Positions 1-64,000 of a DNA stretch of 64,000 nt are shown here, piece by piece. The first letter of the stretch is position 1. Each line of letters opens with the position of its first letter. A program made the position numbers and the translations under genes. The DNA is taken from positions 1,736,001-1,800,000 of the forward strand of contig NZ_CP066171.1 of NCBI RefSeq assembly GCF_028867705.1. Direction: 5' to 3'. The DNA comes from Thermoleophilum album (GTDB lineage Bacteria; Actinomycetota; Thermoleophilia; Solirubrobacterales; Thermoleophilaceae). Below the pieces are notes generated by a model, which searched no databases, was not told the origin of the DNA, and saw only the letters and a list, made by a program, of their open reading frames with translations.

Positions 1-1
1 G

Positions 2-145
2 TACCGGATCGAGCTGGCGGCCAAGGAGCTGCGCACCGGTCGCGGTCTGCGCGGCCGTGCCGATCCCGTCACCGTTCAGGTGCTCGCGGGCGACGACGAG
101 CGCGGCGACAGTCCCTCTCTCGACGGCTCGCGCGCGGCGCCATAG
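2..145 (+). CDS. 3' end of an unidentified coding region (partial at left edge)
   Basis: An open frame enters from the left edge and ends at a TAG at 143-145. It encodes about 47 residues beginning YRIELAAKELRTGRGLRG and ending in a low-complexity, charged tail. The frame lies in the same direction as the ArsA-like gene that starts 13 bases downstream, so the two may be co-transcribed. I do not recognise a family from this fragment. Codon use (G or C at third positions) fits a real gene, but the fragment is short. Confidence 0.4.
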   Translation, partial: YRIELAAKELRTGRGLRGRADPVTVQVLAGDDERGDSPSLDGSRAAP

Positions 146-158
146 CATCCGGACCCGG

Positions 159-1355
159 ATGCCGCCACGCACGATCATCTATACCGGCAAAGGCGGGGTT
201 GGCAAGACGAGCGTGGCGCTCGCCACCGCGCGGCGTTGCGCGCGCTCGGGCTTGCGCACGCTCGTGATCTCGACCGATCCCGCGCACAACCTCGCCGACG
301 CCCTCGAGCGCGACGTCGCCAACCGTCCCACCCCCTGCGGCCGCCGCCTCTACGCGCGACAGGTGGAGGCCCAGGAGGAGATCGAACAGCACTGGGAAGC
401 GGTCCAGCGCTGGCTCGTCAATTTGCTCGCCGACCGCGGGCTCGACCGCATAGCCGCCGAGGAGCTGACCGTCCCGCCCGGGATGGACGAGCTCTTCGCC
501 CTGCTCGCGATCAAAGAGCACTACGAGAGCGGCGAGTTCGACTGCCTGATCGTCGACTGCGCACCGACCGGCGAAACGTTGCGGCTGCTCTCGTTTCCCG
601 ACGCCGCCGGATGGTGGCTCGAGAAGGTCTTGCCGCTCGAACGCAAACTCGTCGCCGCCGCGCGCCCGCTGGCGCGCACCCTGCTCGACGTTCCGCTTCC
701 CGACGACCCTGTGTTCGAGGAGGTCGAGCGCCTCGTGCGCGGCCTCGGCGAGCTGGCGGGGATCCTGCGCGACCGCTCGACGACCAGTGTGCGGCTCGTT
801 CTCAACCCCGAGCGGATCGTCGTGCGCGAAGCGATGCGGACCTACACCTACCTCAATCTCTACGGGTTTCCTGTCGACGCCGTCGTTGCCAACCGTGTCC
901 TCCCGCCCGAGGCCGGGGGCGACTACTTCGCACCGTGGCGCGCCCTGCAGAGCGAGCAGCTCGACCTCGTGCGCGAGGCGTTCGCGCCGCTACCGGTACT
1001 CGAGGCACCCCACTTCCCGCGCGAGGTGGTGGGCACGCGGATGATCGACCGCCTCGCCGACGCGCTCTTCGACGGCACCGAGGCGCACGCGGTGCTTCAC
1101 GATGGCGCGCGGCCCGAGCTCAGCGACGACGGCGACGAACCGGTGCTGCGGCTGCCCTTGCCGCTCGCCGCGCGCGGCGACATCAAGGTACGGAAGGTCG
1201 GGCTCGAGCTGGTGGTGCGGGTGGGCCCGCACAAGCGCACCGTGGTGTTGCCGGACTCGCTCGCCGGTTGGGCGCCGGCCGGCGCGCGCTTCGACCAAGG
1301 CCAGCTCGAGATCAGGTTCCGGCGCCGCGAAACGGCGCTAGCCCAGGCACGGTGA
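159..1355 (+). CDS. ArsA/TRC40-family ATPase with C-terminal HSP20-like domain
   Basis: This 398-residue protein is a cytosolic P-loop ATPase of the ArsA/Get3 family. The deviant Walker A GKGGVGKT is at residues 10-17, STDPAHNL follows at about 38-45, and VDCAPTGETLRLL marks the switch II region near residue 130. The last 70 residues (from about GDIKVRKVGLELVVRVG) resemble the small HSP20-like domain that ends many bacterial ArsA proteins. I chose the ATG at 159 because the P-loop follows directly, as in the family; an upstream ATG at 57 would add an unlike basic tail that overlaps the preceding gene. No arsenite pump or arsR lies nearby, so arsenite export is not implied. A role in membrane-protein or client handling is possible. 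Its stop overlaps the next gene by 4 bases. Confidence 0.88.
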   Translation: MPPRTIIYTGKGGVGKTSVALATARRCARSGLRTLVISTDPAHNLADALERDVANRPTPCGRRLYARQVEAQEEIEQHWEAVQRWLVNLLADRGLDRIAAEELTVPPGMDELFALLAIKEHYESGEFDCLIVDCAPTGETLRLLSFPDAAGWWLEKVLPLERKLVAAARPLARTLLDVPLPDDPVFEEVERLVRGLGELAGILRDRSTTSVRLVLNPERIVVREAMRTYTYLNLYGFPVDAVVANRVLPPEAGGDYFAPWRALQSEQLDLVREAFAPLPVLEAPHFPREVVGTRMIDRLADALFDGTEAHAVLHDGARPELSDDGDEPVLRLPLPLAARGDIKVRKVGLELVVRVGPHKRTVVLPDSLAGWAPAGARFDQGQLEIRFRRRETALAQAR

Positions 1356-1699
1356 GCGCTTCGCGCGACAGAGCCGCCGGCGAGCGCGACAACGGCCACG
1401 CCGGCTTCTCGCGCGGTGGTGACGATTTCGCGCATCTGCGCGACCACCGCCACGACGGCAGTGCCGGCACCGGCGACCGCGACCGACGCCGCCCACCGCA
1501 CACCCCGCTCTTCGACCTGGCGCTGCTCGTGTACGTGGTCGAAGCGCTGCGACGGGCGCTGCCCGCCGACCTGCGGACCCGCGCCACTGACGCTCTGCGC
1601 GAGTTCCTCCTCGCGCTGCGCGATCTGATCGACTGGTACCTCGAGCGTCTCGATGGGCGACGGCGCCAGCCCGAGGTAGAGGAAATCCCGCTCGAGTAG
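1352..1699 (+). CDS. Conserved-looking hypothetical protein coupled to the ArsA gene
   Basis: The GTG at 1352 overlaps the TGA of the ArsA-like gene (GTGA), which indicates translational coupling. The product is 115 residues: a charged, probably disordered first half, then two amphipathic helices (LFDLALLVYVVEALRRAL and the LREFLLALRDLIDWYLERL stretch), and an acidic end. There is no clear transmembrane segment and no motif that I recognise. Coupling to the ATPase suggests a partner or regulator, but that is inference only. Confidence 0.6.
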   Translation: MSASRDRAAGERDNGHAGFSRGGDDFAHLRDHRHDGSAGTGDRDRRRPPHTPLFDLALLVYVVEALRRALPADLRTRATDALREFLLALRDLIDWYLERLDGRRRQPEVEEIPLE

Positions 1700-1747
1700 C
1701 GTCGCGATGCTGGCGGCCCGCCGCTCGCGGCACCGCCCGCCGCGGCG

Positions 1748-1990
1748 CTAGGGCAAGCGGATAGCGCGGATCGCGTGCTCGTCGGGCAGCTTGGCGAGCA
1801 CCTGGCGCACGATCTCGAGCACGTCGTGCTCGTCGTGACCGAGATCGTCCATCAGCGTCTTGAGCGCCGTCCAAGTGACCTTGAGCTGCGCGGGCGTGAG
1901 CTCGAGGCGATAGGCGACGTCGTCGGGACCGATCAGTAGTTCCTTGCCGCCCCCCTCCTCGCCCGGCTGCGTGCGCTCCTCGCTCGCCAC
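1748..1990 (-). CDS. Small acidic hypothetical protein (80 aa)
   Basis: An 80-residue acidic protein starting from an ATG. After a short disordered start it has a predicted strand and two helices (RLELTPAQLKVTWTALKTL, then HDVLEIVRQVLAKLP). It contains no cysteine, no metal motif and no signal peptide. It converges on the ArsA operon and is divergent from the membrane protein that starts at 2060. Function unknown. Confidence 0.55.
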   Translation of the reverse strand: MASEERTQPGEEGGGKELLIGPDDVAYRLELTPAQLKVTWTALKTLMDDLGHDEHDVLEIVRQVLAKLPDEHAIRAIRLP

Positions 1991-2059
1991 GCTGCCGATG
2001 CTAGCCGCGCGCGCAGGCGCTGCGCCACCGCCGAACTGCGAGCGCGCGCTCCCGCGAGA

Positions 2060-2494
2060 ATGTCGCGTGCAACAGTGACGCGAGATCCCGACACCACCGG
2101 CTCGTCACGAGTGCGGGCGGCCGCCGCGACGATCGCGCGCAACGCCCGCCTCACCTGGCGACGCTGGCGCAACGAACAGCGTGTCGTCGCGGTGCTCGCC
2201 GCGCTCCTGATCGCCAGCACTTTTGGGCCGTTCTCGCTCGTCGAGCTCGCCCAGGCGGTTGTGGCGGTCGCCTTGCTGGTGCTTCTATGGGCGCGCGCCA
2301 ACGGCAAAGCCTTCCACCTCCCCGGTGGCGACGGCACGATCGTCGCTGTCGCCGGCGGCTGGCTCGCGTTTTTGATCCTCGTGCGCCTTTTCAGCCGTCC
2401 GCTCGGCCAGAGCGTGCTGGCGCTGGCGTGCGCGCTGCTGTTGGTGGCTGTAGGCGTGCGTGAGCGGTCGCGCGGCAGCGCGTTCCACCGCTAG
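2060..2494 (+). CDS. Small integral membrane protein, function unknown
   Basis: A 144-residue protein with a basic, soluble first 45 residues (several Arg) and then four hydrophobic segments: VVAVLAALLIASTF, LAQAVVAVALLVLLWA, IVAVAGGWLAFLILV and VLALACALLLVAVGV. The Arg-rich N-terminus suggests a cytoplasmic N-end. The ATG at 2060 is the only good start. It ends against the convergent GNAT gene with a 4-base overlap. No family recognised. Confidence 0.6.
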   Translation: MSRATVTRDPDTTGSSRVRAAAATIARNARLTWRRWRNEQRVVAVLAALLIASTFGPFSLVELAQAVVAVALLVLLWARANGKAFHLPGGDGTIVAVAGGWLAFLILVRLFSRPLGQSVLALACALLLVAVGVRERSRGSAFHR

Positions 2495-2973
2495 CTCCGC
2501 TCGTCACCAAGGCCGAGGCGCATGCGCAGCCAGTCGCCTCTCGTCCCCTCGGCGCGAAAGCCGTGGCGCTCGTAGAAGCGCTGCGCGCGCGCGTTACCGG
2601 AAGCCACCGCCAGCCCGAGCGCTCGCGCCCCGCGCGCCCGCGCGGAAGCGACGACAGCGCGCAGGAGCAGCGACCCCACGCCCTGCCCATGTAGGTCGCG
2701 CACCACGACTAGCTCGTGAAGCTCGGCCTCGATCCCGTGCTCGCCGCTTTCCCAGCTGCGGTGACAGCCGGCGAACCCGACCGCGCGGTCGCCGGCGAAC
2801 GCGACGAGGAAACCCCCTGGATCGCCCCGCCACAACCAGCGCACGTACAGCGCCACGCGCCGGCGACCGCTGTACGCGTAGCGCTCGAGCCCGCGGTAGG
2901 CGTCAAGGTAGACGTCGACGAGTTCGCGCGTGCGGGCGCGCAGGGCGCCACGGTCGAGGGTCGCGACGGTCAC
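2491..2973 (-). CDS. GNAT-family N-acetyltransferase
   Basis: A GCN5-related acetyltransferase of about 160 residues. The acetyl-CoA binding signature is clear: LVVVRDLHGQGVGSLLLRA (motif A, Q/R-x-x-G-x-G/A), followed by VASGNARAQRFYERHGFRAEG (motif B, with the usual Asn and Tyr). The substrate cannot be told from sequence. I placed the start at the GTG at 2973 because the domain begins there; GTG 3027 or an ATG at 3069 are alternatives, and the latter would overlap the divergent M20 peptidase gene. Confidence 0.82.
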   Translation of the reverse strand: MTVATLDRGALRARTRELVDVYLDAYRGLERYAYSGRRRVALYVRWLWRGDPGGFLVAFAGDRAVGFAGCHRSWESGEHGIEAELHELVVVRDLHGQGVGSLLLRAVVASARARGARALGLAVASGNARAQRFYERHGFRAEGTRGDWLRMRLGLGDERS

Positions 2974-3044
2974 GCCGGACGGCGCGCGCGCGAAACCCCT
3001 GCCGGTGTGCTCGCGCTCGCTGCCCACGTTGGTTGAATCCTGGC

Positions 3045-4280
3045 GTGACCGAGCAGCCGCCGCGCCCACCGCGCCCGCTCGAGAGCAGCGCCGAGCCCGC
3101 GCTCGCCGCCTGGCTGCGCGACGAAACGCTGGCGCTGGCGAGGCTGCCGTCGCCGTCGGGGACAGAGGGCGCGGTCGCCGAGCGCGCCTCGGCGCTGGCG
3201 CGCACGCTGGGGCTCGAAGCGAGACCGCTGCGTGCCGGCGACGGCACGCTCGCGGCGGTGGTCGTCACACCGCCAGGGGCGAGGGGCGACACGTTCGACC
3301 TCGTGCTCTGCGCCCACCTCGACACCGTGGCGCCGCCGCCGGAGCGCGTCGGTCCGCCGCTCGCCGACGACCGCTGGCCGGCGCGCCCGTACGCCGGCGG
3401 CGGTTGGGTCGCGGGGCTCGGCACGCTCGACGACAAGGGCGGTGTCGTGTGCGCGCTGGCGGCGCTGGCACTGTCGGCGGGCGACCATGGCGGGCGCGCC
3501 GAGGGCGACCGCCGAGCGGGCGATCACGGCCAGGGCGCGACCCCCGCCACAGCCGTCGTGCTCACCTGCGACGAAGAGGAGGGAGGAAGCGGATCGGCGG
3601 CGGTGGCGCAGTCGCTGCGCCTCGAGCGCGCCGTCGTGATCGAGCCCACCGGGCTCGCCGTCGCTGCCGCGAGCGCCGGCGCGTTGGAGGCGGAGGTCGA
3701 GTTCACCGGTCTCGCGGCGCACGGTTCGCTGCCCGAGGCGGGCGACAACGCGGCCGAGCGGGCGGCGCGCTTCGTCGCCGACCTCGCCAAGCTGCCGCTC
3801 GCCGCAGCCCAGCACCCGCTCCTCGGGCGCGCACGTGCAAGTTGCCTCGAGATCACGGGCGGGTGGCGGTCGCTCTACACGATTCCCGACCGGGCGCGGG
3901 TGCGGGTAGAAGTTCGGCTCGTGCCCGGCTGTTCCGGCGAGCGCGCCGAGGCCGAGCTGCGCCTGGCAGCGGCTCGCCGCGGCGGGCGTGTCGAGGTGCT
4001 CGACCGTTCCGACCCGTGGTCGTGCGAGGGGTGCGAGCTCGCGCGCGCTCTCGAGCAGGCGCTCGCGCGCGCCGGTGTCGAGCCCCGCCGCACCGGTATG
4101 CCGAGCTGGACGGACGGGCACAACCTCGTCGCCGGCGGCTGTCGCGAGGTGGTGGTGTTCGGCCCGGGCGACCTCGCACTGGCCCACACGCCGACCGAGC
4201 GGGTCGAGCTGCGCGAGCTCGTGCTCGCGACACAGGCGCTCGCCGAGCTCGTGCGCGACGTGTCCTTGCGCCGCGTCTAG
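3045..4280 (+). CDS. M20-family metallopeptidase (ArgE/DapE/CPG2-like)
   Basis: A 411-residue zinc hydrolase of the M20 family. Metal-site motifs are in order: LCAHLDTVAP (first His and Asp), GLGTLDDKGGVV (bridging Asp), TCDEEEGGSG (catalytic Glu and metal Glu), AAHGSLPEAGDNA in the lid domain, and MPSWTDGHNL near the C-terminus supplying the final ligand region. Such enzymes remove N-acyl groups or cleave dipeptides (acetylornithine, succinyl-DAP, carboxypeptidase G2 types); the specific substrate is undetermined. The start at GTG 3045 is chosen because longer upstream frames would run through the divergent GNAT gene. Confidence 0.85.
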   Translation: MTEQPPRPPRPLESSAEPALAAWLRDETLALARLPSPSGTEGAVAERASALARTLGLEARPLRAGDGTLAAVVVTPPGARGDTFDLVLCAHLDTVAPPPERVGPPLADDRWPARPYAGGGWVAGLGTLDDKGGVVCALAALALSAGDHGGRAEGDRRAGDHGQGATPATAVVLTCDEEEGGSGSAAVAQSLRLERAVVIEPTGLAVAAASAGALEAEVEFTGLAAHGSLPEAGDNAAERAARFVADLAKLPLAAAQHPLLGRARASCLEITGGWRSLYTIPDRARVRVEVRLVPGCSGERAEAELRLAAARRGGRVEVLDRSDPWSCEGCELARALEQALARAGVEPRRTGMPSWTDGHNLVAGGCREVVVFGPGDLALAHTPTERVELRELVLATQALAELVRDVSLRRV

Positions 4281-4323
4281 CGCCCGGCACAGAGCGCCCG
4301 CTAGCTGCCGCGGCGAGCGCGCG

Positions 4324-5453
4324 TCAGCTGTCGCGCAGCTGTCGCCAGCGATCGGGGTCCCAACCGGGGACCGCCGCCGCCGGGCGCCGCTCGGGGCCGA
4401 CGTAGCGGGCTGTGGGGCGGATCAGTCGTCCGCTCCGTTTCTGCTCGAGGATGTGGGCCGACCAGCCGGCGACCCGCGCGCAGGCGAACATCGGCGTAAA
4501 AAGCGCTGGCGGCACCCCGGCGAGATCGAGCACCACCGCCGACCAGAACTCGACGTTGGTGGCCAGCACACGGTCGGGCTTGCGCGCAGCGAGCTCGTCG
4601 AGCGCCGCCCGCTCGAGCGCCTCCGCCACCTCGACACGGGGCGAGCCGAGCTCGCGGGCGGTACGCCGCAGGACGCGGGCGCGCGGATCCTCGGCGCGGT
4701 AGACGCGGTGGCCGAACCCCATCAGACGCTCGCCGCGGTCGAGTACTCGCCGTACGTAGCGCTGCGCGTCGCCTTCGCGCGCGACGTCGTCGAGCATCTG
4801 CAGCACGCGCGAGGGCGCACCGCCGTGGAGGGGACCCGACAGCGCACCCACGGCTGCCGACAGCGCAGCGGCGACGTCGGCACCGGTCGAAGCGACGACG
4901 CGAGCGGTGAACGTCGAGGCGTTCATGCCGTGCTCGGCCGCCGCGATCCAGTAGGCGTCGATTGCCCGGACGTGGCGTGGATCGGCCTCTCCGCGCCAGC
5001 GGATCAGGAAGCGTTCCGCGATCGTGCGGCCGCGGTCGACCTCGGCTTGCGGCACCGGTGGTTGCCCCTGGCCGCGCGCCGACTGCGCGACACGAACGAG
5101 AGCGCCATCACCGACACGCGTGCCAGCTGCTCGCGGGCGGTGGCGAGGTCGACGTCGAGCAGCGGTCGCAACCCCCACTCGGGGCCGAGCATCGCTAGCG
5201 CTGCCTGCAGGTCGACGCGCGGATCACCGCTTCGGACCGCGAGCGGATGGGGCTCGGCCGGTGGCAGGCCGGGCTCGTAGCGGTCGTCGACGAGGAGACC
5301 CCACACCTTCTCGTAGGGCACGACGCCGACCAGCTCTTCGATGTCCACACCGCGGTAGCGCAGCGCCGAGCCGGCGATATCTGGCTCCGCGATCTCGGTA
5401 GCGAAGGCGACGACACCTTCGAGACCTGGCGGCGCTTCGATCGGCTGCGACAT
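4324..5453 (-). pseudogene. Citrate synthase, interrupted by a single frameshift
   Basis: Read together, two overlapping minus-strand frames make one citrate synthase of about 375 residues, the normal bacterial length. The N-terminal part (5453 to about 5095) holds GSALRYRGVDIEELVG and runs to RVSVMALSFV. The rest (about 5095 to 4324) resumes in the adjacent frame at AQSARGQGQPPVPQAEVDRG and carries both catalytic histidine motifs, EHGMNASTF and GFGHRVYRAEDPR, then NVEFWSAVVLDLAGV, where many homologues have Asp in place of Glu. Restoring the frame needs one base added (or two removed) near 5088-5100. Both halves are otherwise well conserved, so either the frameshift is recent or it is a sequencing error. 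The intact gene would catalyse the first TCA-cycle step. Confidence 0.85.
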
Positions 5454-5500
5454 GAGCGCGCAGCTTACGCCGACGCTCCCGACAAGCGGCGAGTAGGGTC

Positions 5501-6148
5501 GTGGTCGTGGCGATCCTCGACCCAGCCGTCGCGCGATATCTCGAGACCGTCGCGCCGCCGATCGATCCGCTCTTGGTCGAGATGGAGGAGCTTGCGCGTC
5601 GTGAACGCATCCCGATCGTGCACCGGCCGACGGGCGCGCTGCTGGCGTTGCTCTGCCGCTTCCGCGACCCGCGCGTGCTCGAGGTCGGCACCGCGATCGG
5701 GTACTCGACCGTCCACATGGCGCGGGCGCTGCGCTCGGGGCGGATCGTCACGATCGAACGCGACCCGCAGCGGGCACACCAGGCGCGGGCGTTTCTCGAT
5801 CGCAGCGGCGCGGGCGACAAGGTCGAGATCGTGAGCGGCGACGCGCTAGAGGTCCTCGGGCAGCTCGCCGGCTCCTTCGACCTGCTGTTCCTCGACGCCA
5901 CCAAGGTCGAGTACGGCCGCTACCTCGAGCTCGCCACGCCCCTTCTCGCCGAAGACGCGCTGGTCGTCGCCGACAACGCGCTCGCCGACGGTTCCGTGGC
6001 CTGGCCCGACGAGCGCGAGAGTGGCTGGGATCCCGAGCAGCGCCGTGCGCTGCGCGAGCTTACGCGCACGCTCGTCGACTCGCCCGCCTGGCAGGGGGTC
6101 GTGGTGCCGATCGGCGACGGCGTCGTCGTGGCGGCGCGGCGCAAGTAG
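5501..6148 (+). CDS. Class I SAM-dependent O-methyltransferase (COMT-like)
   Basis: A 215-residue protein of the small bacterial O-methyltransferase family related to catechol and caffeoyl-CoA O-methyltransferases. The SAM-binding motif I is VLEVGTAIGYSTVHMA, with the acidic end of strand 2 in IVTIERDP. The FDLLFLDATKVEY segment matches the metal-binding Asp region, and LVVADNALADGSV contains the second conserved Asp-Asn. Start is GTG 5501, with GTG 5507 almost as likely. It is divergent from the citrate synthase gene across 47 bases. Substrate unknown. Confidence 0.85.
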   Translation: MVVAILDPAVARYLETVAPPIDPLLVEMEELARRERIPIVHRPTGALLALLCRFRDPRVLEVGTAIGYSTVHMARALRSGRIVTIERDPQRAHQARAFLDRSGAGDKVEIVSGDALEVLGQLAGSFDLLFLDATKVEYGRYLELATPLLAEDALVVADNALADGSVAWPDERESGWDPEQRRALRELTRTLVDSPAWQGVVVPIGDGVVVAARRK

Positions 6149-6195
6149 CTCGGCCCGTGGACGGGCGGTGGCGAACCTCCATACGCGCCCCGGTA

Positions 6196-6438
6196 TCAGC
6201 GCACGAGGTGCAGCGCGAGCGGCAGGAACACGGTTGCGAGCAGCACGAGCGCGACACCTGCCGCGACGAGCGCGCGCAGCTGGAAGAGGTGGCCGGCGAC
6301 AGCGATCGCGAACCCCACGGCGAAGGTCGCGACGAAAAAGCTCGGGTCGACAGCAAACCCGCCGCTTTGCTCGGGCAGCTTGGCGAGCGGGACGACCCGG
6401 GAGGCGCGCGCGAAAAGAACGGCCGCTGGCAGCACCAC
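6196..6438 (-). CDS. Small two-helix membrane protein
   Basis: Starting from GTG 6438, this 80-residue protein has about three short hydrophobic stretches: VVLPAAVLFA, FFVATFAVGFAIAVAGHLF and ALVAAGVALVLLATVFLPLAL. It lies only 18 bases from the divergent MoxR gene, so both transcripts are likely leaderless or nearly so. No family or function recognised. The next upstream in-frame alternatives would overlap the MoxR gene. Confidence 0.5.
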   Translation of the reverse strand: MVLPAAVLFARASRVVPLAKLPEQSGGFAVDPSFFVATFAVGFAIAVAGHLFQLRALVAAGVALVLLATVFLPLALHLVR

Positions 6439-6456
6439 GCAAGTATCCTTGCCGCG

Positions 6457-7362
6457 ATGCGCGACGGGTTCAGCTCCGCGGACGACGCGCGCGTCCGCCT
6501 GGAGCAGGTCGGCTATCTGGCCGACGACGCCACCGCGCTCGTCGCCTTTCTCGCTGCGCGGCTCGGCAAGCCGGTGCTGGTCGAGGGCCCGGCCGGCGTC
6601 GGCAAGACCGAGCTCGCCAAGGCGCTCGCACGGGCAACCGACCGAAGGTTGATCCGCTTGCAGTGCTACGAGGGGCTCGACGAGGCGAAGGCGCTGTACG
6701 AGTGGAACTACCGCAAGCAGCTTCTGCGCATTCAAACCGAGGCGCGCGAGGCCGGTTGGGAGCAGGTGCGCGACGACATCTTCGGCGAGGAGTTCCTGCT
6801 CGCGCGGCCGCTTCTGGCAGCGATCCGCAGCGAAGACGCGGCGGTGCTGTTGATCGACGAGATCGACAAGACCGACCAGGAGTTCGAGGCGATGCTGCTC
6901 GAGATCCTCTCGGACTTCCAGGTCTCGATCCCCGAGCTCGGCGTCGTCTCGGCGCGCACCCAGCCGTTGGTCGTCTTGACGTCCAACGACTCGCGCGAGC
7001 TGACCGAGGCGCTCAAGCGGCGCTGCCTGTACCTCTGGCTCGACTATCCGAGCGTCGAGCGTGAACTCGAGATCGTGCGCCTGCACGAACCCGACCTCGA
7101 CGAGCGGATTGCGCGCAAGCTCGTCGAGATCGTCCACATGGTGCGCCAGCTGGATCTGAAGAAACCGCCGTCGATCGCCGAGTCGATCGACTGGGCGCGC
7201 GCCCTCGTCCTGCTCGGCGCAGCCGATATCGATCGCGCGCTGCTCGAGCGCACGCTGTCGATCATCCTCAAGCACCGCGCCGACCTCGACGTCGTCGCGG
7301 AACGGATCGGGCTCAAGCTCCCCGAGCTCGCCCCGCGGCGAGCCGGGGCGGGCGGACCGTGA
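6457..7362 (+). CDS. MoxR-type AAA+ ATPase
   Basis: A 301-residue cytosolic AAA+ ATPase of the MoxR group, in the CoxD-like branch found beside CoxE-like VWA proteins. Walker A is VEGPAGVGKTELAKA (about residues 42-56), Walker B is AVLLIDEIDKTD, sensor 1 is VVLTSNDSRELTEALKRRC with the arginine finger region, and the small C-terminal lid domain follows. MoxR ATPases act as chaperones that insert cofactors or assemble complexes together with a VWA partner. That partner is encoded next, overlapping by 4 bases (GTGA at 7359). It is the first gene of a five-gene operon reaching 11517. Confidence 0.93.
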   Translation: MRDGFSSADDARVRLEQVGYLADDATALVAFLAARLGKPVLVEGPAGVGKTELAKALARATDRRLIRLQCYEGLDEAKALYEWNYRKQLLRIQTEAREAGWEQVRDDIFGEEFLLARPLLAAIRSEDAAVLLIDEIDKTDQEFEAMLLEILSDFQVSIPELGVVSARTQPLVVLTSNDSRELTEALKRRCLYLWLDYPSVERELEIVRLHEPDLDERIARKLVEIVHMVRQLDLKKPPSIAESIDWARALVLLGAADIDRALLERTLSIILKHRADLDVVAERIGLKLPELAPRRAGAGGP

Positions 7363-8795
7363 GCGGCCAGGCGCCGCCCGCAACAGGCCCGTTCGGGCGG
7401 CGCTCACCGGCACCCGGTGGCGAGGGGATGGCGGCACGCATCGCCGAGTTCTGCGACGAGCTGCGCAGCGAGGGCCTTGCGGTCGGAACGTCGGAGATGC
7501 TCGATGCGATCGCCGCTCTCGACGCCGTCAGCTGGCGCGACCGCGTCGTTTTCCGCGAGGCGCTCGCCGCCACGCTCGCCAAGTCGCGCGGCGACCGCCA
7601 CGTTTTCGACCAGGTGTTCGATCGCTTCTTCTTCCGCGCTGTCGAGCGCGCGGCGGTCGAGCAGGGCGTGCGCGAACAGTCGCTGGCTGCGGCCAGCGCC
7701 GAAGCGCTCGACCTCGACATCGACACGCTGCGCGAGCACGTGCAGGCGGCGCTCGCCGACGGCAGCGACGCCGAGCTGCGCGACCTGGCGCGCCTGGCGG
7801 CGGCTGCGTTCGGACGGCTCGGCGAGGGCTCGGGGGTGGTCGGTGTGGACGTGCAGCGGATCCGCCGCACGCTCGGCTTGCGCAGCGAGCGCGGCGACCA
7901 GGGCGGGGAGGTGCACGTCAGCCACGATCGCTTGCGCCGTTTCGAACAGCTGGTGCGCCGCGAGCTCGAAAAGCAGGCGATCGAGCGCACGGGCCAGCTG
8001 CCGCCGAAACGGCCGCTGCGCGATTTCGACCGTGCGCTGCCGAGCACGCCGGCCCAGGACCTGGGCCAGGTCCACCGTGTGGTCGGACAGCTCAAGCGCC
8101 GGCTGGCGACGGAAGGACGGTCGTTGCGTGGGCGGCGGCGCTCGGCGGTGGTCGATCTGCGCCGCACACTGCGCGCTTCGCTCGAGACCGGCGGCGTGCC
8201 GATGACGGTGCGCACGCGGCCACGCCGGCCGCGGCGCCCGAGCCTCTACGTGCTCTGCGACGTGTCTACCAGCGTCACCTCGGCGAGCGTCTTTTTCCTT
8301 TCGGTCCTGCACGCTCTCCACGACCAGTTCCGGAAGTTGCGGTCGTTCGTGTTCATCGAGCGGATCTCGGAGGTGACGGACGTGTTCGCGAGCGAGCGCT
8401 CGTTCGCCGAGGTGTCGCGAAAGATCGCGAGCGACGCTGGCGTGGCCGACGTGTCCGGCTACACGGACTACGGTCGCGTGTGGCTCGAGTTCCGCGACAC
8501 CGTCGTCGACGACCTCGATCCGCGCTCGACCGTGATCGTGCTCGGCGACGCCCGCACCAACGGTCGCGATCCGCACGAGCACGCGTTCGCGAAGATCGCG
8601 GCGGCTGCCGGCCGCACGTTCTGGATCAACCCCGAGCCGAAGCTGTACTGGAACTACGGTGACTCGGTGATGGGTGTGTACGAGCCCTACTGCGATGGTG
8701 TCTTCGAGTGCTGGACGACGCGCCAGCTGGAGACGTTCGTGCGCGCGGTCGCGCAGCCGGGCAGCGTGACGCAAGCGGCCCGCCGCCGACGGTGA
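7359..8795 (+). CDS. CoxE-like protein with von Willebrand factor A domain
   Basis: A 478-residue protein. Residues 25-270 are helical and charged, typical of the CoxE/YehP-like VWA partners of MoxR. The VWA domain begins near LYVLCDVSTSVTSASV, which supplies the MIDAS DxSxS metal motif, and continues to TVIVLGDARTNGRDP, which resembles the last MIDAS Asp strand. In characterised systems (CoxD/CoxE for CO dehydrogenase; MoxR in methanol dehydrogenase maturation) such pairs mature a metalloenzyme. No such enzyme is in this window. The stop overlaps the start of the ABC ATPase gene by 4 bases, tying it to the importer. Confidence 0.88.
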   Translation: MSGQAPPATGPFGRRSPAPGGEGMAARIAEFCDELRSEGLAVGTSEMLDAIAALDAVSWRDRVVFREALAATLAKSRGDRHVFDQVFDRFFFRAVERAAVEQGVREQSLAAASAEALDLDIDTLREHVQAALADGSDAELRDLARLAAAAFGRLGEGSGVVGVDVQRIRRTLGLRSERGDQGGEVHVSHDRLRRFEQLVRRELEKQAIERTGQLPPKRPLRDFDRALPSTPAQDLGQVHRVVGQLKRRLATEGRSLRGRRRSAVVDLRRTLRASLETGGVPMTVRTRPRRPRRPSLYVLCDVSTSVTSASVFFLSVLHALHDQFRKLRSFVFIERISEVTDVFASERSFAEVSRKIASDAGVADVSGYTDYGRVWLEFRDTVVDDLDPRSTVIVLGDARTNGRDPHEHAFAKIAAAAGRTFWINPEPKLYWNYGDSVMGVYEPYCDGVFECWTTRQLETFVRAVAQPGSVTQAARRRR

Positions 8796-9625
8796 GCAAG
8801 CCCACCGCCGCGTTTCGCACCGCTTCGCGGGACGCCGATCCGGGCGAGCGCGCGCCGGCCGGTACGGTCACGGTCGCAAACGTAAGCCACGGTTTCGGCC
8901 GCGGGCGCGACCATCTCGCTGTGCTCGACGGCGTGTCGCTCGAGGTCGAGGGCGGCGGCGCGCTCGCGCTCGTCGGTCCGTCGGGTTGCGGCAAGTCGAC
9001 GTTGCTCGAGCTCGTCGCGGGTCTCGCGGAGCCGCAGCGCGGGGAGATCTCGGTGCTGGGGGCGCGCAGCGCCCGCGAGCGCCGCGAGCTCTGCGTGTAC
9101 ATGCCGCAGCGCGATTCGCTGTTGCCGTGGCGGGACGCGCTCGGCAACGCCGCTCTCGCGCTCGAGTGCCGCGGTGTCGCGAGGCGCGAGGCGCAGCGTC
9201 GGGCCGCGCCCCTCTTCGGCGCTCTCGGCCTCGCCGGCTTCGAGCGCGCGTGGCCGCACCAGCTGTCGGGCGGGATGCGCCAGCGTGTCGCTTTCGTGCG
9301 CACGCTGCTCGCCGGAAAACCGGTGTTGCTGTTGGACGAGCCGTTCGCGGCGCTCGACGCGCTGACGCGCGTGCGCTTGCAGGAGTGGCTGCGCGGTGTG
9401 CTGGCGCGCGAGCGTCGCACTGTCGTGCTGGTGACGCACGATGTCGAGGAGGCGCTCTTCCTAGCCGACCGCGTAGCCCTGCTCTCGCCACGTCCGGCGC
9501 GGGTGCTGCGTGTTTTCGAGCTCGGCCCGCGCCCGCCACGGCGACGCGATCTTTTCAGCGAAGAGCGCTTGCGTGCCGTGTACGCACAGGCACTCGAGCT
9601 GCTGGCCGACGCAAGCGAACGCTGA
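8792..9625 (+). CDS. ABC transporter ATP-binding protein (ThiZ/SsuB/TauB type)
   Basis: A 277-residue nucleotide-binding subunit of a NitT/TauT/ThiZ-type importer. It has all canonical motifs: Walker A GPSGCGKST, Q-loop YMPQRDSLLPWR, signature LSGGMRQRVAF, Walker B VLLLDEPFAALD and the H-loop VTHDVEEAL. Start is GTG 8792, overlapping the CoxE-like gene stop (GTGA). The next gene is its permease, 9 bases downstream. Sequence alone cannot separate thiamine-precursor, nitrate and sulfonate paralogues; the binding protein below favours the thiamine-precursor group. Confidence 0.92.
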   Translation: MSKPTAAFRTASRDADPGERAPAGTVTVANVSHGFGRGRDHLAVLDGVSLEVEGGGALALVGPSGCGKSTLLELVAGLAEPQRGEISVLGARSARERRELCVYMPQRDSLLPWRDALGNAALALECRGVARREAQRRAAPLFGALGLAGFERAWPHQLSGGMRQRVAFVRTLLAGKPVLLLDEPFAALDALTRVRLQEWLRGVLARERRTVVLVTHDVEEALFLADRVALLSPRPARVLRVFELGPRPPRRRDLFSEERLRAVYAQALELLADASER

Positions 9626-9634
9626 GCGGCAAGC

Positions 9635-10429
9635 TTGCGGGCGGTGGGAGTGCGATCGCCACTGTTCACGCGTGCGCGGCTGGGCCGTCTGGCAGCGGTC
9701 GTCGCCCTGCTCGGCTGCGCGCTCGCGCTCTGGCAGTTCGTCGCTTCGCTACCGGGGGTCGACGACCTGACGCTGGCTTCGCCCGGCGAGACGTGGGACG
9801 CGCTGGTGCGCGACCGCGACCTGCTTGCGAGCGAAGCAGTGATCACGCTCCAGGAGGTTGTGCTCGGTCTGGCGCTCGCCGTGCTCGTGGGAGTGAGCGG
9901 CGCTGTGGCGATGCACCTGTGGCGCCCGCTGCGCGACGCCGCCTATCCGCTGCTTGTCGCTTCGCAGGCGATCCCGCTGGTGGTGCTAGCACCGATCTTC
10001 GTCCTTGCCTTCGACTACGGGATCGGGCCGAAGCTCGCGATCGTCGCGCTGATCTGTTTTTTCCCGATCGCGGTCAACGTCGCCGACGGTTTGCGCGCCG
10101 TCGACCCGGATCTCGTCAAGCTGGTGCGAACACTGGGCGCCGACCGTTGGCTCGCTCTGTGGCGGGTCGAGCTTCCTTCCGCCCTCCCCTACTTTTTCAG
10201 CGGTTTGCGCGTAGCGGCGTCGGTGGCGGTGATCGGCGCGGTGTTCGGCGAGTGGGCTGGCGCCGACCGCGGGCTCGGTCGGCTCGTGCTTCTCGCCAAC
10301 AATCAGCTAGAAACCGCACGCGTGTACGCAGGCGTGGTGGTGCTAGCAGCGATGGCGGTGGCCCTCTTCGGCGCCGTGGCGGCGGCGGAGCGTGTCTTCT
10401 GTCCGTGGCGACGGGAGGTGGCTAGGTGA
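9635..10429 (+). CDS. ABC transporter permease (ThiX/SsuC type)
   Basis: A 264-residue inner-membrane permease with about six transmembrane segments. The cytoplasmic coupling loop with the EAA-like motif lies near LVRTLGADRWLALWRVELP followed by ALPYFFSGLRVAA, as in BPD_transp_1 permeases of the NitT/TauT class. The start is a weak TTG at 9635; GTG codons at 9643 or 9649 are alternatives in other registers or slightly inside. The stop overlaps the binding-protein start by 4 bases (GTGA at 10426), so stoichiometric synthesis is likely. Confidence 0.9.
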   Translation: MRAVGVRSPLFTRARLGRLAAVVALLGCALALWQFVASLPGVDDLTLASPGETWDALVRDRDLLASEAVITLQEVVLGLALAVLVGVSGAVAMHLWRPLRDAAYPLLVASQAIPLVVLAPIFVLAFDYGIGPKLAIVALICFFPIAVNVADGLRAVDPDLVKLVRTLGADRWLALWRVELPSALPYFFSGLRVAASVAVIGAVFGEWAGADRGLGRLVLLANNQLETARVYAGVVVLAAMAVALFGAVAAAERVFCPWRREVAR

Positions 10430-11517
10430 GCTTGAAGGCGAGGGGTCGCCTGCAGTCTTGTGCACGCTTCGACTCGCGGCTGCGATCGCTTGGCCGCGCG
10501 ACCCGGTTGCGCGCGGCGACCGTGGCGGCAGCGCTGGCGGTGGTCGCCCTCGCGACGAGCGCGTGTGGCGAGAAGCGCGAGCGCGTTACGCCGGCCGGCG
10601 AGCGGACCGTGACGGTGATGCTCGACTGGTTCCCGAACGCCGACCATGCCCCGATCTACGCGGCCGAGGCGGCGGGATATTTCCGCCAGGCCGGCCTGCG
10701 CGTGGTTCTGCGCGCCCCGTCCGACCCGTCGGCGCCGATCCGCAGGGTCGCCGCGGGTCGCGTCGACCTGGCGGTGTCGTACGAGCCAGAGGTGTTCCGC
10801 GCCGTCGACCGCGGGCTGCGCGTGCGTTCGGTGGCCGCGCTCGTGCAGCGTCCGCTCACTTCGCTCGTCTGGCTGCCGCGGGCGCGGATCCGCGGGCCGC
10901 GCGATCTCGCCGGCAAGCGCGTCGGCTATGCGGGCATCGACTATCAGCGCGCCTACCTCGAGGCGATCGTCGCAGCGGCGGGCGTAGACCCGGCGCAGGT
11001 GCGCGTGCGCAACGTCGGTTTCGGGCTCGCACCGGCGCTGCTTACGGGCAAGGTCGACGCCGTGATCGGCGCGTTTTGGAATTACGAGGGCGTGCAGCTG
11101 CGTCTGGCGCGGCGCGACCCGCAGGTTCTGCCCGTTGATCGAGCGGGTGTCCCGAGCTACGACGAGCTCGTGTTCGTCGCCAACGCCGACGCGCTCGCGC
11201 GCGATCGGGCGAAACTGCGCGCCTTCCTCGCTGCCGTGGCGCGCGGCGAGCGGCTCACGCGCCGCGAACCTGACTTCGCGGTGCGGGCGCTGGTGCGGGC
11301 AAACCGCGACCTCGACCGCCGCCTGCAGACGGCAGCGGTGAAAGCGACGCTGCCGGCATTCGCCCCGCCCCGCGGCCGCCCGTGGGGCTGGCAAGATCCC
11401 GCCGAGTGGCGCGATTTCGGCGGCTGGCTGCACGAGCGCGGCATCCTGCGCCGCGCCCCCGACCCGACCGCCGCCTACACCAACGAGCTGTTGCCGGGCG
11501 GGGGAATCCAGCCGTAG
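10426..11517 (+). CDS. NMT1/THI5-like substrate-binding lipoprotein (ThiY-like)
   Basis: A 363-residue periplasmic-type binding protein of the NMT1/THI5 superfamily. A long, Arg-rich N-terminus precedes a hydrophobic signal ending ALATSAC, a plausible lipobox with the lipid-modified Cys near residue 45. The mature protein opens with VMLDWFPNADHAPIYAA, very like the ThiY (formyl-aminopyrimidine-binding) and yeast Thi5 signature, and contains RVGYAGIDYQRAYLEAI and GAFWNYEGVQ in the ligand cleft regions. Uptake of a thiamine pyrimidine precursor is the best guess. No TPP riboswitch precedes the operon, which weakens that call. Confidence 0.85.
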   Translation: MSLKARGRLQSCARFDSRLRSLGRATRLRAATVAAALAVVALATSACGEKRERVTPAGERTVTVMLDWFPNADHAPIYAAEAAGYFRQAGLRVVLRAPSDPSAPIRRVAAGRVDLAVSYEPEVFRAVDRGLRVRSVAALVQRPLTSLVWLPRARIRGPRDLAGKRVGYAGIDYQRAYLEAIVAAAGVDPAQVRVRNVGFGLAPALLTGKVDAVIGAFWNYEGVQLRLARRDPQVLPVDRAGVPSYDELVFVANADALARDRAKLRAFLAAVARGERLTRREPDFAVRALVRANRDLDRRLQTAAVKATLPAFAPPRGRPWGWQDPAEWRDFGGWLHERGILRRAPDPTAAYTNELLPGGGIQP

Positions 11518-11526
11518 CCGCGCGAG

Positions 11527-11958
11527 CTACGCGGACGTTCCCGACCCGCCCTCGAACTCGAGCGCCAGCGAGTTGATGCAGTAGCGCTGCCCGGTCGGGG
11601 GCGGCCCGTCGGGGAAGACGTGGCCGAGGTGCGAGGCGCAGCGGGCGCAGCGCACCTCGATGCGCACCATGCCGTGGCTTCGGTCCTCGCGGTACTCGAT
11701 CGCGTCGGGTGTGATCGGCGCGAAAAAGCTCGGCCAGCCGGTGCCCGAGTCGAACTTGGTTTCGGAGCTGAAAAGCGGCGCCCGGCACGCGCCGCAGAGG
11801 TAAAGACCGCGCTCTTTGTTGTGCAAGAGAGCGCCGCTGAACGGCGGTTCGGTGCCGGCCTGGCGGAGGATCCAGTAGCGCTCCGGCGGCAGCTCGCGGC
11901 GCCACTCCTCTTCGCTTTTCTCGATCCGCTCCTGGCGTCGGGCTGGCTGTTCGCTCAC
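11527..11958 (-). CDS. msrB: Peptide-methionine (R)-S-oxide reductase MsrB
   Basis: A 143-residue cytosolic MsrB that reduces the R-epimer of methionine sulfoxide in proteins. The structural zinc is held by two CxxC pairs, CGAC and CARC. The core [13 protein letters not shown] and the resolving or catalytic region [12 protein letters not shown], with the catalytic Cys, are intact. Full-length for the family. It converges on the ABC operon, 9 bases away, and is followed upstream on the same strand by the alkA-like gene, so protein and DNA repair functions sit together. Confidence 0.96.
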
Positions 11959-11967
11959 GCCCCGACC

Positions 11968-12972
11968 TTAGCCAGCCTGGCACAACGGGAGGGCGCCGGC
12001 CGGCACCGGTGGACGCAGCAGACCGGCCCATGCCGCACGGGCGAGCAGCGTCGCGGCGAATCCGCGCAGCGGCGCGAACGGAGCGAAGAACTCGCGCACC
12101 TCCTCTTCGCTCGCCCGCCTGCCAAGTCCGCCGAGAGCTCCGACGAGTTTCAGGTACGCGAGGTCGGCGGCGGGCAGAGCGTCGGCGTCGCCGAGCCCTT
12201 CGAGCCGGGTTTTGGCCAGCGTCCAAGGGCCGACCCCCGGGATCGCGGCGAGGCGCGCGAGCACCCCTACTTGTCCCTGTTCGTGCCAGCGGGCGCGTGC
12301 GGCCGAACCGCTGTCCGCGCCCGCCTCGGCGCGCACCACCACCGCCGCTCCCTGCCGCAGCGTCTGTGCGCGAGCCGGTGCGAGACCGCATGCAGCGATC
12401 TCGGCCGGAGCGGCAGCGGCGAGGCGCGCAGCCGGCGGCGCGTCGCGCAGTCCGGTTGCCAGCGGTCCCGGCGTTCCGAAACGACGCACGAGCGCCCGCG
12501 CGATAGCGGCCGCCCGTTGCGAGTCGATCAGCTGCTCGCAGACGGCGAGCTGGAAAGCCTCGAACGGTCGCGCCGTACGCCGCGGCACTGCGAGCCACGG
12601 CGCCCGGCGCACCAGCGGCCGCAACAGCGAGTGCTGGGCGAGCTCGCGTGCCACAGCAGCAAGGTCGATATCAAGTCCCAGCGCGAAGCTCGCGTCCTCG
12701 AGCGCCCGCGCCCGCTCGTCGCCGCTGCCACCGACGGCTCGCAAACGCACGCCGCTGCGGCCAGGCCGCGCCTCGACCACAACGGTGCCGCACCCCACTG
12801 CCACTGCGCGCACGGCTCCGCTTCCCCTTCGCCGCCATGTACCGACGCCGAAGATCGGCGGCATCCGCCAGCCGTCGGGTACCGCGACGAGAACATCGCC
12901 CGACCCGACGGCCGTGACGCGCCTCCGGCGCGGGCGCAGGGCGAAGACCGAGCGGTCGCCGTCAGCGCTCAC
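11968..12972 (-). CDS. DNA-3-methyladenine glycosylase II (AlkA type)
   Basis: A 334-residue base-excision-repair glycosylase. The helix-hairpin-helix and Gly/Pro loop are visible as LARLAAIPGVGPWTLAKT, and the catalytic Asp should be the one in ALPAADLAYLKLVG. The N-terminal 80 residues are Arg- and Val-rich, as in AlkA N-domains. It lacks the four-Cys iron-sulfur cluster of EndoIII/MutY. Start is GTG 12972, which places the first 11 bases inside the end of the upstream small membrane protein gene; both are probably in one operon with msrB, 9 bases downstream. Confidence 0.87.
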   Translation of the reverse strand: MSADGDRSVFALRPRRRRVTAVGSGDVLVAVPDGWRMPPIFGVGTWRRRGSGAVRAVAVGCGTVVVEARPGRSGVRLRAVGGSGDERARALEDASFALGLDIDLAAVARELAQHSLLRPLVRRAPWLAVPRRTARPFEAFQLAVCEQLIDSQRAAAIARALVRRFGTPGPLATGLRDAPPAARLAAAAPAEIAACGLAPARAQTLRQGAAVVVRAEAGADSGSAARARWHEQGQVGVLARLAAIPGVGPWTLAKTRLEGLGDADALPAADLAYLKLVGALGGLGRRASEEEVREFFAPFAPLRGFAATLLARAAWAGLLRPPVPAGALPLCQAG

Positions 12973-13297
12973 GCAGAAAGTGGATGTCGACGAGCACAGA
13001 GCGGCTCGCCGCGATCTCGACCTTGCGCCGCCGCCGACGACCGCGCCGCAACGACCGCAGCAGCCGCAGCGGGAGCCGCAGCGAGCGCACAAGCAGAAAA
13101 GCGCCGACGCCGAGCGCGAAACCGCCGGCAGCAGCTGCCGCCGCGACCGGCAGCGGCAGACGCTCGCGAACCGGTTCGATCGGCCGTGCCACGGCGAGCA
13201 CGGGGAGCTCCCGCCCTTCGTCACGCGCGGATACGGCGCGCGACACCTGGCCGTCGACCGGGGTTGCCTGCGGCGCGCCGTCGCCTAGTTCGGGCAC
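12962..13297 (-). CDS. Small single-pass membrane protein
   Basis: A 111-residue protein with an acidic first half, one transmembrane helix (PVAAAAAAGGFALGVGAFLLV) and a strongly basic juxtamembrane segment rich in Arg, followed by KVEIAASRSVLVDIHFLRER. By the positive-inside rule the C-terminal half is cytoplasmic. It overlaps the AlkA-type gene by 11 bases. No family recognised. The 208 bases upstream (13298-13506) hold no gene or RNA that I can support. Confidence 0.55.
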   Translation of the reverse strand: MPELGDGAPQATPVDGQVSRAVSARDEGRELPVLAVARPIEPVRERLPLPVAAAAAAGGFALGVGAFLLVRSLRLPLRLLRSLRRGRRRRRKVEIAASRSVLVDIHFLRER

Positions 13298-13506
13298 GCG
13301 GCCAGTCTAGTAACGGGGGCTGACGCGCGCGCCCACCCCCGAACACGCAGGCGGCCACCGATCGCGCCCGCGCAGCGCTACCCGTTGCGGCGCTCGCGCG
13401 CGGCGGGTGCCTGCCTACGCTAGGCACCGGCGCGCGGTCGGCGCCCCGGCTGCGGAGACCCCCGCGCTCAGCCACCCACCCCCTCGCCGCGTGGCTTGAG
13501 GCACAG

Positions 13507-14634
13507 TCAGCCGAGCGGACGCTCGTAGACGCGCCAGCGTTTAACGACCCGCGCGCCGAGGGCCTCTAAGGCCCGGTTCATCGAGCTGTTGGTCTCGAGG
13601 ATCCAGCTCGCCTCGCCGCGGCCGATCCCGGTGCGCTCCGAAGCACGGTAGTGAGCCGCATACAGCCCGGCGGCGACACCGGTGTGCTGCCACGCTGGCT
13701 TAACGCCAAGAAAGCCGATTCGCACCTGATCGCACAAGCTGCGCCGACGGAGGTAGTGGACGAACCCGAACGGCAAGAGCCGCCCGCGCATGCGTGCCAA
13801 CACGCGGTTGATGTCGGGGATAGTGATCGCCACCCCGACGGGCTCGCCGTCACGGCTTTCGGCGAGCATGAACCACTCGCGGTCGAACGTCAGCTGGAGG
13901 TCGAACCAGAGCTGGCGCAGGTCGTGCTCGTCGTAGGGCACGAACCCCCAGTTGCGCCGCCACGCCTCGTTGTAGATCTCGCCGAACGCCTGCAGGTCGC
14001 GCCACAACGAGCGTCGCGACATCGGACGGATGCGCACCCCGTGGCGCTCTTCGAGCCGGTCGGCGAGCCGCCAGATCAGCGGGCGCACCTTGTCGCGCTC
14101 CTCGATCCGCAACTCCCAGCTGAGCAGGTCCATCGCCTTCTCGAAACCGAGCTCTTCGAAAAGCCGCCGGTAGAAGGGCGGGTGCCAGGGCTGGCGGACG
14201 AGCGGATCGAGGTCGAAACCCTCGACCAGGATGCCGCCCTCGTCGTTGAGGGTGAAATCCATCGGCCCGACGATGCGGTCGCGACCGCGGGCGCGCAGCC
14301 ACCCTTCGGCGGCGTCGACGAGGGCGCTCGCCACGCTCTTGTCGTCGACGCACTCGAAAAAGCCGAAGAGTCCCCAACGGTTGCCGTGAAACTCCGAGAA
14401 GCGGTGATCGATGTGGGCGCTGATGCGCCCCACCACGCGACCGCCGCGCCGCGCCAGGAAGTACTCAGCCTCGCCGTGGCGGAAGAAGGGGTTGGTGCGC
14501 CGACCAAGGTGCAGGTAGCGCTCGAGCCGCAGCGGGGGAACCCAGCGCGCCTCGTTAGCATGCAGCCGATACGGCAACGCGACGAACTCGCGTAGCTCGC
14601 GAACGCCTCGAACGGGGCGGACTTCGACGGACAC
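13507..14634 (-). CDS. GNAT-fold acyltransferase of the large (about 375 aa) type; possible ceramide-synthase-like enzyme
   Basis: A 375-residue protein of a large GNAT-related family. Distinct blocks are NPFFRHGEAEYFLARRGG, GRISAHIDHRF, IVGPMDFTLNDEGGILVEGF, PFYRRLFEELGFEKAMDLL and, near the end, GFLGVKPAWQHTGVAAGLY, which fits the acyl-CoA pyrophosphate-binding loop. Start is GTG 14634, 13 bases from the divergent start of the serine-palmitoyltransferase-like gene. Families of this kind often lie beside SPT-like genes, and the bacterial ceramide synthase described in Caulobacter is an acyltransferase of GNAT type, so N-acylation of a long-chain base is a testable idea. The assignment to that subfamily is from memory of motifs, not an alignment. 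Confidence 0.7.
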   Translation of the reverse strand: MSVEVRPVRGVRELREFVALPYRLHANEARWVPPLRLERYLHLGRRTNPFFRHGEAEYFLARRGGRVVGRISAHIDHRFSEFHGNRWGLFGFFECVDDKSVASALVDAAEGWLRARGRDRIVGPMDFTLNDEGGILVEGFDLDPLVRQPWHPPFYRRLFEELGFEKAMDLLSWELRIEERDKVRPLIWRLADRLEERHGVRIRPMSRRSLWRDLQAFGEIYNEAWRRNWGFVPYDEHDLRQLWFDLQLTFDREWFMLAESRDGEPVGVAITIPDINRVLARMRGRLLPFGFVHYLRRRSLCDQVRIGFLGVKPAWQHTGVAAGLYAAHYRASERTGIGRGEASWILETNSSMNRALEALGARVVKRWRVYERPLG

Positions 14635-14647
14635 GGCGCCGCACTCT

Positions 14648-15919
14648 ATGCCAGCCGCGATCGATCTTTTCGACAAAGCCCGCCGGCATGAGCGGCTCGC
14701 GCAGCTGCGAGCGGCGCGCGAACACGATCTCGTGCCCTTTTTCCGCCGCCTCGAGGGCGAAGCCGGCCCGGTCGTGGCGATGGAGGGGCGCGAGCGGATC
14801 ATGCTCGGCTCCAACAACTATCTGGGCCTCACGGGCGACGAGCGCGTCAAGCGCGCTGCGCGCGAGGCGCTCGACCGCTATGGCACCGGTTTGACGGGCT
14901 CGCGCTTTTTGAACGGCACGCTTCCCCTCCACCTCGAGCTCGAGCGGGAGCTCGCCGAGTGGATGGGGTGCGACGACGCGCTGGTGTTCACCGCCGGCTA
15001 CCTCGCCAACGTCGGGACGATCGCCACGCTTTGCCAGCCCGGCGACACGATCGTCTGCGACTCGGGCGACCACGCGTCGATCCTCGACGCCTGCGCGATG
15101 TCTCGCGCCAAGCTGCGGCCCTTCCGCCACAACCGCGTCGACAAGCTCGAACAGGCACTGGAACGCGCCGCCGACGACGGTGGCGGCGTGCTGGTCGTCG
15201 TCGACGGCGTCTTCTCGATGGAGGGCGACCTCGCCCCCCTCGATCGCATCGCCGCTGCCGCGCGCCGTCACGGGGCGCGGCTGATGGTCGACGAGGCGCA
15301 CGGCGTCGGCGTTCTTGGTGAGCGTGGCGCCGGCGCCTGCGAGGCGTACGGCGTCGAAGACAAGGTCGACCTGCGGATGGGAACGTTCTCGAAGTCGCTC
15401 GCTTCCTGCGGCGGGTTCGTTGCCGGCCCGGCCGACGTGATTGAGTTCTTGCGCATCCAGTCGCGCGCCTTCATGTTCACCGCTGCCGCGGTGCCGGCAG
15501 CGATCGGTGCCGCCCTCGGTGCGCTGCGCATCATCCGCTCGGCCGAGGGACGCGAGCTCATGGAGCGGGTGCTCGACAACGCCCGCTACCTGCACCGCGG
15601 CCTCGCCGAGCTCGGTTACCGCGTCAACGAGCCGACCGTGCTCCCCGACGGCAGCACCCTCGTAACGCCGATCGTGCCGGTGATCGTCGGCGACGACTGG
15701 CGGGCAGCGCTGCTTTGGAAGGCGCTCTACGACGCGGGCGTGTATGTCAACGTAGCCCTGTTTCCGGCGGTGCCGCGCGGACATGCGCTGTTGCGCACGA
15801 GCGTGATGGCGACGCACACCCGCGAACACCTCGATCGTGCTCTCGAGGCGTTCGAACGGGTCCGGGACCGCACCGAGGACGACCCGGCCCCGAGCGCTCT
15901 CACAGCCGGTGGATCTTGA
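14648..15919 (+). CDS. Alpha-oxoamine synthase (serine palmitoyltransferase / BioF / KBL family)
   Basis: A 423-residue PLP enzyme that condenses an amino acid with an acyl-CoA, releasing CO2. Conserved blocks include SNNYLGLTGDERV, GTGLTGSRFLNGT, FTAGYLANVG, VDEAHGVGVLGERGAG and the PLP-lysine motif MGTFSKSLASCGGFVAGP. The SKSLAS form with GGF is closer to serine palmitoyltransferase-like members than to BioF. No biotin genes or threonine dehydrogenase (kbl partner) are adjacent; instead it is divergent from a large GNAT-type acyltransferase, which favours a lipid role. It converges on pyk with a 20-base overlap. Glycine C-acetyltransferase remains an alternative. Confidence 0.85.
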   Translation: MPAAIDLFDKARRHERLAQLRAAREHDLVPFFRRLEGEAGPVVAMEGRERIMLGSNNYLGLTGDERVKRAAREALDRYGTGLTGSRFLNGTLPLHLELERELAEWMGCDDALVFTAGYLANVGTIATLCQPGDTIVCDSGDHASILDACAMSRAKLRPFRHNRVDKLEQALERAADDGGGVLVVVDGVFSMEGDLAPLDRIAAAARRHGARLMVDEAHGVGVLGERGAGACEAYGVEDKVDLRMGTFSKSLASCGGFVAGPADVIEFLRIQSRAFMFTAAAVPAAIGAALGALRIIRSAEGRELMERVLDNARYLHRGLAELGYRVNEPTVLPDGSTLVTPIVPVIVGDDWRAALLWKALYDAGVYVNVALFPAVPRGHALLRTSVMATHTREHLDRALEAFERVRDRTEDDPAPSALTAGGS

Positions 15920-17309
15920 AGAGGTTCGTACCGCCGGCGGTCCCAGGCGGTAGGCCGGCCGTGATGCCGACGAGCTCGCCGGCACGGGCGAAACCTGCCT
16001 CGAGCGCCGCGCGCGCCGAAGACTCGATGAGGTCGATCGTCTCGCGCGGCTCGTCGTGCAGGCGGGGGTGCACGCCCCAAAGGAAGTTGCAGCGCCGCAC
16101 CACCTCGATCCGCGGCGCCAGCGCCAGCACCGGCACCTGCGGCCGGTAGGCGGAGATCAGGCGTGCCGTCGCGCCCGTCTGGGTGGGGGTGACGATGGCG
16201 CGCAAGCCGAGCTGGTAGGCGGCGCCGACAGCGCCGAACGCGATCGCGTGGTACTGGTCGGCCGCGCGCGGCCCGCGCTCGGTGAGCCAGCGCCCGTAGG
16301 GAAGCTCGGGCTCGGTCGCCTCGGCGATCGCGGCCATCATCGCGACCGCCTCCACAGGGTGCATGCCGACCGCGGTCTCCTCCGACAGCATCACGGCGTC
16401 GGTGCCGTCGAAGATCGCGTTGGCGACGTCGGCGACCTCGGCACGGGTCGGGCGCGTCGAGTGCACCATCGACTCCAGCATCTGCGTTGCGGTGATCGAC
16501 GGCTTAGCCTTCTTGCCGGCGAGCGCGAGCAGGCGCTTCTGCACCAACGGCACCTCTTCGATCGGAAGCTCGATGCCGAGGTCGCCGCGGGCGATCATGA
16601 TCGCGTCGGCGGCCTCGATGATCTCTTCGGCGTTGCGAGCCGCCTGCGGTTTCTCGATCTTGGCGATCAGCGGGATGTCCGAGCCGCGTTCGCCGAGCTC
16701 GCGCCGCACCTGTTCTACGTCTTCGCGGCGGCGGACGAACGACACAGCGAGCGCGTCGAAACCGAGCTCGACGGCGTGGGCGAGCAGGCGCAGATCGTCG
16801 TCGGACAGCGCCGGCAGCGCGGTCGTCACGTTCGGCAGGTTGAGCCCCTGGCGCGACGCCACCGGTCCCCCCACCTCGACGTGCGCAACGACGTCGCCGT
16901 CGCGCACGTCGCGGACGCGCAAACGCACCGTGCCGTCGGCCAGGTAGCAGACATCACCCGGCTCGAGCACCTCGGCGAGACCCGGCCAGTCGACCGACAG
17001 GCGCTCGCTCGTTCCGAGCACCTGGTGCGGCGTGAGCACAACGGTCCCGCCGCGCGGCAGCTCGGCGACGCCGCCCGCGACCGGCCCGACGCGCAGCTTG
17101 GGCCCAGGTAGATCACCGAGCAGAGCGACCTCGCGGCCGACGCGCGCTGCTGCAGCGCGAACCGCCCGCGCCATCCGCTCGTGGTCTTCCGGTTCGCCGT
17201 GAGCGAAGTTGATCCGCGCGATGTCCATGCCCGCGCGGATCATCCGTTCGAGCACGCGCTCGTCGCTGCTCGCCGGACCGATCGTTGCGACGATCTTGGT
17301 TGCTCGCAC
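15900..17309 (-). CDS. pyk: Pyruvate kinase
   Basis: A 469-residue enzyme making ATP and pyruvate from phosphoenolpyruvate and ADP in glycolysis. It begins RATKIVATIGPAS, has the active-site block LIAKIEKPQAARNAEEI with the catalytic Lys, then MIARGDLGIELPIE, the STRPTRAEVADVANAIFDG segment and DAVMLSEETAVGMHPVEA. Full length for the A-domain, B-domain and C-domain enzyme. I chose GTG 17309 because the conserved strand starts there; the longer frame to 17408 adds an unrelated Pro/Gly tail. A hairpin with a T-run lies 68 bases upstream in its leader. Confidence 0.95.
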   Translation of the reverse strand: MRATKIVATIGPASSDERVLERMIRAGMDIARINFAHGEPEDHERMARAVRAAAARVGREVALLGDLPGPKLRVGPVAGGVAELPRGGTVVLTPHQVLGTSERLSVDWPGLAEVLEPGDVCYLADGTVRLRVRDVRDGDVVAHVEVGGPVASRQGLNLPNVTTALPALSDDDLRLLAHAVELGFDALAVSFVRRREDVEQVRRELGERGSDIPLIAKIEKPQAARNAEEIIEAADAIMIARGDLGIELPIEEVPLVQKRLLALAGKKAKPSITATQMLESMVHSTRPTRAEVADVANAIFDGTDAVMLSEETAVGMHPVEAVAMMAAIAEATEPELPYGRWLTERGPRAADQYHAIAFGAVGAAYQLGLRAIVTPTQTGATARLISAYRPQVPVLALAPRIEVVRRCNFLWGVHPRLHDEPRETIDLIESSARAALEAGFARAGELVGITAGLPPGTAGGTNLFKIHRL

Positions 17310-17376
17310 GGCGAAGCCGAGCCTACCGCCACCGCCCCCTGGCCGACCGCTCGCGAGCGCGGGGCGCCGTCGACAG

Positions 17377-17397
17377 AAAAGCCCGCTGTTTGCGGGC
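17377..17397 (-). terminator. Hairpin plus T-run in the pyk leader (possible attenuator)
   Basis: On the minus strand the sequence reads GCCCGC AAACA GCGGGC followed by TTTT, a perfect 6-bp stem, 5-base loop and short T-run. It lies 68 bases upstream of the pyruvate kinase start and on the same strand. No minus-strand gene ends just before it, so it would act either on read-through or as a leader attenuator for pyk. The T-run is short, so termination strength is uncertain. Confidence 0.4.
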
Positions 17398-17415
17398 GAG
17401 CCGTGCACCTACCCG

Positions 17416-17444
17416 TTGACGTCGGCGGTGCCAGTCGGTTTATT
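17416..17444 (+). promoter_or_regulatory. Candidate sigma-A-type promoter for mihF, with structured leader to 17629
   Basis: TTGACG at 17416-17421 and TTTATT at 17439-17444 are separated by exactly 17 bases, a good match to a housekeeping promoter in an otherwise GC-rich gap. Initiation near 17451 would give a leader of about 180 bases before mihF. That leader has a perfect 7-bp stem, GCCGGGC (17467-17473) with GCCCGGC (17484-17490), and a small GCCG/CGGC hairpin at 17572-17584. I see no known riboswitch consensus. Apart from this and the hairpin at 17377, the 320-base gap 17310-17629 holds no gene. Confidence 0.5.
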
Positions 17445-17629
17445 TGGCTTCGGCCGCGAGGGACCGGCCGGGCAGAACCTCTCGCCCGGCTGGGGCACAC
17501 GCTAAGCGCACTTTCGCTCCTCGGGAAGAGCAGCGTGCACACACGCGTTCGGCGCGTGCCCCCTTTCGTGTGCCGAAAAACGGCGGGTCGAAAAAGTCAA
17601 GACAACGAAGGGAAACGCGGGGAGGGCGC

Positions 17630-18055
17630 ATGGACAGAGGTTCCGCGAGCGTCGCGGATCGCGATCAGCCACTACGAGCGCTCCAGCACGCGAACAGGGT
17701 GCGGAGCGCGCGGGCAAGGATGAAGCGCGCCATCGCGGCCGGCGAGCTGTCGGTCGCCGAGGTGATCGTGGAGTGCCCGCCCTACGTAGAGACGATGGCG
17801 ATCGCGGACCTCTTGATGTGCCAGCGGCACTGGGGCGAGACGCGCTGCCGCCGGCTGCTCGCCGAGGTCGGTGTGTCGGAGCGCCGTCCGGTCGGCAGCC
17901 TCACGCAGCGGCAGCGCCTGGTGCTCGCGGCGATGCTGGGGCTGCAAGGCACAGCGGGCAGAGGGCGCCAGCTGCGCTCGCGAGCAGCCGGGGCGCAGGT
18001 CGGCCCGTTCTCGGCAGCTGGCCGGCCAGCGGCGAGCCGCGGCGTCTGCAGCTGA
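17630..18055 (+). CDS. mihF: Integration host factor, actinobacterial type (mIHF)
   Basis: A 141-residue nucleoid-associated DNA-binding protein. The actinobacterial IHF signature is clear: LQHANRVRSARARMKRAI AAG, LSVAEVIVECPPYVETMA, then the helix-two-turn-helix part IADLLMCQRHWGETRCRRLL and VGSLTQRQRLVLAAML. It has no similarity to the enterobacterial IHF alpha/beta fold. ATG 17630 follows a strong GGGGAGG ribosome-binding site by a few bases. The last 35 residues after the conserved core are a Gly/Ala/Arg-rich extension longer than in typical members (about 105 residues). A strong terminator follows at 18111. Confidence 0.92.
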   Translation: MDRGSASVADRDQPLRALQHANRVRSARARMKRAIAAGELSVAEVIVECPPYVETMAIADLLMCQRHWGETRCRRLLAEVGVSERRPVGSLTQRQRLVLAAMLGLQGTAGRGRQLRSRAAGAQVGPFSAAGRPAASRGVCS

Positions 18056-18110
18056 GCGGAGCGAACGTCGCCCGCAGGCGGCGCTGCTCGAGCCACAGCG
18101 ACGAGTGTGC

Positions 18111-18144
18111 GGGCCCGACAGCACGCTGTCGGGCCCGTTCTCGT
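18111..18144 (+). terminator. Strong intrinsic terminator after mihF
   Basis: A perfect 10-bp inverted repeat, GGGCCCGACA (18111-18120) and TGTCGGGCCC (18127-18136), with a 6-base loop, is followed by GTTCTCGTT. It lies 55 bases after the mihF stop, on the same strand, and just before the convergent membrane-protein gene. This is the best terminator in the window. Confidence 0.8.
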
Positions 18145-18638
18145 TATCGAAACCACAGCCCACCCGAGCGCCGTACGAACAGGCGCTGCAGCGGGACGAA
18201 CGAACCTGCCATCGCCAGCGCGAACACCAGGGCGAGCTGCCACAAGCGGGTGGCGATACCGGTAGCGGCGACGACGCTGGAACAGAGCAGCCCGCTGATC
18301 GCGGCGAGCAGCGTGGTATGCGAGCGGTAACCAGCAACATGCTCGCGCACCGCTACTTCGAGACCACCGAGAGCGGCCACGGCGAGCCCGACACCAACGC
18401 GGGTCTGTCCGCCCCCCTCCCAATCGAAGAGACCCCACACGATCATCACCGTGCCGCCGAGCACGAGCAGCTCCGACAGCGGGAACGGCGCCCACGGTGG
18501 CGCCGGGCGCTCGGCCGGCGGCGTCGGCGCCGACCGCTCGCCACCTCGGGCGGGGACGGACGACCGTGCGCTACGCGCACCGCCGGTCGCTCCACCGCTC
18601 GCGACCTCCGCGCGACGTCGTCGCGACCGTCTACCCAC
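18144..18638 (-). CDS. Four-helix integral membrane protein, unknown function
   Basis: A 164-residue protein. The first 45 residues are Arg/Pro-rich and probably disordered; the rest has four hydrophobic segments: LSELLVLGGTVMIVWGLF, VGVGLAVAALGGLEVAV, TTLLAAISGLLCSSVVAAT and LWQLALVFALAMAGSFVPL. The true start may lie inside the basic tail. No motif that I recognise. Downstream end abuts the mihF terminator. Confidence 0.5.
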   Translation of the reverse strand: MGRRSRRRRAEVASGGATGGARSARSSVPARGGERSAPTPPAERPAPPWAPFPLSELLVLGGTVMIVWGLFDWEGGGQTRVGVGLAVAALGGLEVAVREHVAGYRSHTTLLAAISGLLCSSVVAATGIATRLWQLALVFALAMAGSFVPLQRLFVRRSGGLWFR

Positions 18639-18656
18639 CGCCGCCGACTCGCACCG

Positions 18657-19157
18657 CTAGTGCGCCCGACCGGATAACGGGCACCCCGAAGAAACCTTGA
18701 CGCGCCACCAGCCGAAAACGAGACCGAGCAGCCCGAGCCGCGGCTCGGAGCGGTACGTGGTGCAGCCGCGCTCGCCGCAGTCGCGGTTCGTAACTACCGC
18801 GCCAGCGTGGGCACGCGGGTCGCGCAACATCTCGTCGCGCAGTTTCCGCATCTCTCGTTCGCGGCGGTGTGCGCAAGCGAGCGCGCGCTCGAGCCGCTCT
18901 ACGCGCGCGACCAGTTCGTCGCGACAGCGCTCGAGCGTCGCGAGATCGGGAAGCCGCGGCATCGGCGCCGACGGCGAAGACTCGGGCGAGCCCGCAGCGA
19001 CCACATCGAAGCGGGGGAAGGCGGTCGCGACGAGCGACTGGTAGCGCGCCTCGAGCCGCGCGATCTGGCGTTCGAGATCGCGGCGCGCAGCTTTTTCCGC
19101 CCGCCCGGTGCGCGAGCCAACGCATCCAGCTGCGGTTGCCGGCGTGCCCGCGAACAT
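18657..19157 (-). CDS. Coiled-coil protein with a cysteine-rich C-terminal segment
   Basis: Starting from the ATG at 19157, this 166-residue protein has a long Arg/Glu-rich coiled coil (KAARRDLERQIARLEARYQS, later LERCRDELVARVERLERALA). It ends in a Cys-containing tail with RDCGERGCTTYRSEP and GLLGLVFGWWRVKVSSGCP, whose hydrophobic part could contact the membrane. No function recognised. The upstream frame to 19331 is rejected because it is low-complexity and enters the next gene's 3' end. Confidence 0.5.
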   Translation of the reverse strand: MFAGTPATAAGCVGSRTGRAEKAARRDLERQIARLEARYQSLVATAFPRFDVVAAGSPESSPSAPMPRLPDLATLERCRDELVARVERLERALACAHRREREMRKLRDEMLRDPRAHAGAVVTNRDCGERGCTTYRSEPRLGLLGLVFGWWRVKVSSGCPLSGRAH

Positions 19158-19203
19158 CGCCCTCGGGACGAATCTACCAGCCGCCGCGGTGCAGGCACAC
19201 CGG

Positions 19204-19857
19204 TTAAACCTGCCCCGGTCCCGTGATCGTTTCCGCGGCGATCCAAAGCGCCTCGTCGACGGCGAGCAGCGGTACCCCGGGAACCCGGATCGCGGCAAGC
19301 TCGACGGTAGTGCTGCGCTCGGACACCTCAACGCGCTCGTCGACCGCCCCGAAAAGAACCGCGAGCAGCCTCTCGCCGCTCGCGATCAACGGCGTTCCGG
19401 CGGCAAGCTTGAGCGACGCGTCCGCAGTCATGAGCCGCTCGCCGCCGCGCGCGCTGCGCACGAACAGCTCGTCGTCGACCGCGGCGCCGTCGAACGCAAC
19501 GACCGCGACGCCGGTTTCGGCGGTGGCGATCGTGACCGCGTCGGCCACGAGGCCGCGCGGCGCGAAGCCCCCGGCGACGAGCCGGTCGAGCACGAGCCGC
19601 TCGATCGGCGTGCTGTGGACGTCGGGGTCGAGCCCGATCTTGCGGAAAAACACTCGGTACGCGAACGGGATCTCTTGCCGTCGCAGCTCGATTGCGCGCG
19701 CCCCGTCGATGCGCTCGGCGAGGTAGTCGAGACGCGCGCGCACGTCAGCCGGCGTGCGATGGTCGGCTACCGGCACCGTTACGTGGCGGACTTGCAGACC
19801 GGGGAGCGCCTCGGCCACGTCGTCGGCGACGACCGCCCAGCGCGCCCTACCGATCAT
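19204..19857 (-). CDS. B3/B4-domain protein (PheRS beta-subunit tRNA-editing-like domain)
   Basis: A 217-residue protein resembling stand-alone B3/B4 domains, the fold found in the beta subunit of phenylalanyl-tRNA synthetase, where it edits mischarged tRNA. The family-like stretch is IPFAYRVFFRKIGLDPDVHS followed by TPIERLVLDRLVAGGFAPR, and a later MTADASLKLAAGTPLIASGE. Stand-alone members have no well-established role. The ATG at 19857 overlaps the stop of the upstream redoxin gene by 4 bases, so it sits at the very end of the RND/redoxin transcript. Confidence 0.7.
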   Translation of the reverse strand: MIGRARWAVVADDVAEALPGLQVRHVTVPVADHRTPADVRARLDYLAERIDGARAIELRRQEIPFAYRVFFRKIGLDPDVHSTPIERLVLDRLVAGGFAPRGLVADAVTIATAETGVAVVAFDGAAVDDELFVRSARGGERLMTADASLKLAAGTPLIASGERLLAVLFGAVDERVEVSERSTTVELAAIRVPGVPLLAVDEALWIAAETITGPGQV

Positions 19858-20600
19858 CGCCGTCCGACTAGAGACTCTGCCGCACGGACGAGCGTGTCCT
19901 CGGAGGCCGCACCGAAAAGCGACCGCCGCACCCGCCCGCCGCGCTCGATCAGCACTGTCGTCGGACACACGCCGACGCGGTAGGCGTTGGTGACCGCACC
20001 GTCGCTGTCGAGCGCGACGGGAAGCCGCCACCTACGTGCGGCAGCGACGGCGCGCGCCTCGGCACGGCGTTTGCGCGTGAAATAGACCGCTGCGAAGCGC
20101 ACCCCGCGCACGTGCGCCGCAGCTCGCTGGACGCGGTCGACGAACGACAGACAGTCGGCGCCGCGGTCGAACACGAACGCCAGCACAACGGCGCGATCCC
20201 GCCACAGCTCGCAGGAGTTGACGATCCCCCTCCCCCTCACCGCACACGCCGGCACGCGCCCGGCGCCTGTGGCGCAAGGCCGGCGTGCACAGATGTTGGC
20301 ATCGCCGCTCAGCGGCCCCCGCACCTCGGGGGCGGCGAACGGGGGCGCCGGCCCCGCCGGCTCGGGACCCAGCACGCCGCGACCACGATTCGGCAGCGTC
20401 GCCGTGAAGAAGATCACGCCGAGGGCGACCAAAAAAAGGATCGCGACGAGCCACGACCAGCGCGAGCGCGGGTACTCGAACTGCGGGCGCCGCGGGGCGT
20501 CGCTCTCGGGATGGGTGCGGTCGCGTTCGGCGAGCAGCTCGCCGGCACGCCGGCGCCGCCTGTCGCGATCATCTGCGTTGACTGCTTGCGTCGCGATCAC
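19854..20600 (-). CDS. Membrane-anchored single-cysteine redoxin-like protein
   Basis: A 248-residue protein with a charged 50-residue cytoplasmic start, one transmembrane helix (WSWLVAILFLVALGVIFFTA) and an extracytoplasmic thioredoxin-like domain. The fold is visible from VVLAFVFDRGADCLSFVDRV through VRFAAVYFTRKRR to the cis-Pro region VGVCPTTVLIERGG. The usual CxxC is reduced to one Cys (ADCLSF), so it cannot be a classical disulfide oxidoreductase; a peroxiredoxin-like or Cys-handling role is possible. Extra cysteines (ICARRPC, VPAC, NSCELW) precede the domain. GTG 20600 overlaps the RND gene stop by 4 bases. Confidence 0.75.
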   Translation of the reverse strand: MIATQAVNADDRDRRRRRAGELLAERDRTHPESDAPRRPQFEYPRSRWSWLVAILFLVALGVIFFTATLPNRGRGVLGPEPAGPAPPFAAPEVRGPLSGDANICARRPCATGAGRVPACAVRGRGIVNSCELWRDRAVVLAFVFDRGADCLSFVDRVQRAAAHVRGVRFAAVYFTRKRRAEARAVAAARRWRLPVALDSDGAVTNAYRVGVCPTTVLIERGGRVRRSLFGAASEDTLVRAAESLVGRR

Positions 20601-23266
20601 GCAGATCCTCGTACCTGACCGGCAGGTTGCGCGGCAGGGGCACCTGCAGTGACCGTGCGCTGCCGCTCCGCGCGCGCCTCGGCCGCCACGATCGCGGCAG
20701 GCAACACCAGCACCACGCCGACGAAAGCGAGCGCGAGGTCGAGCGCGGTGAGAATCCCGAACGAGCGCAGCATCGCGATGTCCGAGGTAGCGAGCACAAG
20801 AAAGCCGGCGAGCGTCGTCGCCGCCGACACCCATACGGCGCGCCCGGTCGATGCGTAGGCGACGGTGAGCGCTCGCTCGACGGTCGAGCCACCGGCGCGC
20901 TCCTCGCGGTAGCGCCGCCAGAGGAGCACTGCGAACTCCGTCGTTATCGCGACGGTCAGAACGGCGAGCATCGCCGACAGGGGGTTGAGCTCAACGCCGA
21001 GCGGAGCCGGCAGTACGTGGAACACAAACGCGACAGCGCCCGACCATCCCGCAGCGAGCGCGACGGGCAAGAGCGGCAAAAGGTGATCGAAGCGCGTGCC
21101 CACGCTTCTCCGCGTGGTGACAGCAAGTACGAGCGCTGCTGCTGCGAGCGCCGCGAGCAGCGACCAGAGCCGGCCCACCGGCGATGCGAGACGCCCGGCG
21201 GCGTCGGCCGACAGAGCGAGCGTGCCGGTCACCTCCGCACGGATCCCGGCGGGCGGATCGAGCTTGCTTCGCACCATCTCGACGAGGTCGTGCTGTTCGG
21301 CTAGAGGTACGGCGGCGACGCCGAACGACATCACCGCGAGACCGCGCCTGCGGTCGACCACGCCTTGGAGCAGGTACGCGGGTACTTGCGCGAGCAGCGC
21401 CCTTACCTGCTCCCTCGTGCGCGCGCCGGTAGCTCCGACGAGCTCCGAGTAGGAAGGGCCGGGGCAAAGCGGCGAATTACCGCGCTCGGTGCCGCACCGC
21501 CTGCCTTCGCGCCATCCGCCGGAGCGCAGCACGTCGCTGCGCACCCGCGCCATCCAGCGCAGAAGCCGCGGGTCGGTTACGTCGGGGGCGTGGACGAGAA
21601 CGTCGAGCTGCCCCGCCAAGCCGCTCGCCCGCTGAACCGCGAGCGCCGCCTCGACGCTCGCGAGGTTGCGTGGCAAAAGGCGCGCGAGGTCCGTAGAGAC
21701 GGGTACGAAAAGACCGAGCACGAGTCCCACGCCGGCGACAGCAGTGGCGAGGCGCAAGACCCGCTGCGGCCTTGCGAGCGCCGTGTCGAAGAGCCGCCAG
21801 GGCACATCGCGCGCGCGCGCAACAAGCCCCGACCGTCGCGTTCGCGCGCTCGAGCGGCGGGTCGGGGGCGTGTCGCCGCCGGCACGGTCGCGCTCGGGCT
21901 CGCTACGCGGGACAAGCGCTCGGGGAAGGGCCGCGCAAGCGACGGCGAGCGCCGCCACCGTGCCGACGATCAAGAGTGCGCCGAAGGTGCGCACCACCGG
22001 CAGCGGCGACAGCAGCAGCACGAAAAAGCCGGCGACGGTCGCCGCCGCTGCGGTGACGAGTGCCGGCGCAATGCGCTGTGTCACAAGCGCGGCAGCCTCG
22101 TCGAGACGCTCTACCTGCGCTTCCTCGACCAGCCGGGCACGGACTTGCACCGCGTAGTCGACCGCCAGGCCGACGAGCACGGGCAGAACCGCCAACGCCG
22201 CTAGCGTCAGCTCGCCACCGACGAGCGCGAGCAGGGCGAAAGTGACGGCCGTCGCGGCGAGCGCGGTGGCGAGGGGCACGAGCCGGCGGCGACCCCGCTG
22301 CAGCAAGACGAGCACGAACGCCATCACCACCACCGCGACCGCCAGCAGGCGAGCGAGCGCAGCAGTGAGCGAACCGGCGAGATCGTCGACGATCGCCGGT
22401 ACGCCGGTGACGGCGTAGCGCGCCCCGTAGCGCGGCTGGAAGAGACGTTCGCGCACGGCCCGGCGCACGAGGGCGACGGCGCGGCTGCGGTCGCGTGTGC
22501 TCAGGTCGGGGCGCAACCGCATCTGGATCAGCGCTAGATCGCGCGCCGGGAACAGGTAAGAGAAGCGCGCCTTCGGTGTGCCCGCGGGTCGTGTCGGGTC
22601 GAAGACAACCGCCGCGACGAAATCGGGGTCGGCCAGCGACGGGGAGCCCGCCAGCCCGTAGCGCAGCGAGAGCTGCAGCACCTGGTTGGTGAAACGTGCG
22701 AGCTCGGCTCGCTCGGCGTCCTGCGCCGCTTGCTCCTGGGCGGCCGGGCCGAGGCCGTCTTGCGCCGCGCGTTCGCGCGCGGCCGCAGCGGCGCGTCGCG
22801 CAGCGCGCAGCGCCTCTTCGCTGCGCCGGCCGAGCTCGTCGGAGATACGGATCGCCGCGGTGTTGAGGAATGTGGCGGGGCCGTAGACGATCCGGGCTGG
22901 TCGTAGGCGTGCGATCTCGCTACACACCCGCGGCAGCTCGCGCAACGCGCGCTCGGGCACGCGCCCGCCGAGACACCCCTCGAGCCGCAGCACGCGCGCA
23001 AGGTCCGATGTCAGCAGCGTGCGCTGCAAGCTCCCGCGAACGGATACGACGATCGCGTCGTCGCCGAAGGTGCGCGCGGCCAGCCGTGTCTCCTGCCACA
23101 TCGGCGAGCCGCGAGCGACGAGCTCCGAGATGTCGGCGCTCGGCTCGAGCCGCCACGCGGCGACCGCCGCCGCAGCGACGGCCACCACCGCAACAGCGAA
23201 CGGGGCGGCACGCCAGCGCGCGAGCGCCGTCAGCAACGAGATCACCAGCGTGCGCGCTCGAGCCAT
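20597..23266 (-). CDS. RND/MMPL-family exporter
   Basis: An 889-residue integral membrane protein with the two-fold RND architecture: a first transmembrane helix, a large extracytoplasmic domain, a bundle of five helices (starting LARLLAVAVVVMAFVLVLL), a central cytoplasmic Arg-rich loop, and the second repeat with VELNPLSAMLAVLTVAITTE and ATTLAGFLVLATSDIAMLRS. The sequence is of the MMPL/HpnN type, which moves lipids or other hydrophobic compounds using the proton gradient. It starts 68 bases below the last Mce gene on the same strand and is coupled to the redoxin gene, so it probably works with the Mce importer in envelope lipid trafficking. Confidence 0.88.
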   Translation of the reverse strand: MARARTLVISLLTALARWRAAPFAVAVVAVAAAAVAAWRLEPSADISELVARGSPMWQETRLAARTFGDDAIVVSVRGSLQRTLLTSDLARVLRLEGCLGGRVPERALRELPRVCSEIARLRPARIVYGPATFLNTAAIRISDELGRRSEEALRAARRAAAAARERAAQDGLGPAAQEQAAQDAERAELARFTNQVLQLSLRYGLAGSPSLADPDFVAAVVFDPTRPAGTPKARFSYLFPARDLALIQMRLRPDLSTRDRSRAVALVRRAVRERLFQPRYGARYAVTGVPAIVDDLAGSLTAALARLLAVAVVVMAFVLVLLQRGRRRLVPLATALAATAVTFALLALVGGELTLAALAVLPVLVGLAVDYAVQVRARLVEEAQVERLDEAAALVTQRIAPALVTAAAATVAGFFVLLLSPLPVVRTFGALLIVGTVAALAVACAALPRALVPRSEPERDRAGGDTPPTRRSSARTRRSGLVARARDVPWRLFDTALARPQRVLRLATAVAGVGLVLGLFVPVSTDLARLLPRNLASVEAALAVQRASGLAGQLDVLVHAPDVTDPRLLRWMARVRSDVLRSGGWREGRRCGTERGNSPLCPGPSYSELVGATGARTREQVRALLAQVPAYLLQGVVDRRRGLAVMSFGVAAVPLAEQHDLVEMVRSKLDPPAGIRAEVTGTLALSADAAGRLASPVGRLWSLLAALAAAALVLAVTTRRSVGTRFDHLLPLLPVALAAGWSGAVAFVFHVLPAPLGVELNPLSAMLAVLTVAITTEFAVLLWRRYREERAGGSTVERALTVAYASTGRAVWVSAATTLAGFLVLATSDIAMLRSFGILTALDLALAFVGVVLVLPAAIVAAEARAERQRTVTAGAPAAQPAGQVRGSA

Positions 23267-23334
23267 CCCCGACGCAAGCCTAGGTCACACGCACCGGCGC
23301 TCGCGCCGCTCGCCACCAGCTGCGAGCGTCGCCG

Positions 23335-24831
23335 CTACGGGAGACGTTCGAGCCGCGGGTAGCGACCGCTCTGCCCGACGAGTTGCCCGAGCGGCGTTTG
23401 CTCGCGACAAGGTGGTGCGGGCACGGTGTCGCCCGGGTCGGCCTGCCCGGCGTAGGCAATCTCACGCAAGCGGTCGAGAAGCGGTTGCGGGACGGTGGGC
23501 GAGAGCGTCGGCATCGGGTTGGAGGGTCGGCAGAGATAGGAACCGAACACCCTGAAGCTGCCGTTCGCCAGTTCGAGCAGCGAGCCGGGCAGCGGATAGG
23601 GGTTGCTGCGGCTGGTGGGCAGCCGGAACGGAAAGGCCCCGAGGTTCTCGGGGTTGAGCGGGTTGGTGACACGCAGGTAGTGCGCGGGCCGACCGAGGAT
23701 CTGGGAGAGCTCTTTGGCCTGTGTGGCAGCGACGTCGTTGGCGAAGAAGGCTGCGATCTCGCGTCGGTAGAGCGCGAGGTAGTCGATGATCGGGATGAAG
23801 CTGCGCATGAACGGGTCGATCCCGGCCAGCAACGGGCGCGTGTTGTCGAGCACACGCTGCACGGCCGGCAAGCCGCTGCGCGACACGCGGATCAGCGGAT
23901 CGAGCGACACTAGCAGCCGCTTCAGGTCGGGTGAGAGTGCTGCCAACTGTTCGAAGGTGGGCGACATCGCACGCGCCGCTGGCCGCAGCTGGTTCACCAG
24001 CGGATCGGTGTCGCGGGCGAAGCGGCTGAGACGCTCGACGGTGACGCGCGACTCGTCGAGGAACGTCGGGAAGGCACGGATCGCCTCCTCGAGCTGGCGG
24101 TCGCGCCGCGCGGTGGTCTCGAAGACCTTGTTCGAGTTCGCGATCAGGCCGCGCAGCTGCCCCGAGCGCTCGCTGAGCGCATCGAAGACCTCGCCCGTGT
24201 CGCGCACGAGCTGTCGCGTCGCAGCCTCCTCGCGGCGCAGGATCGCCAGCACCTCGTCGGTCTTGTCGGCGAACGGCGCGAGGCTGGCAAGCGCAGCGTT
24301 AATGTCGGGACCGCGGTTCTCGACCGCGCGGCCCTGCTGGTCGAGCCAGGTTTGGAAGGCGCGCCTCGTCTCGGGATCGAGCGTGCGCAGAATCTCGTCG
24401 AGCTCGACGGTCTGCCCCACATTGCCGCGCGGCAGACGGCCGCCGTCAGGAACGAACCCCGCCGAGCGGTGCCCCGGTGTCAGCTCGACGTAGGTCTCGC
24501 CCAGAAGCGTCTTCTGGCGGAGGATGGCCCGCGCGTCGCGCGGGATCGGTGCGAAGCGCGGCTCGATCTCGAGGGTCGTGTCGGTCAGGCCCGTGCGGGG
24601 ATCGGGCTCCTTACTTTTCACTCGCCCGACGCGCACGCCCGAGATACGCACCTCGGCTTCCTCGGCGAGCTGGGTGGCTTCGGGGAAGGCGACGTGCACC
24701 CGGTAGCCCTTAGGCCGCAGCGGCAGCCCACCACCGAACGACACCCACAGGAAGAGCAGCATCGCGAATACCGACAGGGCGAAGCCGACCATCACGAGGA
24801 TCCGCCCGATGCTCGGTGCTTGCTTGATCAC
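23335..24831 (-). CDS. Mce/MlaD-family protein (sixth of six; MceF position)
   Basis: A 498-residue protein with one N-terminal transmembrane helix (ILVMVGFALSVFAMLLFLWV), the MlaD/Mce beta-barrel domain (YRVHVAFPEATQLAEEAEVR, then ISGVRVGRVKS and LLGETYVELTPG), and a long alpha-helical region that in homologues forms the lipid tunnel. C-terminal part is Pro-rich with a Cys in SYLCRPSNP. It is last in the Mce series, 13 bases below the preceding gene (the only junction without an overlap), and may mark a slightly different expression level. Confidence 0.9.
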   Translation of the reverse strand: MIKQAPSIGRILVMVGFALSVFAMLLFLWVSFGGGLPLRPKGYRVHVAFPEATQLAEEAEVRISGVRVGRVKSKEPDPRTGLTDTTLEIEPRFAPIPRDARAILRQKTLLGETYVELTPGHRSAGFVPDGGRLPRGNVGQTVELDEILRTLDPETRRAFQTWLDQQGRAVENRGPDINAALASLAPFADKTDEVLAILRREEAATRQLVRDTGEVFDALSERSGQLRGLIANSNKVFETTARRDRQLEEAIRAFPTFLDESRVTVERLSRFARDTDPLVNQLRPAARAMSPTFEQLAALSPDLKRLLVSLDPLIRVSRSGLPAVQRVLDNTRPLLAGIDPFMRSFIPIIDYLALYRREIAAFFANDVAATQAKELSQILGRPAHYLRVTNPLNPENLGAFPFRLPTSRSNPYPLPGSLLELANGSFRVFGSYLCRPSNPMPTLSPTVPQPLLDRLREIAYAGQADPGDTVPAPPCREQTPLGQLVGQSGRYPRLERLP

Positions 24832-24844
24832 CCGCCGCTCCTCC

Positions 24845-26176
24845 TCACTGCGCTGCGCAAGCTTCCTGGGTCGTGGGCGCGTCGAGCAGTTCGGACAACG
24901 TTCCGAGCAGCACGTTGACGCGGATGATTGAGTCGAGCACGGTCCGCGCCTGACAGTTGAGCAGGATCATGCCGCGACGCAACGGCCCGTGCGCGTCCTG
25001 CAGGCCGAACAGGGTCGCCCCGTTGTGGTTCAGCCACGCGGTCCAGAACAGGTAGCCCTCTTCGCTGCCGGGCGGGTTGTAGGCGACGCCGTTGAGGAGC
25101 TTGTTGAGGAAGGTGAAGGCACTCGCGAGTCGCGGTGCGGACGGACCGAGCGTTGCGGCCGCGCTGCGCAGCGCGCGCACGGTGGGACGCACGTCGCGGG
25201 CAAAGGGCCGCAGCTGCGTGCGCACCACCGGCGTCGTCTCGCGGAACAGGTCGCGCTGGGCGCGCAAGGCGGGGGCGAGCGCGCGCGCACCCGGCCGCAG
25301 TTTGTCGAGTGCCGGGCCGAGGTTGTCGGCGAGCGTTCTCGCCTTAGCGAGCGTACGGTCGGTTTGCGCAAGAGCGGCAGGGAACAGCCGCAGCGCGGCG
25401 CGCAGGTTCTGCTCTTCCGAAGCGAACGCAGCGAAGTTGGCGTTCGAGCTTTCCACGAACTCGGCGAGCTGGCGATCGCGCTCGGCGAGCGCGCTCGAGA
25501 TCAGCTGGAAGTTGTGGATGACACGCGCGAGGTTGCGCCGGCGTTCCGCCAACAGCTCGACGATGCGGCGCGTGTCGCGGCTCGTGGGGGCGAAACGTTT
25601 GAACGCCGAGCGCAGTTGAGCAGCGGAGTTCTCGACGCCGCGGCGCGCGAACGCTTCGCCGCCGGCGTTGACGAGGATGCGCAGATAGTCGCGGGCGTCA
25701 GCGTCGAGCTGGTCGAGGATCTCGTCGAGGTTGACGTCGGGCAGAGTGTTGCGGATCGGCACGCGCCCGCCCTCGGGCAACCGCCCCGCCGACGGCGTGC
25801 CCGGATCGAGCGACAGATACATGTCCTTGAGTCCCGTCTTCGGTCGCAACAGAATCGTCGCGTTGCGCCAGATCGGCGCGTACTTGCGACGGATCTTCAT
25901 CTCTACGATCGCGCGCCCACGCTCGACGCGAACCCCACCGATCTCGCCGACCGGTACGCCGGCGATGTTCACCGTCTGCCCTTGCCCGGGCACGACTGCC
26001 TGGCCGGTCGGTAGCTCGGCCTCGACCGTGTAGAAGTCGGTCCCGATCAGCGGCACCCAGCCCGGCAGGTAGAGGCGCTGGTTGGAGAGGATGTAGCCGC
26101 CGACGGCGAGCGCGAGGATCACGCACCCGACGAGCGCGAGGAAGTCGCGCAGGTTCTTGCGGATCGCCTGCCTCAC
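24845..26176 (-). CDS. Mce/MlaD-family protein (fifth of six; MceE position)
   Basis: A 443-residue protein. The N-terminal helix FLALVGCVILALAVGGYIL anchors it; the LVGC resembles a lipobox but lies too early in the hydrophobic run and continues as a transmembrane helix, so I do not call it a lipoprotein even though mycobacterial MceE proteins are. The Mce domain has QTVNIAGVPVGEIGGVRVE and LKDMYLSLDPGTPSAG, followed by a long helical region. GTG 26176 overlaps the upstream gene stop (GTGA). Confidence 0.9.
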   Translation of the reverse strand: MRQAIRKNLRDFLALVGCVILALAVGGYILSNQRLYLPGWVPLIGTDFYTVEAELPTGQAVVPGQGQTVNIAGVPVGEIGGVRVERGRAIVEMKIRRKYAPIWRNATILLRPKTGLKDMYLSLDPGTPSAGRLPEGGRVPIRNTLPDVNLDEILDQLDADARDYLRILVNAGGEAFARRGVENSAAQLRSAFKRFAPTSRDTRRIVELLAERRRNLARVIHNFQLISSALAERDRQLAEFVESSNANFAAFASEEQNLRAALRLFPAALAQTDRTLAKARTLADNLGPALDKLRPGARALAPALRAQRDLFRETTPVVRTQLRPFARDVRPTVRALRSAAATLGPSAPRLASAFTFLNKLLNGVAYNPPGSEEGYLFWTAWLNHNGATLFGLQDAHGPLRRGMILLNCQARTVLDSIIRVNVLLGTLSELLDAPTTQEACAAQ

Positions 26177-27609
26177 GGTCCCGCCCCCGTTCGTGCCGAG
26201 TTGAGATCCGGGCGCTGGTTGCGGTAGCAGGGGAAGGTGGTGTTGACGGGCGGGCGCTGGGCGGGGCGCACCGGTCGCGTGCCGAGCGGCTGCAGCGGGA
26301 AGTTGCCGAGCATCGCGCCACCCGGGAGCGTCTCGGTACGCACGCGCACACTGCCGCCACCGGTCTGGAAGCGGGTGTAGAAACCGTTGCCGTCGAAGTT
26401 CTGCGATTCGCCCGCGAGCCCGACCATCGACTGGAAGAACTCCTGGTAGTTCTTGAGGCCGGTCGTGAGCGGCCCGTCCTGGATGACGACGTCGCCCGTC
26501 GGCAAGAGCACATCGAGGGCGCAGCGGTTGACGAGATCAGCCTGCGGCAACAGCCGGATCGTGCCGCCGGTGAGTGTCGCGAGGTTGCGGGTGGCGGGAC
26601 GCAGGTCGGCCACCAGACCGCGCAGCTCGGCGGTCGAGAGCAGCGCGCGCACCTCGCGGATCCACGGGAACGCGGCGTCGATCGTCGCCGGCGTTTCGCG
26701 CACGCCCGGGAGGATCTCGCGCGCGAACGCGCGCGTCGCGGGGAAGGAACGGTCGAGGCTGGCGAGCGCCTGACGGGCGCTGCGCAACGCTCCGGGCAGG
26801 TTCTGGACGGTGCGGGCGACGTTGTCTTGTTCGGCCGCGAAGGCGGCGACCGTGGTGTTGAAGTTCGAGATCAGGTCTTTGAGCTGCTCTTCGCGGCTGA
26901 CGAGCGCTGCCGACACGCGTTGCTGCGCAGCCACCAGGCGCGAGAGGTCGCGCGCCTCGAGCCCCTGTAGCGCGTCGTTGACGACGGCAGTGCCGCGCAG
27001 CGCCTCGGGCGCGTCGACGAGCGAACGGTTCAACGCCTCGCCCGCTGTCAGACCTTGCACCTCGGGATCCTGATCGGCGTCCTCGCCCGGTGTCGGGCTG
27101 CCGCCGACAGCTCCACCGTAACCCTGGACGAGCTCTTGCAAGCGCTTGCGGGTATCGGCTCGCAGCGAGTCGAGCACCTGACCGAGTTGCACCGTCGAAG
27201 CCGTCTGCGCGAGCGGGATCGTCGCGCCGTCCCGCAGCGTGGGCGTGCCCGGAGTGCCGGGGTTGAGGTCGACGAAGAAGTTGCCTTCGAGGAAGATGCG
27301 CGGTCGGATCTTCAACGTCGCGTCGCGGTGGATCGGCAGCGCGTTGCGCTCCAGCTTCATCACCACGACGCTGGCGCTCGCGCCGCGCCCGGCAGGCTCG
27401 ACGCGCACCACCTTGCCGACTTCGACGCCCGCTATCCGCACCGGCGAGCGCGCACCGATGTTCTTGGCGTCGGCGAAGACGGCCCGCAGCTCGAACTGCT
27501 GCCGGAACGGGTTGGCGCGGCTGAAGCCGAAGTAGGAGAAGAGGACGATCACGACCAGCGTCAGAACGCCGGCGCGTAGCGGCGATGTCCCGTCGCGCAG
27601 CCGCCTCAC
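26173..27609 (-). CDS. Mce/MlaD-family protein (fourth of six; MceD position)
   Basis: A 478-residue protein starting at GTG 27609, which overlaps the previous gene by 4 bases. A transmembrane helix (AGVLTLVVIVLFSYFGF) is followed by the Mce domain (ELRAVFADAKNIGARSPVRI, AGVEVGKVVRVEP, LEGNFFVDLNPGTPGTP). The helical segment contains a short acidic insert (PGEDADQDPEVQG). The C-terminus has a Cys in TTFPCYRNQRP. Longer starts to 27678 were rejected because they read into the upstream gene. Confidence 0.9.
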   Translation of the reverse strand: MRRLRDGTSPLRAGVLTLVVIVLFSYFGFSRANPFRQQFELRAVFADAKNIGARSPVRIAGVEVGKVVRVEPAGRGASASVVVMKLERNALPIHRDATLKIRPRIFLEGNFFVDLNPGTPGTPTLRDGATIPLAQTASTVQLGQVLDSLRADTRKRLQELVQGYGGAVGGSPTPGEDADQDPEVQGLTAGEALNRSLVDAPEALRGTAVVNDALQGLEARDLSRLVAAQQRVSAALVSREEQLKDLISNFNTTVAAFAAEQDNVARTVQNLPGALRSARQALASLDRSFPATRAFAREILPGVRETPATIDAAFPWIREVRALLSTAELRGLVADLRPATRNLATLTGGTIRLLPQADLVNRCALDVLLPTGDVVIQDGPLTTGLKNYQEFFQSMVGLAGESQNFDGNGFYTRFQTGGGSVRVRTETLPGGAMLGNFPLQPLGTRPVRPAQRPPVNTTFPCYRNQRPDLNSARTGAGP

Positions 27610-29015
27610 CGCTGACCCTCCGTGCGCGTGCCTTGGTTGCCGGGCACGTTGCCGATGACCGTACGGCCGGGCAGCCACGGCTCGTTACCCGCCTCGCACT
27701 CGCGCGGCTGCCCGGGCGAGGCGGTGTTCGGGTAGAGGTTCGTGTGCAGGTAGAGCGTCGGTGCGCCGCCCCCGTTCGCCGGTCCGGACGACGGCCCTGC
27801 CTCCGAGTTCGGCCCAAGCGGCGGCGACACGACGATGAACCGCTGCCAGGTGCCGGTCCGGTTGCCCTCGGATAGGTGGTCGGACACGTTGCGGAACCAG
27901 AGCGTCACGTAGTTGCACGTCGTCTGCACGGGCGCCAGGAAGGCGATCGCTGGCCGCAATGCCCGCGCGAGCCGCGTGAACTGACCGAGCCCCCGCTCGA
28001 CGAGGGGGTCGGCCGCGAACTCGGCGAGTGTGTCGAAGACGTCGGCGGCGCGTTCGTTGAGCGGCGGCGTGCGCGGCAGCGTGCGCGTGCCAGCGGCGAG
28101 CGCGTCGGCGATCGTCGCGGCCGATCGCGACAGCGCCGCGATGCCGGGACGCAAATCGGCGAAGAGCGCTGCCGAGTCGCGCAGGAACGGCCGCTGCTTG
28201 GGGAACTCGCGCGTCGCGGCCTCGAGCGAGGGAACGGAGCGCGAGATCGTCTCCTGCAAGTAGGGGCGCGCGACGCGGGCGAGCGCGGTGAAGGTGGTGT
28301 CGAGGTTCACGAACAGCGCCGCCTGCTGCTCGGCGACCGGTGCCACCTCGGCCGCTGCCCGCTCGAGCGCTGGGAAGAGGCGGTCGAGTCGCGTCTCCGG
28401 CGCCGCCAGGTTGGCCATCACTGCCCGCAGGTCGTCGAGCAAGGCGGGGAAGCGGGCGATCGCGGTGTTGAGGTCGGCACCGCGCCCGGCGAAGCCGGTG
28501 CCGAAACCCTGTAGGCCGCGCTGCTGACCGGCTCGTGTGCGCCGGTCGAACATGTTGAACAGCTCGTCGAGCTCGACCGGCCTGGGCCGTGCCGCTGCGA
28601 GCGACAGAATCGCACCCGCCCGTAGCGGCCTGCGCGAGCTGCCCGGTCGGATCTCGAGGAACTTGAGGCCGAGCGTCGAGCGCGGACGCACCAGGACCGT
28701 CGAGTCGGCTGGTAGCGGCTCGACCACCTTGTCGAGCTTCAGAGTCAGCTCAGCGAACGGACGTCCCGCGCGGTCGCGCCGTGCGCGTATCGCAGAGATC
28801 ACCCCGACCCGCGTCCCGCCGATGCGCACGTCGTTGCCTCTGACCAGGTTGGCGGCGTCCGGGAGCCGCACCTTGACGTCGTAGGTCGGCACGAACGGCA
28901 AACCGCGGTTGGCGTTGTAGGCGAGGAACACGGCGATCACCGTTACGAGCACCGTTACGGCACCGACGAGCACCGGACTGCCCGCCAAGGCTGTGGCGCC
29001 GCCGCGTCGCCTCAC
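27606..29015 (-). CDS. Mce/MlaD-family protein (third of six; MceC position)
   Basis: A 469-residue protein. N-terminal helix LVGAVTVLVTVIAVFLAYNA, then the Mce domain with YDVKVRLPDAANLVRGNDVR, IGGTRVGVISAIR and LGLKFLEIRPGSSR. The helical region carries repeated short heptad-like segments ending in LAPVQTTCNYVTLWFRN, a Cys-containing block seen in several Mce-type proteins. The last 70 residues are Gly/Pro/Asn-rich. Coupled to both neighbours by 4-base overlaps (GTGA). Confidence 0.9.
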   Translation of the reverse strand: MRRRGGATALAGSPVLVGAVTVLVTVIAVFLAYNANRGLPFVPTYDVKVRLPDAANLVRGNDVRIGGTRVGVISAIRARRDRAGRPFAELTLKLDKVVEPLPADSTVLVRPRSTLGLKFLEIRPGSSRRPLRAGAILSLAAARPRPVELDELFNMFDRRTRAGQQRGLQGFGTGFAGRGADLNTAIARFPALLDDLRAVMANLAAPETRLDRLFPALERAAAEVAPVAEQQAALFVNLDTTFTALARVARPYLQETISRSVPSLEAATREFPKQRPFLRDSAALFADLRPGIAALSRSAATIADALAAGTRTLPRTPPLNERAADVFDTLAEFAADPLVERGLGQFTRLARALRPAIAFLAPVQTTCNYVTLWFRNVSDHLSEGNRTGTWQRFIVVSPPLGPNSEAGPSSGPANGGGAPTLYLHTNLYPNTASPGQPRECEAGNEPWLPGRTVIGNVPGNQGTRTEGQR

Positions 29016-30484
29016 CGCCCGTCACCTCCCAGCAGGTAGTCGAGAAGCGGCTGCGCGTCGCGCAGAGCAGGCGATCCCTGCCGTGCGTTGGCGCGCAGGC
29101 GCCGCAGCGCGCGCTCGCGCTCGGCGCGCGCCTGATCGCCTAAGAGTCCACCCAGCACCGTCCCGGTCGCCGGCACGTTCGACGTCTGCGCGCCCGTGCC
29201 AGACCCCGACCCGGCGCGCGCGGCGCGTGCTTCGCCGGCAGCACTCGCGCTCGCGGAAGCGCTCGCGCTCTTTGGTCCGAAGGTCGCGATGCAGCTGCTG
29301 AACTGCGTTGCGGTGTAGTCGGTGCACTGGTTGACGAGCAGGCGTGCCCGCAGGTAGTGGCCGAGGGCGTCGAACCCGTTCGTCGACGTGGTGCCGTAGA
29401 AGAGCGTTTGCAGCACGTAGTCGATCGCCCCTGTGCGGTCGAGCGAAGCAGTAACCGCTGCGAGGTCGCGCGCCAAGGGCTCGAGCTCGCGGCCGAAATC
29501 GCCTAGCTGGCGGACGATGTCGAGCGAGCTGACGAGCGCCGGCCGGCCGCGCTCGGTCGCACGCCCGAGGCTCGTTACGGCCGGTACCGAGGCGCGCGAG
29601 AACGGTCCGAGCAGCTCGAGGACGCGCGAGATCTCCGTTCCCGAGCGGTTCAGGTCGCGCGCCACCGGCGTGGCCTGGTCGACGAAGCCCTCGAGGTCCG
29701 CCATGAGCGGCCGCAACTCGCGCAGAAAACCGGGCAGCCGGGCGATCGAACGGCGGATGTCGGCACGGCGCTCGGCCGATGCCTGGCCAGCGCGGTTCGC
29801 TTGCACGATGAAGTCGGCAAGCTGCTCGCGCTCGCGCGCCAACGGTGCCAGGACGCGATCGGACTCCTCGGCGAGCCGCGCGAGGATCCTGTTCTGACGC
29901 GCGAGGGTCGCAAGCACGCGGTCGGTCTCGCGCAGCGCGGGGTTGGCGCGGTGGATCACTTCGTTCAGTTCGCGACCGCGGCCAGCGAGCCCGGTTCCGA
30001 GCTCGTCGACGACGATCGCGAGCCGCTGCCGGAAAGGCAGCCGCATCACGTCGTTGACGAGATCGACATCGACGGGCGTGCTCGTGTTGCGCACCGGCAG
30101 CAAGTACTGCCCCTTGCCCGGGCCGTGCTCGATGCGCCTGAGCTCCGGCGCGCGACTCGAACCGGGGTCGCAAGCGACGAACTTCTCGCCAATAAGCGAC
30201 TGGGGACGGATCGTGCAGTGCGCGTCGGCACGGAAGGGCGTGAACCGGCGGTCGTCGATCCGCAGCACGATTGCCGCCTTCTTGTCGGGGGTGACATCGA
30301 GACTGTCGATGCGGCCGACGACGACACCGGCGACCTTGACGTCCTCGCCGACGACGACCGCCGAGGCGTTGTCGAAGATCGCGCGCACTCGGTACGGCTC
30401 GCTGCCTGTCGAGCGGGCAGCCACCGCTAGCACGGCGACAGCCACGACGATCGCAACGCCGATGGTTAGAGCGCGCTTGCTCAT
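29012..30484 (-). CDS. Mce/MlaD-family protein (second of six; MceB position)
   Basis: A 490-residue protein starting ATG 30484, overlapping the upstream stop (ATGA). A short transmembrane helix (LTIGVAIVVAVAVLAVA) is followed by the Mce domain (YRVRAIFDNASAVVVGEDVK, VAGVVVGRIDSLDVTPDKK, SLIGEKFVACDPGSSR). Near the C-terminus a CTDYTATQFSSC block is followed by a Ser-Ala repeat (SASASASASA) and a Gly-rich linker, suggesting a flexible tail. Confidence 0.9.
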   Translation of the reverse strand: MSKRALTIGVAIVVAVAVLAVAARSTGSEPYRVRAIFDNASAVVVGEDVKVAGVVVGRIDSLDVTPDKKAAIVLRIDDRRFTPFRADAHCTIRPQSLIGEKFVACDPGSSRAPELRRIEHGPGKGQYLLPVRNTSTPVDVDLVNDVMRLPFRQRLAIVVDELGTGLAGRGRELNEVIHRANPALRETDRVLATLARQNRILARLAEESDRVLAPLAREREQLADFIVQANRAGQASAERRADIRRSIARLPGFLRELRPLMADLEGFVDQATPVARDLNRSGTEISRVLELLGPFSRASVPAVTSLGRATERGRPALVSSLDIVRQLGDFGRELEPLARDLAAVTASLDRTGAIDYVLQTLFYGTTSTNGFDALGHYLRARLLVNQCTDYTATQFSSCIATFGPKSASASASASAAGEARAARAGSGSGTGAQTSNVPATGTVLGGLLGDQARAERERALRRLRANARQGSPALRDAQPLLDYLLGGDGR

Positions 30485-31869
30485 GGTCCTGGCGGCACGG
30501 CGGAGGGATCACAACCAGGTGCACTGAGCGGTGCCGAACCGTCCGGCGGGCGTTGCACCGAGGCTCCCGGGCAGCGGCGATAACGGCCGGGCTGGAAGGC
30601 GTCGAGCAAGTTGTCGGTGCGCGGACGCAGCTCGAGCTGGTTGCCGTTCAAGCGGAAGCGGCTGAAGATCGGCTGCACGCGCGCGTAGTGGCCGTTGGCG
30701 TCGTAGTTGGCGGCGACAGCGCCGAACTTTGTGAACCAGGCGGCAAGGTCGGGCGTGTAGAGGCGCGCGTAGTCGACGACCTCGAGCGAACGGTTGAGGG
30801 TCCGAATCGTGCGCGGAAAGACGACGTCGGTGAGGTCGGCGAGCCGCGGCGAGCGCGCGACCAAGTCGATCAAGTCGTTGTCGGCCCCGGGCGAGCTGAC
30901 CAGAGCACTGAGGTCGGCGATCGCCGGGCGGGCGTCGACAACGAGGGGCAAGAGCTCCTGGAAGAACGGCGCGAGGCGTCGCGTCGCTGGTTTCGACGCT
31001 GCGACCAGGACGTCGAGATCGTCGAGCGTCGAGCGTAGATCGACGAACGTGCTGTTGGCCTGGCGCAGTGTCCCGGGAAGCTCGGCCAGGGCGGCGTCGA
31101 GGTCGCGGTTGCGCGAGGCGATCGCCGTTGCCGTGGCGTTGGCGTTAGCGACGAGCTGCGAGAGCTCGTCGCGGCGCTCGGCGATCGCGCCGACCGCACG
31201 CGAAGCATCGCGCAGGAAGCGCTCGAAGGTCTGGGAGTCGCGAACCAACTCGGCGGTCAGGCGCGTGGTGGCCTGCAACGCGGGAGCGAAGTAACGGGTC
31301 GCGGCGTCGGCTTCGCGCGCTCGGCCTGCATACCACGCACCAGAGCCGCGGATCAGCGCGCGCAGGCCTTGGCGCGTGCGTTCGTCGAGCGCGTTGAGCA
31401 CTTGATCGAGATCGACCGGCGCTTGGGTGCGGTCGGGCGGGATCGCCGCCCCGTCCGGCAGCGTTGGAGCGGTCCCGGGACCGAGCGTAAGCTCTACGTA
31501 GCGGTTGGCGATTCCTGATAGCGAAGCGGCGCGGATGCGAGCGCGCGTGCCACGCCGCAGCGGCAGGATCGAGTCGTCGTCGATCCGCATCTCGACCCGC
31601 GCCCGGCCGTCGTCGGTGAGGCCGATGTCGGTGATTTCGCCGACGGGCCGCCCGCCCGCCCACACCTGATTGCCAACCACGAGCTGCCCGGCGTTCTCGA
31701 ACGTCGCTGTGACGCGATAGCCGCCCCCGCCCCCGAGCGCGACGATGGCGATGGCGGCGACGGCGGCCACGAGCGCAGCCAGCGCCGCGGTCCGCACGAA
31801 CGAGCGGCCGCCGCGCACGACCGGCGGCGGTGCGGGGACGGTGCTTGCTGGCGGGGGCGGGGCAGTCAA
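30481..31869 (-). CDS. Mce/MlaD-family protein (first of six; MceA position)
   Basis: A 462-residue protein with a Pro-rich start, a transmembrane helix (AALAALVAAVAAIAIVALGG) and the Mce domain (YRVTATFENAGQLVVGNQVW, AGGRPVGEITDIGL, GIANRYVELTLGPGTAP). The helical region and a C-terminal tail with two Cys follow. The start codon is TTG 31869; no better one precedes it in frame. A 134-base gap without a gene separates it from the ATPase gene upstream. Confidence 0.88.
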   Translation of the reverse strand: MTAPPPPASTVPAPPPVVRGGRSFVRTAALAALVAAVAAIAIVALGGGGGYRVTATFENAGQLVVGNQVWAGGRPVGEITDIGLTDDGRARVEMRIDDDSILPLRRGTRARIRAASLSGIANRYVELTLGPGTAPTLPDGAAIPPDRTQAPVDLDQVLNALDERTRQGLRALIRGSGAWYAGRAREADAATRYFAPALQATTRLTAELVRDSQTFERFLRDASRAVGAIAERRDELSQLVANANATATAIASRNRDLDAALAELPGTLRQANSTFVDLRSTLDDLDVLVAASKPATRRLAPFFQELLPLVVDARPAIADLSALVSSPGADNDLIDLVARSPRLADLTDVVFPRTIRTLNRSLEVVDYARLYTPDLAAWFTKFGAVAANYDANGHYARVQPIFSRFRLNGNQLELRPRTDNLLDAFQPGRYRRCPGASVQRPPDGSAPLSAPGCDPSAVPPGP

Positions 31870-32003
31870 CTCCGGCTTACTACAGGAGATCCCTGGGTTG
31901 CCGTGTCGGTCGCTCGCCGCGCTCGCTTGGCGCGGGCGCGCGCACCCCCTCCCCCTGCCGATGATCGCTGCCTGCGTGTTCGACCGCTAGCACCGCCGCC
32001 ACT

Positions 32004-32903
32004 TCACTCCATTCCCAAAGGCCCTTGTGCATCGCCGCTCAAAAACTGGCGCACGAACGGGTTGTCGGACTGAAACAGCTCCTCTGCCGGCCCGGATTCG
32101 ACGATCCGCCCCCGCCACAGCACCGCGATGTAGTCGGCGAGGCGCCGCGCGGACATGATGTCGTGAGTGATGACGACGTAGGTGCCGCCGTTCTCTTCGT
32201 GCACCTCGCGGATCAGCTCGCAGAGGAGCGCCGTTCGCACCGGGTCGAGCCCCGAGTCGGGCTCGTCGAAGAGCACGATGTCCGGCTCGAGGACGAGAGC
32301 GCGCGCGAATCCGGCGCGCTTGCGCATCCCGCCCGAGAGCTCGTTGGGCATCTTCTCGGCCGCCTCGGCGAGGCCGACTTCACGCAGGCGGCGCATGACG
32401 ATCTCGCGGATCTCCTCCTCCGACTTGTCGGTGTGTTGGCGGAGGGGGAAGGCGACGTTGTCGTAGAGGTTCATCGAGCCGAACAGCGCGCCGTCCTGGA
32501 ACAGCACACCGAAGCGCTTGCGCAGCTCGAACAGCTCCTCGTCGCGCAAGCTCGGTACCGACTGCCCGAACACGCGCACGTCGCCCTCGTCGGGATACAT
32601 CAGGCCAACGATGTGCTTGATGCACACCGACTTGCCGGTGCCGGACGGGCCGAGAATCATCGAGATCTGTCCCTCGGGAATGCCGAGGTCGAGACCGTTG
32701 AGCACGACGTTGCGGCCGAACGCCTTGCGCACACCGATGAATTCGATCGCGTCGCGCCCGTTGTGCTTGCGGTTCTCGCCGCGGTGGAAGCGGTAGGGAT
32801 CCTCCTCGCCGGCGGCACCGGGAATCTCGCCGCCGGGCGGTGCCTGCAGCGGCCTGCCCTGGGGTTCATCCGGTCTCGTTCCTGCCCCGAAGCCCTCGCT
32901 CAT
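32004..32903 (-). CDS. ABC ATPase of the Mce/Mla lipid transporter (MlaF/Mkl type)
   Basis: A 299-residue nucleotide-binding subunit. It has Walker A GPSGTGKSVCIKH, Q-loop VLFQDGALFGSMNLYDN, signature LSGGMRKRAGFARAL, Walker B IVLFDEPDSGLDPVR and H-loop VITHDIMSARR, where GMRKR and the DSGLDPVR form are typical of MlaF/Mkl. The first 50 residues are a Pro/Gly-rich extension. I chose the ATG at 32903 because GGAGGGG lies just upstream; the earlier TTG at 32924 lacks this. It powers lipid movement through the two MlaE-type permeases and the Mce proteins. Confidence 0.93.
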   Translation of the reverse strand: MSEGFGAGTRPDEPQGRPLQAPPGGEIPGAAGEEDPYRFHRGENRKHNGRDAIEFIGVRKAFGRNVVLNGLDLGIPEGQISMILGPSGTGKSVCIKHIVGLMYPDEGDVRVFGQSVPSLRDEELFELRKRFGVLFQDGALFGSMNLYDNVAFPLRQHTDKSEEEIREIVMRRLREVGLAEAAEKMPNELSGGMRKRAGFARALVLEPDIVLFDEPDSGLDPVRTALLCELIREVHEENGGTYVVITHDIMSARRLADYIAVLWRGRIVESGPAEELFQSDNPFVRQFLSGDAQGPLGME

Positions 32904-32928
32904 CGCCCCTCCCTGCTCGACCAAGGCG

Positions 32929-33729
32929 CTAACCGCCGATCGGGGCGCGCGGGTTCGCGCCCCAGAAGATCTGTGTGCCGACCATGCCGACTAGGTGCAC
33001 CATCACCGTGTTGACGAGCATCGACTTCGCCGTCGCCGTGCCGACGCCTACGGGCCCGCCCGACGCCGTATAGCCGTAGTAGCAACCGACGAGCACGATC
33101 ACCGTCGCCATCGCCATTCCCTTGATCACGCTGAACAAGAGGTCGGGCGGGTTCTGGAACATCCAGAAGATCAAGAAGAATCCGCCCGAGGAAACCTCGC
33201 CGATCTGCTTGACCACGGCGAGGTACGAGGCGAAGAAACCTGCGCCGACAGCCGCGACGTACAGGAAGGGCAGCACCAGCCACGCGGCAAGCAGGCGCGT
33301 CGCGCAGAGGAAAAGCAGCGAATCGATGCCCATCACTTCGAGGGCGTCGATCTCTTCCGAGATACGCATCGCTCCGATCTCGGCGACGAGTCCCGTGCCG
33401 ACCTTCGCCGACATCATGTAGCCGAAGGCGTACGGCATCACCTCGCGCAGGTCGCACCAAGCCGAGAACACACCCGCATAGGCGGGCGCGCCGACCGAGC
33501 GGTTGAAGTAGGCACCCTCGATCCCGCACTGCAAGCCGAGGATGAAGGCGAGTCCCCAGATGACCGTGGCCGATCCGAGGATCAGGATCCCTGCCTGCCG
33601 CAACACCTCGCCGAAGAAGCGCAAAACGCGCAGCGAGAAGATGTCGCCGACGACGCGGGCGCAGAAGCGTGTGATGTCGCCGAGCGCGAGCAGCCAGTCG
33701 CGCGGCGCTGCGATCCAACCCGCACCCAT
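32929..33729 (-). CDS. MlaE/YrbE-family permease (second copy, YrbEB position)
   Basis: A 266-residue inner-membrane permease with about five or six transmembrane segments. Family blocks are ILGSATVIWGLAFILGLQCG, MSAKVGTGLVAEIGAMRISE followed by EIDALEVMGIDS, and GCYYGYTASGGPVGVGTATA, all typical of MlaE. Together with the paralogue upstream it forms the transmembrane part of the Mce transporter. Start ATG 33729 is preceded by GAGGGG. The ATPase gene follows 25 bases downstream. Confidence 0.94.
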   Translation of the reverse strand: MGAGWIAAPRDWLLALGDITRFCARVVGDIFSLRVLRFFGEVLRQAGILILGSATVIWGLAFILGLQCGIEGAYFNRSVGAPAYAGVFSAWCDLREVMPYAFGYMMSAKVGTGLVAEIGAMRISEEIDALEVMGIDSLLFLCATRLLAAWLVLPFLYVAAVGAGFFASYLAVVKQIGEVSSGGFFLIFWMFQNPPDLLFSVIKGMAMATVIVLVGCYYGYTASGGPVGVGTATAKSMLVNTVMVHLVGMVGTQIFWGANPRAPIGG

Positions 33730-33797
33730 CGCCTAGACGCCCCTCCTGCTCTTGTCTGCCAGCGTTGCCACCGCGCTACTGACTTGCACGACCGCTG

Positions 33798-34607
33798 TCA
33801 CTTGATCGCCGAGGTGATCTCGGGATGCGTGGCGAGCAGCGTCTGCGTGAACACGTAGTTGAAGGCGAAGATGCCGAGGAACTCGATCACCACCGCTTGG
33901 TTGACGGCACGGCCCACGCCCTCGGCACCACCGGAGGCGGTCATCCCCTTGTAGCAGGAGACGATCGCGATGATCGCGCCGAAGATCGTGGTTTTGACGA
34001 CCGACCCCCAAAGATCGGTGGTCGTCGCGTTGTTGAGCAGCGTCGCGAAGAACGGACCGAGCGGCGCATTGAACGTGAGCGTGGCGAGAACGCCACCGAA
34101 GATTCCGAAGATCAGCGCGTAGACATCGAACAGGCCCGTAACGATCATCAGCGCCAGAAAGCGCGGGACCACCAGGTTCTTGACCGGGTCAACGCCCAGC
34201 ACCTGCAGCGCGTCGAGCTCCTCGCGGATCTTGCGCGCGCCAAGGTCGGCGGTGATCGCCGTCCCGCCGACACCGGCCAGGATCACCGCCGAGGCGATCG
34301 GCGCGAACTCGCGCACCGACGCGAGCACGAAGAAGCCGCCGAGGCGGTCGATCGCGCCGAAGATCACGAGGAAGTTGCCGGCCTGCAAGCCCGGCGCGCC
34401 GTAGCCGAAGGCGATGGTGGTGATCATCAACGGCAGCCAGCACAGCCTCAGCATGAACAAGAACTGCTGGACGAACTCGCTGCCGTACGGGTAGGGCGGA
34501 CGGACCGCGGAGACGATCGTGCGTCCGGTGAGGATCATCATGTCGCCGACTTGCTCGAGCAGGCTGCGAGCCGGCAAGAAGACCCGTTCGGTTGTCGCTT
34601 GGACCAC
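33798..34607 (-). CDS. MlaE/YrbE-family permease (first copy, YrbEA position)
   Basis: A 269-residue permease, paralogous to the next gene. MlaE blocks are ASVREFAPIASAVILAGVGG, ITADLGARKIREELDALQVL and SCYKGMTASGGAEGVGRAVN. It is the first gene of the Mce operon, starting at GTG 34607 behind a strong GGGGAGGAG ribosome-binding site. The two permeases presumably form a heterodimer as in Mycobacterium Mce loci. Promoter should lie in 34608-34737, but I see no clear consensus there. Confidence 0.94.
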   Translation of the reverse strand: MVQATTERVFLPARSLLEQVGDMMILTGRTIVSAVRPPYPYGSEFVQQFLFMLRLCWLPLMITTIAFGYGAPGLQAGNFLVIFGAIDRLGGFFVLASVREFAPIASAVILAGVGGTAITADLGARKIREELDALQVLGVDPVKNLVVPRFLALMIVTGLFDVYALIFGIFGGVLATLTFNAPLGPFFATLLNNATTTDLWGSVVKTTIFGAIIAIVSCYKGMTASGGAEGVGRAVNQAVVIEFLGIFAFNYVFTQTLLATHPEITSAIK

Positions 34608-34737
34608 GCTCGAACTCCTCCCCGCGCCGCCGGTTCGGCGCTGCCCTACACGCCACGAAGCCTAAGTGATCGACGGTCTCGAGGGCAACGGAGAACCGTC
34701 GCGGCACCGCTCGGGCCCGTGGTATGTTGGCCGCGCC

Positions 34738-35391
34738 TTGGCGTGGAGGGGTGGTGAGCGAAGGTCAGCGCCGACCCGGCGCACGGCCGTGGCGACATCG
34801 GTCACGGTCGCGCTCACCGTCGCGTCGGCCGTCGGCTGTGGTCCGCCCGAGCGCCAGGACGCCGGTGCACCCAGCGGGCGCTTTGCGGTCGAGGTGCTGT
34901 CGGCGTCGTTCCCGACTGCGCAGCGTCTCGCTCAAACGTCCCGACTCGAGATCGTCGTACGTAACGCCGGGAATCGGACAATTCCCGAGCTCGCCGCCAC
35001 CGTCCAGGGCTTCGATACGCGCGTGGCGCGCAGCGACGTGGCCGACCCGCGACGCCCGGTGTTCATCGTTAACGCTCGCCGGCGATCGATCGGTGGCGAA
35101 CCGGAAGTGCAGGAGATAGCCCCGGGAGCGAACCGCACCGCTCTCAACGACACATGGGTGAGCGGCCCCCTCGCTCCCGGCGCGACACGGCGTTTGGTGT
35201 GGAGCGTGACCGCGGTGCGAGCAGGGCGCTTCCGCCTGCGCTGGTCGCTCGCGCCGAGCCTGTACGGGCGCGCCGTTGCCGTAGACCGGCGCACCGGTCG
35301 CCGTCCCGCCGGCGAGTTCGTCGTCCGTGTCAGCGACCGCGCACCGCAAGTACGCGTCGCCGACGACGGACGCACGATCGTCGCCCGCTGA
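34738..35391 (+). CDS. Putative lipoprotein with a CARDB/NEW3-like beta domain
   Basis: About 217 residues. An Arg-rich start is followed by a hydrophobic run ending SAVGC, a tolerable lipobox, so the mature protein is probably anchored outside the cytoplasmic membrane. The body is all-beta in character, with LEIVVRNAGNRTIPELAATV resembling the alternating strands of cell-adhesion-type (CARDB/NEW3) domains, and a second strand-rich half (VWSVTAVRAGRFRLRW). Start is uncertain: TTG 34738 gives a full signal peptide, GTG 34789 a short one. It is divergent from the Mce operon. Confidence 0.6.
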   Translation: MAWRGGERRSAPTRRTAVATSVTVALTVASAVGCGPPERQDAGAPSGRFAVEVLSASFPTAQRLAQTSRLEIVVRNAGNRTIPELAATVQGFDTRVARSDVADPRRPVFIVNARRRSIGGEPEVQEIAPGANRTALNDTWVSGPLAPGATRRLVWSVTAVRAGRFRLRWSLAPSLYGRAVAVDRRTGRRPAGEFVVRVSDRAPQVRVADDGRTIVAR

Positions 35392-35440
35392 CCGCGCCAT
35401 ACGGCGCTCGGCACGTGCCGGGGCGAAAACCTTCGCTGGC

Positions 35441-36268
35441 TCAGCTCGGGCGTCCGAAGCGCGTGTAAAGGTCGGGCAGGATCGCCGCCAGGTTGGCGAA
35501 CTCTTCGCCGCAGTGCAGCAGCAGCGAGCGGGGCGCCACCCGCGGAATCGCAACGCGGCGCACGAGCTTGCGTCGGAGCAGCGGCGTTGCGAGCTGCCCG
35601 AGCAGGCGAGGCCCGTAAGGACGCAGAGCGGCACCGATCCAAAAACGGCTGCGCAGGACCAGCCCGTCACCTGGCGAGCGCAAGAAGACGTGTGCAAGAC
35701 ACGTGTGTTCGACACCGAGCCTTGGCTCGCCAACGACGGCGCAAGATACAAGGCCGACGTTGGGCCGCTCGAGTGTGTCGCGAGGAAAACCGAGCTTCCA
35801 CGGCTCGACGAACCGGATGCGCAAACGCCTGCGCCCGAAGCCGACGTCCTCGGTCGAGTCGTGCACCGCTCCCCAGAAAGGAAGTGTGCGAAGGTCACTC
35901 CGGCTAGCCGCAGGTGTCGGCTCGCGCACGAGCTCGGTCGCGAAGTGCGCCCGCGGATGCCAGATGCGGTAGCGGAGCGGGTGGTGCGGAAACCAGGTGA
36001 ACCACCACTCGATCATCTCCGGTCGCACGCCGGGCATCTCGACACGCGACGCGACGTAGCCACAACCGTCGGCGAGCCACCCCCAGCCGCACTCGGCAGC
36101 GAGTGGCGCGGGATCGAGCAAACGCTCGAGGTCGTTGCTCGCCAAGCGCTGCATCTCGACTTGGGCGAGAGCGGGTGCAGCGGCCGCCGTCGCGACTGCC
36201 TCGGGCGCCTCGGGAACGCGCTCTAGTAGACGCTTGAGAACCTCCTCCTCGCGCTCTGGGCTCGCCAC
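35441..36268 (-). CDS. DAPG hydrolase (PhlG)-like protein
   Basis: A protein of about 275 residues resembling the PhlG family, zinc hydrolases that cleave a carbon-carbon bond in 2,4-diacetylphloroglucinol. The family-like block is EMPGVRPEMIEWWFTWFPHH followed by PLRYRIWHPRAHF, with His residues suited to metal binding, and later HVFLRSPGDGLVLRSRFWIG. No phloroglucinol pathway is nearby, so the natural substrate is unknown. Start is GTG 36268 or TTG 36283. It lies alone between the lipoprotein (convergent) and metH (same strand, 119 bases below the metH end on the transcript side). Confidence 0.65.
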   Translation of the reverse strand: MASPEREEEVLKRLLERVPEAPEAVATAAAAPALAQVEMQRLASNDLERLLDPAPLAAECGWGWLADGCGYVASRVEMPGVRPEMIEWWFTWFPHHPLRYRIWHPRAHFATELVREPTPAASRSDLRTLPFWGAVHDSTEDVGFGRRRLRIRFVEPWKLGFPRDTLERPNVGLVSCAVVGEPRLGVEHTCLAHVFLRSPGDGLVLRSRFWIGAALRPYGPRLLGQLATPLLRRKLVRRVAIPRVAPRSLLLHCGEEFANLAAILPDLYTRFGRPS

Positions 36269-36321
36269 GCGCCGAGCGTACAACGCGCCCGCGCGCTGTC
36301 AAAGACAGGCGGTTTACAGCC

Positions 36322-39300
36322 TCAGTCCTTGCTGGGCTGCGCTACGGAGCCTGTCGCGGCCCGTGACGGCGCCGGGCCCGCTGACTTTTCCGACAGCGCG
36401 ATCACCTCGTCGGGCGCCTCGCCGGTGGGTATCCGGCCCGACTTCATGCCGAAGTAGATCGCTTGCGGATGGTGCGCTACCAGCGCGACCGTCGACTGTT
36501 CGGGCTCGAGAGCGTAACCACCGGAGAGCGTTATGCCGATGCGCGAGAAGCCGAGCAGCCGCTCGACTTTGACGTGCTCGGCCTGGTCGGGGCACGCCGG
36601 GTAACCCCACGAATAGCGGCGGCCCTGGTGGGGCGGGATCCCGAGCTGCTCGCGCACCTTGAAGTGCAGCCACTCGGCGAGACCCTCGGCGGCTTGCACC
36701 GCGAGCCCGTGGACGTACAACTGCTCGGCGAACTCGCCGCGCCGTTCGAGCTCCTGCACGCGCTCGGTGGCCTTCGGCCCGACAGTCACCGCTTGCAGCG
36801 CGACGACGTCGCGCTCGCCCGCTTCGACCGGCCGGAAAAAGTCGGCAAGACAGAGCCGGTCGTGGTCGGGCTGGCGCGGGAACACCAACCGCTCGAGCTC
36901 GCGCTCGGGATCTTCGGGGTCGAAGACGATCAGCTCGTTGCCTTGCGACGCGCAGGGGAAGTAGCCGAGTAGCGCGCGCGGTTCGAGGTAGTCCTGCTCG
37001 CGCCACATCCGCTCGAGCCGTGGGCGGAACTCCTCGCGCACGAGCCGCTCCCACTCCTCACCCTTCACGCCGCGCCCGCCCCAATGGAGCTTGAAGAGAA
37101 CGTGCACGTCAAGGTGCGGGAAGACCTCGTCGAAGTCGACGTCGATCTCGCGCACACCCCAGAACGGTGGCTGCGGCACAGGTACGTCAGTGCGCACCGC
37201 CGAGCGCACCGACGCGTCGTCGGTCGGACCGCGCTCGCGGCGCTTGTCGCCGGCCCGGCGCAGTTCGAAGGCCTCGCGGCGGATGCGCTCGACGAGCTCG
37301 CGACGCCGCTCGGGCTCGACGAGCTGGTCCATCACCGCCAGGCCCTCGAACGCGTCACGGCAGTAGAAGACGCCGGGCTCGTACACCTCGTCGGAGTCGT
37401 CGCGCGGGAACAGGATGCGGCGGCCGAAGTCGCGGTTGATCGCCGCCCCGCCGACGAGCACCGGAAAGTCGAGTCCGCGCTCGTGCAGTTCGCGCACACA
37501 GATCGGCATCTGTTTGGAGGTCGAAACCAGCAGCGCCGACAGCCCGATCGCGTCCGCCTTGTGCTCGAGCGCACCGTTGATGATCGTGTCGACCGGAACC
37601 TGTTTGCCGAGGTCGACGACCTTGTAGCCGTTGTTCTCGAGGATCGTCTTGACGAGCGATTTGCCGATGTCGTGCACGTCGCCGAAGACGGTGGCGAGAA
37701 CGACCGTGCCCTTGGTGTGCCCCTCGATGCGATCGAGATAGCGCTCGAGACGCGCCACGCAGCGCTTCATCACCTCGGCCGACTGCAGAACGAAGGGCAG
37801 AATCAGCTCGCCGGCCCCGAACTTGTCGCCGACCTCTTTCATCGCCGGTAGCAGAACGTCGTTGAGCGTCGGCACGGCGCCGATCTTCTCGACGCAGCGG
37901 TCGATCCACTCTTCGACGCCCTCCTTGCGACGTCTGAGAATGTGCCAGTGGAGCGCCTCCTCGGGCTCCATGCCGGCGGTGGGGTCGGTCGACGCGTCGG
38001 CCTCGGCGTCGGCGCCCTTCGCTTCGAAGTGGGCGATAAAGCGCTCGAGCGCGTCGGGGCGCCGGTTGAAGACAAGATCGTCGGCGAGCTCGCGCTCCTG
38101 CGCCGAGATCTCGGCGTACGGCGTGATGTGGTTGGGGTTGACCATCGCGAGGTCCAACCCGGCCTCCACGCAGTGGTGCAGGAAGACTGAGTTGAGCACC
38201 GCGCGCGCCTGCGGCGAGACGCCGAAGGAGACGTTCGAGATGCCGAGCGAGGTTTTGCAGCGCGGTAGCTCGCGCTTGATCGCGCGGATCCCTTCAATCG
38301 TCTCGATCGCCGAGCCTCGCCACTCCTCGTCGCCGGTGGTGAGCGTGAAGGTGAGACAGTCGAAGATCAAAAGCTCGGGATCGAAGCCGTGTTCGCCGCA
38401 GACGAGGTCGTGGATGCGCTTAGCCACCGCGAGCTTGCGCTCGCGCGTCTTCGCCATCCCCTCTTCGTCGATCGTCAGGGCGATCAGCGCCGCGCCGTGG
38501 GCCTTGGCGAGCGGCACCACACGGTCGAGCTTTTCGCGCCCGCCCTCGAGGTTGATCGAGTTGACGATCGGTCGCCCGGGGATCTGCTCGAGCGCGGCGC
38601 GGATAACGTCGGGCTCGGTCGAATCGATCTGGATCGGCGCTGGCTGTGTGAGCGAGATGCGCTTTACGACCTCGCGCATCTGTTCGGCTTCGTCCTGGCG
38701 CTCGGTCAGCGCCACGCAGACGTCGAGAACGTGGGCGCCCCCTTGCACCTGGTCCTCGGCGATCTGCACGATCCCGTCGTAGTCGTCGGCGAGGAGCAGC
38801 TCTTTCGCCTTGCGCGACCCCTGGGCGTTGACGCGCTCGCCCACCAGCGTCGGGCGCGGCTCCTGCACCAGCGGTGTCGCGGTCATCATCGACGCAAGCT
38901 GCGGCGGGCCCGGTGCCGGGCGCGGCGCCACCTCGCGGCCGCCAACCGACTCAGCGATCGCCCGGATGTGCGCCGGCGTCGTGCCGCAGCAGCCACCGAC
39001 GATCGCGACGCCGTGGCGTTCGACGAACTCGGTCAGCACCTTCGCGATGTGCTCGGGTGTCTCGGGAAAGATCGTCTCGCCGTTCGGTCCCTGGCGCGGG
39101 ATGCCGGCGTTGGGGATGCAGTGCACAGGTACGGTCGCGTGCTCGCCGAGGTAGCGGATCGCGTCGCGCATGTCCTCGGGACCGGTCGAGCAGTTGAGCC
39201 CGATCGCGTCGACGCGCAGCCCCTCAAGGATCGCGAGCACCGCCGCGATGTCGGTGCCGAGCAGCATCTTGCCCCCTTGGGGAAGCAGCGACACCGAGCA

Positions 39301-39864
39301 CTGGATCGGCACGCTGCGCCCGACGTCGCGGAACGCTTCACGCACGCCGAAAACAGCGGCCTTGACCTCGAGGATGTCCTGTGCGGTCTCGATGATCACG
39401 AGGTCGACGCCGCCCTCGAGGAGCCCGCGCGCCTGTTCGCGGAACACCTCGACGAGCTCGCCGAAGCGGATCCGACCAAGCTCGGGGTCGTCGGAGGCGG
39501 GAAGCTGACCTGTGGGCCCGATCGACCCTGCCACCCAGCGCGTTTCGCCGCACGCGGCACGCGCGATCTCGGCGGCGCGGCGGTTGATCTCGACGGTGTG
39601 CTCGCCTAGGCCCCACTCGTCGAGCTTGATCCGGCTCGCCTGGAAGGTGCAGGTCTCGACCACCTCCGCGCCGGCATCGAGCATCGACTCGTGCACGCCC
39701 TGGATGACGTCGGGGCGGTTGAGAACGAGCGCCTCGTGGCACTTCCCCTGCAAACCGCCGTAGTCCTCGGGCGTGAGGTCGAACTGCTCGAGCGTGGCAC
39801 CCATCCCGCCGTCGAAAACGACGACGCGGCGGCGAGCCAGATCGATCACGTTCTCGCGAGCCAT
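36322..39864 (-). CDS. metH: Cobalamin-dependent methionine synthase
   Basis: A full-length, 1180-residue MetH that transfers a methyl group from methyltetrahydrofolate to homocysteine through B12. Domains are in the standard order: homocysteine/zinc domain (VVFDGGMGATLEQF; zinc Cys in GLNCSTGPEDM and GGCCGTTPAHI), pterin domain (LVGERVNAQGSRKAKELL, residues about 340-600), cap domain, B12 domain with the lower-ligand His in ATVFGDVHDIGKSLVKT, and the C-terminal activation domain (RRYSWGYPACPDQAEH) that binds SAM. The Arg/Asp-rich linker before the activation domain is slightly long. No B12 riboswitch is visible in the 72 bases upstream. Confidence 0.97.
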   Translation of the reverse strand: MARENVIDLARRRVVVFDGGMGATLEQFDLTPEDYGGLQGKCHEALVLNRPDVIQGVHESMLDAGAEVVETCTFQASRIKLDEWGLGEHTVEINRRAAEIARAACGETRWVAGSIGPTGQLPASDDPELGRIRFGELVEVFREQARGLLEGGVDLVIIETAQDILEVKAAVFGVREAFRDVGRSVPIQCSVSLLPQGGKMLLGTDIAAVLAILEGLRVDAIGLNCSTGPEDMRDAIRYLGEHATVPVHCIPNAGIPRQGPNGETIFPETPEHIAKVLTEFVERHGVAIVGGCCGTTPAHIRAIAESVGGREVAPRPAPGPPQLASMMTATPLVQEPRPTLVGERVNAQGSRKAKELLLADDYDGIVQIAEDQVQGGAHVLDVCVALTERQDEAEQMREVVKRISLTQPAPIQIDSTEPDVIRAALEQIPGRPIVNSINLEGGREKLDRVVPLAKAHGAALIALTIDEEGMAKTRERKLAVAKRIHDLVCGEHGFDPELLIFDCLTFTLTTGDEEWRGSAIETIEGIRAIKRELPRCKTSLGISNVSFGVSPQARAVLNSVFLHHCVEAGLDLAMVNPNHITPYAEISAQERELADDLVFNRRPDALERFIAHFEAKGADAEADASTDPTAGMEPEEALHWHILRRRKEGVEEWIDRCVEKIGAVPTLNDVLLPAMKEVGDKFGAGELILPFVLQSAEVMKRCVARLERYLDRIEGHTKGTVVLATVFGDVHDIGKSLVKTILENNGYKVVDLGKQVPVDTIINGALEHKADAIGLSALLVSTSKQMPICVRELHERGLDFPVLVGGAAINRDFGRRILFPRDDSDEVYEPGVFYCRDAFEGLAVMDQLVEPERRRELVERIRREAFELRRAGDKRRERGPTDDASVRSAVRTDVPVPQPPFWGVREIDVDFDEVFPHLDVHVLFKLHWGGRGVKGEEWERLVREEFRPRLERMWREQDYLEPRALLGYFPCASQGNELIVFDPEDPERELERLVFPRQPDHDRLCLADFFRPVEAGERDVVALQAVTVGPKATERVQELERRGEFAEQLYVHGLAVQAAEGLAEWLHFKVREQLGIPPHQGRRYSWGYPACPDQAEHVKVERLLGFSRIGITLSGGYALEPEQSTVALVAHHPQAIYFGMKSGRIPTGEAPDEVIALSEKSAGPAPSRAATGSVAQPSKD

Positions 39865-39936
39865 GAACCGTTGATGCTAAACGGGACGCGGTGCCTGTCG
39901 GGCATCGCGGCCGTCAGCGGAGCGCCCGGCCCAGGC

Positions 39937-42312
39937 TCAACTCTCGGCGCGCGCTGGCCGCTCGCGGACCGCGATCGGCGCGGGCGGCAGCTCGATCGGC
40001 GCGGCATGGAGCGCCCGAACGCGCAGCTCGCGCCACGTCATTCCTTCGCGGACCAGCGCCGGCAGACCGAGCGCGAACGCGGTGCCGATCTCGACCGCCT
40101 GAAGGATGATTCCGTACGCGAGCGCGTCGGCACGCCCGACGCCGTACGCAGACAGAACCGCCACACACGCCGCTTGGAAGACGCCGATGTTCGACGGCGT
40201 CGCCGGCAACACCGCGGTGACGTTCACGGCGAAGAGAACGGCGGCAGCCGCCGCCAACGGTTCCTCGACGTGGATGCCGAGCGAGCTCAAAAGGACGTAG
40301 CAGGCGGCGAGCTGCAGGGCCCACGCTCCGGTCTGGCAGATCGATGCCCAAAGCGCGAGGCGGGGACGGCGAAAGACGCGCAGCCCGCTTCGAACTCTCC
40401 CGACGAGCTCGCGCGCGAGCGCAGCAAGCGCGGCGATGCGACCCCCGTTAGCCGCCACGTCGCGCGGCACGAGCCAAGGAAAAGCCGCGATCAAAACCAC
40501 GAGCGCCAACGGAACGGCGACGACGCCGACCAGTGCTGCCGGGCGGGTGCGCAAACCGTCGAGCGAAGAGAGCGTGACAACCGCGAGGGCCGCGAGCGCC
40601 GCCAGGTTCAGCACGGTTTGCGAGATCAGCGTTCCAAGCACGATCGGCAGGTGGTCGCGCACGCGGCCGAGCCGGCGCGCGACGACGAGCGCTCGCGAGG
40701 GCTCGCCGAGGCGCGCGGGCAACGTCGCCGACATCAGGACGCCGATCATCGTCGCGCGAGCGGCGTCGCGACGCCGGACGCGCACGGTCGCCAGCGCGCT
40801 GCGCAAGATCGAGTGCCACGCCTCGGCACGCAGCAGCAGCGATGCGGCCATCAACGCGAAAGCCGCTGCTACCCACAGCGGCGCGGCTTTGATGAGGGCG
40901 GCGGCGATGCTGTCGAGCCCTAGCCGCTCGACAGCGAGCCAGGCGAGAGCGACGCCGACGGCGGCGCCGAGCGCCGTAGCGGCGCGGCGAAGCGCCCGCC
41001 TGGTGCGTTGTCCGTCGAGCGGCGTCGCCGGCGCGGGCTCGGGAACCGCACACGGTCGCGGAGGCGGCGGCGTCTCGGCCGCGGCAAGGCCGACGCGTGC
41101 GCGCAGCCCGCTCGTCCGCGGGGCGGCGATTGCCTGCTCGTAGACGCTCTCGACCTCTTGCGCTACCCGCTGCCAGTCGTAGCGCTCGGCGGCGCGCTCG
41201 GCAGAACTTGCGAGGGCCGCCAACCGCTGGCGATCGTGGGCGAGCTCGCGCAACGTCGCAGCGAGAGCGAGGGCGTCGCCCGGGGGGACGAGGATGCCCG
41301 GGGGCGCGCCCGCGTCCCCGGCCCTCGCTCCGCCGGTAACGACGTCGCGGTAGCCGGGAATGTCGCTGGCGACCACCGGAGTGCCAGCAGCGAACGCTTC
41401 GGTCAGCACCATGCCGAAGCTTTCGCCACCCAGCGCCGGTGCTACGAGCAGGTCGGCGCTGGCGAGGAGGCGCCACTTGGTCCGCTCGTCGACGCGCCCC
41501 AGCGCGACGATGCCGTCGTCGTCGATCGAAAGCGCCTCGACCTCTTCCCGGTCGGGGCCGGCGACCACGAGACGCGCCGCGACGCCGGCGCGACGCAAGG
41601 CCTCGAACGCGCGCAGCAGCACTGGCAAACCCTTGCGCTCGTCGGCCCGCCCCAGAAACAGCACCTCGAGATGGCCGCGGCCACCGCTGCTGCCGTCTGC
41701 GGCGCATTCGGCCGTCACGCTGGCGCGCGCGGCGCGCCCGGCGGCGAGATCGACTCCGTTTGGGATGAGCTCGTAGCGGCCGCCGTAGAAGCGCCGCGCG
41801 GTCCATGCAGCAGCTTCGGACACGGCGATGCGCCGAGTGATCTTGCGGTAGAGGCGGCGGCAACCGGCGACGTTGGCCGCGAACCAGTTCGCGGAACGGC
41901 TCGTCGAGTAGGCGTGGAAGGTCGCGACCAGCGGCGCGCGTGCGTGTTCGACGGCGAACCAGCTGACCGCGGGTGCGTTCGGCTCGTGCACATGGACGAC
42001 GTCGAACTCTCCGTGGCGCAGCCACCAGCTGAGGCGGGCGACGCCGTTGGCGGTCAGGCAGAGGTTGGAGAGGGCGCCGTTGGCGGGCAGGGCGACCGTG
42101 CGTCCGAGCGGCACCACCCACTCCGGAAGCTCGCGCGCAAGTGGCCGCGCCCCACGGTGAAGCAGGCGCGCCCACCGGTCGTCGGGATCGACCGGCACCA
42201 TCAGCAGCGCATCGTGACCTCGCGCCCGCAGCGCACGCACGAGCGCTTCGGCGTGCTGTCCTACCCCGCCCGCGTAATTAAGCGAGTAGGGCGAGATAAC
42301 GGCAACGCGCAC
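39937..42312 (-). CDS. Fusion of GT4 glycosyltransferase and UPF0104/LPG-synthase-type membrane domain
   Basis: A 791-residue two-domain protein. Residues 1 to about 395 are a GT-B glycosyltransferase of family 4, similar to PimA-type mannosyltransferases: RVAVISPYSLNYAGGVGQHA, VHVHEPNAPAVSWFAV, VLFLGRADERKGLPVLLRAF and AFAAGTPVVASDIPGYRDVV. From about 440 on, it has at least eight hydrophobic segments and resembles the UPF0104 membrane module (also the flippase part of MprF), with MSATLPARLGEPSRALVVAR and LFAVNVTAVLPATPSNIGVF. Start GTG 42312 is where the conserved strand begins. The fusion suggests glycolipid synthesis coupled to membrane translocation. Confidence 0.85.
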   Translation of the reverse strand: MRVAVISPYSLNYAGGVGQHAEALVRALRARGHDALLMVPVDPDDRWARLLHRGARPLARELPEWVVPLGRTVALPANGALSNLCLTANGVARLSWWLRHGEFDVVHVHEPNAPAVSWFAVEHARAPLVATFHAYSTSRSANWFAANVAGCRRLYRKITRRIAVSEAAAWTARRFYGGRYELIPNGVDLAAGRAARASVTAECAADGSSGGRGHLEVLFLGRADERKGLPVLLRAFEALRRAGVAARLVVAGPDREEVEALSIDDDGIVALGRVDERTKWRLLASADLLVAPALGGESFGMVLTEAFAAGTPVVASDIPGYRDVVTGGARAGDAGAPPGILVPPGDALALAATLRELAHDRQRLAALASSAERAAERYDWQRVAQEVESVYEQAIAAPRTSGLRARVGLAAAETPPPPRPCAVPEPAPATPLDGQRTRRALRRAATALGAAVGVALAWLAVERLGLDSIAAALIKAAPLWVAAAFALMAASLLLRAEAWHSILRSALATVRVRRRDAARATMIGVLMSATLPARLGEPSRALVVARRLGRVRDHLPIVLGTLISQTVLNLAALAALAVVTLSSLDGLRTRPAALVGVVAVPLALVVLIAAFPWLVPRDVAANGGRIAALAALARELVGRVRSGLRVFRRPRLALWASICQTGAWALQLAACYVLLSSLGIHVEEPLAAAAAVLFAVNVTAVLPATPSNIGVFQAACVAVLSAYGVGRADALAYGIILQAVEIGTAFALGLPALVREGMTWRELRVRALHAAPIELPPAPIAVRERPARAES

Positions 42313-42398
42313 CGGCCAATCGTAACGCTGCCCCCGCCGGCCGGGGGCTCGCCCCCAGCGCGCCATGCTCCGGGTAGTGGCAAACTGCAGGGCGAGCG

Positions 42399-43103
42399 AT
42401 GGCTCGCAGGCACTTCGTCAAGTACACGTTCCTGGCCGTCGACCCCGCCTGGCGGCGGCTGCCGCGCGACGAGCGTGCTCGCCACAAAGAAGAAGTTCGT
42501 GCCGCTTGCGAGGCGTTCGCCGAACAGCACTTTCTGCGCAGCTATTCGCTTGTCGGCACACGCGGCGACTGCGACCTCATGCTGCGCACTGCGGCGCCGA
42601 CGCTCGACCCGATCCACGAGCTGCACGTGCTCCTCAACCAGACCGGGCTCATGGCCTACGCGCGCATCGCGTACTCGTACCTCTCGGCGACGAAACCCTC
42701 GCCCTACGCCGATCGCCCGCAACCGCTCGCGCCGCGCGAGGGACAGGACGGCCGGTACCTCGTCGTCTACCCGATGTGGAAGAAGCGCGAGTGGTATCGC
42801 CTGCCGGCCGAGGAGCGGATGCGGATCATGCGCGAGCACATCGAGGTCGGTCGTCGCTTCAGCGGTATCGACACCAACACCACCTACTCGTTCGGGCTCG
42901 ACGACCAGGAGTTCGTCGTCGCCTTCGACTGCGACGACCCACTCGAGTTCCTGGACCTTGTGGAGACCTTGCGAACCACCGAGTCGAGCAGCTACACGCG
43001 CTCGGAAACGCCCATCTTCACCTGCATCCGTTGTTCGCTGACGCGGGCGTTAGACGCACTCGACGGCGAACGCATAGCGATGACCGCCGACGTCGCTCGC
43101 TGA
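42399..43103 (+). CDS. hemQ: Coproheme decarboxylase HemQ (chlorite-dismutase family)
   Basis: A 234-residue heme-binding enzyme that converts coproheme to heme b in the coproporphyrin-dependent pathway of Gram-positive bacteria. Hallmarks are FVKYTFLAVDPAWR, LVVYPMWKKREWYRLP (with the conserved Tyr) and MREHIEVGRRF, holding the probable proximal His, then TNTTYSFGLDDQEFVVAFD and ETPIFTCIRC. It is not a chlorite dismutase by context. ATG 42399 follows a GGGCGAGCG weak ribosome-binding site. Divergent from the glycosyltransferase fusion across 86 bases. Confidence 0.95.
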   Translation: MARRHFVKYTFLAVDPAWRRLPRDERARHKEEVRAACEAFAEQHFLRSYSLVGTRGDCDLMLRTAAPTLDPIHELHVLLNQTGLMAYARIAYSYLSATKPSPYADRPQPLAPREGQDGRYLVVYPMWKKREWYRLPAEERMRIMREHIEVGRRFSGIDTNTTYSFGLDDQEFVVAFDCDDPLEFLDLVETLRTTESSSYTRSETPIFTCIRCSLTRALDALDGERIAMTADVAR

Positions 43104-43151
43104 ACGCTCGCCCGGCTCTCGGCCCCTGCCGGACGTGATCCCGCTCGCCGG

Positions 43152-43658
43152 TCACGCTTCGCCGAAGCGGCGCGCCAGCTCGACCCTGCGATAGGCGAAG
43201 ATCCGCTCGATATCGCGGCGCACGAAAAGGCGGTGGGCGAGCTGGCCGAGCGGCCCGAACGGCAGCGCGTAGAACACGCGGTCGCGCACCAAGGTTCCAC
43301 GCGCATGTTCTTCAAAGGTGTGCGTGTGGTGCCAGAGCCGGTAGGGCCCGGTGACCTGCACGTCGACGAAGCGGTAGGGCGGCTCCCACGCGACGATCGC
43401 GGTTAGCCAACGCACCGGAGCGCCGCGAATGCGGAGCGTGTAGGCGATCTCGGCGCCCTCGACGACCGCAGCGGGAGCGCGCTCGATGCGGAAGCGCAGC
43501 CACGGCGGCGTGATCGCCTCGAGGTTGCGCGGGTCGGCGAAGAACGGAAAAACGGCGGTGAGCGGTTGCGTCAGGACCTGTTCTTGCTCGAAGCGGTGAA
43601 CGCGGGTCGCGAGGACGCGTCGCGCGAGATGGCTGCTCGCGACCGACTTGCCGCTCAT
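43152..43658 (-). CDS. SRPBCC-family (START/cyclase-dehydrase-like) protein
   Basis: A 168-residue lipid- or hydrophobe-binding protein of the SRPBCC fold. Family features are EQVLTQPLTAVFPFFADPRN, LEAITPPWLRFRI and RFVDVQVTGPYRLWHHTHTF with EEHARGTLVRDRVFYALPFG. Proteins of this type often accompany MerR/LitR regulators and photolyase genes in light-response loci. ATG 43658 overlaps the end of the MerR-DICT gene by 4 bases, so sigma factor, MerR-DICT and SRPBCC form one operon. Confidence 0.85.
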   Translation of the reverse strand: MSGKSVASSHLARRVLATRVHRFEQEQVLTQPLTAVFPFFADPRNLEAITPPWLRFRIERAPAAVVEGAEIAYTLRIRGAPVRWLTAIVAWEPPYRFVDVQVTGPYRLWHHTHTFEEHARGTLVRDRVFYALPFGPLGQLAHRLFVRRDIERIFAYRRVELARRFGEA

Positions 43659-44713
43659 CGGCGTCCGCCCCCGACACGGGCGAGGGTGCGTTGTAGGAGG
43701 GAGGCTGCTACCGTCGGCGCCGGCGAGGTGGCGTCGCGCCGCGCACACACGCTTCGCAAGCGCTCGGCGAGCTCGACGAGCCCGCTCGCGGGTGAGGCGG
43801 CCGGGGTAGCCCCCTTGCGTGGCTGCCTGCCGCTGCCCGCCACGGCCAGGAGTTCGGCGGCGCACACGATCGCGGTACGGACGTCTTCGCTGTCGAGCGT
43901 CACGAGCGCCTCAAACGTGCGATCGCTGTCCGCCGAAGCGGGCTCGAGACGCTCCCGCGCGACGAGCGCGAAAGTCAGCGCGGGACCGTACGCGACCAGC
44001 GACCACTCGCGTGCTAACGGGTGGCGGGGCTCCAAAACTACCTCGGCGAGTGCGCTCATGGGGGAACGGACTCCGCCCGGTCCGCAGTGCAAGGCAAGGC
44101 ACACCTGCGCACCCTCGGCGAGCGCCTCCCAGCGCGCGAGCGACGAGCGCAGAAAGCGCGCGCGTTGGAAACAGCCGACGATCGCCCAAAGCTCGTCGTT
44201 TGCCGCCGCCTCGTCCTCGACGCCGTGGCTCAGCGCTGTGAGCGCGGCTTTCGTCTGGACGTGCGACTGCAGTCGTGGCAGCCGCCGCCGCAGGGCGGCG
44301 AACAGCGAGCCGCCGCCAGCGGCCGAGATCGCACCAGCCGGCGGCATTACCGCGAGCTCGTTGGTCGGCGGGCCAGCGGCGATCCCCGCGGCGCGTGTGA
44401 TAGCGGCCGGCAGCGACACCCCTTCACGCCGTAGCGCTTGCACCCGGCGTAGCTGTTCCACTGCCTGCCCGTCGTACGCGCGGCGCCCGCCAGGCGTCCG
44501 CCGCGGTCGCGGGAAGCCGTAGCGGCGCTCCCAGGTGCGCAGAGTGGCGGGAGCGACGCCGACCAACCGCGCTACCTCGCTGAGAGTAAAAAGCCGTTCG
44601 CTCGCCGCAGCTTCGCCACCGCGCTGGGCCGCGCCGTCGAGCGACGGCGGGCGACCGCTGGACCGACGCGAACCCGCCCCGTTGCTGCTCGCGATGTGGC
44701 TGCCGCCGGTCAC
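43655..44713 (-). CDS. MerR-family regulator with C-terminal DICT sensory domain (copy 1)
   Basis: A 352-residue protein. After a 40-residue Ser/Gly-rich start, residues 45-115 are a MerR winged helix: LFTLSEVARLVGVAPATLRT followed by WERRYGFPRPRRTPGGRRAY. The C-terminal half matches the DICT domain, seen in TKAALTALSHGVEDEAAAND, GCFQRARFLRSSLARWEALA and EWSLVAYGPALTFALVARER. There is no B12-binding domain of the CarH type. GTG 44713 overlaps the sigma-factor stop (GTGA). It probably controls the divergent promoter at 45328-45406 together with its paralogue. Confidence 0.87.
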   Translation of the reverse strand: MTGGSHIASSNGAGSRRSSGRPPSLDGAAQRGGEAAASERLFTLSEVARLVGVAPATLRTWERRYGFPRPRRTPGGRRAYDGQAVEQLRRVQALRREGVSLPAAITRAAGIAAGPPTNELAVMPPAGAISAAGGGSLFAALRRRLPRLQSHVQTKAALTALSHGVEDEAAANDELWAIVGCFQRARFLRSSLARWEALAEGAQVCLALHCGPGGVRSPMSALAEVVLEPRHPLAREWSLVAYGPALTFALVARERLEPASADSDRTFEALVTLDSEDVRTAIVCAAELLAVAGSGRQPRKGATPAASPASGLVELAERLRSVCARRDATSPAPTVAASLLQRTLARVGGGRR

Positions 44714-45327
44714 GCCGCCTGCCGTGCGGGTGGCGAGCCGAAAGCCGTGGCGCGGGCCGGACGCGCGCTGGTTTTCTCGAGCTCGGCACGTGCCTTCGCC
44801 AAGCCGAGCCGGACTCTGCTTTTGACGGTTCCCGTCGGTGAGCGCTCGAGCTCCGCTACCTCGTCGGTGCTCAGCCCGAGCAGCAGGCGCAGGGCGACCG
44901 CTCGCCGCTGTTCCACGGGAACGGCACGCAGGGCACGTACCGCTTGGCGCGCGTCGTCGCGTGCCAGCGCGATCTCGTCCGGCCCCGCCGCTGCCGCCAG
45001 CGTGCCGCGCTCGCGCGCGGTGAGACGCTCCACCGCACCGGTCGCGGCAGTACGCGAACGGGCGGCATCGAGCGCTCGACAGCGCGCCACCATGGTGATG
45101 TAGGTAGCGGCCGACGCCCGCCGCGGATCGAACCGTTCGGGCCGCTGCCAGAGCCCGAGGAAGACGTCCTGCACGACGTCCTCGGCGGCCTCGGGATCGC
45201 CCAGCACCCGCGTCGCAGCGGCGCGCGCTAGCGGCGCGCACTCGCGATAGACGCGCTCGAACACGTGCGTGTTCGCCAGGCCCGTCTGCTCCGCCCCCTG
45301 CACCGCACTCCACGCTCTGTGTTTCAT
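44710..45327 (-). CDS. ECF-type RNA polymerase sigma factor
   Basis: A 205-residue sigma-70-family protein with regions 2 and 4 only. Region 2 has EAAEDVVQDVFLGLWQRPER and the DNA-melting part ASAATYITMVARCRALDA; region 4 has VEQRRAVALRLLLGLSTDEV followed by AELERSPTGTVKSRVRLGLA. No anti-sigma gene follows; instead it is coupled to a MerR-DICT gene, so control is likely through that regulator. I chose ATG 45327 rather than the TTG at 45336, which falls in the promoter -10. It is probably a leaderless transcript. Confidence 0.92.
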   Translation of the reverse strand: MKHRAWSAVQGAEQTGLANTHVFERVYRECAPLARAAATRVLGDPEAAEDVVQDVFLGLWQRPERFDPRRASAATYITMVARCRALDAARSRTAATGAVERLTARERGTLAAAAGPDEIALARDDARQAVRALRAVPVEQRRAVALRLLLGLSTDEVAELERSPTGTVKSRVRLGLAKARAELEKTSARPARATAFGSPPARQAA

Positions 45328-45406
45328 GCTGAACAAATATAGCTATTCATGATGACTAGCTTTCTTCTCCCACGTGAGCGCGCCGCATGCCACGCTTCCT
45401 GCTGCG
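45328..45406. promoter_or_regulatory. AT-rich divergent promoter/operator between sigma-factor and MerR-DICT genes
   Basis: This short gap is strikingly AT-rich for the window (45328-45365). On the minus strand TATATT at 45341-45336 is a good -10 that would start transcription almost at the ATG of the sigma-factor gene. An inverted repeat, AGCTA at 45341-45345 and TAGCT at 45357-45361, spans 21 bases and overlaps the -10, the layout expected for a MerR-type dimer. The divergent MerR-DICT gene starts at 45407 (or GTG 45374). Confidence 0.5.
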
Positions 45407-46276
45407 ATGCCGGACGAGCACAACCTGATTGGAATCGCCGAACTGGCCGCCGCTTCCGGCGTGCCGCAAGCGACCCTGCGCACGTGGGAGCGCCGTTACG
45501 GCTTTCCGAGACCGCGCCGCAGCCCCTCGGGCCGGCGTCTCTTCGACCGCGACGCAGTCGAGGCGGTGCGCCGCGTCACGACACTGCGTGCCCAGGGACT
45601 GTCGCTCGAGGCCGCAATCGCTCTCGCTCGCGACGAGGTCGCTGCTCCGGGAAGCCCCTTCGTGCACGCCGCGAGCGTGGCGGTGGGCGTGTCGCGTCTT
45701 GTCGTCACCAAGCGCACGTTGGTCGCGATCAGCCGCGCGATCGAGGACGAAATCGCCTTGCGCCTGCGGGGCGGCGTGGTCGTCGGCTTCTTTCAGCGCG
45801 AGCGCTTTTTCCGCCAGTCCGCGCGGCGCTGGGCCGACCTCGCGAGCGCGGCCGACGCTTGTTTCGCCTTCGCCGACTTCCGCCGGGCACGCGCGGGGGC
45901 GGTGTGCGAGCTGCCGCTTCCCTCCGCTTCCGAGGCACGTCGCGACTGGGCGATCGTCGCCGCGTCGGGAGAGTTCGCCGTGCTTTTGTGCGGGCGCGAG
46001 CTCGCGGCAGCGCCGCGCCTTCAGGACGACCGGCGCCGCCGCTTCGAGGCGTTCTGGACGACGGAAATAGGAGCGATCAAGGCCGCGCTCGCCAGTGCCC
46101 GACGAATCGCGCACACTGTCGCCGATGGGGAGAGTCGTGAAGCGCTTGCGCCGCTCGACGAGGTGCTCGAAAGCGGTCGCGTGGCCCCGCCTTCGTTAGC
46201 GGCTCTCGTGTCCTTGTGCAACCGGATGGTGCTCTACGCCGGCGAGGGCTTGCCGGAGGAGATCGCGTCGATCTGA
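45407..46276 (+). CDS. MerR-family regulator with C-terminal DICT sensory domain (copy 2)
   Basis: A 289-residue paralogue of the regulator at 43655. The MerR helix-turn-helix is LIGIAELAAASGVPQATLRT followed by WERRYGFPRPRRSPSGRRLF, nearly identical to copy 1. The DICT domain has VTKRTLVAISRAIEDEIALR, VVGFFQRERFFRQSARRWAD and RRDWAIVAASGEFAVLLCGR. ATG 45407 gives the same spacing to the DNA-binding helix as in homologues; GTG 45374 would add 11 residues. Its 3' end overlaps the convergent fprA-type gene by 81 bases. Confidence 0.87.
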   Translation: MPDEHNLIGIAELAAASGVPQATLRTWERRYGFPRPRRSPSGRRLFDRDAVEAVRRVTTLRAQGLSLEAAIALARDEVAAPGSPFVHAASVAVGVSRLVVTKRTLVAISRAIEDEIALRLRGGVVVGFFQRERFFRQSARRWADLASAADACFAFADFRRARAGAVCELPLPSASEARRDWAIVAASGEFAVLLCGRELAAAPRLQDDRRRRFEAFWTTEIGAIKAALASARRIAHTVADGESREALAPLDEVLESGRVAPPSLAALVSLCNRMVLYAGEGLPEEIASI

Positions 46277-47677
46277 GAACTTGACCCGCGGGCGTCCTTG
46301 GGCGCGCCCGCGTTCGCGTTCGGCAGCGTCAATCCGCAGCCATCCCGAGTAGTCGACGAGCACCACCCGGTCGCGCAAGCCGAGCTCGTCGAGAGGGTCG
46401 CGGTGGCGATCGGTGGATCGCACCGAGTCTGCGGACGCTTGCGACTCGACCGTCGCCTGCCTGTCGAGATCTTCGAGCACGGCCGCGGCCGTCTCGGCGG
46501 CGTCCTGCTTGTTCGTGCCGATCACCCCTGTCGGCCCCCGTTTAGCCCACCCTGCAACGTAGAGTTTTGGCAGAGGGGCGCGACTGGCCGGATCGAGCAC
46601 CCGCCCCCGATCGTTGGGAACGATCCCGCGCTCGGCATCGAAGGGAAGCTCGGGCAAGGGCTCGCTGCGGAAGCCGACCGCCCGCACCACGAGCCCGCAC
46701 GCGATCGATTCCGTCAGGTCGGTGGCTACCGCAACCACACGACCGCCATCTTCGACAAGCGTGTTGCGCACCACCTCGACGGCCGCGACACGACGGTCGC
46801 CGACGATGCGCAGCGGGGAGCGGCGGAAGAGAAAACGCAGCCGTCGCTCGGCGTGCCCGCCCTGGCGGCGCGCGAACTCGCTGAACGTCTCGAGATTGCG
46901 ACGCCGTGTGGGATCGTCGGCGCGGGCGAGCGTGCTGCGCGAGGCCGGCTCGAGCTCGAGCTCGCGCGGATCGACCACGACCGCACAGCCCGGTATCGCG
47001 CCGAGCTCGCGCAGCTCGGGGTTCGTGAAAGATGCCTCGGCCGGCCCCCGGCGCCCGACGATCACCACCTCGCGCACACGGCTGGTCCGCAGCGTCTCCA
47101 GAGCGTGGTCGGCGATGTCGGTGCGCGCCAAAAGATCGGGGGGCGAGAGCAGGATGCGCGCGACGTCGGCGGCGACGTTGCCGTTTCCGACCACGACCGC
47201 CCGCTCGCACGAGAGGTCGACGGGCAGGTCGCGGTAGTCGGGATGGCCGTTGTACCAGCTGACGAAGGCGCCCGCACCCAGCGAACCGGGAAGGTCCTCG
47301 CCGGGTATACCAAGCTCGCGGTCGACCGGCGCGCCGGTCGCCACCACCACCGCGTCGTACACGTCGAGGAGCTCGGAGAGCGTGACGTCGCGGCCGACTT
47401 CGACGTTGCCGAGGAAGCGAAACCCGGCGAGCCGCGCGACGCGCTCGAAGGCGCGCGCTACCGCCTTGATGTTCTGGTGGTCGGGGGCCACACCGAAGCG
47501 AACGAGCCCCCACGGGGTCGGCAGACGCTCGTAGACGTCGACGGCCACGGCGCCCGGCCGCTGCCGCAAGAGGAACCCCGTGACGTACATGCCGGCCGGC
47601 CCGGAGCCGACCACCGCCACCGCTGCCCTAGCTTCGCGCTCGGCCGCTGGCACCTCCAGCAGCCTATCCGCGTGCAC
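46196..47677 (-). CDS. fprA: Ferredoxin/adrenodoxin-NADP+ reductase (FprA type)
   Basis: A 493-residue flavoprotein that moves electrons between NADPH and ferredoxin, of the mitochondrial adrenodoxin-reductase class. FAD-binding GxGxxG is VAVVGSGPAGMYVTGFLL; the class signature YERLPTPWGLVRFGVAPDHQ is intact; NADPH binding is VVGNGNVAADVARILL with VIVGRRGPAEASFT. The end PTGVIGTNKQDAAETAAAVL contacts FAD. The C-terminal 27 residues run past the usual end and overlap the convergent MerR-DICT gene by 81 bases. It lies 14 bases below the RDD gene in the same direction. Confidence 0.93.
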   Translation of the reverse strand: MHADRLLEVPAAEREARAAVAVVGSGPAGMYVTGFLLRQRPGAVAVDVYERLPTPWGLVRFGVAPDHQNIKAVARAFERVARLAGFRFLGNVEVGRDVTLSELLDVYDAVVVATGAPVDRELGIPGEDLPGSLGAGAFVSWYNGHPDYRDLPVDLSCERAVVVGNGNVAADVARILLSPPDLLARTDIADHALETLRTSRVREVVIVGRRGPAEASFTNPELRELGAIPGCAVVVDPRELELEPASRSTLARADDPTRRRNLETFSEFARRQGGHAERRLRFLFRRSPLRIVGDRRVAAVEVVRNTLVEDGGRVVAVATDLTESIACGLVVRAVGFRSEPLPELPFDAERGIVPNDRGRVLDPASRAPLPKLYVAGWAKRGPTGVIGTNKQDAAETAAAVLEDLDRQATVESQASADSVRSTDRHRDPLDELGLRDRVVLVDYSGWLRIDAAERERGRAQGRPRVKFSDRRDLLRQALAGVEHHPVAQGHESR

Positions 47678-47691
47678 GACGAGCGCTGCGG

Positions 47692-48792
47692 TCAGCGTCC
47701 GGTGCCCGCGGCGGGATCACGGTCGCCGGCGGACCCTCCGTTCTCCCAGTCGCCCATCAGCAGCTCGATCGGCGACGAGACGACCTGCGTCTGTCGCACC
47801 CGCACCTCTCCGCCGGCGCTGTCGGGCGTAGCCACGTCGCCGGCCACGTTGTCGTCCGCTGGCGTCGAGCCCTCAGCGCTCGCGTCGCGCGCCGGGGCCA
47901 TCGAGTCCTCCGCCCGATCGGCTTCGCTCGCGCCCCCTGTCGCGGCGGGGCGGTCGGGCTCGACCGCGGACGCCTGCTCGGCCCCGGGCAGATGCTCCTC
48001 TGCCGAAGCGGGCGCCTGCTCGGCGACCGCCGGCGCCTGCTGCTCGGCCACAGAGTGCTCCTCCCCGGCCACAGCCGGCGCGCCCTCAGCCACAGCGACT
48101 GCCTCGTCGGAAGAGGTGTCCGCCTCCTCGGCCGCGGCCGGCGGTTCCTCGGGCGCTGGCGTGACTTTCTCGGCCGCGAGCGCAGGCCCCTCTTCCACGG
48201 GCGCCGCCTGCTCGGACGCGAGCGCCGCGGGGGCGTCGACGCTCTCGACCGTTTCGACGGTCTCGCCCTGAGCGCCGCTTGCGTCTTCCCAAAGCGCAGC
48301 CTCTTCGCTAGCTTCGCTGGCCGGCTCTTCCGCCACCCACGTGACGCCGGCAGGGGAGGCGGCGGCGCGCTCCGGCTCAGCGTTCTGGTCTAGTACCAAC
48401 GTTCCAGCTGCGATGTCGCCGAGGCGCTGTCGCCGCTCGCCGGTACGCCACATGCTCACCAGCCCGACCAGATAGACGGGCAGCGCGTCGACCAGCCGCA
48501 AGACGTTGCGCAGCAACACCTCGCGGAACCCGGGCAGGCTGCCGTCGGTGCGGAACACGCGCAGGCGGAAAAGCCGCTTGCCGAGCGTCTGCCCGTTCAA
48601 AGCCTCCAGCGCTACGAAGTAGTAGAGCGACCAAAGCACGGCCATCGCGCCGCCCTGCACACCACCGCCGGTCACCCCCTGCACGATCACGAAGATCCCG
48701 GCGCAAACCACGGCGTCGACCAACCCGGCGGCGATGCGCCTCCCGTCGACGCGACGACCGCCGTACTCGAGCAGTCCGGCACGGATATCCAT
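47692..48792 (-). CDS. RDD-family membrane protein with a long acidic, Ala/Glu/Pro-rich tail
   Basis: A 366-residue protein. Residues 1-140 are an RDD domain: GRRIAAGLVDAVVCAGIFVI with Arg and Asp in helix 1, LNGQTLGKRLFRLRVFRTDG, and LVSMWRTGERRQRLGDIAAG. Residues about 145-340 are a low-complexity cytoplasmic tail of acidic Ala/Glu/Pro/Val repeats (such as EEPPAAAEEADTSSDEAVAV), likely disordered. RDD proteins are thought to be transporters or membrane modulators. It precedes the FprA gene in the same operon. Such a long acidic tail is unusual for the family. Confidence 0.82.
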   Translation of the reverse strand: MDIRAGLLEYGGRRVDGRRIAAGLVDAVVCAGIFVIVQGVTGGGVQGGAMAVLWSLYYFVALEALNGQTLGKRLFRLRVFRTDGSLPGFREVLLRNVLRLVDALPVYLVGLVSMWRTGERRQRLGDIAAGTLVLDQNAEPERAAASPAGVTWVAEEPASEASEEAALWEDASGAQGETVETVESVDAPAALASEQAAPVEEGPALAAEKVTPAPEEPPAAAEEADTSSDEAVAVAEGAPAVAGEEHSVAEQQAPAVAEQAPASAEEHLPGAEQASAVEPDRPAATGGASEADRAEDSMAPARDASAEGSTPADDNVAGDVATPDSAGGEVRVRQTQVVSSPIELLMGDWENGGSAGDRDPAAGTGR

Positions 48793-48877
48793 GCGCTCCA
48801 GATCGGCAGCTCGCCCATCGAGTTGAGAGCGCAGCCGCGATTTGCAGCGGAAGTTGCGTTCGCAGGCGCGCCTACGC

Positions 48878-49744
48878 TCAGTCCGCAGCGCCGATGTGCG
48901 TCACGAGCTCGCCGAGCACGCGGGACCGCACGATGAGCTCGTCGCCGGGGCGCAACCACACGCGCGGCTTGCGCAAGCTGCCGACGCCGGCGGGCGTTCC
49001 GGTAGCGACGACGTCGCCGGGCTCAAGCGTCATCAGCGCCGAGAGATGAGCGACGAGCGCCGGTATCGAGTGCACCAGATCGGCCGTCGTCGCCGCCTGC
49101 ATCCGCTCGCCGTTCAACAAAAGTTCGATGTCGATCGCGTCGTGGCTGCCGGCCTCGTCGGGCGTGACCAGGGCCGGTCCCATCGGCGCCGAGCCGTCGA
49201 AAACCTTGCCCGGCATCCACTGCGGGGTAGCGAACTGCAGGTCGCGGGCCGACAGATCGTTGAACAGCGTGTAGCCAGCGATGTGGTCAAGCGCCCGCTC
49301 CTCGGGTACGTCCCTGCAGCGCTGCCCGACCACGAAAGCGACCTCTGCCTCGTAGTCCACTTTGGCACTGAGCCGCGGCAGCGGCACGGTGGCTCCCGGC
49401 GCCGCGAGCGCGTTGCGGAACTTGGCGAAAAACGTGGGCTGCGACGGTGGCTCGGCCCCTTGCTCCTCGGCGTGAGAGCGGTAGTTGAGGCCGATGCAGA
49501 CGATCTTCTGGGGAGCGAGGATCGGCGGCTCGAGCGAAACCTCGTCGAGGCGACCGACGGTCTCGCCGGCGTGCACCGCGCCGAGCTGGCCGCTCGCCAC
49601 CAGGTCGTCGACCGTCGCGGGCCGCGCATCGTCGCCGGCGGTCTCGGTCGCTACGTCGGCGCGGTAGACGACCCCCTCGCGCAAAACACCAGCGCGAACG
49701 CAACCCTGTCGATCTCTGTAGTTGACGAGCCGCACGCGGCGCAC
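48878..49744 (-). CDS. Fumarylacetoacetate hydrolase (FAH) family protein
   Basis: A 288-residue Mg/Mn-dependent enzyme. The FAH core is IVCIGLNYRSHAEEQGAEPP, then metal-ligand Glu residues in KVDYEAEVAFVVGQ and an Asp in FNDLSARDLQ, and VATGTPAGVGSLRKP near the end. Family members include fumarylpyruvate hydrolases, 2-hydroxyhepta-2,4-diene-1,7-dioate isomerases and oxaloacetate decarboxylases; the exact activity cannot be told. It is 85 bases above the RDD gene on the same strand and stands near the iron-sulfur genes. Confidence 0.9.
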   Translation of the reverse strand: MRRVRLVNYRDRQGCVRAGVLREGVVYRADVATETAGDDARPATVDDLVASGQLGAVHAGETVGRLDEVSLEPPILAPQKIVCIGLNYRSHAEEQGAEPPSQPTFFAKFRNALAAPGATVPLPRLSAKVDYEAEVAFVVGQRCRDVPEERALDHIAGYTLFNDLSARDLQFATPQWMPGKVFDGSAPMGPALVTPDEAGSHDAIDIELLLNGERMQAATTADLVHSIPALVAHLSALMTLEPGDVVATGTPAGVGSLRKPRVWLRPGDELIVRSRVLGELVTHIGAAD

Positions 49745-49855
49745 CCTACCCGACAGGGCGCGTGGGCGGCAGCGAGCGACCGGCTAGTGCTTAGCGCGTG
49801 CGCGGCGGCATCGCGCGGGCGCTCGGCGGCTCACCGCCGTGCGTAGATGTCTAGG

Positions 49856-50215
49856 TCAGACCGCCGCGCCGCACGACGGCTCCTCGTCGGCGATACGGAA
49901 CGAGGAACCGCAGCCGCAGGACGCTACGACGTTGGGGTTCTCGACCTGGAAGCCCGCGCCCATGAAGCTTTCCGTGTAATCGACGGTCGAACCGTCGACG
50001 TAGCGCAGACTCGCCGGGTCGACGAACACCCGGATGCCCTGCGACTCGAAGACGTGGTCGCCGTCGCGTTGCTCGTCGAGCGCGAGCGCGTACTGGAAGC
50101 CCGAACAGCCGCCGCCGCGCACGCCGACGCGCAACCCGACTTCCCCCTCGCTTGCGCCCTGCGCGGCCATGAACTCGCGAACCTTCTGAGCGGCGAACTC
50201 GGTCAGCGTCACCAT
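49856..50215 (-). CDS. A-type iron-sulfur carrier (ErpA/IscA-like)
   Basis: A 119-residue carrier that delivers iron-sulfur clusters to target enzymes. The three cluster-binding cysteines are present: one in VRGGGCSGFQYAL and two in VVASCGCGSSFRI. The domain spans residues 2-107; the C-terminus has an additional Cys in EPSCGAAV. Start ATG 50215. It is divergent from the BolA and CGFS glutaredoxin genes across 63 bases, so all three belong to iron-sulfur trafficking. Confidence 0.94.
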   Translation of the reverse strand: MVTLTEFAAQKVREFMAAQGASEGEVGLRVGVRGGGCSGFQYALALDEQRDGDHVFESQGIRVFVDPASLRYVDGSTVDYTESFMGAGFQVENPNVVASCGCGSSFRIADEEPSCGAAV

Positions 50216-50278
50216 CGTGGTGCGATTGTAGGCGCTCGAAGCGGCAACCCCACCTGGCGTAGCGCTATCGTCGCCGGC

Positions 50279-50518
50279 GTGCCTTCGGTCGACGAGATCA
50301 GGGGCCGGATCGAGGCGGCGCTACCGGGCGCGCGGGTGACCGTCGAGGACCTCACTGGCGGGGGCGACCACTTCCGCTGCGAGATCGTCTCCGACCGTTT
50401 TCGCGGCCTCTCGCGGCTCGAGCGCCACAAACTTGTGTACGCGATCTTCGGTGACGAGATCGGCGGCCCGATACACGCTCTGTCGCTGAAGACCCTCGCG
50501 CCGGAGGAGGCGAAATGA
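50279..50518 (+). CDS. bolA: BolA-family protein
   Basis: A 79-residue BolA/IbaG-like protein. The family helix-loop is GGGDHFRCEIVSDRFRGLSR followed by LERHKLVYAIF, with the conserved HxLxLxT at IHALSLKTL; the His can co-ligate a [2Fe-2S] cluster with a CGFS glutaredoxin. Start is GTG 50279. Its stop overlaps the start of the glutaredoxin gene (ATGA at 50515), which matches the known BolA-Grx4 partnership. Confidence 0.9.
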   Translation: MPSVDEIRGRIEAALPGARVTVEDLTGGGDHFRCEIVSDRFRGLSRLERHKLVYAIFGDEIGGPIHALSLKTLAPEEAK

Positions 50519-50988
50519 CCGAACCATCTCTCAACAACGACGAGCTCACGCGTCAGGAGATCCGCGAGTTCATCGAGCGCGCGATCCGCGAGAACCGCGT
50601 AATGCTGTTCATGAAAGGCACGCCCGACCAACCACGTTGCGGCTTTTCCGCGCGTGTCGCGGCGATCCTGAGCGGTCTCGGTGTGCGTTACGCGGCGATG
50701 GACATCCTGCCCGACCCGCGCATCCGCGAGGAGCTGTCGGCGCTGTCGGGATGGCCGACAATCCCGCAACTGTTCGTCGACGGCGAGCTGATCGGCGGCT
50801 GCGACATCGTCACGGAGATGTTCGAGAGCGGCGAGCTGCAGGAGCTTTTGGGCGTCGACGCAAGCGCCAACGAAGGCGACGACAGCGCACGCGGCCAGCG
50901 GACCGAACCGAGTCCGCCCGCCGCGGACACCCCGAGCGGCCCCGCAGCGCGCCCGATCCCGCTCGAGAACAACCTTCGCGACGATTAG
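50515..50988 (+). CDS. grxD: CGFS monothiol glutaredoxin (Grx4/GrxD type)
   Basis: A 157-residue monothiol glutaredoxin that holds a bridging [2Fe-2S] cluster. The core is VMLFMKGTPDQPRCGFSARV, with the CGFS motif, then GWPTIPQLFVDGELIGGCDI and EMFESGEL. The catalytic domain ends near residue 112; the last 45 residues are a Pro/Ser/Asp-rich tail absent from the usual 110-residue form. Translationally coupled to bolA. Confidence 0.94.
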   Translation: MTEPSLNNDELTRQEIREFIERAIRENRVMLFMKGTPDQPRCGFSARVAAILSGLGVRYAAMDILPDPRIREELSALSGWPTIPQLFVDGELIGGCDIVTEMFESGELQELLGVDASANEGDDSARGQRTEPSPPAADTPSGPAARPIPLENNLRDD

Positions 50989-51055
50989 ACGAGCGACGCG
51001 CGCCCGCGGCGCTCGGCGCAGCAGCCGGGAAGGTGCGCGCCGCCCGTGGCGTCCG

Positions 51056-51439
51056 TCACTCGCTTCTGGCGATGTGCTGCCGCAGATAGCCCTCGCGACG
51101 TCGCTGGCAGGGCAAGCAGCGCAACGCGTCGGGGGCGGCGAGCAGGCGCTCGCGCGGGATCTCGCGCCCGCAGTCGATGCAGAAACCGTAGGTGCCGTGG
51201 GCGATCGCTCGCAGCGCCGCGCCGATCCGGTCGCGCTCGTCGCGCAACAGCATGAGAGTCGTTTCGTCGAGCTCGCGGTCGTGAAGGTCGCTCGCTACGT
51301 CGCTCGGATGGTTGTCGACGTGGGCGAACTCGCTGTCCGGCTCGACCCGCCCGACTCTGGCAAGTGTGGCCTCGAGCTCGGCGAGGCGGGTCTCGAGACG
51401 CCTCCGCGCCGCTTCCAATTCGCTCGTGCTCAACGCCAT
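51056..51439 (-). CDS. DksA/TraR-type C4 zinc-finger protein
   Basis: A 127-residue protein. A coiled-coil N-terminus (LEAARRRLETRLAELEATLA) is followed by the C4 zinc finger, CIDCGREIP and CLPC with 17 residues between, as in DksA/TraR. It lacks the DxxDxA coiled-coil tip of true DksA but has DRELDETTLMLLRDERDRIG. The ATG at 51439 is preceded by no clear ribosome-binding site. Likely a transcription modulator binding RNA polymerase secondary channel; this is inferred from the family. Confidence 0.88.
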   Translation of the reverse strand: MALSTSELEAARRRLETRLAELEATLARVGRVEPDSEFAHVDNHPSDVASDLHDRELDETTLMLLRDERDRIGAALRAIAHGTYGFCIDCGREIPRERLLAAPDALRCLPCQRRREGYLRQHIARSE

Positions 51440-51600
51440 GTCGTCGACGCTCCTGCGCGGCTCCTCCGCAAGAGGCGAGAGCAGCTTGGCTCGCTACCAC
51501 GCGGCTGTGCACCGCGTTTGCTGCCGAGTTTAGGTGCAGCGGTCGCGGCCGTCCCGGGCTATGGCGACCGGAGGCGCTGCACTAGTCTCCCGGCGAACAG

Positions 51601-52485
51601 ATGCCCGAGCCGGAACAACGCTCGCCGGTCGCGATCGTCACCGACAGTACCTCGTACCTGCCGCCCGAGCTGCTTGCCCGCGAGGGGATCGTCGTCGTTC
51701 CGCTTTACATCGTCGAAGGCGAGCGGCAGATTCCCGAGACGGAGATAGACGACCAGGCGGCGTTTCTCGAGCGGTTGCGCCGAAGTGAACGGCTACCGAC
51801 GACCTCGCAGCCGTCGGTAGGCGATTTCGTCGCCGCATACGAGCCCTTATTGGCGGACGGGCGAACGGTGGTGTCGATCCACATCTCGGGAGGTCTGTCG
51901 GGTACCGCCGAGTCCGCTCGCCAGGCGGCCGCACAACTCGAGCGCGAAGGCAAAGGCGGCGAGCGCGTCCACGTGATCGACTCGCGCACCGCGGCTGGGG
52001 GCCTCGGTTTCCTTGTTCTCGCCGCTGCGGCCGCGGCGCGTACGAGCGGCACGGCGGCGGCCGTCGAGCAGCGCGTCGAGGCGGCGCGCGCCTCGCTGCG
52101 TATGTGGTTCGGCATCGACACGCTCGAGTACCTGCGTCGCGGTGGTCGGATCGGGGCGGCGCGCGCATGGCTCGGGACCGCGCTGAAGCTGAAACCGATC
52201 CTGACGGTCGACGGCGAGATGGTCCCGGTCGAGCGCGTACGCACTCACCGGCGGCTTGTCGAGCGGATGGTCGAGTATGCGCGCGAGCTGGCTGATGCGG
52301 GTTGCACAGCCTGGGCAGTCCAGCACGTTGCCGATTCCGGCACCGCCGAGACGCTGGTCGAGCGCTGCCGAGCGATCTTCGGGTGCGATCCGTACTTCGT
52401 GAGCGAGATCGGTCCGGTGCTCTCAGTACACACCGGCCCGGGGTTGCTCGGCGTCGGCGGGATCGACCCGCGCCTGCTCACGTGA
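51601..52485 (+). CDS. degV: DegV-family fatty-acid-binding protein
   Basis: A 294-residue protein of the DegV/FakB family, which binds fatty acids for phosphorylation by FakA. Motifs are VAIVTDSTSYLPPELLAREG, TTSQPSVGDFVAAYEPLLA, VVSIHISGGLSGTAESARQA and DTLEYLRRGGRIGAARAWLG. The C-terminal GPVLSVHTGPGLLGVGG ends as in FakB proteins. No fakA is in this window. Its stop overlaps the next gene's GTG by 4 bases. Confidence 0.93.
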   Translation: MPEPEQRSPVAIVTDSTSYLPPELLAREGIVVVPLYIVEGERQIPETEIDDQAAFLERLRRSERLPTTSQPSVGDFVAAYEPLLADGRTVVSIHISGGLSGTAESARQAAAQLEREGKGGERVHVIDSRTAAGGLGFLVLAAAAAARTSGTAAAVEQRVEAARASLRMWFGIDTLEYLRRGGRIGAARAWLGTALKLKPILTVDGEMVPVERVRTHRRLVERMVEYARELADAGCTAWAVQHVADSGTAETLVERCRAIFGCDPYFVSEIGPVLSVHTGPGLLGVGGIDPRLLT

Positions 52486-53693
52486 CAGCGGCAGCGACAC
52501 CTCCCGAGGAGCCCGGTGCCGAGCGCCGGGCTCAGGCGGGCAGCGAGCCGCCCAGCCGCGGCCCCGATCGCGGCGGTAGCGAGCTCCCCGCCGGCGATGA
52601 TCGCGGCGGCAGCGAGCCGCCGCGCACCGTGACGATCGAGGTGCCGGTCGCGACCGCTGTGCGCACGGTGCTTGTGGCGGCGCTCGTGGTCGCCGGGCTT
52701 TACCTGCTCTGGCTTGTGCGCCAGCCACTGACCTGGGTCGTCGCCGCTGCCTTCTTGGCGATGGTGCTCGGGGGCCCGGTCCGGCGCCTGGAAGCGATCG
52801 TACGTCGCCGCTGGCTTGCGATCGTCTGCGTGTACTTGCTGGTTCTCGCGACTCCCGTCGCGCTCGCTGCGGTCGTCGTACCGCCCCTCGTTCGCGAGGG
52901 ACAGGAGCTCGCCGCCAACGCGCCGCGCTACGCGCGCGACTTCCAGCGCTTCGTCGAGCGCAACCGGACGCTCGCTCGTCTCGACCGCGACTACCGCGTG
53001 ACCGAGCGGGTCCGTGCGGAGGCACAGCGCTTGCCGGAGCGCGTGCCGGACGCGGCGCGGGCGCTGCGCGACGTCGGCTTCACGGTCGTGAACTCGCTGT
53101 TCGCGATCGTCACTGTGCTCGTGCTGAGCGTCTTCCTAGTGGCCAACGGGCGTCGCTGGGTCGATCTCGCGATCGCGACGCGACCACCGGATCAGCGCGC
53201 GATCCTCGCTCGCTGGGTCGACGGTACTGCGCGCGCCGTGGGCGGCTACGCGGCCGGCGCGCTCGTGATCGCAGCGCTGTCGGGAACGCTCGCGTACATC
53301 GTCTTGACGATTCTCGGCGTTCCGTTCGCTGCCCCGCTCGGGCTGATACAGGGCTTGTTCTCGCTGATTCCGCTCGTCGGCGCCACCCTCGCTGCCGTTC
53401 TGATCGGGCTCGTAACGGTGTTCGTCGATTTCCCTACGACGACGATCGTGTGGGCGATCTGGGCGGTGATCTACCAGCAGCTCGAGAACCACCTCGTGCA
53501 ACCGCTGGTTCAGCGCCGCACCGTGCAGGTGCATCCCTTCGTCATCATCGTCGCCGTTCTCTTCGGGGCGCAACTACTAGGCGTGTTCGGAGCACTGATC
53601 GCGATCCCCGTGGCTGCGTCGGTCGAGCTGGCGCTGCGCGAGTGGTTTGCGTGGCGCGCAACACACCCTCGCCCCGTCGCGCACGGAAGCTGA
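52482..53693 (+). CDS. AI-2E family transporter (PerM/YdiK-like permease)
   Basis: A 403-residue integral membrane protein. A 45-residue disordered, Gly/Pro-rich start precedes about seven transmembrane segments with a soluble loop (residues about 130-200). Family blocks are PLTWVVAAAFLAMVLGGPVR, LGLIQGLFSLIPLVGATLAA and YQQLENHLVQPLVQRRTVQV. The family includes TqsA-type autoinducer exporters and sodium/proton antiporters; the function here is unknown. GTG 52482 is in the degV stop (GTGA). Confidence 0.9.
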   Translation: MTAAATPPEEPGAERRAQAGSEPPSRGPDRGGSELPAGDDRGGSEPPRTVTIEVPVATAVRTVLVAALVVAGLYLLWLVRQPLTWVVAAAFLAMVLGGPVRRLEAIVRRRWLAIVCVYLLVLATPVALAAVVVPPLVREGQELAANAPRYARDFQRFVERNRTLARLDRDYRVTERVRAEAQRLPERVPDAARALRDVGFTVVNSLFAIVTVLVLSVFLVANGRRWVDLAIATRPPDQRAILARWVDGTARAVGGYAAGALVIAALSGTLAYIVLTILGVPFAAPLGLIQGLFSLIPLVGATLAAVLIGLVTVFVDFPTTTIVWAIWAVIYQQLENHLVQPLVQRRTVQVHPFVIIVAVLFGAQLLGVFGALIAIPVAASVELALREWFAWRATHPRPVAHGS

Positions 53694-53777
53694 CAGCGAG
53701 CGACCGAACCAACGAGCGGCACGCGCTGCGACTCGCCGCGGCACACGTCGTCGCAGCGTTCCTGACGCGCCGTGCGC

Positions 53778-54911
53778 TCACCTACGAAAGCGGCGAGCGA
53801 GGATCTCTTCGTAGAGCGCGTGAATCTCTTCGGCGACGCGTCCGATCTCGTAGCGATGCACGCGTTGTTTGCCGCGCTGCCCCAGCGTTTCTCGCAAGCG
53901 TCGGTCGCCCACGACGCGCTCGAGAGCCGCGCACAGGGCTCGTGGCGAATTGTCGGGCGCTAGCACGGCCGCATCACTGGCCAGCTCCGGGATACCACCA
54001 ACCGCCGGCGCTACCACAGGCACCCCAGCCGCCATCGCTTCGATCACGAAAAGCGGGCTGCCCTCGAAGTCTGAGCTAAGAGCAGCCACATCGAAAGCCG
54101 ATACGAGACGCGCCGCGTCGGGACGGGCGCCAGCGAACCAGGTGCGATCGGCGACACCCGCTGCGTGTGCAGCCTGGACGATTCGCTCCCGCTCGGGCCC
54201 ATCACCAACCAGCACGAGCTTCACGTTGGTGCTCGCGCGAAGCATCGCGACAGCCTGGACGAGCTTGTCGAGCGCCTTTTCGCGGCGCATCACCGCTACC
54301 GTGCCGATCACGAGATCGCTCGCGGCGAGCCCGAGTTCCGCCCGCGCTTGCGACCGGGGCAGGGGGTCGGCAAGACGCCGGCCGGCGGGAATGACGACCA
54401 CCCGCTCGCGGGGTATGCGCTCGACCTCGACGAGACCACTCGCAACCCAGTCGCTGACAGCTACGAAGCGGTCGGCCAACGGAGCGATGAGTGCTCTGTC
54501 GACGATCGAGCGTGGGCGCCAGCGCTGGAAAGCCCACGCGTGCTCGTGCACGACCGTTGCCGGCACCCCGGCCGCTTTCGCGCACAGCGTCGCCCACAGG
54601 TTGGACCCGAACATGTGCCCGTGGACGAGCGTGACGCGCTCTCGGCGCAGGTAAGAGATGAAGCGACGGAACTTATGCACCTCCCGTCGCCCTTTGCGTC
54701 CCACCGCGAAGAACGGAATATCTCTGTCCGCCAGCTCCTCGGCAACTGCGGTCGGTGCCGAGCGCGTGACTGCCAGGCGCGCATCGACTTCGCGTCGGCG
54801 TAACTCGTGAACGAGATCAACCGTGAACACCTCGGCACCACCGAGCCCCGACGTGAGCTCGTGCAGAACGTGCACAACGCGTATGGGCTCCCGAGAACTC
54901 CTCACGGTCAC
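53778..54911 (-). CDS. GT4-family glycosyltransferase
   Basis: A 377-residue GT-B glycosyltransferase. N-terminal acceptor domain: VVHVLHELTSGLGGAEVFTV and LVHGHMFGSNLWATLCAKA; C-terminal sugar-nucleotide domain: VAVMRREKALDKLVQAVAML, VLVGDGPERERIVQAAHAAG and the EX7E-like SSDFEGSPLFVIEAMAAGVP. Start GTG 54911 (or 54905) lies 3 bases after the O-antigen-ligase-like gene stop. It likely acts in the same surface-glycan pathway. Confidence 0.93.
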   Translation of the reverse strand: MTVRSSREPIRVVHVLHELTSGLGGAEVFTVDLVHELRRREVDARLAVTRSAPTAVAEELADRDIPFFAVGRKGRREVHKFRRFISYLRRERVTLVHGHMFGSNLWATLCAKAAGVPATVVHEHAWAFQRWRPRSIVDRALIAPLADRFVAVSDWVASGLVEVERIPRERVVVIPAGRRLADPLPRSQARAELGLAASDLVIGTVAVMRREKALDKLVQAVAMLRASTNVKLVLVGDGPERERIVQAAHAAGVADRTWFAGARPDAARLVSAFDVAALSSDFEGSPLFVIEAMAAGVPVVAPAVGGIPELASDAAVLAPDNSPRALCAALERVVGDRRLRETLGQRGKQRVHRYEIGRVAEEIHALYEEILARRFRR

Positions 54912-54913
54912 GC

Positions 54914-56359
54914 CTATCGCGTGGTCGCCGTTGCAGCTCGTCTGCGGGCGCGTGGCGCCGTCCACCGTCGACGGCGCTGCGAGGCTTGCGGCGAGGATGC
55001 TCTCTGCCGGTCGGGTGCCGCTGCAAGATCGGGCAGAGCGAAGGCCAGGGCCAACAGCAACCAGAGCTGCTTCCCGTACTGCTGCGAAAGCCAAACAATC
55101 GCAACCGCATATGCAACCAGCGCGACAAAGAGCGCTCGCGCCGCGACCGCGAGGTGGCGGTCGCCGATGGCCTCGGCCCGCAGCCAGGCACGCCGGCACG
55201 ACGCGAACGCGATTCCGAGCAACGCGACGAAGAGAGCGAGTCCCGGCAACCCGGTCTCGGCCGCGACCTCGAGATAAGCGTTGTGGGCCACCTTCGGGTC
55301 GACAACGATGAACTGTGTTTCACGCAAGAGACCGGGCACAAGCAGGTAGCGCCCTGCCTCCTCGGGGAAGTTGCCCACGCCGACTCCGAGCAGCGGGTTG
55401 GCTTCGATCATCCGTGTCGCGACTGTCCAAAGGTCGGTGCGCCCAGTCCCCGAGCCCGGGTTGATGATCCGCGCCCGCACCTCGGGCGGTGCAATGGCCG
55501 AGAAATAAGCAACGGCCAGACCGCACAAGACAATTACCGCTGCAAGCGCCCGTCCTCGCCGTCGCTGCGCCACAGCGACCGCGGCAACCGCCGCGGCGGC
55601 CAGCGCCACGAGCCCTCCCCGCGAGCCCGTGAGAAACACGGCCAGGCAAGCGATGACCGCAAAAAGCGACCAGAGCGCACGCTCGACCGAAGCGCGTCCA
55701 CGCGTGATAGCCAAGCCAACGCAGAACGCGATGCTCGCCACAGACAGCGTCGCGAACTCGTTGGGGTCGGTGCCCACGGCAACGAATCTCCCCTCGGTGG
55801 CACTTAGCGACGGCCCGAACAGCAGTCCAGCAATCACTGCCGTGACCGTTCCGAGAGCCCACCCTTTAAACACAGTCAGCTTCGCGCGAGCATCGGTGAG
55901 AAAGGCGTACGCGACCAAAACCAACGCGATGTCCATCCAGAGCCGCATGAGCGGTGGCCCGCTCGCGGCGGGTTCGCTTGCGTGCACGACGCTCAAAGTC
56001 GTCCATACGCCGAACAGGAGCAGGACCGCCAAAACGGCGGGGCGCTCCACCGCAAGATGGCGCAACCCGGCGCTGTTGACTGCTACAGCACCGAGCCACA
56101 CGGCGAAGAGGAGAACGCCGAGCAGCTTTGCTGCAGTGACACCGTTGAGCAACAGCGGTGTTGTCTCGAGGATCGCGAGGTAGGTAAACAACGCGAGCCC
56201 GGCAACCGGGCGGACGACGGTCACCAGAAGCAGCACCAGCCCGAGCGTGACACCGACGGCGGTTGTGGGAGCTAGCGCCGCAAGCGCGCCGATCACACAG
56301 GCAAGGAGCGCTGCGCCAGCTAGGGGCAGCCACGTTCTGAAAGCAATCGCGTGCGGCAT
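54914..56359 (-). CDS. O-antigen ligase / Wzy-like polymerase family protein
   Basis: A 481-residue membrane protein with about eleven hydrophobic segments and the large periplasmic loop of the O-antigen-ligase superfamily: RIINPGSGTGRTDLWTVATR, MIEANPLLGVGVGNFPEEAG and VVDPKVAHNAYLEVAAETGL. The conserved HN in AHNAYLE is the family hallmark. The last 40 residues are Arg-rich and cytoplasmic. In a Gram-positive it may polymerise or ligate exopolysaccharide or wall glycan. The ATG at 56359 overlaps the divergent flippase start by 9 bases. Confidence 0.88.
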   Translation of the reverse strand: MPHAIAFRTWLPLAGAALLACVIGALAALAPTTAVGVTLGLVLLLVTVVRPVAGLALFTYLAILETTPLLLNGVTAAKLLGVLLFAVWLGAVAVNSAGLRHLAVERPAVLAVLLLFGVWTTLSVVHASEPAASGPPLMRLWMDIALVLVAYAFLTDARAKLTVFKGWALGTVTAVIAGLLFGPSLSATEGRFVAVGTDPNEFATLSVASIAFCVGLAITRGRASVERALWSLFAVIACLAVFLTGSRGGLVALAAAAVAAVAVAQRRRGRALAAVIVLCGLAVAYFSAIAPPEVRARIINPGSGTGRTDLWTVATRMIEANPLLGVGVGNFPEEAGRYLLVPGLLRETQFIVVDPKVAHNAYLEVAAETGLPGLALFVALLGIAFASCRRAWLRAEAIGDRHLAVAARALFVALVAYAVAIVWLSQQYGKQLWLLLALAFALPDLAAAPDRQRASSPQASQRRRRWTAPRARRRAATATTR

Positions 56360-57919
56360 CGAAGCGGTCCTGTCAACGACCGTAGGCTACGAGTTATCGG
56401 AGCTCCGAGTGCTGAACCGACGCCGATCGCGCGGATAGCGGCCGAGCGCGGCGTAGCCGCGAACGCGGCGGCCCAGCTAGCGATTCAAGCAACCACAGCG
56501 GCGTTCACTGCGCTGCTGACCGTGCTCTTGGCGCGACTCCTCGGTCCGCGTGACTTCGGCGTTCTGAGCGTTGGCATGGCGGTCGCGAGCGTCGCTTCTC
56601 TCGTTGCGGACTTCGGCGTGTCGCACGGCGCTGCGCGCTTCCTCGCCGAGAGGAGGGCTGTGCCGTCCGGCTTGCGGCAGGTCGTCGTCCTTGCTCTGCG
56701 CGTGAAGACCGCGCTCAGCGTCGCGAGCGTAGCCGCATTGTGGGCCTTATCGCTCTTCGCACCCGCTGTCTTCGCCGAGCCCGAGATCGGGCCGGTTATC
56801 CGCATCCTCGCTCTCGCTGTCGCGGGAGACTCGTTCATGCAGTTCGTGGCTGCCGCCTTCCAAGCCACGGGACGTATCCCAGCCGGCCTGCCGATGGTGC
56901 TGTTTAAGAGCACCAGCGAATTCGTGTTGACGGTGACTCTCGTGCTCGCCGGCGCGGGCGTGGTCGGCGCGGCACTGGGACGCGCCTCGGGCTATGTGAT
57001 CGGCGCACTGGTAGGACTGGGAACTCTCTTCGTGGTCTTGCCGCGGGCAGGCGCGAGTGGCGAGGAGGAGCACGGGTTCGACCCCGTGTCTACACGCCGA
57101 CTCTTCACCTACTCGTCGGCGATCCTGGCGATCGACGCCACGATGATTCTGTTCAACCAGATCGACGTGCTGCTCGTCGGAGCGCTCATGGGATCAGCTT
57201 CCGCGGGCATCCTGGCCGCACCTCTGCGACTTACAGCGTTCCTCCAGTACCCGGGGCTCTCGCTCGCTGCAGCGATCGCTCCGCGGCTCGCGCGCGCGCC
57301 CGACGAGCAGCAGCCGCGCGTCGACACACTCATGGCCGGGCTGCGGGCGATCGCCCTCCTCCAGTTCGCCGTGCTGCCGCCAGTACTGCTCTGGGGCGAG
57401 GCGATCATGCGTTTCGCGCTCGGTTCACGCTTCGAAGACTCTGGGGCCGTTTTGTCTGGTCTGGCCCTGTACGTTTTCCTGCTCGGTTTCGGACCGCTCG
57501 TGACGATGAGCGTCAACTACCTTGGCGACGCTGCGAAGCGCGTGCCGATCGCCATCGCTGTGCTCACGCTGAACGCGGCTGTAGATGTCGCTCTCATTCC
57601 CGTCATCGGCCTCGCTGCACCGATCCTCGGAACGTCGCTGTCGTACACCCTGTACGTCGCGGCGCACGTACGCCTGCTCGAACGCACGCTCGCCCTCCCC
57701 CTCGGATCAGCCCTGGGAACGGTGGCAAGAGCAGCGGCAGCGGCCGCCCTCACGACTCTGGCGCTGTTCCTTGTTGTGGGAAGTGCACCAGAGGGCCGGT
57801 GGCTGCCAGCGGCGCTGATCGGCGCACTGGGCCTCTACACCGCGGCTCTACTCGCTGTCGGCGAGCGCGCCCCGCTGCGGGCGCTCGAAGCGTTCCGCGA
57901 GAGGCGCAAATCCCGGTGA
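56351..57919 (+). CDS. Wzx-like polysaccharide flippase (MATE/MVF superfamily)
   Basis: A 522-residue membrane protein with about 12-14 transmembrane segments. It begins (after a short basic lead) with VAANAAAQLAIQATTAAFTA LLTVLLARLLGPRDFG-type sequence, the usual first helices of Wzx flippases, and contains YSSAILAIDATMILFNQIDV and LLVGALMGSASAGILAAPLR in the middle. It would flip lipid-linked glycan precursors outward. GTG 56351 is the only in-frame start before the first helix, so its 5' end overlaps the divergent ligase gene by 9 bases. Confidence 0.87.
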   Translation: MRHRSGPVNDRRLRVIGAPSAEPTPIARIAAERGVAANAAAQLAIQATTAAFTALLTVLLARLLGPRDFGVLSVGMAVASVASLVADFGVSHGAARFLAERRAVPSGLRQVVVLALRVKTALSVASVAALWALSLFAPAVFAEPEIGPVIRILALAVAGDSFMQFVAAAFQATGRIPAGLPMVLFKSTSEFVLTVTLVLAGAGVVGAALGRASGYVIGALVGLGTLFVVLPRAGASGEEEHGFDPVSTRRLFTYSSAILAIDATMILFNQIDVLLVGALMGSASAGILAAPLRLTAFLQYPGLSLAAAIAPRLARAPDEQQPRVDTLMAGLRAIALLQFAVLPPVLLWGEAIMRFALGSRFEDSGAVLSGLALYVFLLGFGPLVTMSVNYLGDAAKRVPIAIAVLTLNAAVDVALIPVIGLAAPILGTSLSYTLYVAAHVRLLERTLALPLGSALGTVARAAAAAALTTLALFLVVGSAPEGRWLPAALIGALGLYTAALLAVGERAPLRALEAFRERRKSR

Positions 57920-57929
57920 ACGGTTTTCG

Positions 57930-58151
57930 CTAGCGACGCCCCGCCAGCCAGGTCGCGAGCGCGGCGACACCGCCACCGAGAACGAACCCGGCGGCGAGCG
58001 CACCGACAAGCGCGGCGCGCCGGTGGCGGTTGAACTGCAGCCGCCAGTCGGCGAGCTCGTTCGTTTTCGCCTGCAGCTCGACGAGCGAGCCCGCGAGCTC
58101 GCGCCGCGCCTGCTCGATCGACTGCCGGATTTCGTCGGTCGATCGCGCCAT
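57930..58151 (-). CDS. DUF3618-family small membrane protein
   Basis: A 73-residue protein. The N-terminal helix STDEIRQSIEQARRELAGSL followed by VELQAKTNELADW is typical of DUF3618, and a single transmembrane helix (AALVGALAAGFVLGGGVAAL) ends it. It is the last gene of a four-gene operon of tiny membrane proteins, 2 bases below the Holin-X-like gene. Function unknown; such proteins are common beside Holin-X genes in actinobacteria. Confidence 0.85.
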   Translation of the reverse strand: MARSTDEIRQSIEQARRELAGSLVELQAKTNELADWRLQFNRHRRAALVGALAAGFVLGGGVAALATWLAGRR

Positions 58152-58153
58152 CT

Positions 58154-58609
58154 CTAGATCCCTTCGCTATCCGCTGCGCTTGCCGACAGACGCTCACGGG
58201 TGACGCGCGCCTCCTCGATCGCGAGCTGGGGCGTCGGTGGCGTGCCGCGGCGCACCAGACGCCACGCCAGCCAACCAGCGCAGGCCGCTGCAATCAACAG
58301 CAGCGCTGTCACGACCGCGTACCCGACCCAGGCGTTGGCACCGAGGAGATCGGCGAGCAGCAAGGCGAGCGCGTGCAGCGCGGTCACGACAGCGGCGAGC
58401 ACGAAAACCCCGGCCGCAGTACCCACCACAGCACCGCGCCAAAGGCTCGAGACCTTCTCGCGCACCTCAGCCTTCGCGAGAGCGATCTCCTCGCGGACGA
58501 TCCGCGCCGAATGCGTCGAGATGTCGGCGACGATCTCGCCGAGCGAGCGCGGCGACGGCCGCTGCTCGTCGACTTCGCTCGGCTCGTGCTGTCGCTGCGC
58601 GGAACTCAC
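58154..58609 (-). CDS. Actinobacterial Holin-X-like membrane protein
   Basis: A 151-residue protein. The segment SLGEIVADISTHSARIVREE IALAKAEVREKV-type helix, followed by two transmembrane hairpin helices (GAVVGTAAGVFVLAAVVTAL and YAVVTALLLIAAACAGWLAW), is the pattern of the putative actinobacterial holin-X family. Lysis activity is not established for the family. GTG 58609 overlaps the upstream small gene by 4 bases. Confidence 0.82.
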   Translation of the reverse strand: MSSAQRQHEPSEVDEQRPSPRSLGEIVADISTHSARIVREEIALAKAEVREKVSSLWRGAVVGTAAGVFVLAAVVTALHALALLLADLLGANAWVGYAVVTALLLIAAACAGWLAWRLVRRGTPPTPQLAIEEARVTRERLSASAADSEGI

Positions 58610-58779
58610 CTTCTGGCCAGACGTCGCAGTAGCGCCGCCAGCGCGACACCGGCCGCGAAAGCGAGCGCGAGCTCGATTTGCGGTCTGGTCGTGGCGCTGT
58701 CTTCCGCCGGCGGCGACTCGTCGAGGTGCCGCTCGCGCGCGGCCTCCGTGCCGGCGGCCGTCTGTGGTTCGAGCGTCAC
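58606..58779 (-). CDS. 57-residue single-pass membrane protein
   Basis: A short gene starting at GTG 58779, which overlaps the stop of the upstream 48-residue gene (GTGA), and ending in the start of the Holin-X-like gene (GTGA again). The product is an acidic, Glu-rich N-terminus, then one transmembrane helix, IELALAFAAGVALAALLRRL, with an Arg-rich end. The double 4-base overlap is strong evidence that this and not the longer frame to 58890 is the true gene. Function unknown. Confidence 0.65.
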   Translation of the reverse strand: MTLEPQTAAGTEAARERHLDESPPAEDSATTRPQIELALAFAAGVALAALLRRLARR

Positions 58780-58922
58780 GAGCGGTCGTCCGGTGGAGCT
58801 TCGCCCGTGACGCGCACCCAGATCGCTGCCGCAAGACGGTGCGCGACGAACGCCGCGAGCGCTCCCGTCGCTGCCAACAGCCCGTTCCACGCGAGCCGCT
58901 TCACCACCTCGCTCCCTGCCAT
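58776..58922 (-). CDS. 48-residue DUF4235-like membrane protein
   Basis: A short minus-strand gene from ATG 58922 to the TGA at 58778-58776. The product begins MAGSEVVKRLAWNGLLAATG, continues ALAAFVAHRLAAAIWVRVTG and ends with EAPPDDRS. A hydrophobic helix followed by W-x-R-V-TGE-x-PP is the pattern of DUF4235. Its stop overlaps the next gene by 4 bases, which supports reality. It is the first gene of the small-membrane-protein operon. Confidence 0.65.
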   Translation of the reverse strand: MAGSEVVKRLAWNGLLAATGALAAFVAHRLAAAIWVRVTGEAPPDDRS

Positions 58923-59051
58923 CGCGTCGGATTCAAGCAGAGGAGCGGGCGGCAGCGCACCACGGCCAGCGCCGCATACGCCAACTGCGAGCGGCGACGA
59001 GGCTCTTCTCTTGCCGCTCGACGCCCCACGCCGGAAGCTGCGGGCGCGCTG

Positions 59052-59681
59052 TCAAGCGCGCGCCGGCTCGAGCTCGAGCCCGCTGCAGAGCGCGTCGACG
59101 ACGAGCTGCTTGGCGCGCTCGAACTCCTCTTCCGTCGGTGGCAACATCGCGAAGATCCAGGCGGTCAACAGCTGCTCGATCGCGCCGTAGAAGAACAACG
59201 CTCCGTAATCGGCCGGGATGTCGCTGCGGAAAGTCCCCTCGCGCTGGGCACGTTCGACGATCCGCGCGATGCCGTCGTAGGCTTCCCGAATCTTGTCGAG
59301 ATGCCGCGCCCCGAACGAGTGCGAGGAGCGCGTCACCTCGACGATGATGACCTTCATCAGGTTGGGGTCGTGACGGTAGGAGTCGACGATGAACGCCGCC
59401 ACCTGGGCGAGCTTCTCGCGCGCAGGAAGCTCGCGGGCGTCGATCTCGGCGATCGCGTCGAGCATCAGCTGCCAGCGCTCGAGAAAGAGCGTGTTGAGGA
59501 TCTCTTCTTTGGATTTGAAGTAGTGGTAGACGAGGCCGTAGGCGACTCCGGCTTCGTCGGCGACGTCCGACACCCGGCACTGGTGAAAGCCGCGTTCGGC
59601 GAACACACGAATCGCCGCGTCGAGGATCTGCCGTCGCCTGTCGGCCGAACCGCCGGAAGTGGAACGTTCTCCCGCTGCCAT
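59052..59681 (-). CDS. TetR-family transcriptional regulator
   Basis: A 209-residue repressor. N-terminal helix-turn-helix: DRRRQILDAAIRVFAERGFH followed by QCRVSDVADEAGVAYGLVYH YFKSKEEIL, typical of TetR. The C-terminal ligand domain is of the FadR/RutR-like TetR_C type (LARIVERAQREG and ADYGALFFYGAIEQLLTAW). Start ATG 59681 is chosen because the HTH follows; the longer frame to 59798 reads across the promoter. It faces the DUF2804 gene over a perfect palindrome at 59751-59766, its probable operator. Confidence 0.93.
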   Translation of the reverse strand: MAAGERSTSGGSADRRRQILDAAIRVFAERGFHQCRVSDVADEAGVAYGLVYHYFKSKEEILNTLFLERWQLMLDAIAEIDARELPAREKLAQVAAFIVDSYRHDPNLMKVIIVEVTRSSHSFGARHLDKIREAYDGIARIVERAQREGTFRSDIPADYGALFFYGAIEQLLTAWIFAMLPPTEEEFERAKQLVVDALCSGLELEPARA

Positions 59682-59748
59682 TGCAAGTGAGTGGGGCGGC
59701 GGCGGCTCGGTGCAGCCGGTGCCGGCGACAGCGAGCGACCCGCCGCGC

Positions 59749-59777
59749 TTGATTGACGAGTCAATCTGGAGTCTAAA
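59749..59777 (+). promoter_or_regulatory. Promoter of the DUF2804 gene with an overlapping 16-bp palindromic operator
   Basis: TTGATT (59749-59754) and TCTAAA (59772-59777) form a -35/-10 pair with exactly 17 bases between. A perfect palindrome, GATTGAC GA GTCAATC (59751-59766), overlaps the -35 and the spacer. This is the standard layout for repression by a TetR dimer encoded next door (59681, divergent). The -10 directly precedes the GTG 59778, so either the transcript is leaderless from a downstream start such as ATG 59892, or initiation is slightly different. Confidence 0.7.
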
Positions 59778-60653
59778 GTGCCGGCGGGTTTGCTTCACTC
59801 GCGCCTTGCTCTTCGCCGGACAGCACCGCTCGAAGCGCCACTGCGCGGCGAGCGGGTCGAGGTGCCTGGAGCTCCGCTGCCGCCCGCTCCGATGCCGTTA
59901 CTGCGTGGAACGAGACCGCTGAAGCAGTGGTGCTATGTGCTCTTCGCCACGCCCGAGCTCGCGATCTGCGCAGCCGAGGCGAAGGTGCTCGGGGTACCGC
60001 GACGCTGGTGGGCGCTCGCAACGCCAGCTGGCGAGCTGCGCGGCGTGACGGGCGCGAGTCGGCGCCGCCTTCGCATCGCTCCGGAGCGTGTCGCCATCCG
60101 CGGCGAGGGCGAGACAGTGACGATCGAAATCCAGCCGCGCTCTCCCGTGGAGGTGGCCTCGCCGGAGGGGCGCGACTACATCTGGACACGCAAGCGTGTC
60201 GGCCCGGCGCGCGCCGAGGTCGCGATCGCCGGCGAGTGCCACACCTACGAGGGCTACGCACTCGTCGACGAGAGCGCCGGCTACCACCGCCGCCGCACCG
60301 TGTGGCGCTGGAGCGCCGGCATCGGCCACGGCACGAACGGCAAGACCCTCGCCTGGAACCTCGTGGCGGGAATCCACGACGACGAGCGCGCCAGCGAACG
60401 CACGGTCTGGATCGACGGCGTTGCGCACGAAACCGAGCCGGTGCAGTTCGATAGTGACCTCAGGTGGGTGCGCTCGCGCTCGGGATGCTTGCTCGAGTTC
60501 GAACCCTGGGCGGAGCGGCGCGAACAGCTTTCCCTCGGCTTCGTACGCGTCGACTATCGCCAGCCGTTCGGCGCGTTCCGCGGCACGCTCCCCGGCGCGA
60601 TCGACTTGGTGCGCGGCGTGGGCGTCATGGAGTCGCACGACGCGCGCTGGTGA
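59778..60653 (+). CDS. DUF2804-like protein
   Basis: Up to 291 residues. The central part (KTLAWNLVAGIHDDERASER, VWIDGVAHETEPVQFDSDLR) and the terminal block LVRGVGVMESHDARW fit DUF2804, an all-beta family distantly resembling CrtC/lipocalin-like hydratases; no biochemical role is established. The start is doubtful: GTG 59778 touches the -10, TTG 59790 and ATG 59892 (MPLLRGTRPLKQWCY) are alternatives. Probably repressed by the divergent TetR. The 3' end overlaps the convergent amidase gene by 29 bases. Confidence 0.7.
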   Translation: MPAGLLHSRLALRRTAPLEAPLRGERVEVPGAPLPPAPMPLLRGTRPLKQWCYVLFATPELAICAAEAKVLGVPRRWWALATPAGELRGVTGASRRRLRIAPERVAIRGEGETVTIEIQPRSPVEVASPEGRDYIWTRKRVGPARAEVAIAGECHTYEGYALVDESAGYHRRRTVWRWSAGIGHGTNGKTLAWNLVAGIHDDERASERTVWIDGVAHETEPVQFDSDLRWVRSRSGCLLEFEPWAERREQLSLGFVRVDYRQPFGAFRGTLPGAIDLVRGVGVMESHDARW

Positions 60654-61461
60654 GCGAGCGGTACACGCTCGGCACCCGGTGTTCGAGCACCGGCATCCGC
60701 GCGCGCACTTGGCGCTGCAAGTCGCGGTCGAGGCGCGCGCCCGCGACTCCTTCGCCGGCGGCGACACGCGCGAGCACAGCTCCCCACGGGTCGACTATCA
60801 GCGAGTGACCGTAGCTCGCTAGTCCTGGCGGATGTTCGCCGACCTGGCCAGCGGCGAGCACGAACACCTGGTTTTCGATCGCGCGCGCCCGCAGCAGCAC
60901 CTGCCAGTGGGCGCGGCCGGTCGGGACGGTGAACGCGGCGGGCAGCGCGATCACCTCGGCGCCGCGGAGGGCGAGCTCGCGGAAGAGCTCGGGGAAACGA
61001 AGGTCGTAACAGATCGCAAGCCCAAGCTTCGTGCCGTCGACCAGCTTGCTCACGACCGCTTCGTCGCCTGGCGCCTCGGTGTCGGACTCGCGGTAGCTCG
61101 CACCGCCCACGTCGACGTCGAAGAGGTGCACTTTGCGGTAGACGGCGCCGATCTCGCCGTCGGGGCGCACGTGCACGCTGGCGTTCGCCGGTCGAGCGCC
61201 GGGGCGGAGCTCGAGGATCGAGCCGGCCACCAGGTCGATCGCGAGCTCGCGGGCCAGCTCGCGCGCCCAGGTGATCGTCGGACCGTCGAGGGGCTCGGCG
61301 TTGCGGGCAACGAACTCCGGGCGACCGAGCCGGTTGAACTTCTCGGGCAGCACGACGAGCGCGGCGCCATGCCCGGCGGCGCGGCGGACAAGCTCTTCCG
61401 CGCGCGCGAGATTGCGTGCCCGGTTCTCGCCCGAGTTCAGCTGCACAACGGCCGCGACCAC
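60625..61461 (-). CDS. Nitrilase-family carbon-nitrogen hydrolase (Nit1/Nit2-like amidase)
   Basis: A 278-residue amidase. The catalytic triad is in place: Glu in ALVVLPEKFNRLGR, Lys in AVYRKVHLFDVD and Cys in GLAICYDLRFPELFR. The VYRKVHLFD and ICYDLRFPEL forms are typical of the Nit subfamily, which hydrolyses deaminated glutathione or omega-amides. GTG 61461 starts directly at the first beta strand; the longer frame to 61758 would translate a 40-bp repeat and is rejected. Confidence 0.9.
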   Translation of the reverse strand: MVAAVVQLNSGENRARNLARAEELVRRAAGHGAALVVLPEKFNRLGRPEFVARNAEPLDGPTITWARELARELAIDLVAGSILELRPGARPANASVHVRPDGEIGAVYRKVHLFDVDVGGASYRESDTEAPGDEAVVSKLVDGTKLGLAICYDLRFPELFRELALRGAEVIALPAAFTVPTGRAHWQVLLRARAIENQVFVLAAGQVGEHPPGLASYGHSLIVDPWGAVLARVAAGEGVAGARLDRDLQRQVRARMPVLEHRVPSVYRSLTSARRATP

Positions 61462-61604
61462 GGCCGCGAGTCTACGAAGGTGGGTCCCGACAGCGAGCGA
61501 CTGCCCCAACCGCGCTCTGCGCGCTGGCAACGCCGGGGTGCGGGGGCGGGAACGGCGCCTCGCGTGAGCGTTTCGGACGGGCACGCCACGCCGGGAGCCA
61601 CGCC

Positions 61605-62249
61605 GTGTTCGCCGGCCACGACCGGCACCGTCCGCACATCCGCTCCAGCCGCGATCGTGGAGGCGCGACCGCGCCGTCTCCGGCACGGGTCCTTGCGGTG
61701 CGCCCCGCGTGGGCGCTCGCGGGCGATCGTGGAGGCGCGACCGCGCCGTCTCCGGCACGGGTTCCGCTGCTCGGGTTCCACGAAGTGCGCGATCCGCCGC
61801 CCGTCGCTCGCTACCCCGCCCTCTACCTCGATCCGGCGAAGTTCGCGATGATCGTCGACTGGCTGCGGCGACACGGTTTTCGCGCGATTACTTTGGCGCG
61901 TCTCGTGGCGGCTTGGCGCGGGCGCGCTCAGCTCCCGGCGCGGCCCATAGTTCTCACCTTCGACGACGGCTATGCGAGCGTCTACCGCAACGCGTTTCCC
62001 CTCCTCCGGCGGCTGCGCTGGCCGGCGGTGGTCAACCTCGAGATCGCCGCGCTGCACTCTCCCGACCGACTTCGCCCCCGACAGGTGCGGACCCTCGTGG
62101 CGGTCGGGTGGGAGATCGCGTCGCACACGCTCACGCACCCCGATCTCACACGCACAGGTACGGCCTAGCTCGAGCGTGAGCTACGCGGATCGCGACGCGC
62201 GATCGCACGCCTTTTCGGTGTCCTGCCCACCGCGATCCAGTCGCGCTGA
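61605..62249 (+). pseudogene. Decayed polysaccharide deacetylase (NodB-like), in-frame stop and truncation
   Basis: The reading frame carries the first half of a polysaccharide deacetylase: VPLLGFHEVRDPPPVARYPA, then LPARPIVLTFDDGYASVYRN (the DD metal/base motif) and WEIASHTLTHPDLTRTGTA (the HxxxH motif). A TAG at 62166-62168 ends it, but the same frame continues past the stop with convincing homology (LERELRGSRRAIARLFGVLP) to a TGA at 62247-62249; the remaining half, with the usual YP-G and second catalytic segments, is absent. So the gene has both a nonsense codon and a 3' truncation. The start is uncertain (GTG 61605 or 61698). Confidence 0.7.
61651..61762. repeat. Two identical 40-bp direct repeats with a 72-bp period
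   Basis: Copies at 61651-61690 and 61723-61762 are identical over 40 bases, beginning GCGATCGTGGAGGCGCGACC. The period, 72 bases, keeps the reading frame, so in the deacetylase remnant it yields a repeated GDRGGATAPSPARV-type segment. They lie between the amidase start and the conserved part of the deacetylase remnant. No terminal inverted repeats or transposase genes are present, so slippage or local duplication is likelier than transposition. Confidence 0.9.
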
Positions 62250-62357
62250 GGCGGATCATTTTCGCCCGCGACGAGCCGTTGCCGAGCCTCTTCGCGCTGC
62301 TCTCACACGCTGCAGGCCGCCGCGCACCGAGCGCGGCGAGCCTGACGGCGCCTGCCT

Positions 62358-63143
62358 TCAGCCCTCGCGCTCGCGCATCCGCTTCAGCGCCTGGAGCAGC
62401 AACTTGCGGTGCATGGCGGCGATCAGATCGTGCAGCGGATCGATGCCGGCCTCGATCAGGGCGACGGCGCTCTCGGTCGGCATCCGCCCGACCAAGCGCT
62501 CCATCAGCACCGCGATCTCCTCGCGCGCGAGCTCCTCGAGCAGGCGCTTGTAGCGCAGCGTGTCGTAGACCGTGAAACCGAGGCGCTCGTCGTAGCCACC
62601 GGCGCGGAAGCGGCCGATCGCCTCGACGATCTGCACATCGAGCGGCGCGTAACCCTGCTCGTCGGGCGAGAGCACACCGAGCTCGGCAAGCCGGTCCAGC
62701 ACCGCGCCGGGAACGCCGTAGCGCTGCTCTAGCTCGGCACGCGACACCCGCTCGCGCTCGCCGGCGAGAGCACGCTCGAGGATGCGGTCCTCGAGTTCGA
62801 CGAGCGCACGCGCCCGCTCTGGATCCTGTTCGAGCATCGCTTTGATCAACCGCAGCGGGAGGAAGCGCTCTTCCTGCAGCTGTTTGATGAGCTTGATGCG
62901 GTCGACGAACTCGCGCGGGTAGTAGGCCATGTTGCGCGAGGTCTTGACCGGCTCGGGCAGCAAGCCCTCGCGCAGGTAGTGCTTGATCGTCGCGGTGCTG
63001 ACACCGCTCTCGCGCGCAAGTTCGCTGATCTTGAGCAGCCCGTCGCGCTGCGAGCGCCCGCCCGGGCGCTCGACCGCCACCCCAGCGCGCGCAGCGCGGG
63101 TCGCCTTGCTTTCCCCGTCCTTGCGCGTCGCCGCTCGGCTCAC
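62358..63143 (-). CDS. MerR-family transcriptional regulator
   Basis: A 261-residue regulator. After a 35-residue basic start, the winged helix-turn-helix is LLKISELARESGVSTATIKH followed by YLREGLLPEPVKTSRNMAYY. A second half (residues about 130-260), with VSRAELEQRYGVPGAVLDRL and LMERLVGRMPTESAVALIEA, looks like an effector-sensing or regulatory helix bundle. No metal-binding Cys is present. ATG 63143 overlaps the CoA-transferase gene stop (ATGA), so it is co-transcribed with it and may control acyl-CoA metabolism. Confidence 0.87.
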   Translation of the reverse strand: MSRAATRKDGESKATRAARAGVAVERPGGRSQRDGLLKISELARESGVSTATIKHYLREGLLPEPVKTSRNMAYYPREFVDRIKLIKQLQEERFLPLRLIKAMLEQDPERARALVELEDRILERALAGERERVSRAELEQRYGVPGAVLDRLAELGVLSPDEQGYAPLDVQIVEAIGRFRAGGYDERLGFTVYDTLRYKRLLEELAREEIAVLMERLVGRMPTESAVALIEAGIDPLHDLIAAMHRKLLLQALKRMREREG

Positions 63144-64000
63144 GCGGTCGCCCGTTCGGCACTCGGCCGCGCTACGACCCCGCGCTCGCTGAGCGCCGCG
63201 ATCTCCTCTGCGCTATATCCCAGTTCGCGCAACACCTCGTCAGTATGTTCGCCGAGCGACGGTCCTGGTCCCGCGGGGGCGCCCGGCGTGCGCGAGAGCT
63301 TCACCGGGACGCCAAGCACACGCACCGGACCGGCCCCCGGTTGTTCGATCTCGACGACCATCTCGCGCTCGCGAACGAGCTCCGACGACAGCGCTTCGCT
63401 GAGCTCGAGCACCGGCTCGAGGCAGCAGTCGTGCTCGGCACCGAACTGCGCCCACTCCTCGCGCGTGCGCTCCTTGAAGATCCGCTCGAGCTCGCGCCGC
63501 GTCTCGGAGTCGGGGCCGTCGAACTGGCGCTCGATCAGGTCCTCGCGGCCGATGCCACGACAGAACGCTTGCCAGAACTTGGGCTCGAGAGCGCCCAACG
63601 CCACCCAGCCATCCTTGCACGGGTAGGGTCGGTAGCAGACGAGCCCGCCCGCCAGCTCGAGCAAGCCGCGGCGCGGCTCCTGGCCGTCGCAGAAGTAGCG
63701 CGCCGCGACCATCGCCAGCCACGACAGCGCACCGTCGGTCATCGAAACGTCGACGAACTGGCCTTCGCCCGAGCGCTCGCGCTCCCACAGCGCCGCCATG
63801 ATCCCGAACGCCGCCATCAGCGAGCCGCCGCCGATGTCGGCGATCTGCACCGCGGCCTGCACCGGCGGTCCGTCCTTGTCACCGGTCAAGCCGAGGATGC
63901 CATTGAGAGCCAAATAGTCCATGTCGTGCCCGGGGCGGTCGCGCAGCGGGCCGGTCTGTCCGTAGCCGGTTATCGCGCAGTAGACGAGGCGGGGGTTCTC
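63140..64000 (-). CDS. CoA-transferase family III (CaiB/BaiF) protein, partial at the right edge
   Basis: A class III CoA-transferase or alpha-methylacyl-CoA racemase; the reading frame continues off the edge, so the first part is missing. At the edge it reads NPRLVYCAITGYGQTGPLRD followed by RPGHDMDYLALNGILG, which includes the catalytic Asp region of the family. Further on are GQFVDVSMTDGALSWLAMVA and CYRPYPCKDGWVALGALEPK. An in-frame ATG at 63922 is internal and not the start. The last bases overlap the MerR start (ATGA). Confidence 0.92.
   Translation of the reverse strand, partial: ENPRLVYCAITGYGQTGPLRDRPGHDMDYLALNGILGLTGDKDGPPVQAAVQIADIGGGSLMAAFGIMAALWERERSGEGQFVDVSMTDGALSWLAMVAARYFCDGQEPRRGLLELAGGLVCYRPYPCKDGWVALGALEPKFWQAFCRGIGREDLIERQFDGPDSETRRELERIFKERTREEWAQFGAEHDCCLEPVLELSEALSSELVREREMVVEIEQPGAGPVRVLGVPVKLSRTPGAPAGPGPSLGEHTDEVLRELGYSAEEIAALSERGVVARPSAERATA

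Follow-up and report, generated by a model that had tools for sequence, protein, structure and literature searches.

Gene content of the locus

The window, a stretch of 64,000 nucleotides that covers bases 1736001-1800000 of a single-contig genome of 2.11 Mb, contains an ECF sigma factor gene (SIG) flanked by two genes for MerR-DICT proteins, D1 and D2, together with a gene for an SRPBCC protein (Table 1). SIG encodes a SigK/RpoE-like sigma factor of about 205 aa that possesses regions 2 and 4 only; its ATG start at 45327 is kept in the conspecific genome G541 and in the congener G115, and an alternative TTG lies at 45336. Both DICT assignments score well above the curated cut-off of PF10069 (51.5 and 48.4 bits vs 23.8), and no DICT domain other than these two was found in the genome. 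D1 and D2 are paralogues with 37-40% identity, and a possible earlier start of D2, a GTG, lies at 45374. The Pfam call for the SRPBCC protein is weak, falling under the cut-off of 27.4 bits, but a homologue in L147 (44% identical) passes it at 37.9 bits. That these genes are chance open reading frames was ruled out by the Pfam matches and by conservation in 12 species.

Table 1. Coordinates of the genes and promoter features at the sigma-DICT locus
Feature	Position	Strand	Remarks
HemQ	42399-43103		flanking gene
SRPBCC / polyketide-cyclase-like protein, 168 aa	43152-43658	-	PF10604, 25.1 bits
MerR-DICT D1, 352 aa	43655-44713	-	MerR_1 PF13411 6e-17, DICT PF10069 1.2e-13
DICT domain of D1	43949-44302		
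ECF sigma SIG	44710-45327	-	Sigma70_r2 PF04542 4.2e-19, r4_2 PF08281 2.2e-8
Candidate operator box 1	45324-45332		TCATGCTGA on +; overlaps SIG start codon
Divergent intergenic region	45328-45406		between SIG and D2
Candidate operator box 2	45347-45355		TCATGATGA on +; upstream of SIG -10-like TATATT
MerR-DICT D2, 289 aa	45407-46276	+	MerR_1 PF13411 4.6e-15, DICT PF10069 1.2e-12
DICT domain of D2	45689-46000		
Ferredoxin-NADP-reductase-like protein	46196-47677		flanking gene

Because each gene shares 4 nt with the next (GTGA for SIG/D1 and ATGA for D1/SRPBCC), SIG, D1 and the SRPBCC gene very likely form one operon, from which the D2 gene diverges. The preliminary description had already recognized the ECF sigma gene between two MerR-DICT paralogues and the coupling of the SRPBCC gene to one of them, and both points stand; by contrast, D1, which it had placed as a divergent partner at a shared promoter, is co-transcribed with SIG, as judged from the gene overlap. 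The flanking genes are the same on both sides in G115. There, as in the window, HemQ (chlorite dismutase family, heme synthesis) is convergent to the SRPBCC gene, and its porphyrin chemistry would suit a photo-oxidative theme. The 3' end of D2 overlaps the convergent reductase-like gene by 81 bp (46196-46276), and in G115 (L106) the two genes as called overlap by ~170 bp. At 47692-48792 lies a gene for a membrane protein of the RDD family whose C-terminal part is long, of low complexity and rich in Ala and Glu.

No anti-sigma gene adjoins SIG, whose neighbors are D1, SRPBCC, D2, HemQ and the reductase-like gene, so that the absence of a local anti-sigma factor, with MerR-DICT in its place, was borne out. 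The zf-HC2 domains that the genome does encode all lie next to two other sigma genes.

Pairing of sigma and MerR-DICT genes in relatives

The sigma protein, whose closest named relatives recovered by similarity are Thermoleophilaceae, was searched against 61 relatives, and the fetched loci were then examined by tblastn. All 12 sigma factors that scored above 110 bits (G000, which is the window's genome, G115, G121, G523, G511, G528, G512, G524, G514, G510, G507 and G508) adjoin a MerR-DICT gene, and none of the next eight, which scored below 107 bits, has one beside it. Genomes of the family without MerR-DICT contained no close sigma orthologue. Thus the switch is not peculiar to the window but is a unit conserved in at least 12 species of the family. 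The MerR-DICT gene lies downstream of the sigma gene in 11 of the 12 and is divergent in one (G524); the position of D1 is matched in G115 and nine other species, and the 4-nt overlap between the two genes recurs in G115, G511, G514 and G507. Among the genomes examined, D1-type and D2-type arrangements occur together only in the window's genus (G000, G541 and G115), where D2 orthologues lie at the same place with 47% (G115) and 96% (G541) identity.

In a tree of sigma factors, the six DICT-coupled members form one clade (support 100/100). In the MerR-DICT tree, each orthologue pair, that of the D1 proteins and that of the D2 proteins, is strongly supported, and D1 and D2 may have arisen by a lineage-specific duplication, a grouping with weak tree support (78/63). 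A separate MerR-DICT clade (100/99; L108-L113, in G017, G023, G077, G103, G111 and G142) is found without a sigma gene, near a gene for a GlpX-like phosphatase and, in several cases, an NmrA-like SDR.

Among ECF sigmas fetched by similarity, an RskA-like anti-sigma gene lies directly 3' of most of the nearest Actinomycetota sigmas and of one Chloroflexi sigma; for one such anti-sigma, in G136, Pfam confirms both RskA_C and zf-HC2. The sigma tree does not order the DICT-coupled and RskA-coupled sigmas. Since the DICT-coupled sigmas form a single clade and RskA occupies the same slot in their relatives, coupling to MerR-DICT probably represents a derived alternative to RskA.

A CarH-type DNA-binding domain joined to a DICT sensor

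The HTH of D2 is closest to the structures of CarH and CarA (E 3e-20; Z 12.5), and the NCBIfam CarH model scores 68 bits against a cut-off of 400, with the HTH part alone aligned. Hence the proteins share the CarH-type MerR HTH of the CarH/LitR family and lack its C-terminal cobalamin-binding domain; because DICT takes the place of this B12 domain, the unit does not belong to class I CarH/LitR. D1 is long and diverged, yet its MerR HTH is complete and conserved.

AlphaFold (AF2) models of D2 and of the isolated DICT part, built from six-sequence alignments, reached pLDDT values of 86 and 90, respectively. The DICT model matched 2f5t with Z 10.2 over 128 residues and, more broadly, the sugar-binding domain of TrmB together with TrmBL2 (Z 9.3-10.2 over 125-129 residues, 6-9% identity); it also matched NucT, Zucchini, phospholipases D and polyphosphate kinase, and the recognizable matches among those listed belong to the PLD-like superfamily. 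Foldseek, taken by itself, gave weaker matches (best E 5e-3). The DICT domain is thus predicted to adopt a PLD/TrmB-like fold. Since the HxK of the catalytic HKD motif is missing in 19 of 20 MerR-DICT sequences, the domain likely serves for binding and not for catalysis. In the literature searched, neither a ligand nor a fold of DICT was described, nor was the term "DICT domain" applied to a MerR protein.

Paired boxes in the divergent promoter

The preliminary description had reported an AT-rich divergent promoter with an inverted repeat. Its AT-richness is evident, with 38% GC at 45328-45372 vs 70% for the window, but a search for a single inverted repeat as the operator returned a tandem pair instead, namely two short TCAnnnTGA boxes, each close to a palindrome, at a spacing of exactly 23 bp. 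The boxes are found at the same place and spacing in G541 (TCATGATGA/TCATCCTGA) and, read on its sigma strand, in G115 (TCATACTGA/TCATGATGA); across these three genomes TCA and TGA are constant and the middle letters vary, in keeping with the operator region that had been proposed between SIG and D2. With three mismatches allowed, the paired boxes occur at one place per genome in two whole genomes (reversed-pattern control, 0), a scan that tests uniqueness and not discovery, as the sites that it matched had themselves supplied the pattern. Conservation of the intergenic region reached 22/36, compared with at most 21 in 300 shuffles.

In nine promoters that had not been used for discovery, a 23-bp direct repeat was the best spacing for 8-10-mers (shuffles, p about 0.001 or less), and for 7-mers spacing 23 tied with 15; G508 was excluded from this comparison because its sigma start is unclear. 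The signal is driven by G511, G507, G523 and G512, with TGTTGA-like halves, and is weak or absent in the other five (G121, G510, G514, G528 and G524). The box letters differ by genus, being TCAnnnTGA in the window's genus and TGTTGA-like in others. A sigma-70 promoter scan of the divergent region gave no match.

One box covers the SIG start codon and would therefore suit a repressor. By this operator evidence, control of the sigma factor by MerR-DICT through repression of its gene is favored over direct binding of the sigma protein. The latter is nevertheless the main rival: D1 may be a true anti-sigma factor that has moved into the slot of RskA and binds SIG directly until a signal read by DICT sets it free, the operator then serving D2 alone. 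Its position, the same as that of RskA beside sister sigmas, its 4-nt overlap with the sigma gene in the window and the four relatives named above, and its length and divergence all speak for such a role. Against it, the MerR HTH of D1 is complete and conserved, the MerR-DICT gene beside the sigma gene of G524 is divergent and uncoupled, and the 23-bp repeat is kept in some species that have the downstream MerR-DICT alone. We therefore regard this alternative as unlikely. Equally doubtful is the more ambitious proposal that MerR-DICT proteins are a distinct kind of sigma gatekeeper, with a CarH-type HTH and a catalytically dead PLD-fold sensor, which displaced the anti-sigma factor in an actinobacterial family and combine repression of the sigma gene with direct anti-sigma action.

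Function suggested by neighboring genes

Neighbors were counted beside the sigma-DICT unit or beside MerR-DICT alone. Genes for a photolyase, a photolyase-related protein (DPRP), an SDR, a lycopene cyclase and an SRPBCC protein lie near the unit in G528 (L005), and lycopene cyclase and SRPBCC genes in G512 (L006). MerR-DICT is accompanied by an MpaB-type oxygenase and a photolyase in G093, and by an amine oxidase-DUF1365-CFA-photolyase group and an SRPBCC homologue in G136. SRPBCC homologues near MerR-DICT genes are 69% (G115), 53% (G136), 57% (G524) and 44-45% (G379 and G262) identical to that of the window. This company, from photolyases and lycopene cyclase to amine oxidase, DUF1365 and CFA synthase, agrees with the connection between the SRPBCC gene and light loci that had been drawn earlier. 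Because light-repair and carotenoid genes accompany the unit in relatives, it is probably a cousin, independent of B12, of known bacterial light/oxidative-stress switches.

In the window's genome, the photolyase and crtI-crtB genes are located elsewhere, and the boxes are absent upstream of the photolyase gene and crtI. In L119 (6447-12373), the genome's own photolyase gene has genes for a glycosyltransferase and a GH57 enzyme nearby; since homologues of these two lie close to the sigma-DICT unit in L006/L186, the unit and the photolyase may once have been neighbors, as in L005. Beyond the SIG promoter, a genome-wide search for the paired-box pattern returned no site, and hence no regulon by way of the operator; nor could a sigma promoter motif be derived in this genome. 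A candidate sigma promoter shared by G523, G528 and G512, GGTAAAC...CTACACT, was noticed by eye.

In relatives, the unit adjoins groEL more often than light genes, with groES-groEL directly upstream in six of the 12 species (G121, G511, G514, G510, G507 and G508), and general or oxidative stress is therefore as plausible a signal as light. It could further be argued from this that the unit is a heat or protein-folding switch native to the groEL neighborhood, to which light genes were recruited later. Yet there is no groEL near the unit in the window, the MerR-DICT loci of G136 and G093 lie in photolyase islands without groEL, and a neighborhood of housekeeping genes may be accidental, so that we give this explanation little credence.

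A model for the sigma-DICT unit

The reading that we prefer, with somewhat better than even confidence, is that of a two-tier stress switch of the LitR-LitS type in which a DICT sensor replaces B12. In uninduced cells, D2 (and D1) would bind, through a CarH-type MerR domain, the TCAnnnTGA boxes near the -10-like element and the start codon of SIG, and would thereby repress SIG along with D1-SRPBCC, and probably D2 as well. The operator would be freed once the DICT domain senses a signal; given the predicted PLD/TrmB-like fold, this signal would most likely be a small molecule or lipid that binds to the domain, perhaps a product of photo-oxidation. SIG would then be made and could guide RNA polymerase to a regulon elsewhere in the genome, concerned with photo-oxidative or general stress, while D1, made together with SIG, would provide negative feedback. 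Binding and repression by D1 and D2, the kind of signal and the regulon are inferred. The opposite polarity, in which D1 and D2 would activate in the classical MerR manner, untwisting a long spacer and allowing SIG transcription only on signal, might be expected from the MerR_1 HTH and from the description of activated LitR of S. coelicolor as promoting litS transcription (PMC12705666), but it appears quite improbable: the tandem boxes stand on either side of a -10-like element and extend over the start codon, a layout unlike that of one dyad within a spacer of 19-20 bp, and no sigma-70-type promoter was recognized at the boxes.

The unit looks like an ECF sigma factor under the control of a one-component regulator that binds DNA, in place of an anti-sigma factor. 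As DICT is linked here to one output, namely a sigma gene that has a candidate operator, its signal should be testable with a simple reporter.

Comparison with known systems

Several known systems resemble parts of the unit. SigK-RskA comprises an ECF sigma factor of the same broad group with a partner gene in the same downstream slot, but the partner here is a DNA-binding MerR-DICT protein rather than an RskA-type anti-sigma factor. RpoE-ChrR of Vibrio and Rhodobacter, together with a MerR regulator, mediates a photo-oxidative response that includes photolyase and CFA genes (PMC5241685), whereas the locus described here has no ChrR-like gene, and its MerR-DICT genes stand on either side of the sigma gene itself. 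The effector domain of TrmB and TrmBL2 matches the DICT model, although these regulators have another HTH and belong to another domain of life, and identity is only 6-9%. CarH and CarA, of Thermus and Myxococcus, offer the closest solved structure to the HTH of D2, but MerR-DICT proteins have no cobalamin-binding domain, and their sensor is predicted to be PLD/TrmB-like. LitR proteins of the B12-free classes II-V likewise join a LitR-type HTH to a C-terminus of a different sort (PMC9758184), which that study does not describe as DICT, and no LOV partner gene was seen at the present locus.

Of the working systems, LitR-LitS of Streptomyces comes closest. In S. coelicolor, the MerR photoreceptor LitR controls litS, and sigma-LitS drives the crt genes (PMC12705666, PMC5401885). 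There as here, a MerR regulator gene lies beside an ECF sigma gene, and the sigma-DICT unit probably works in a similar way; it differs in having DICT for the B12-binding domain, two regulators and unlinked crt genes. On the best reading, therefore, the unit would be of a kind already known, a LitR-LitS-like cascade, in which the new part is the DICT sensor.
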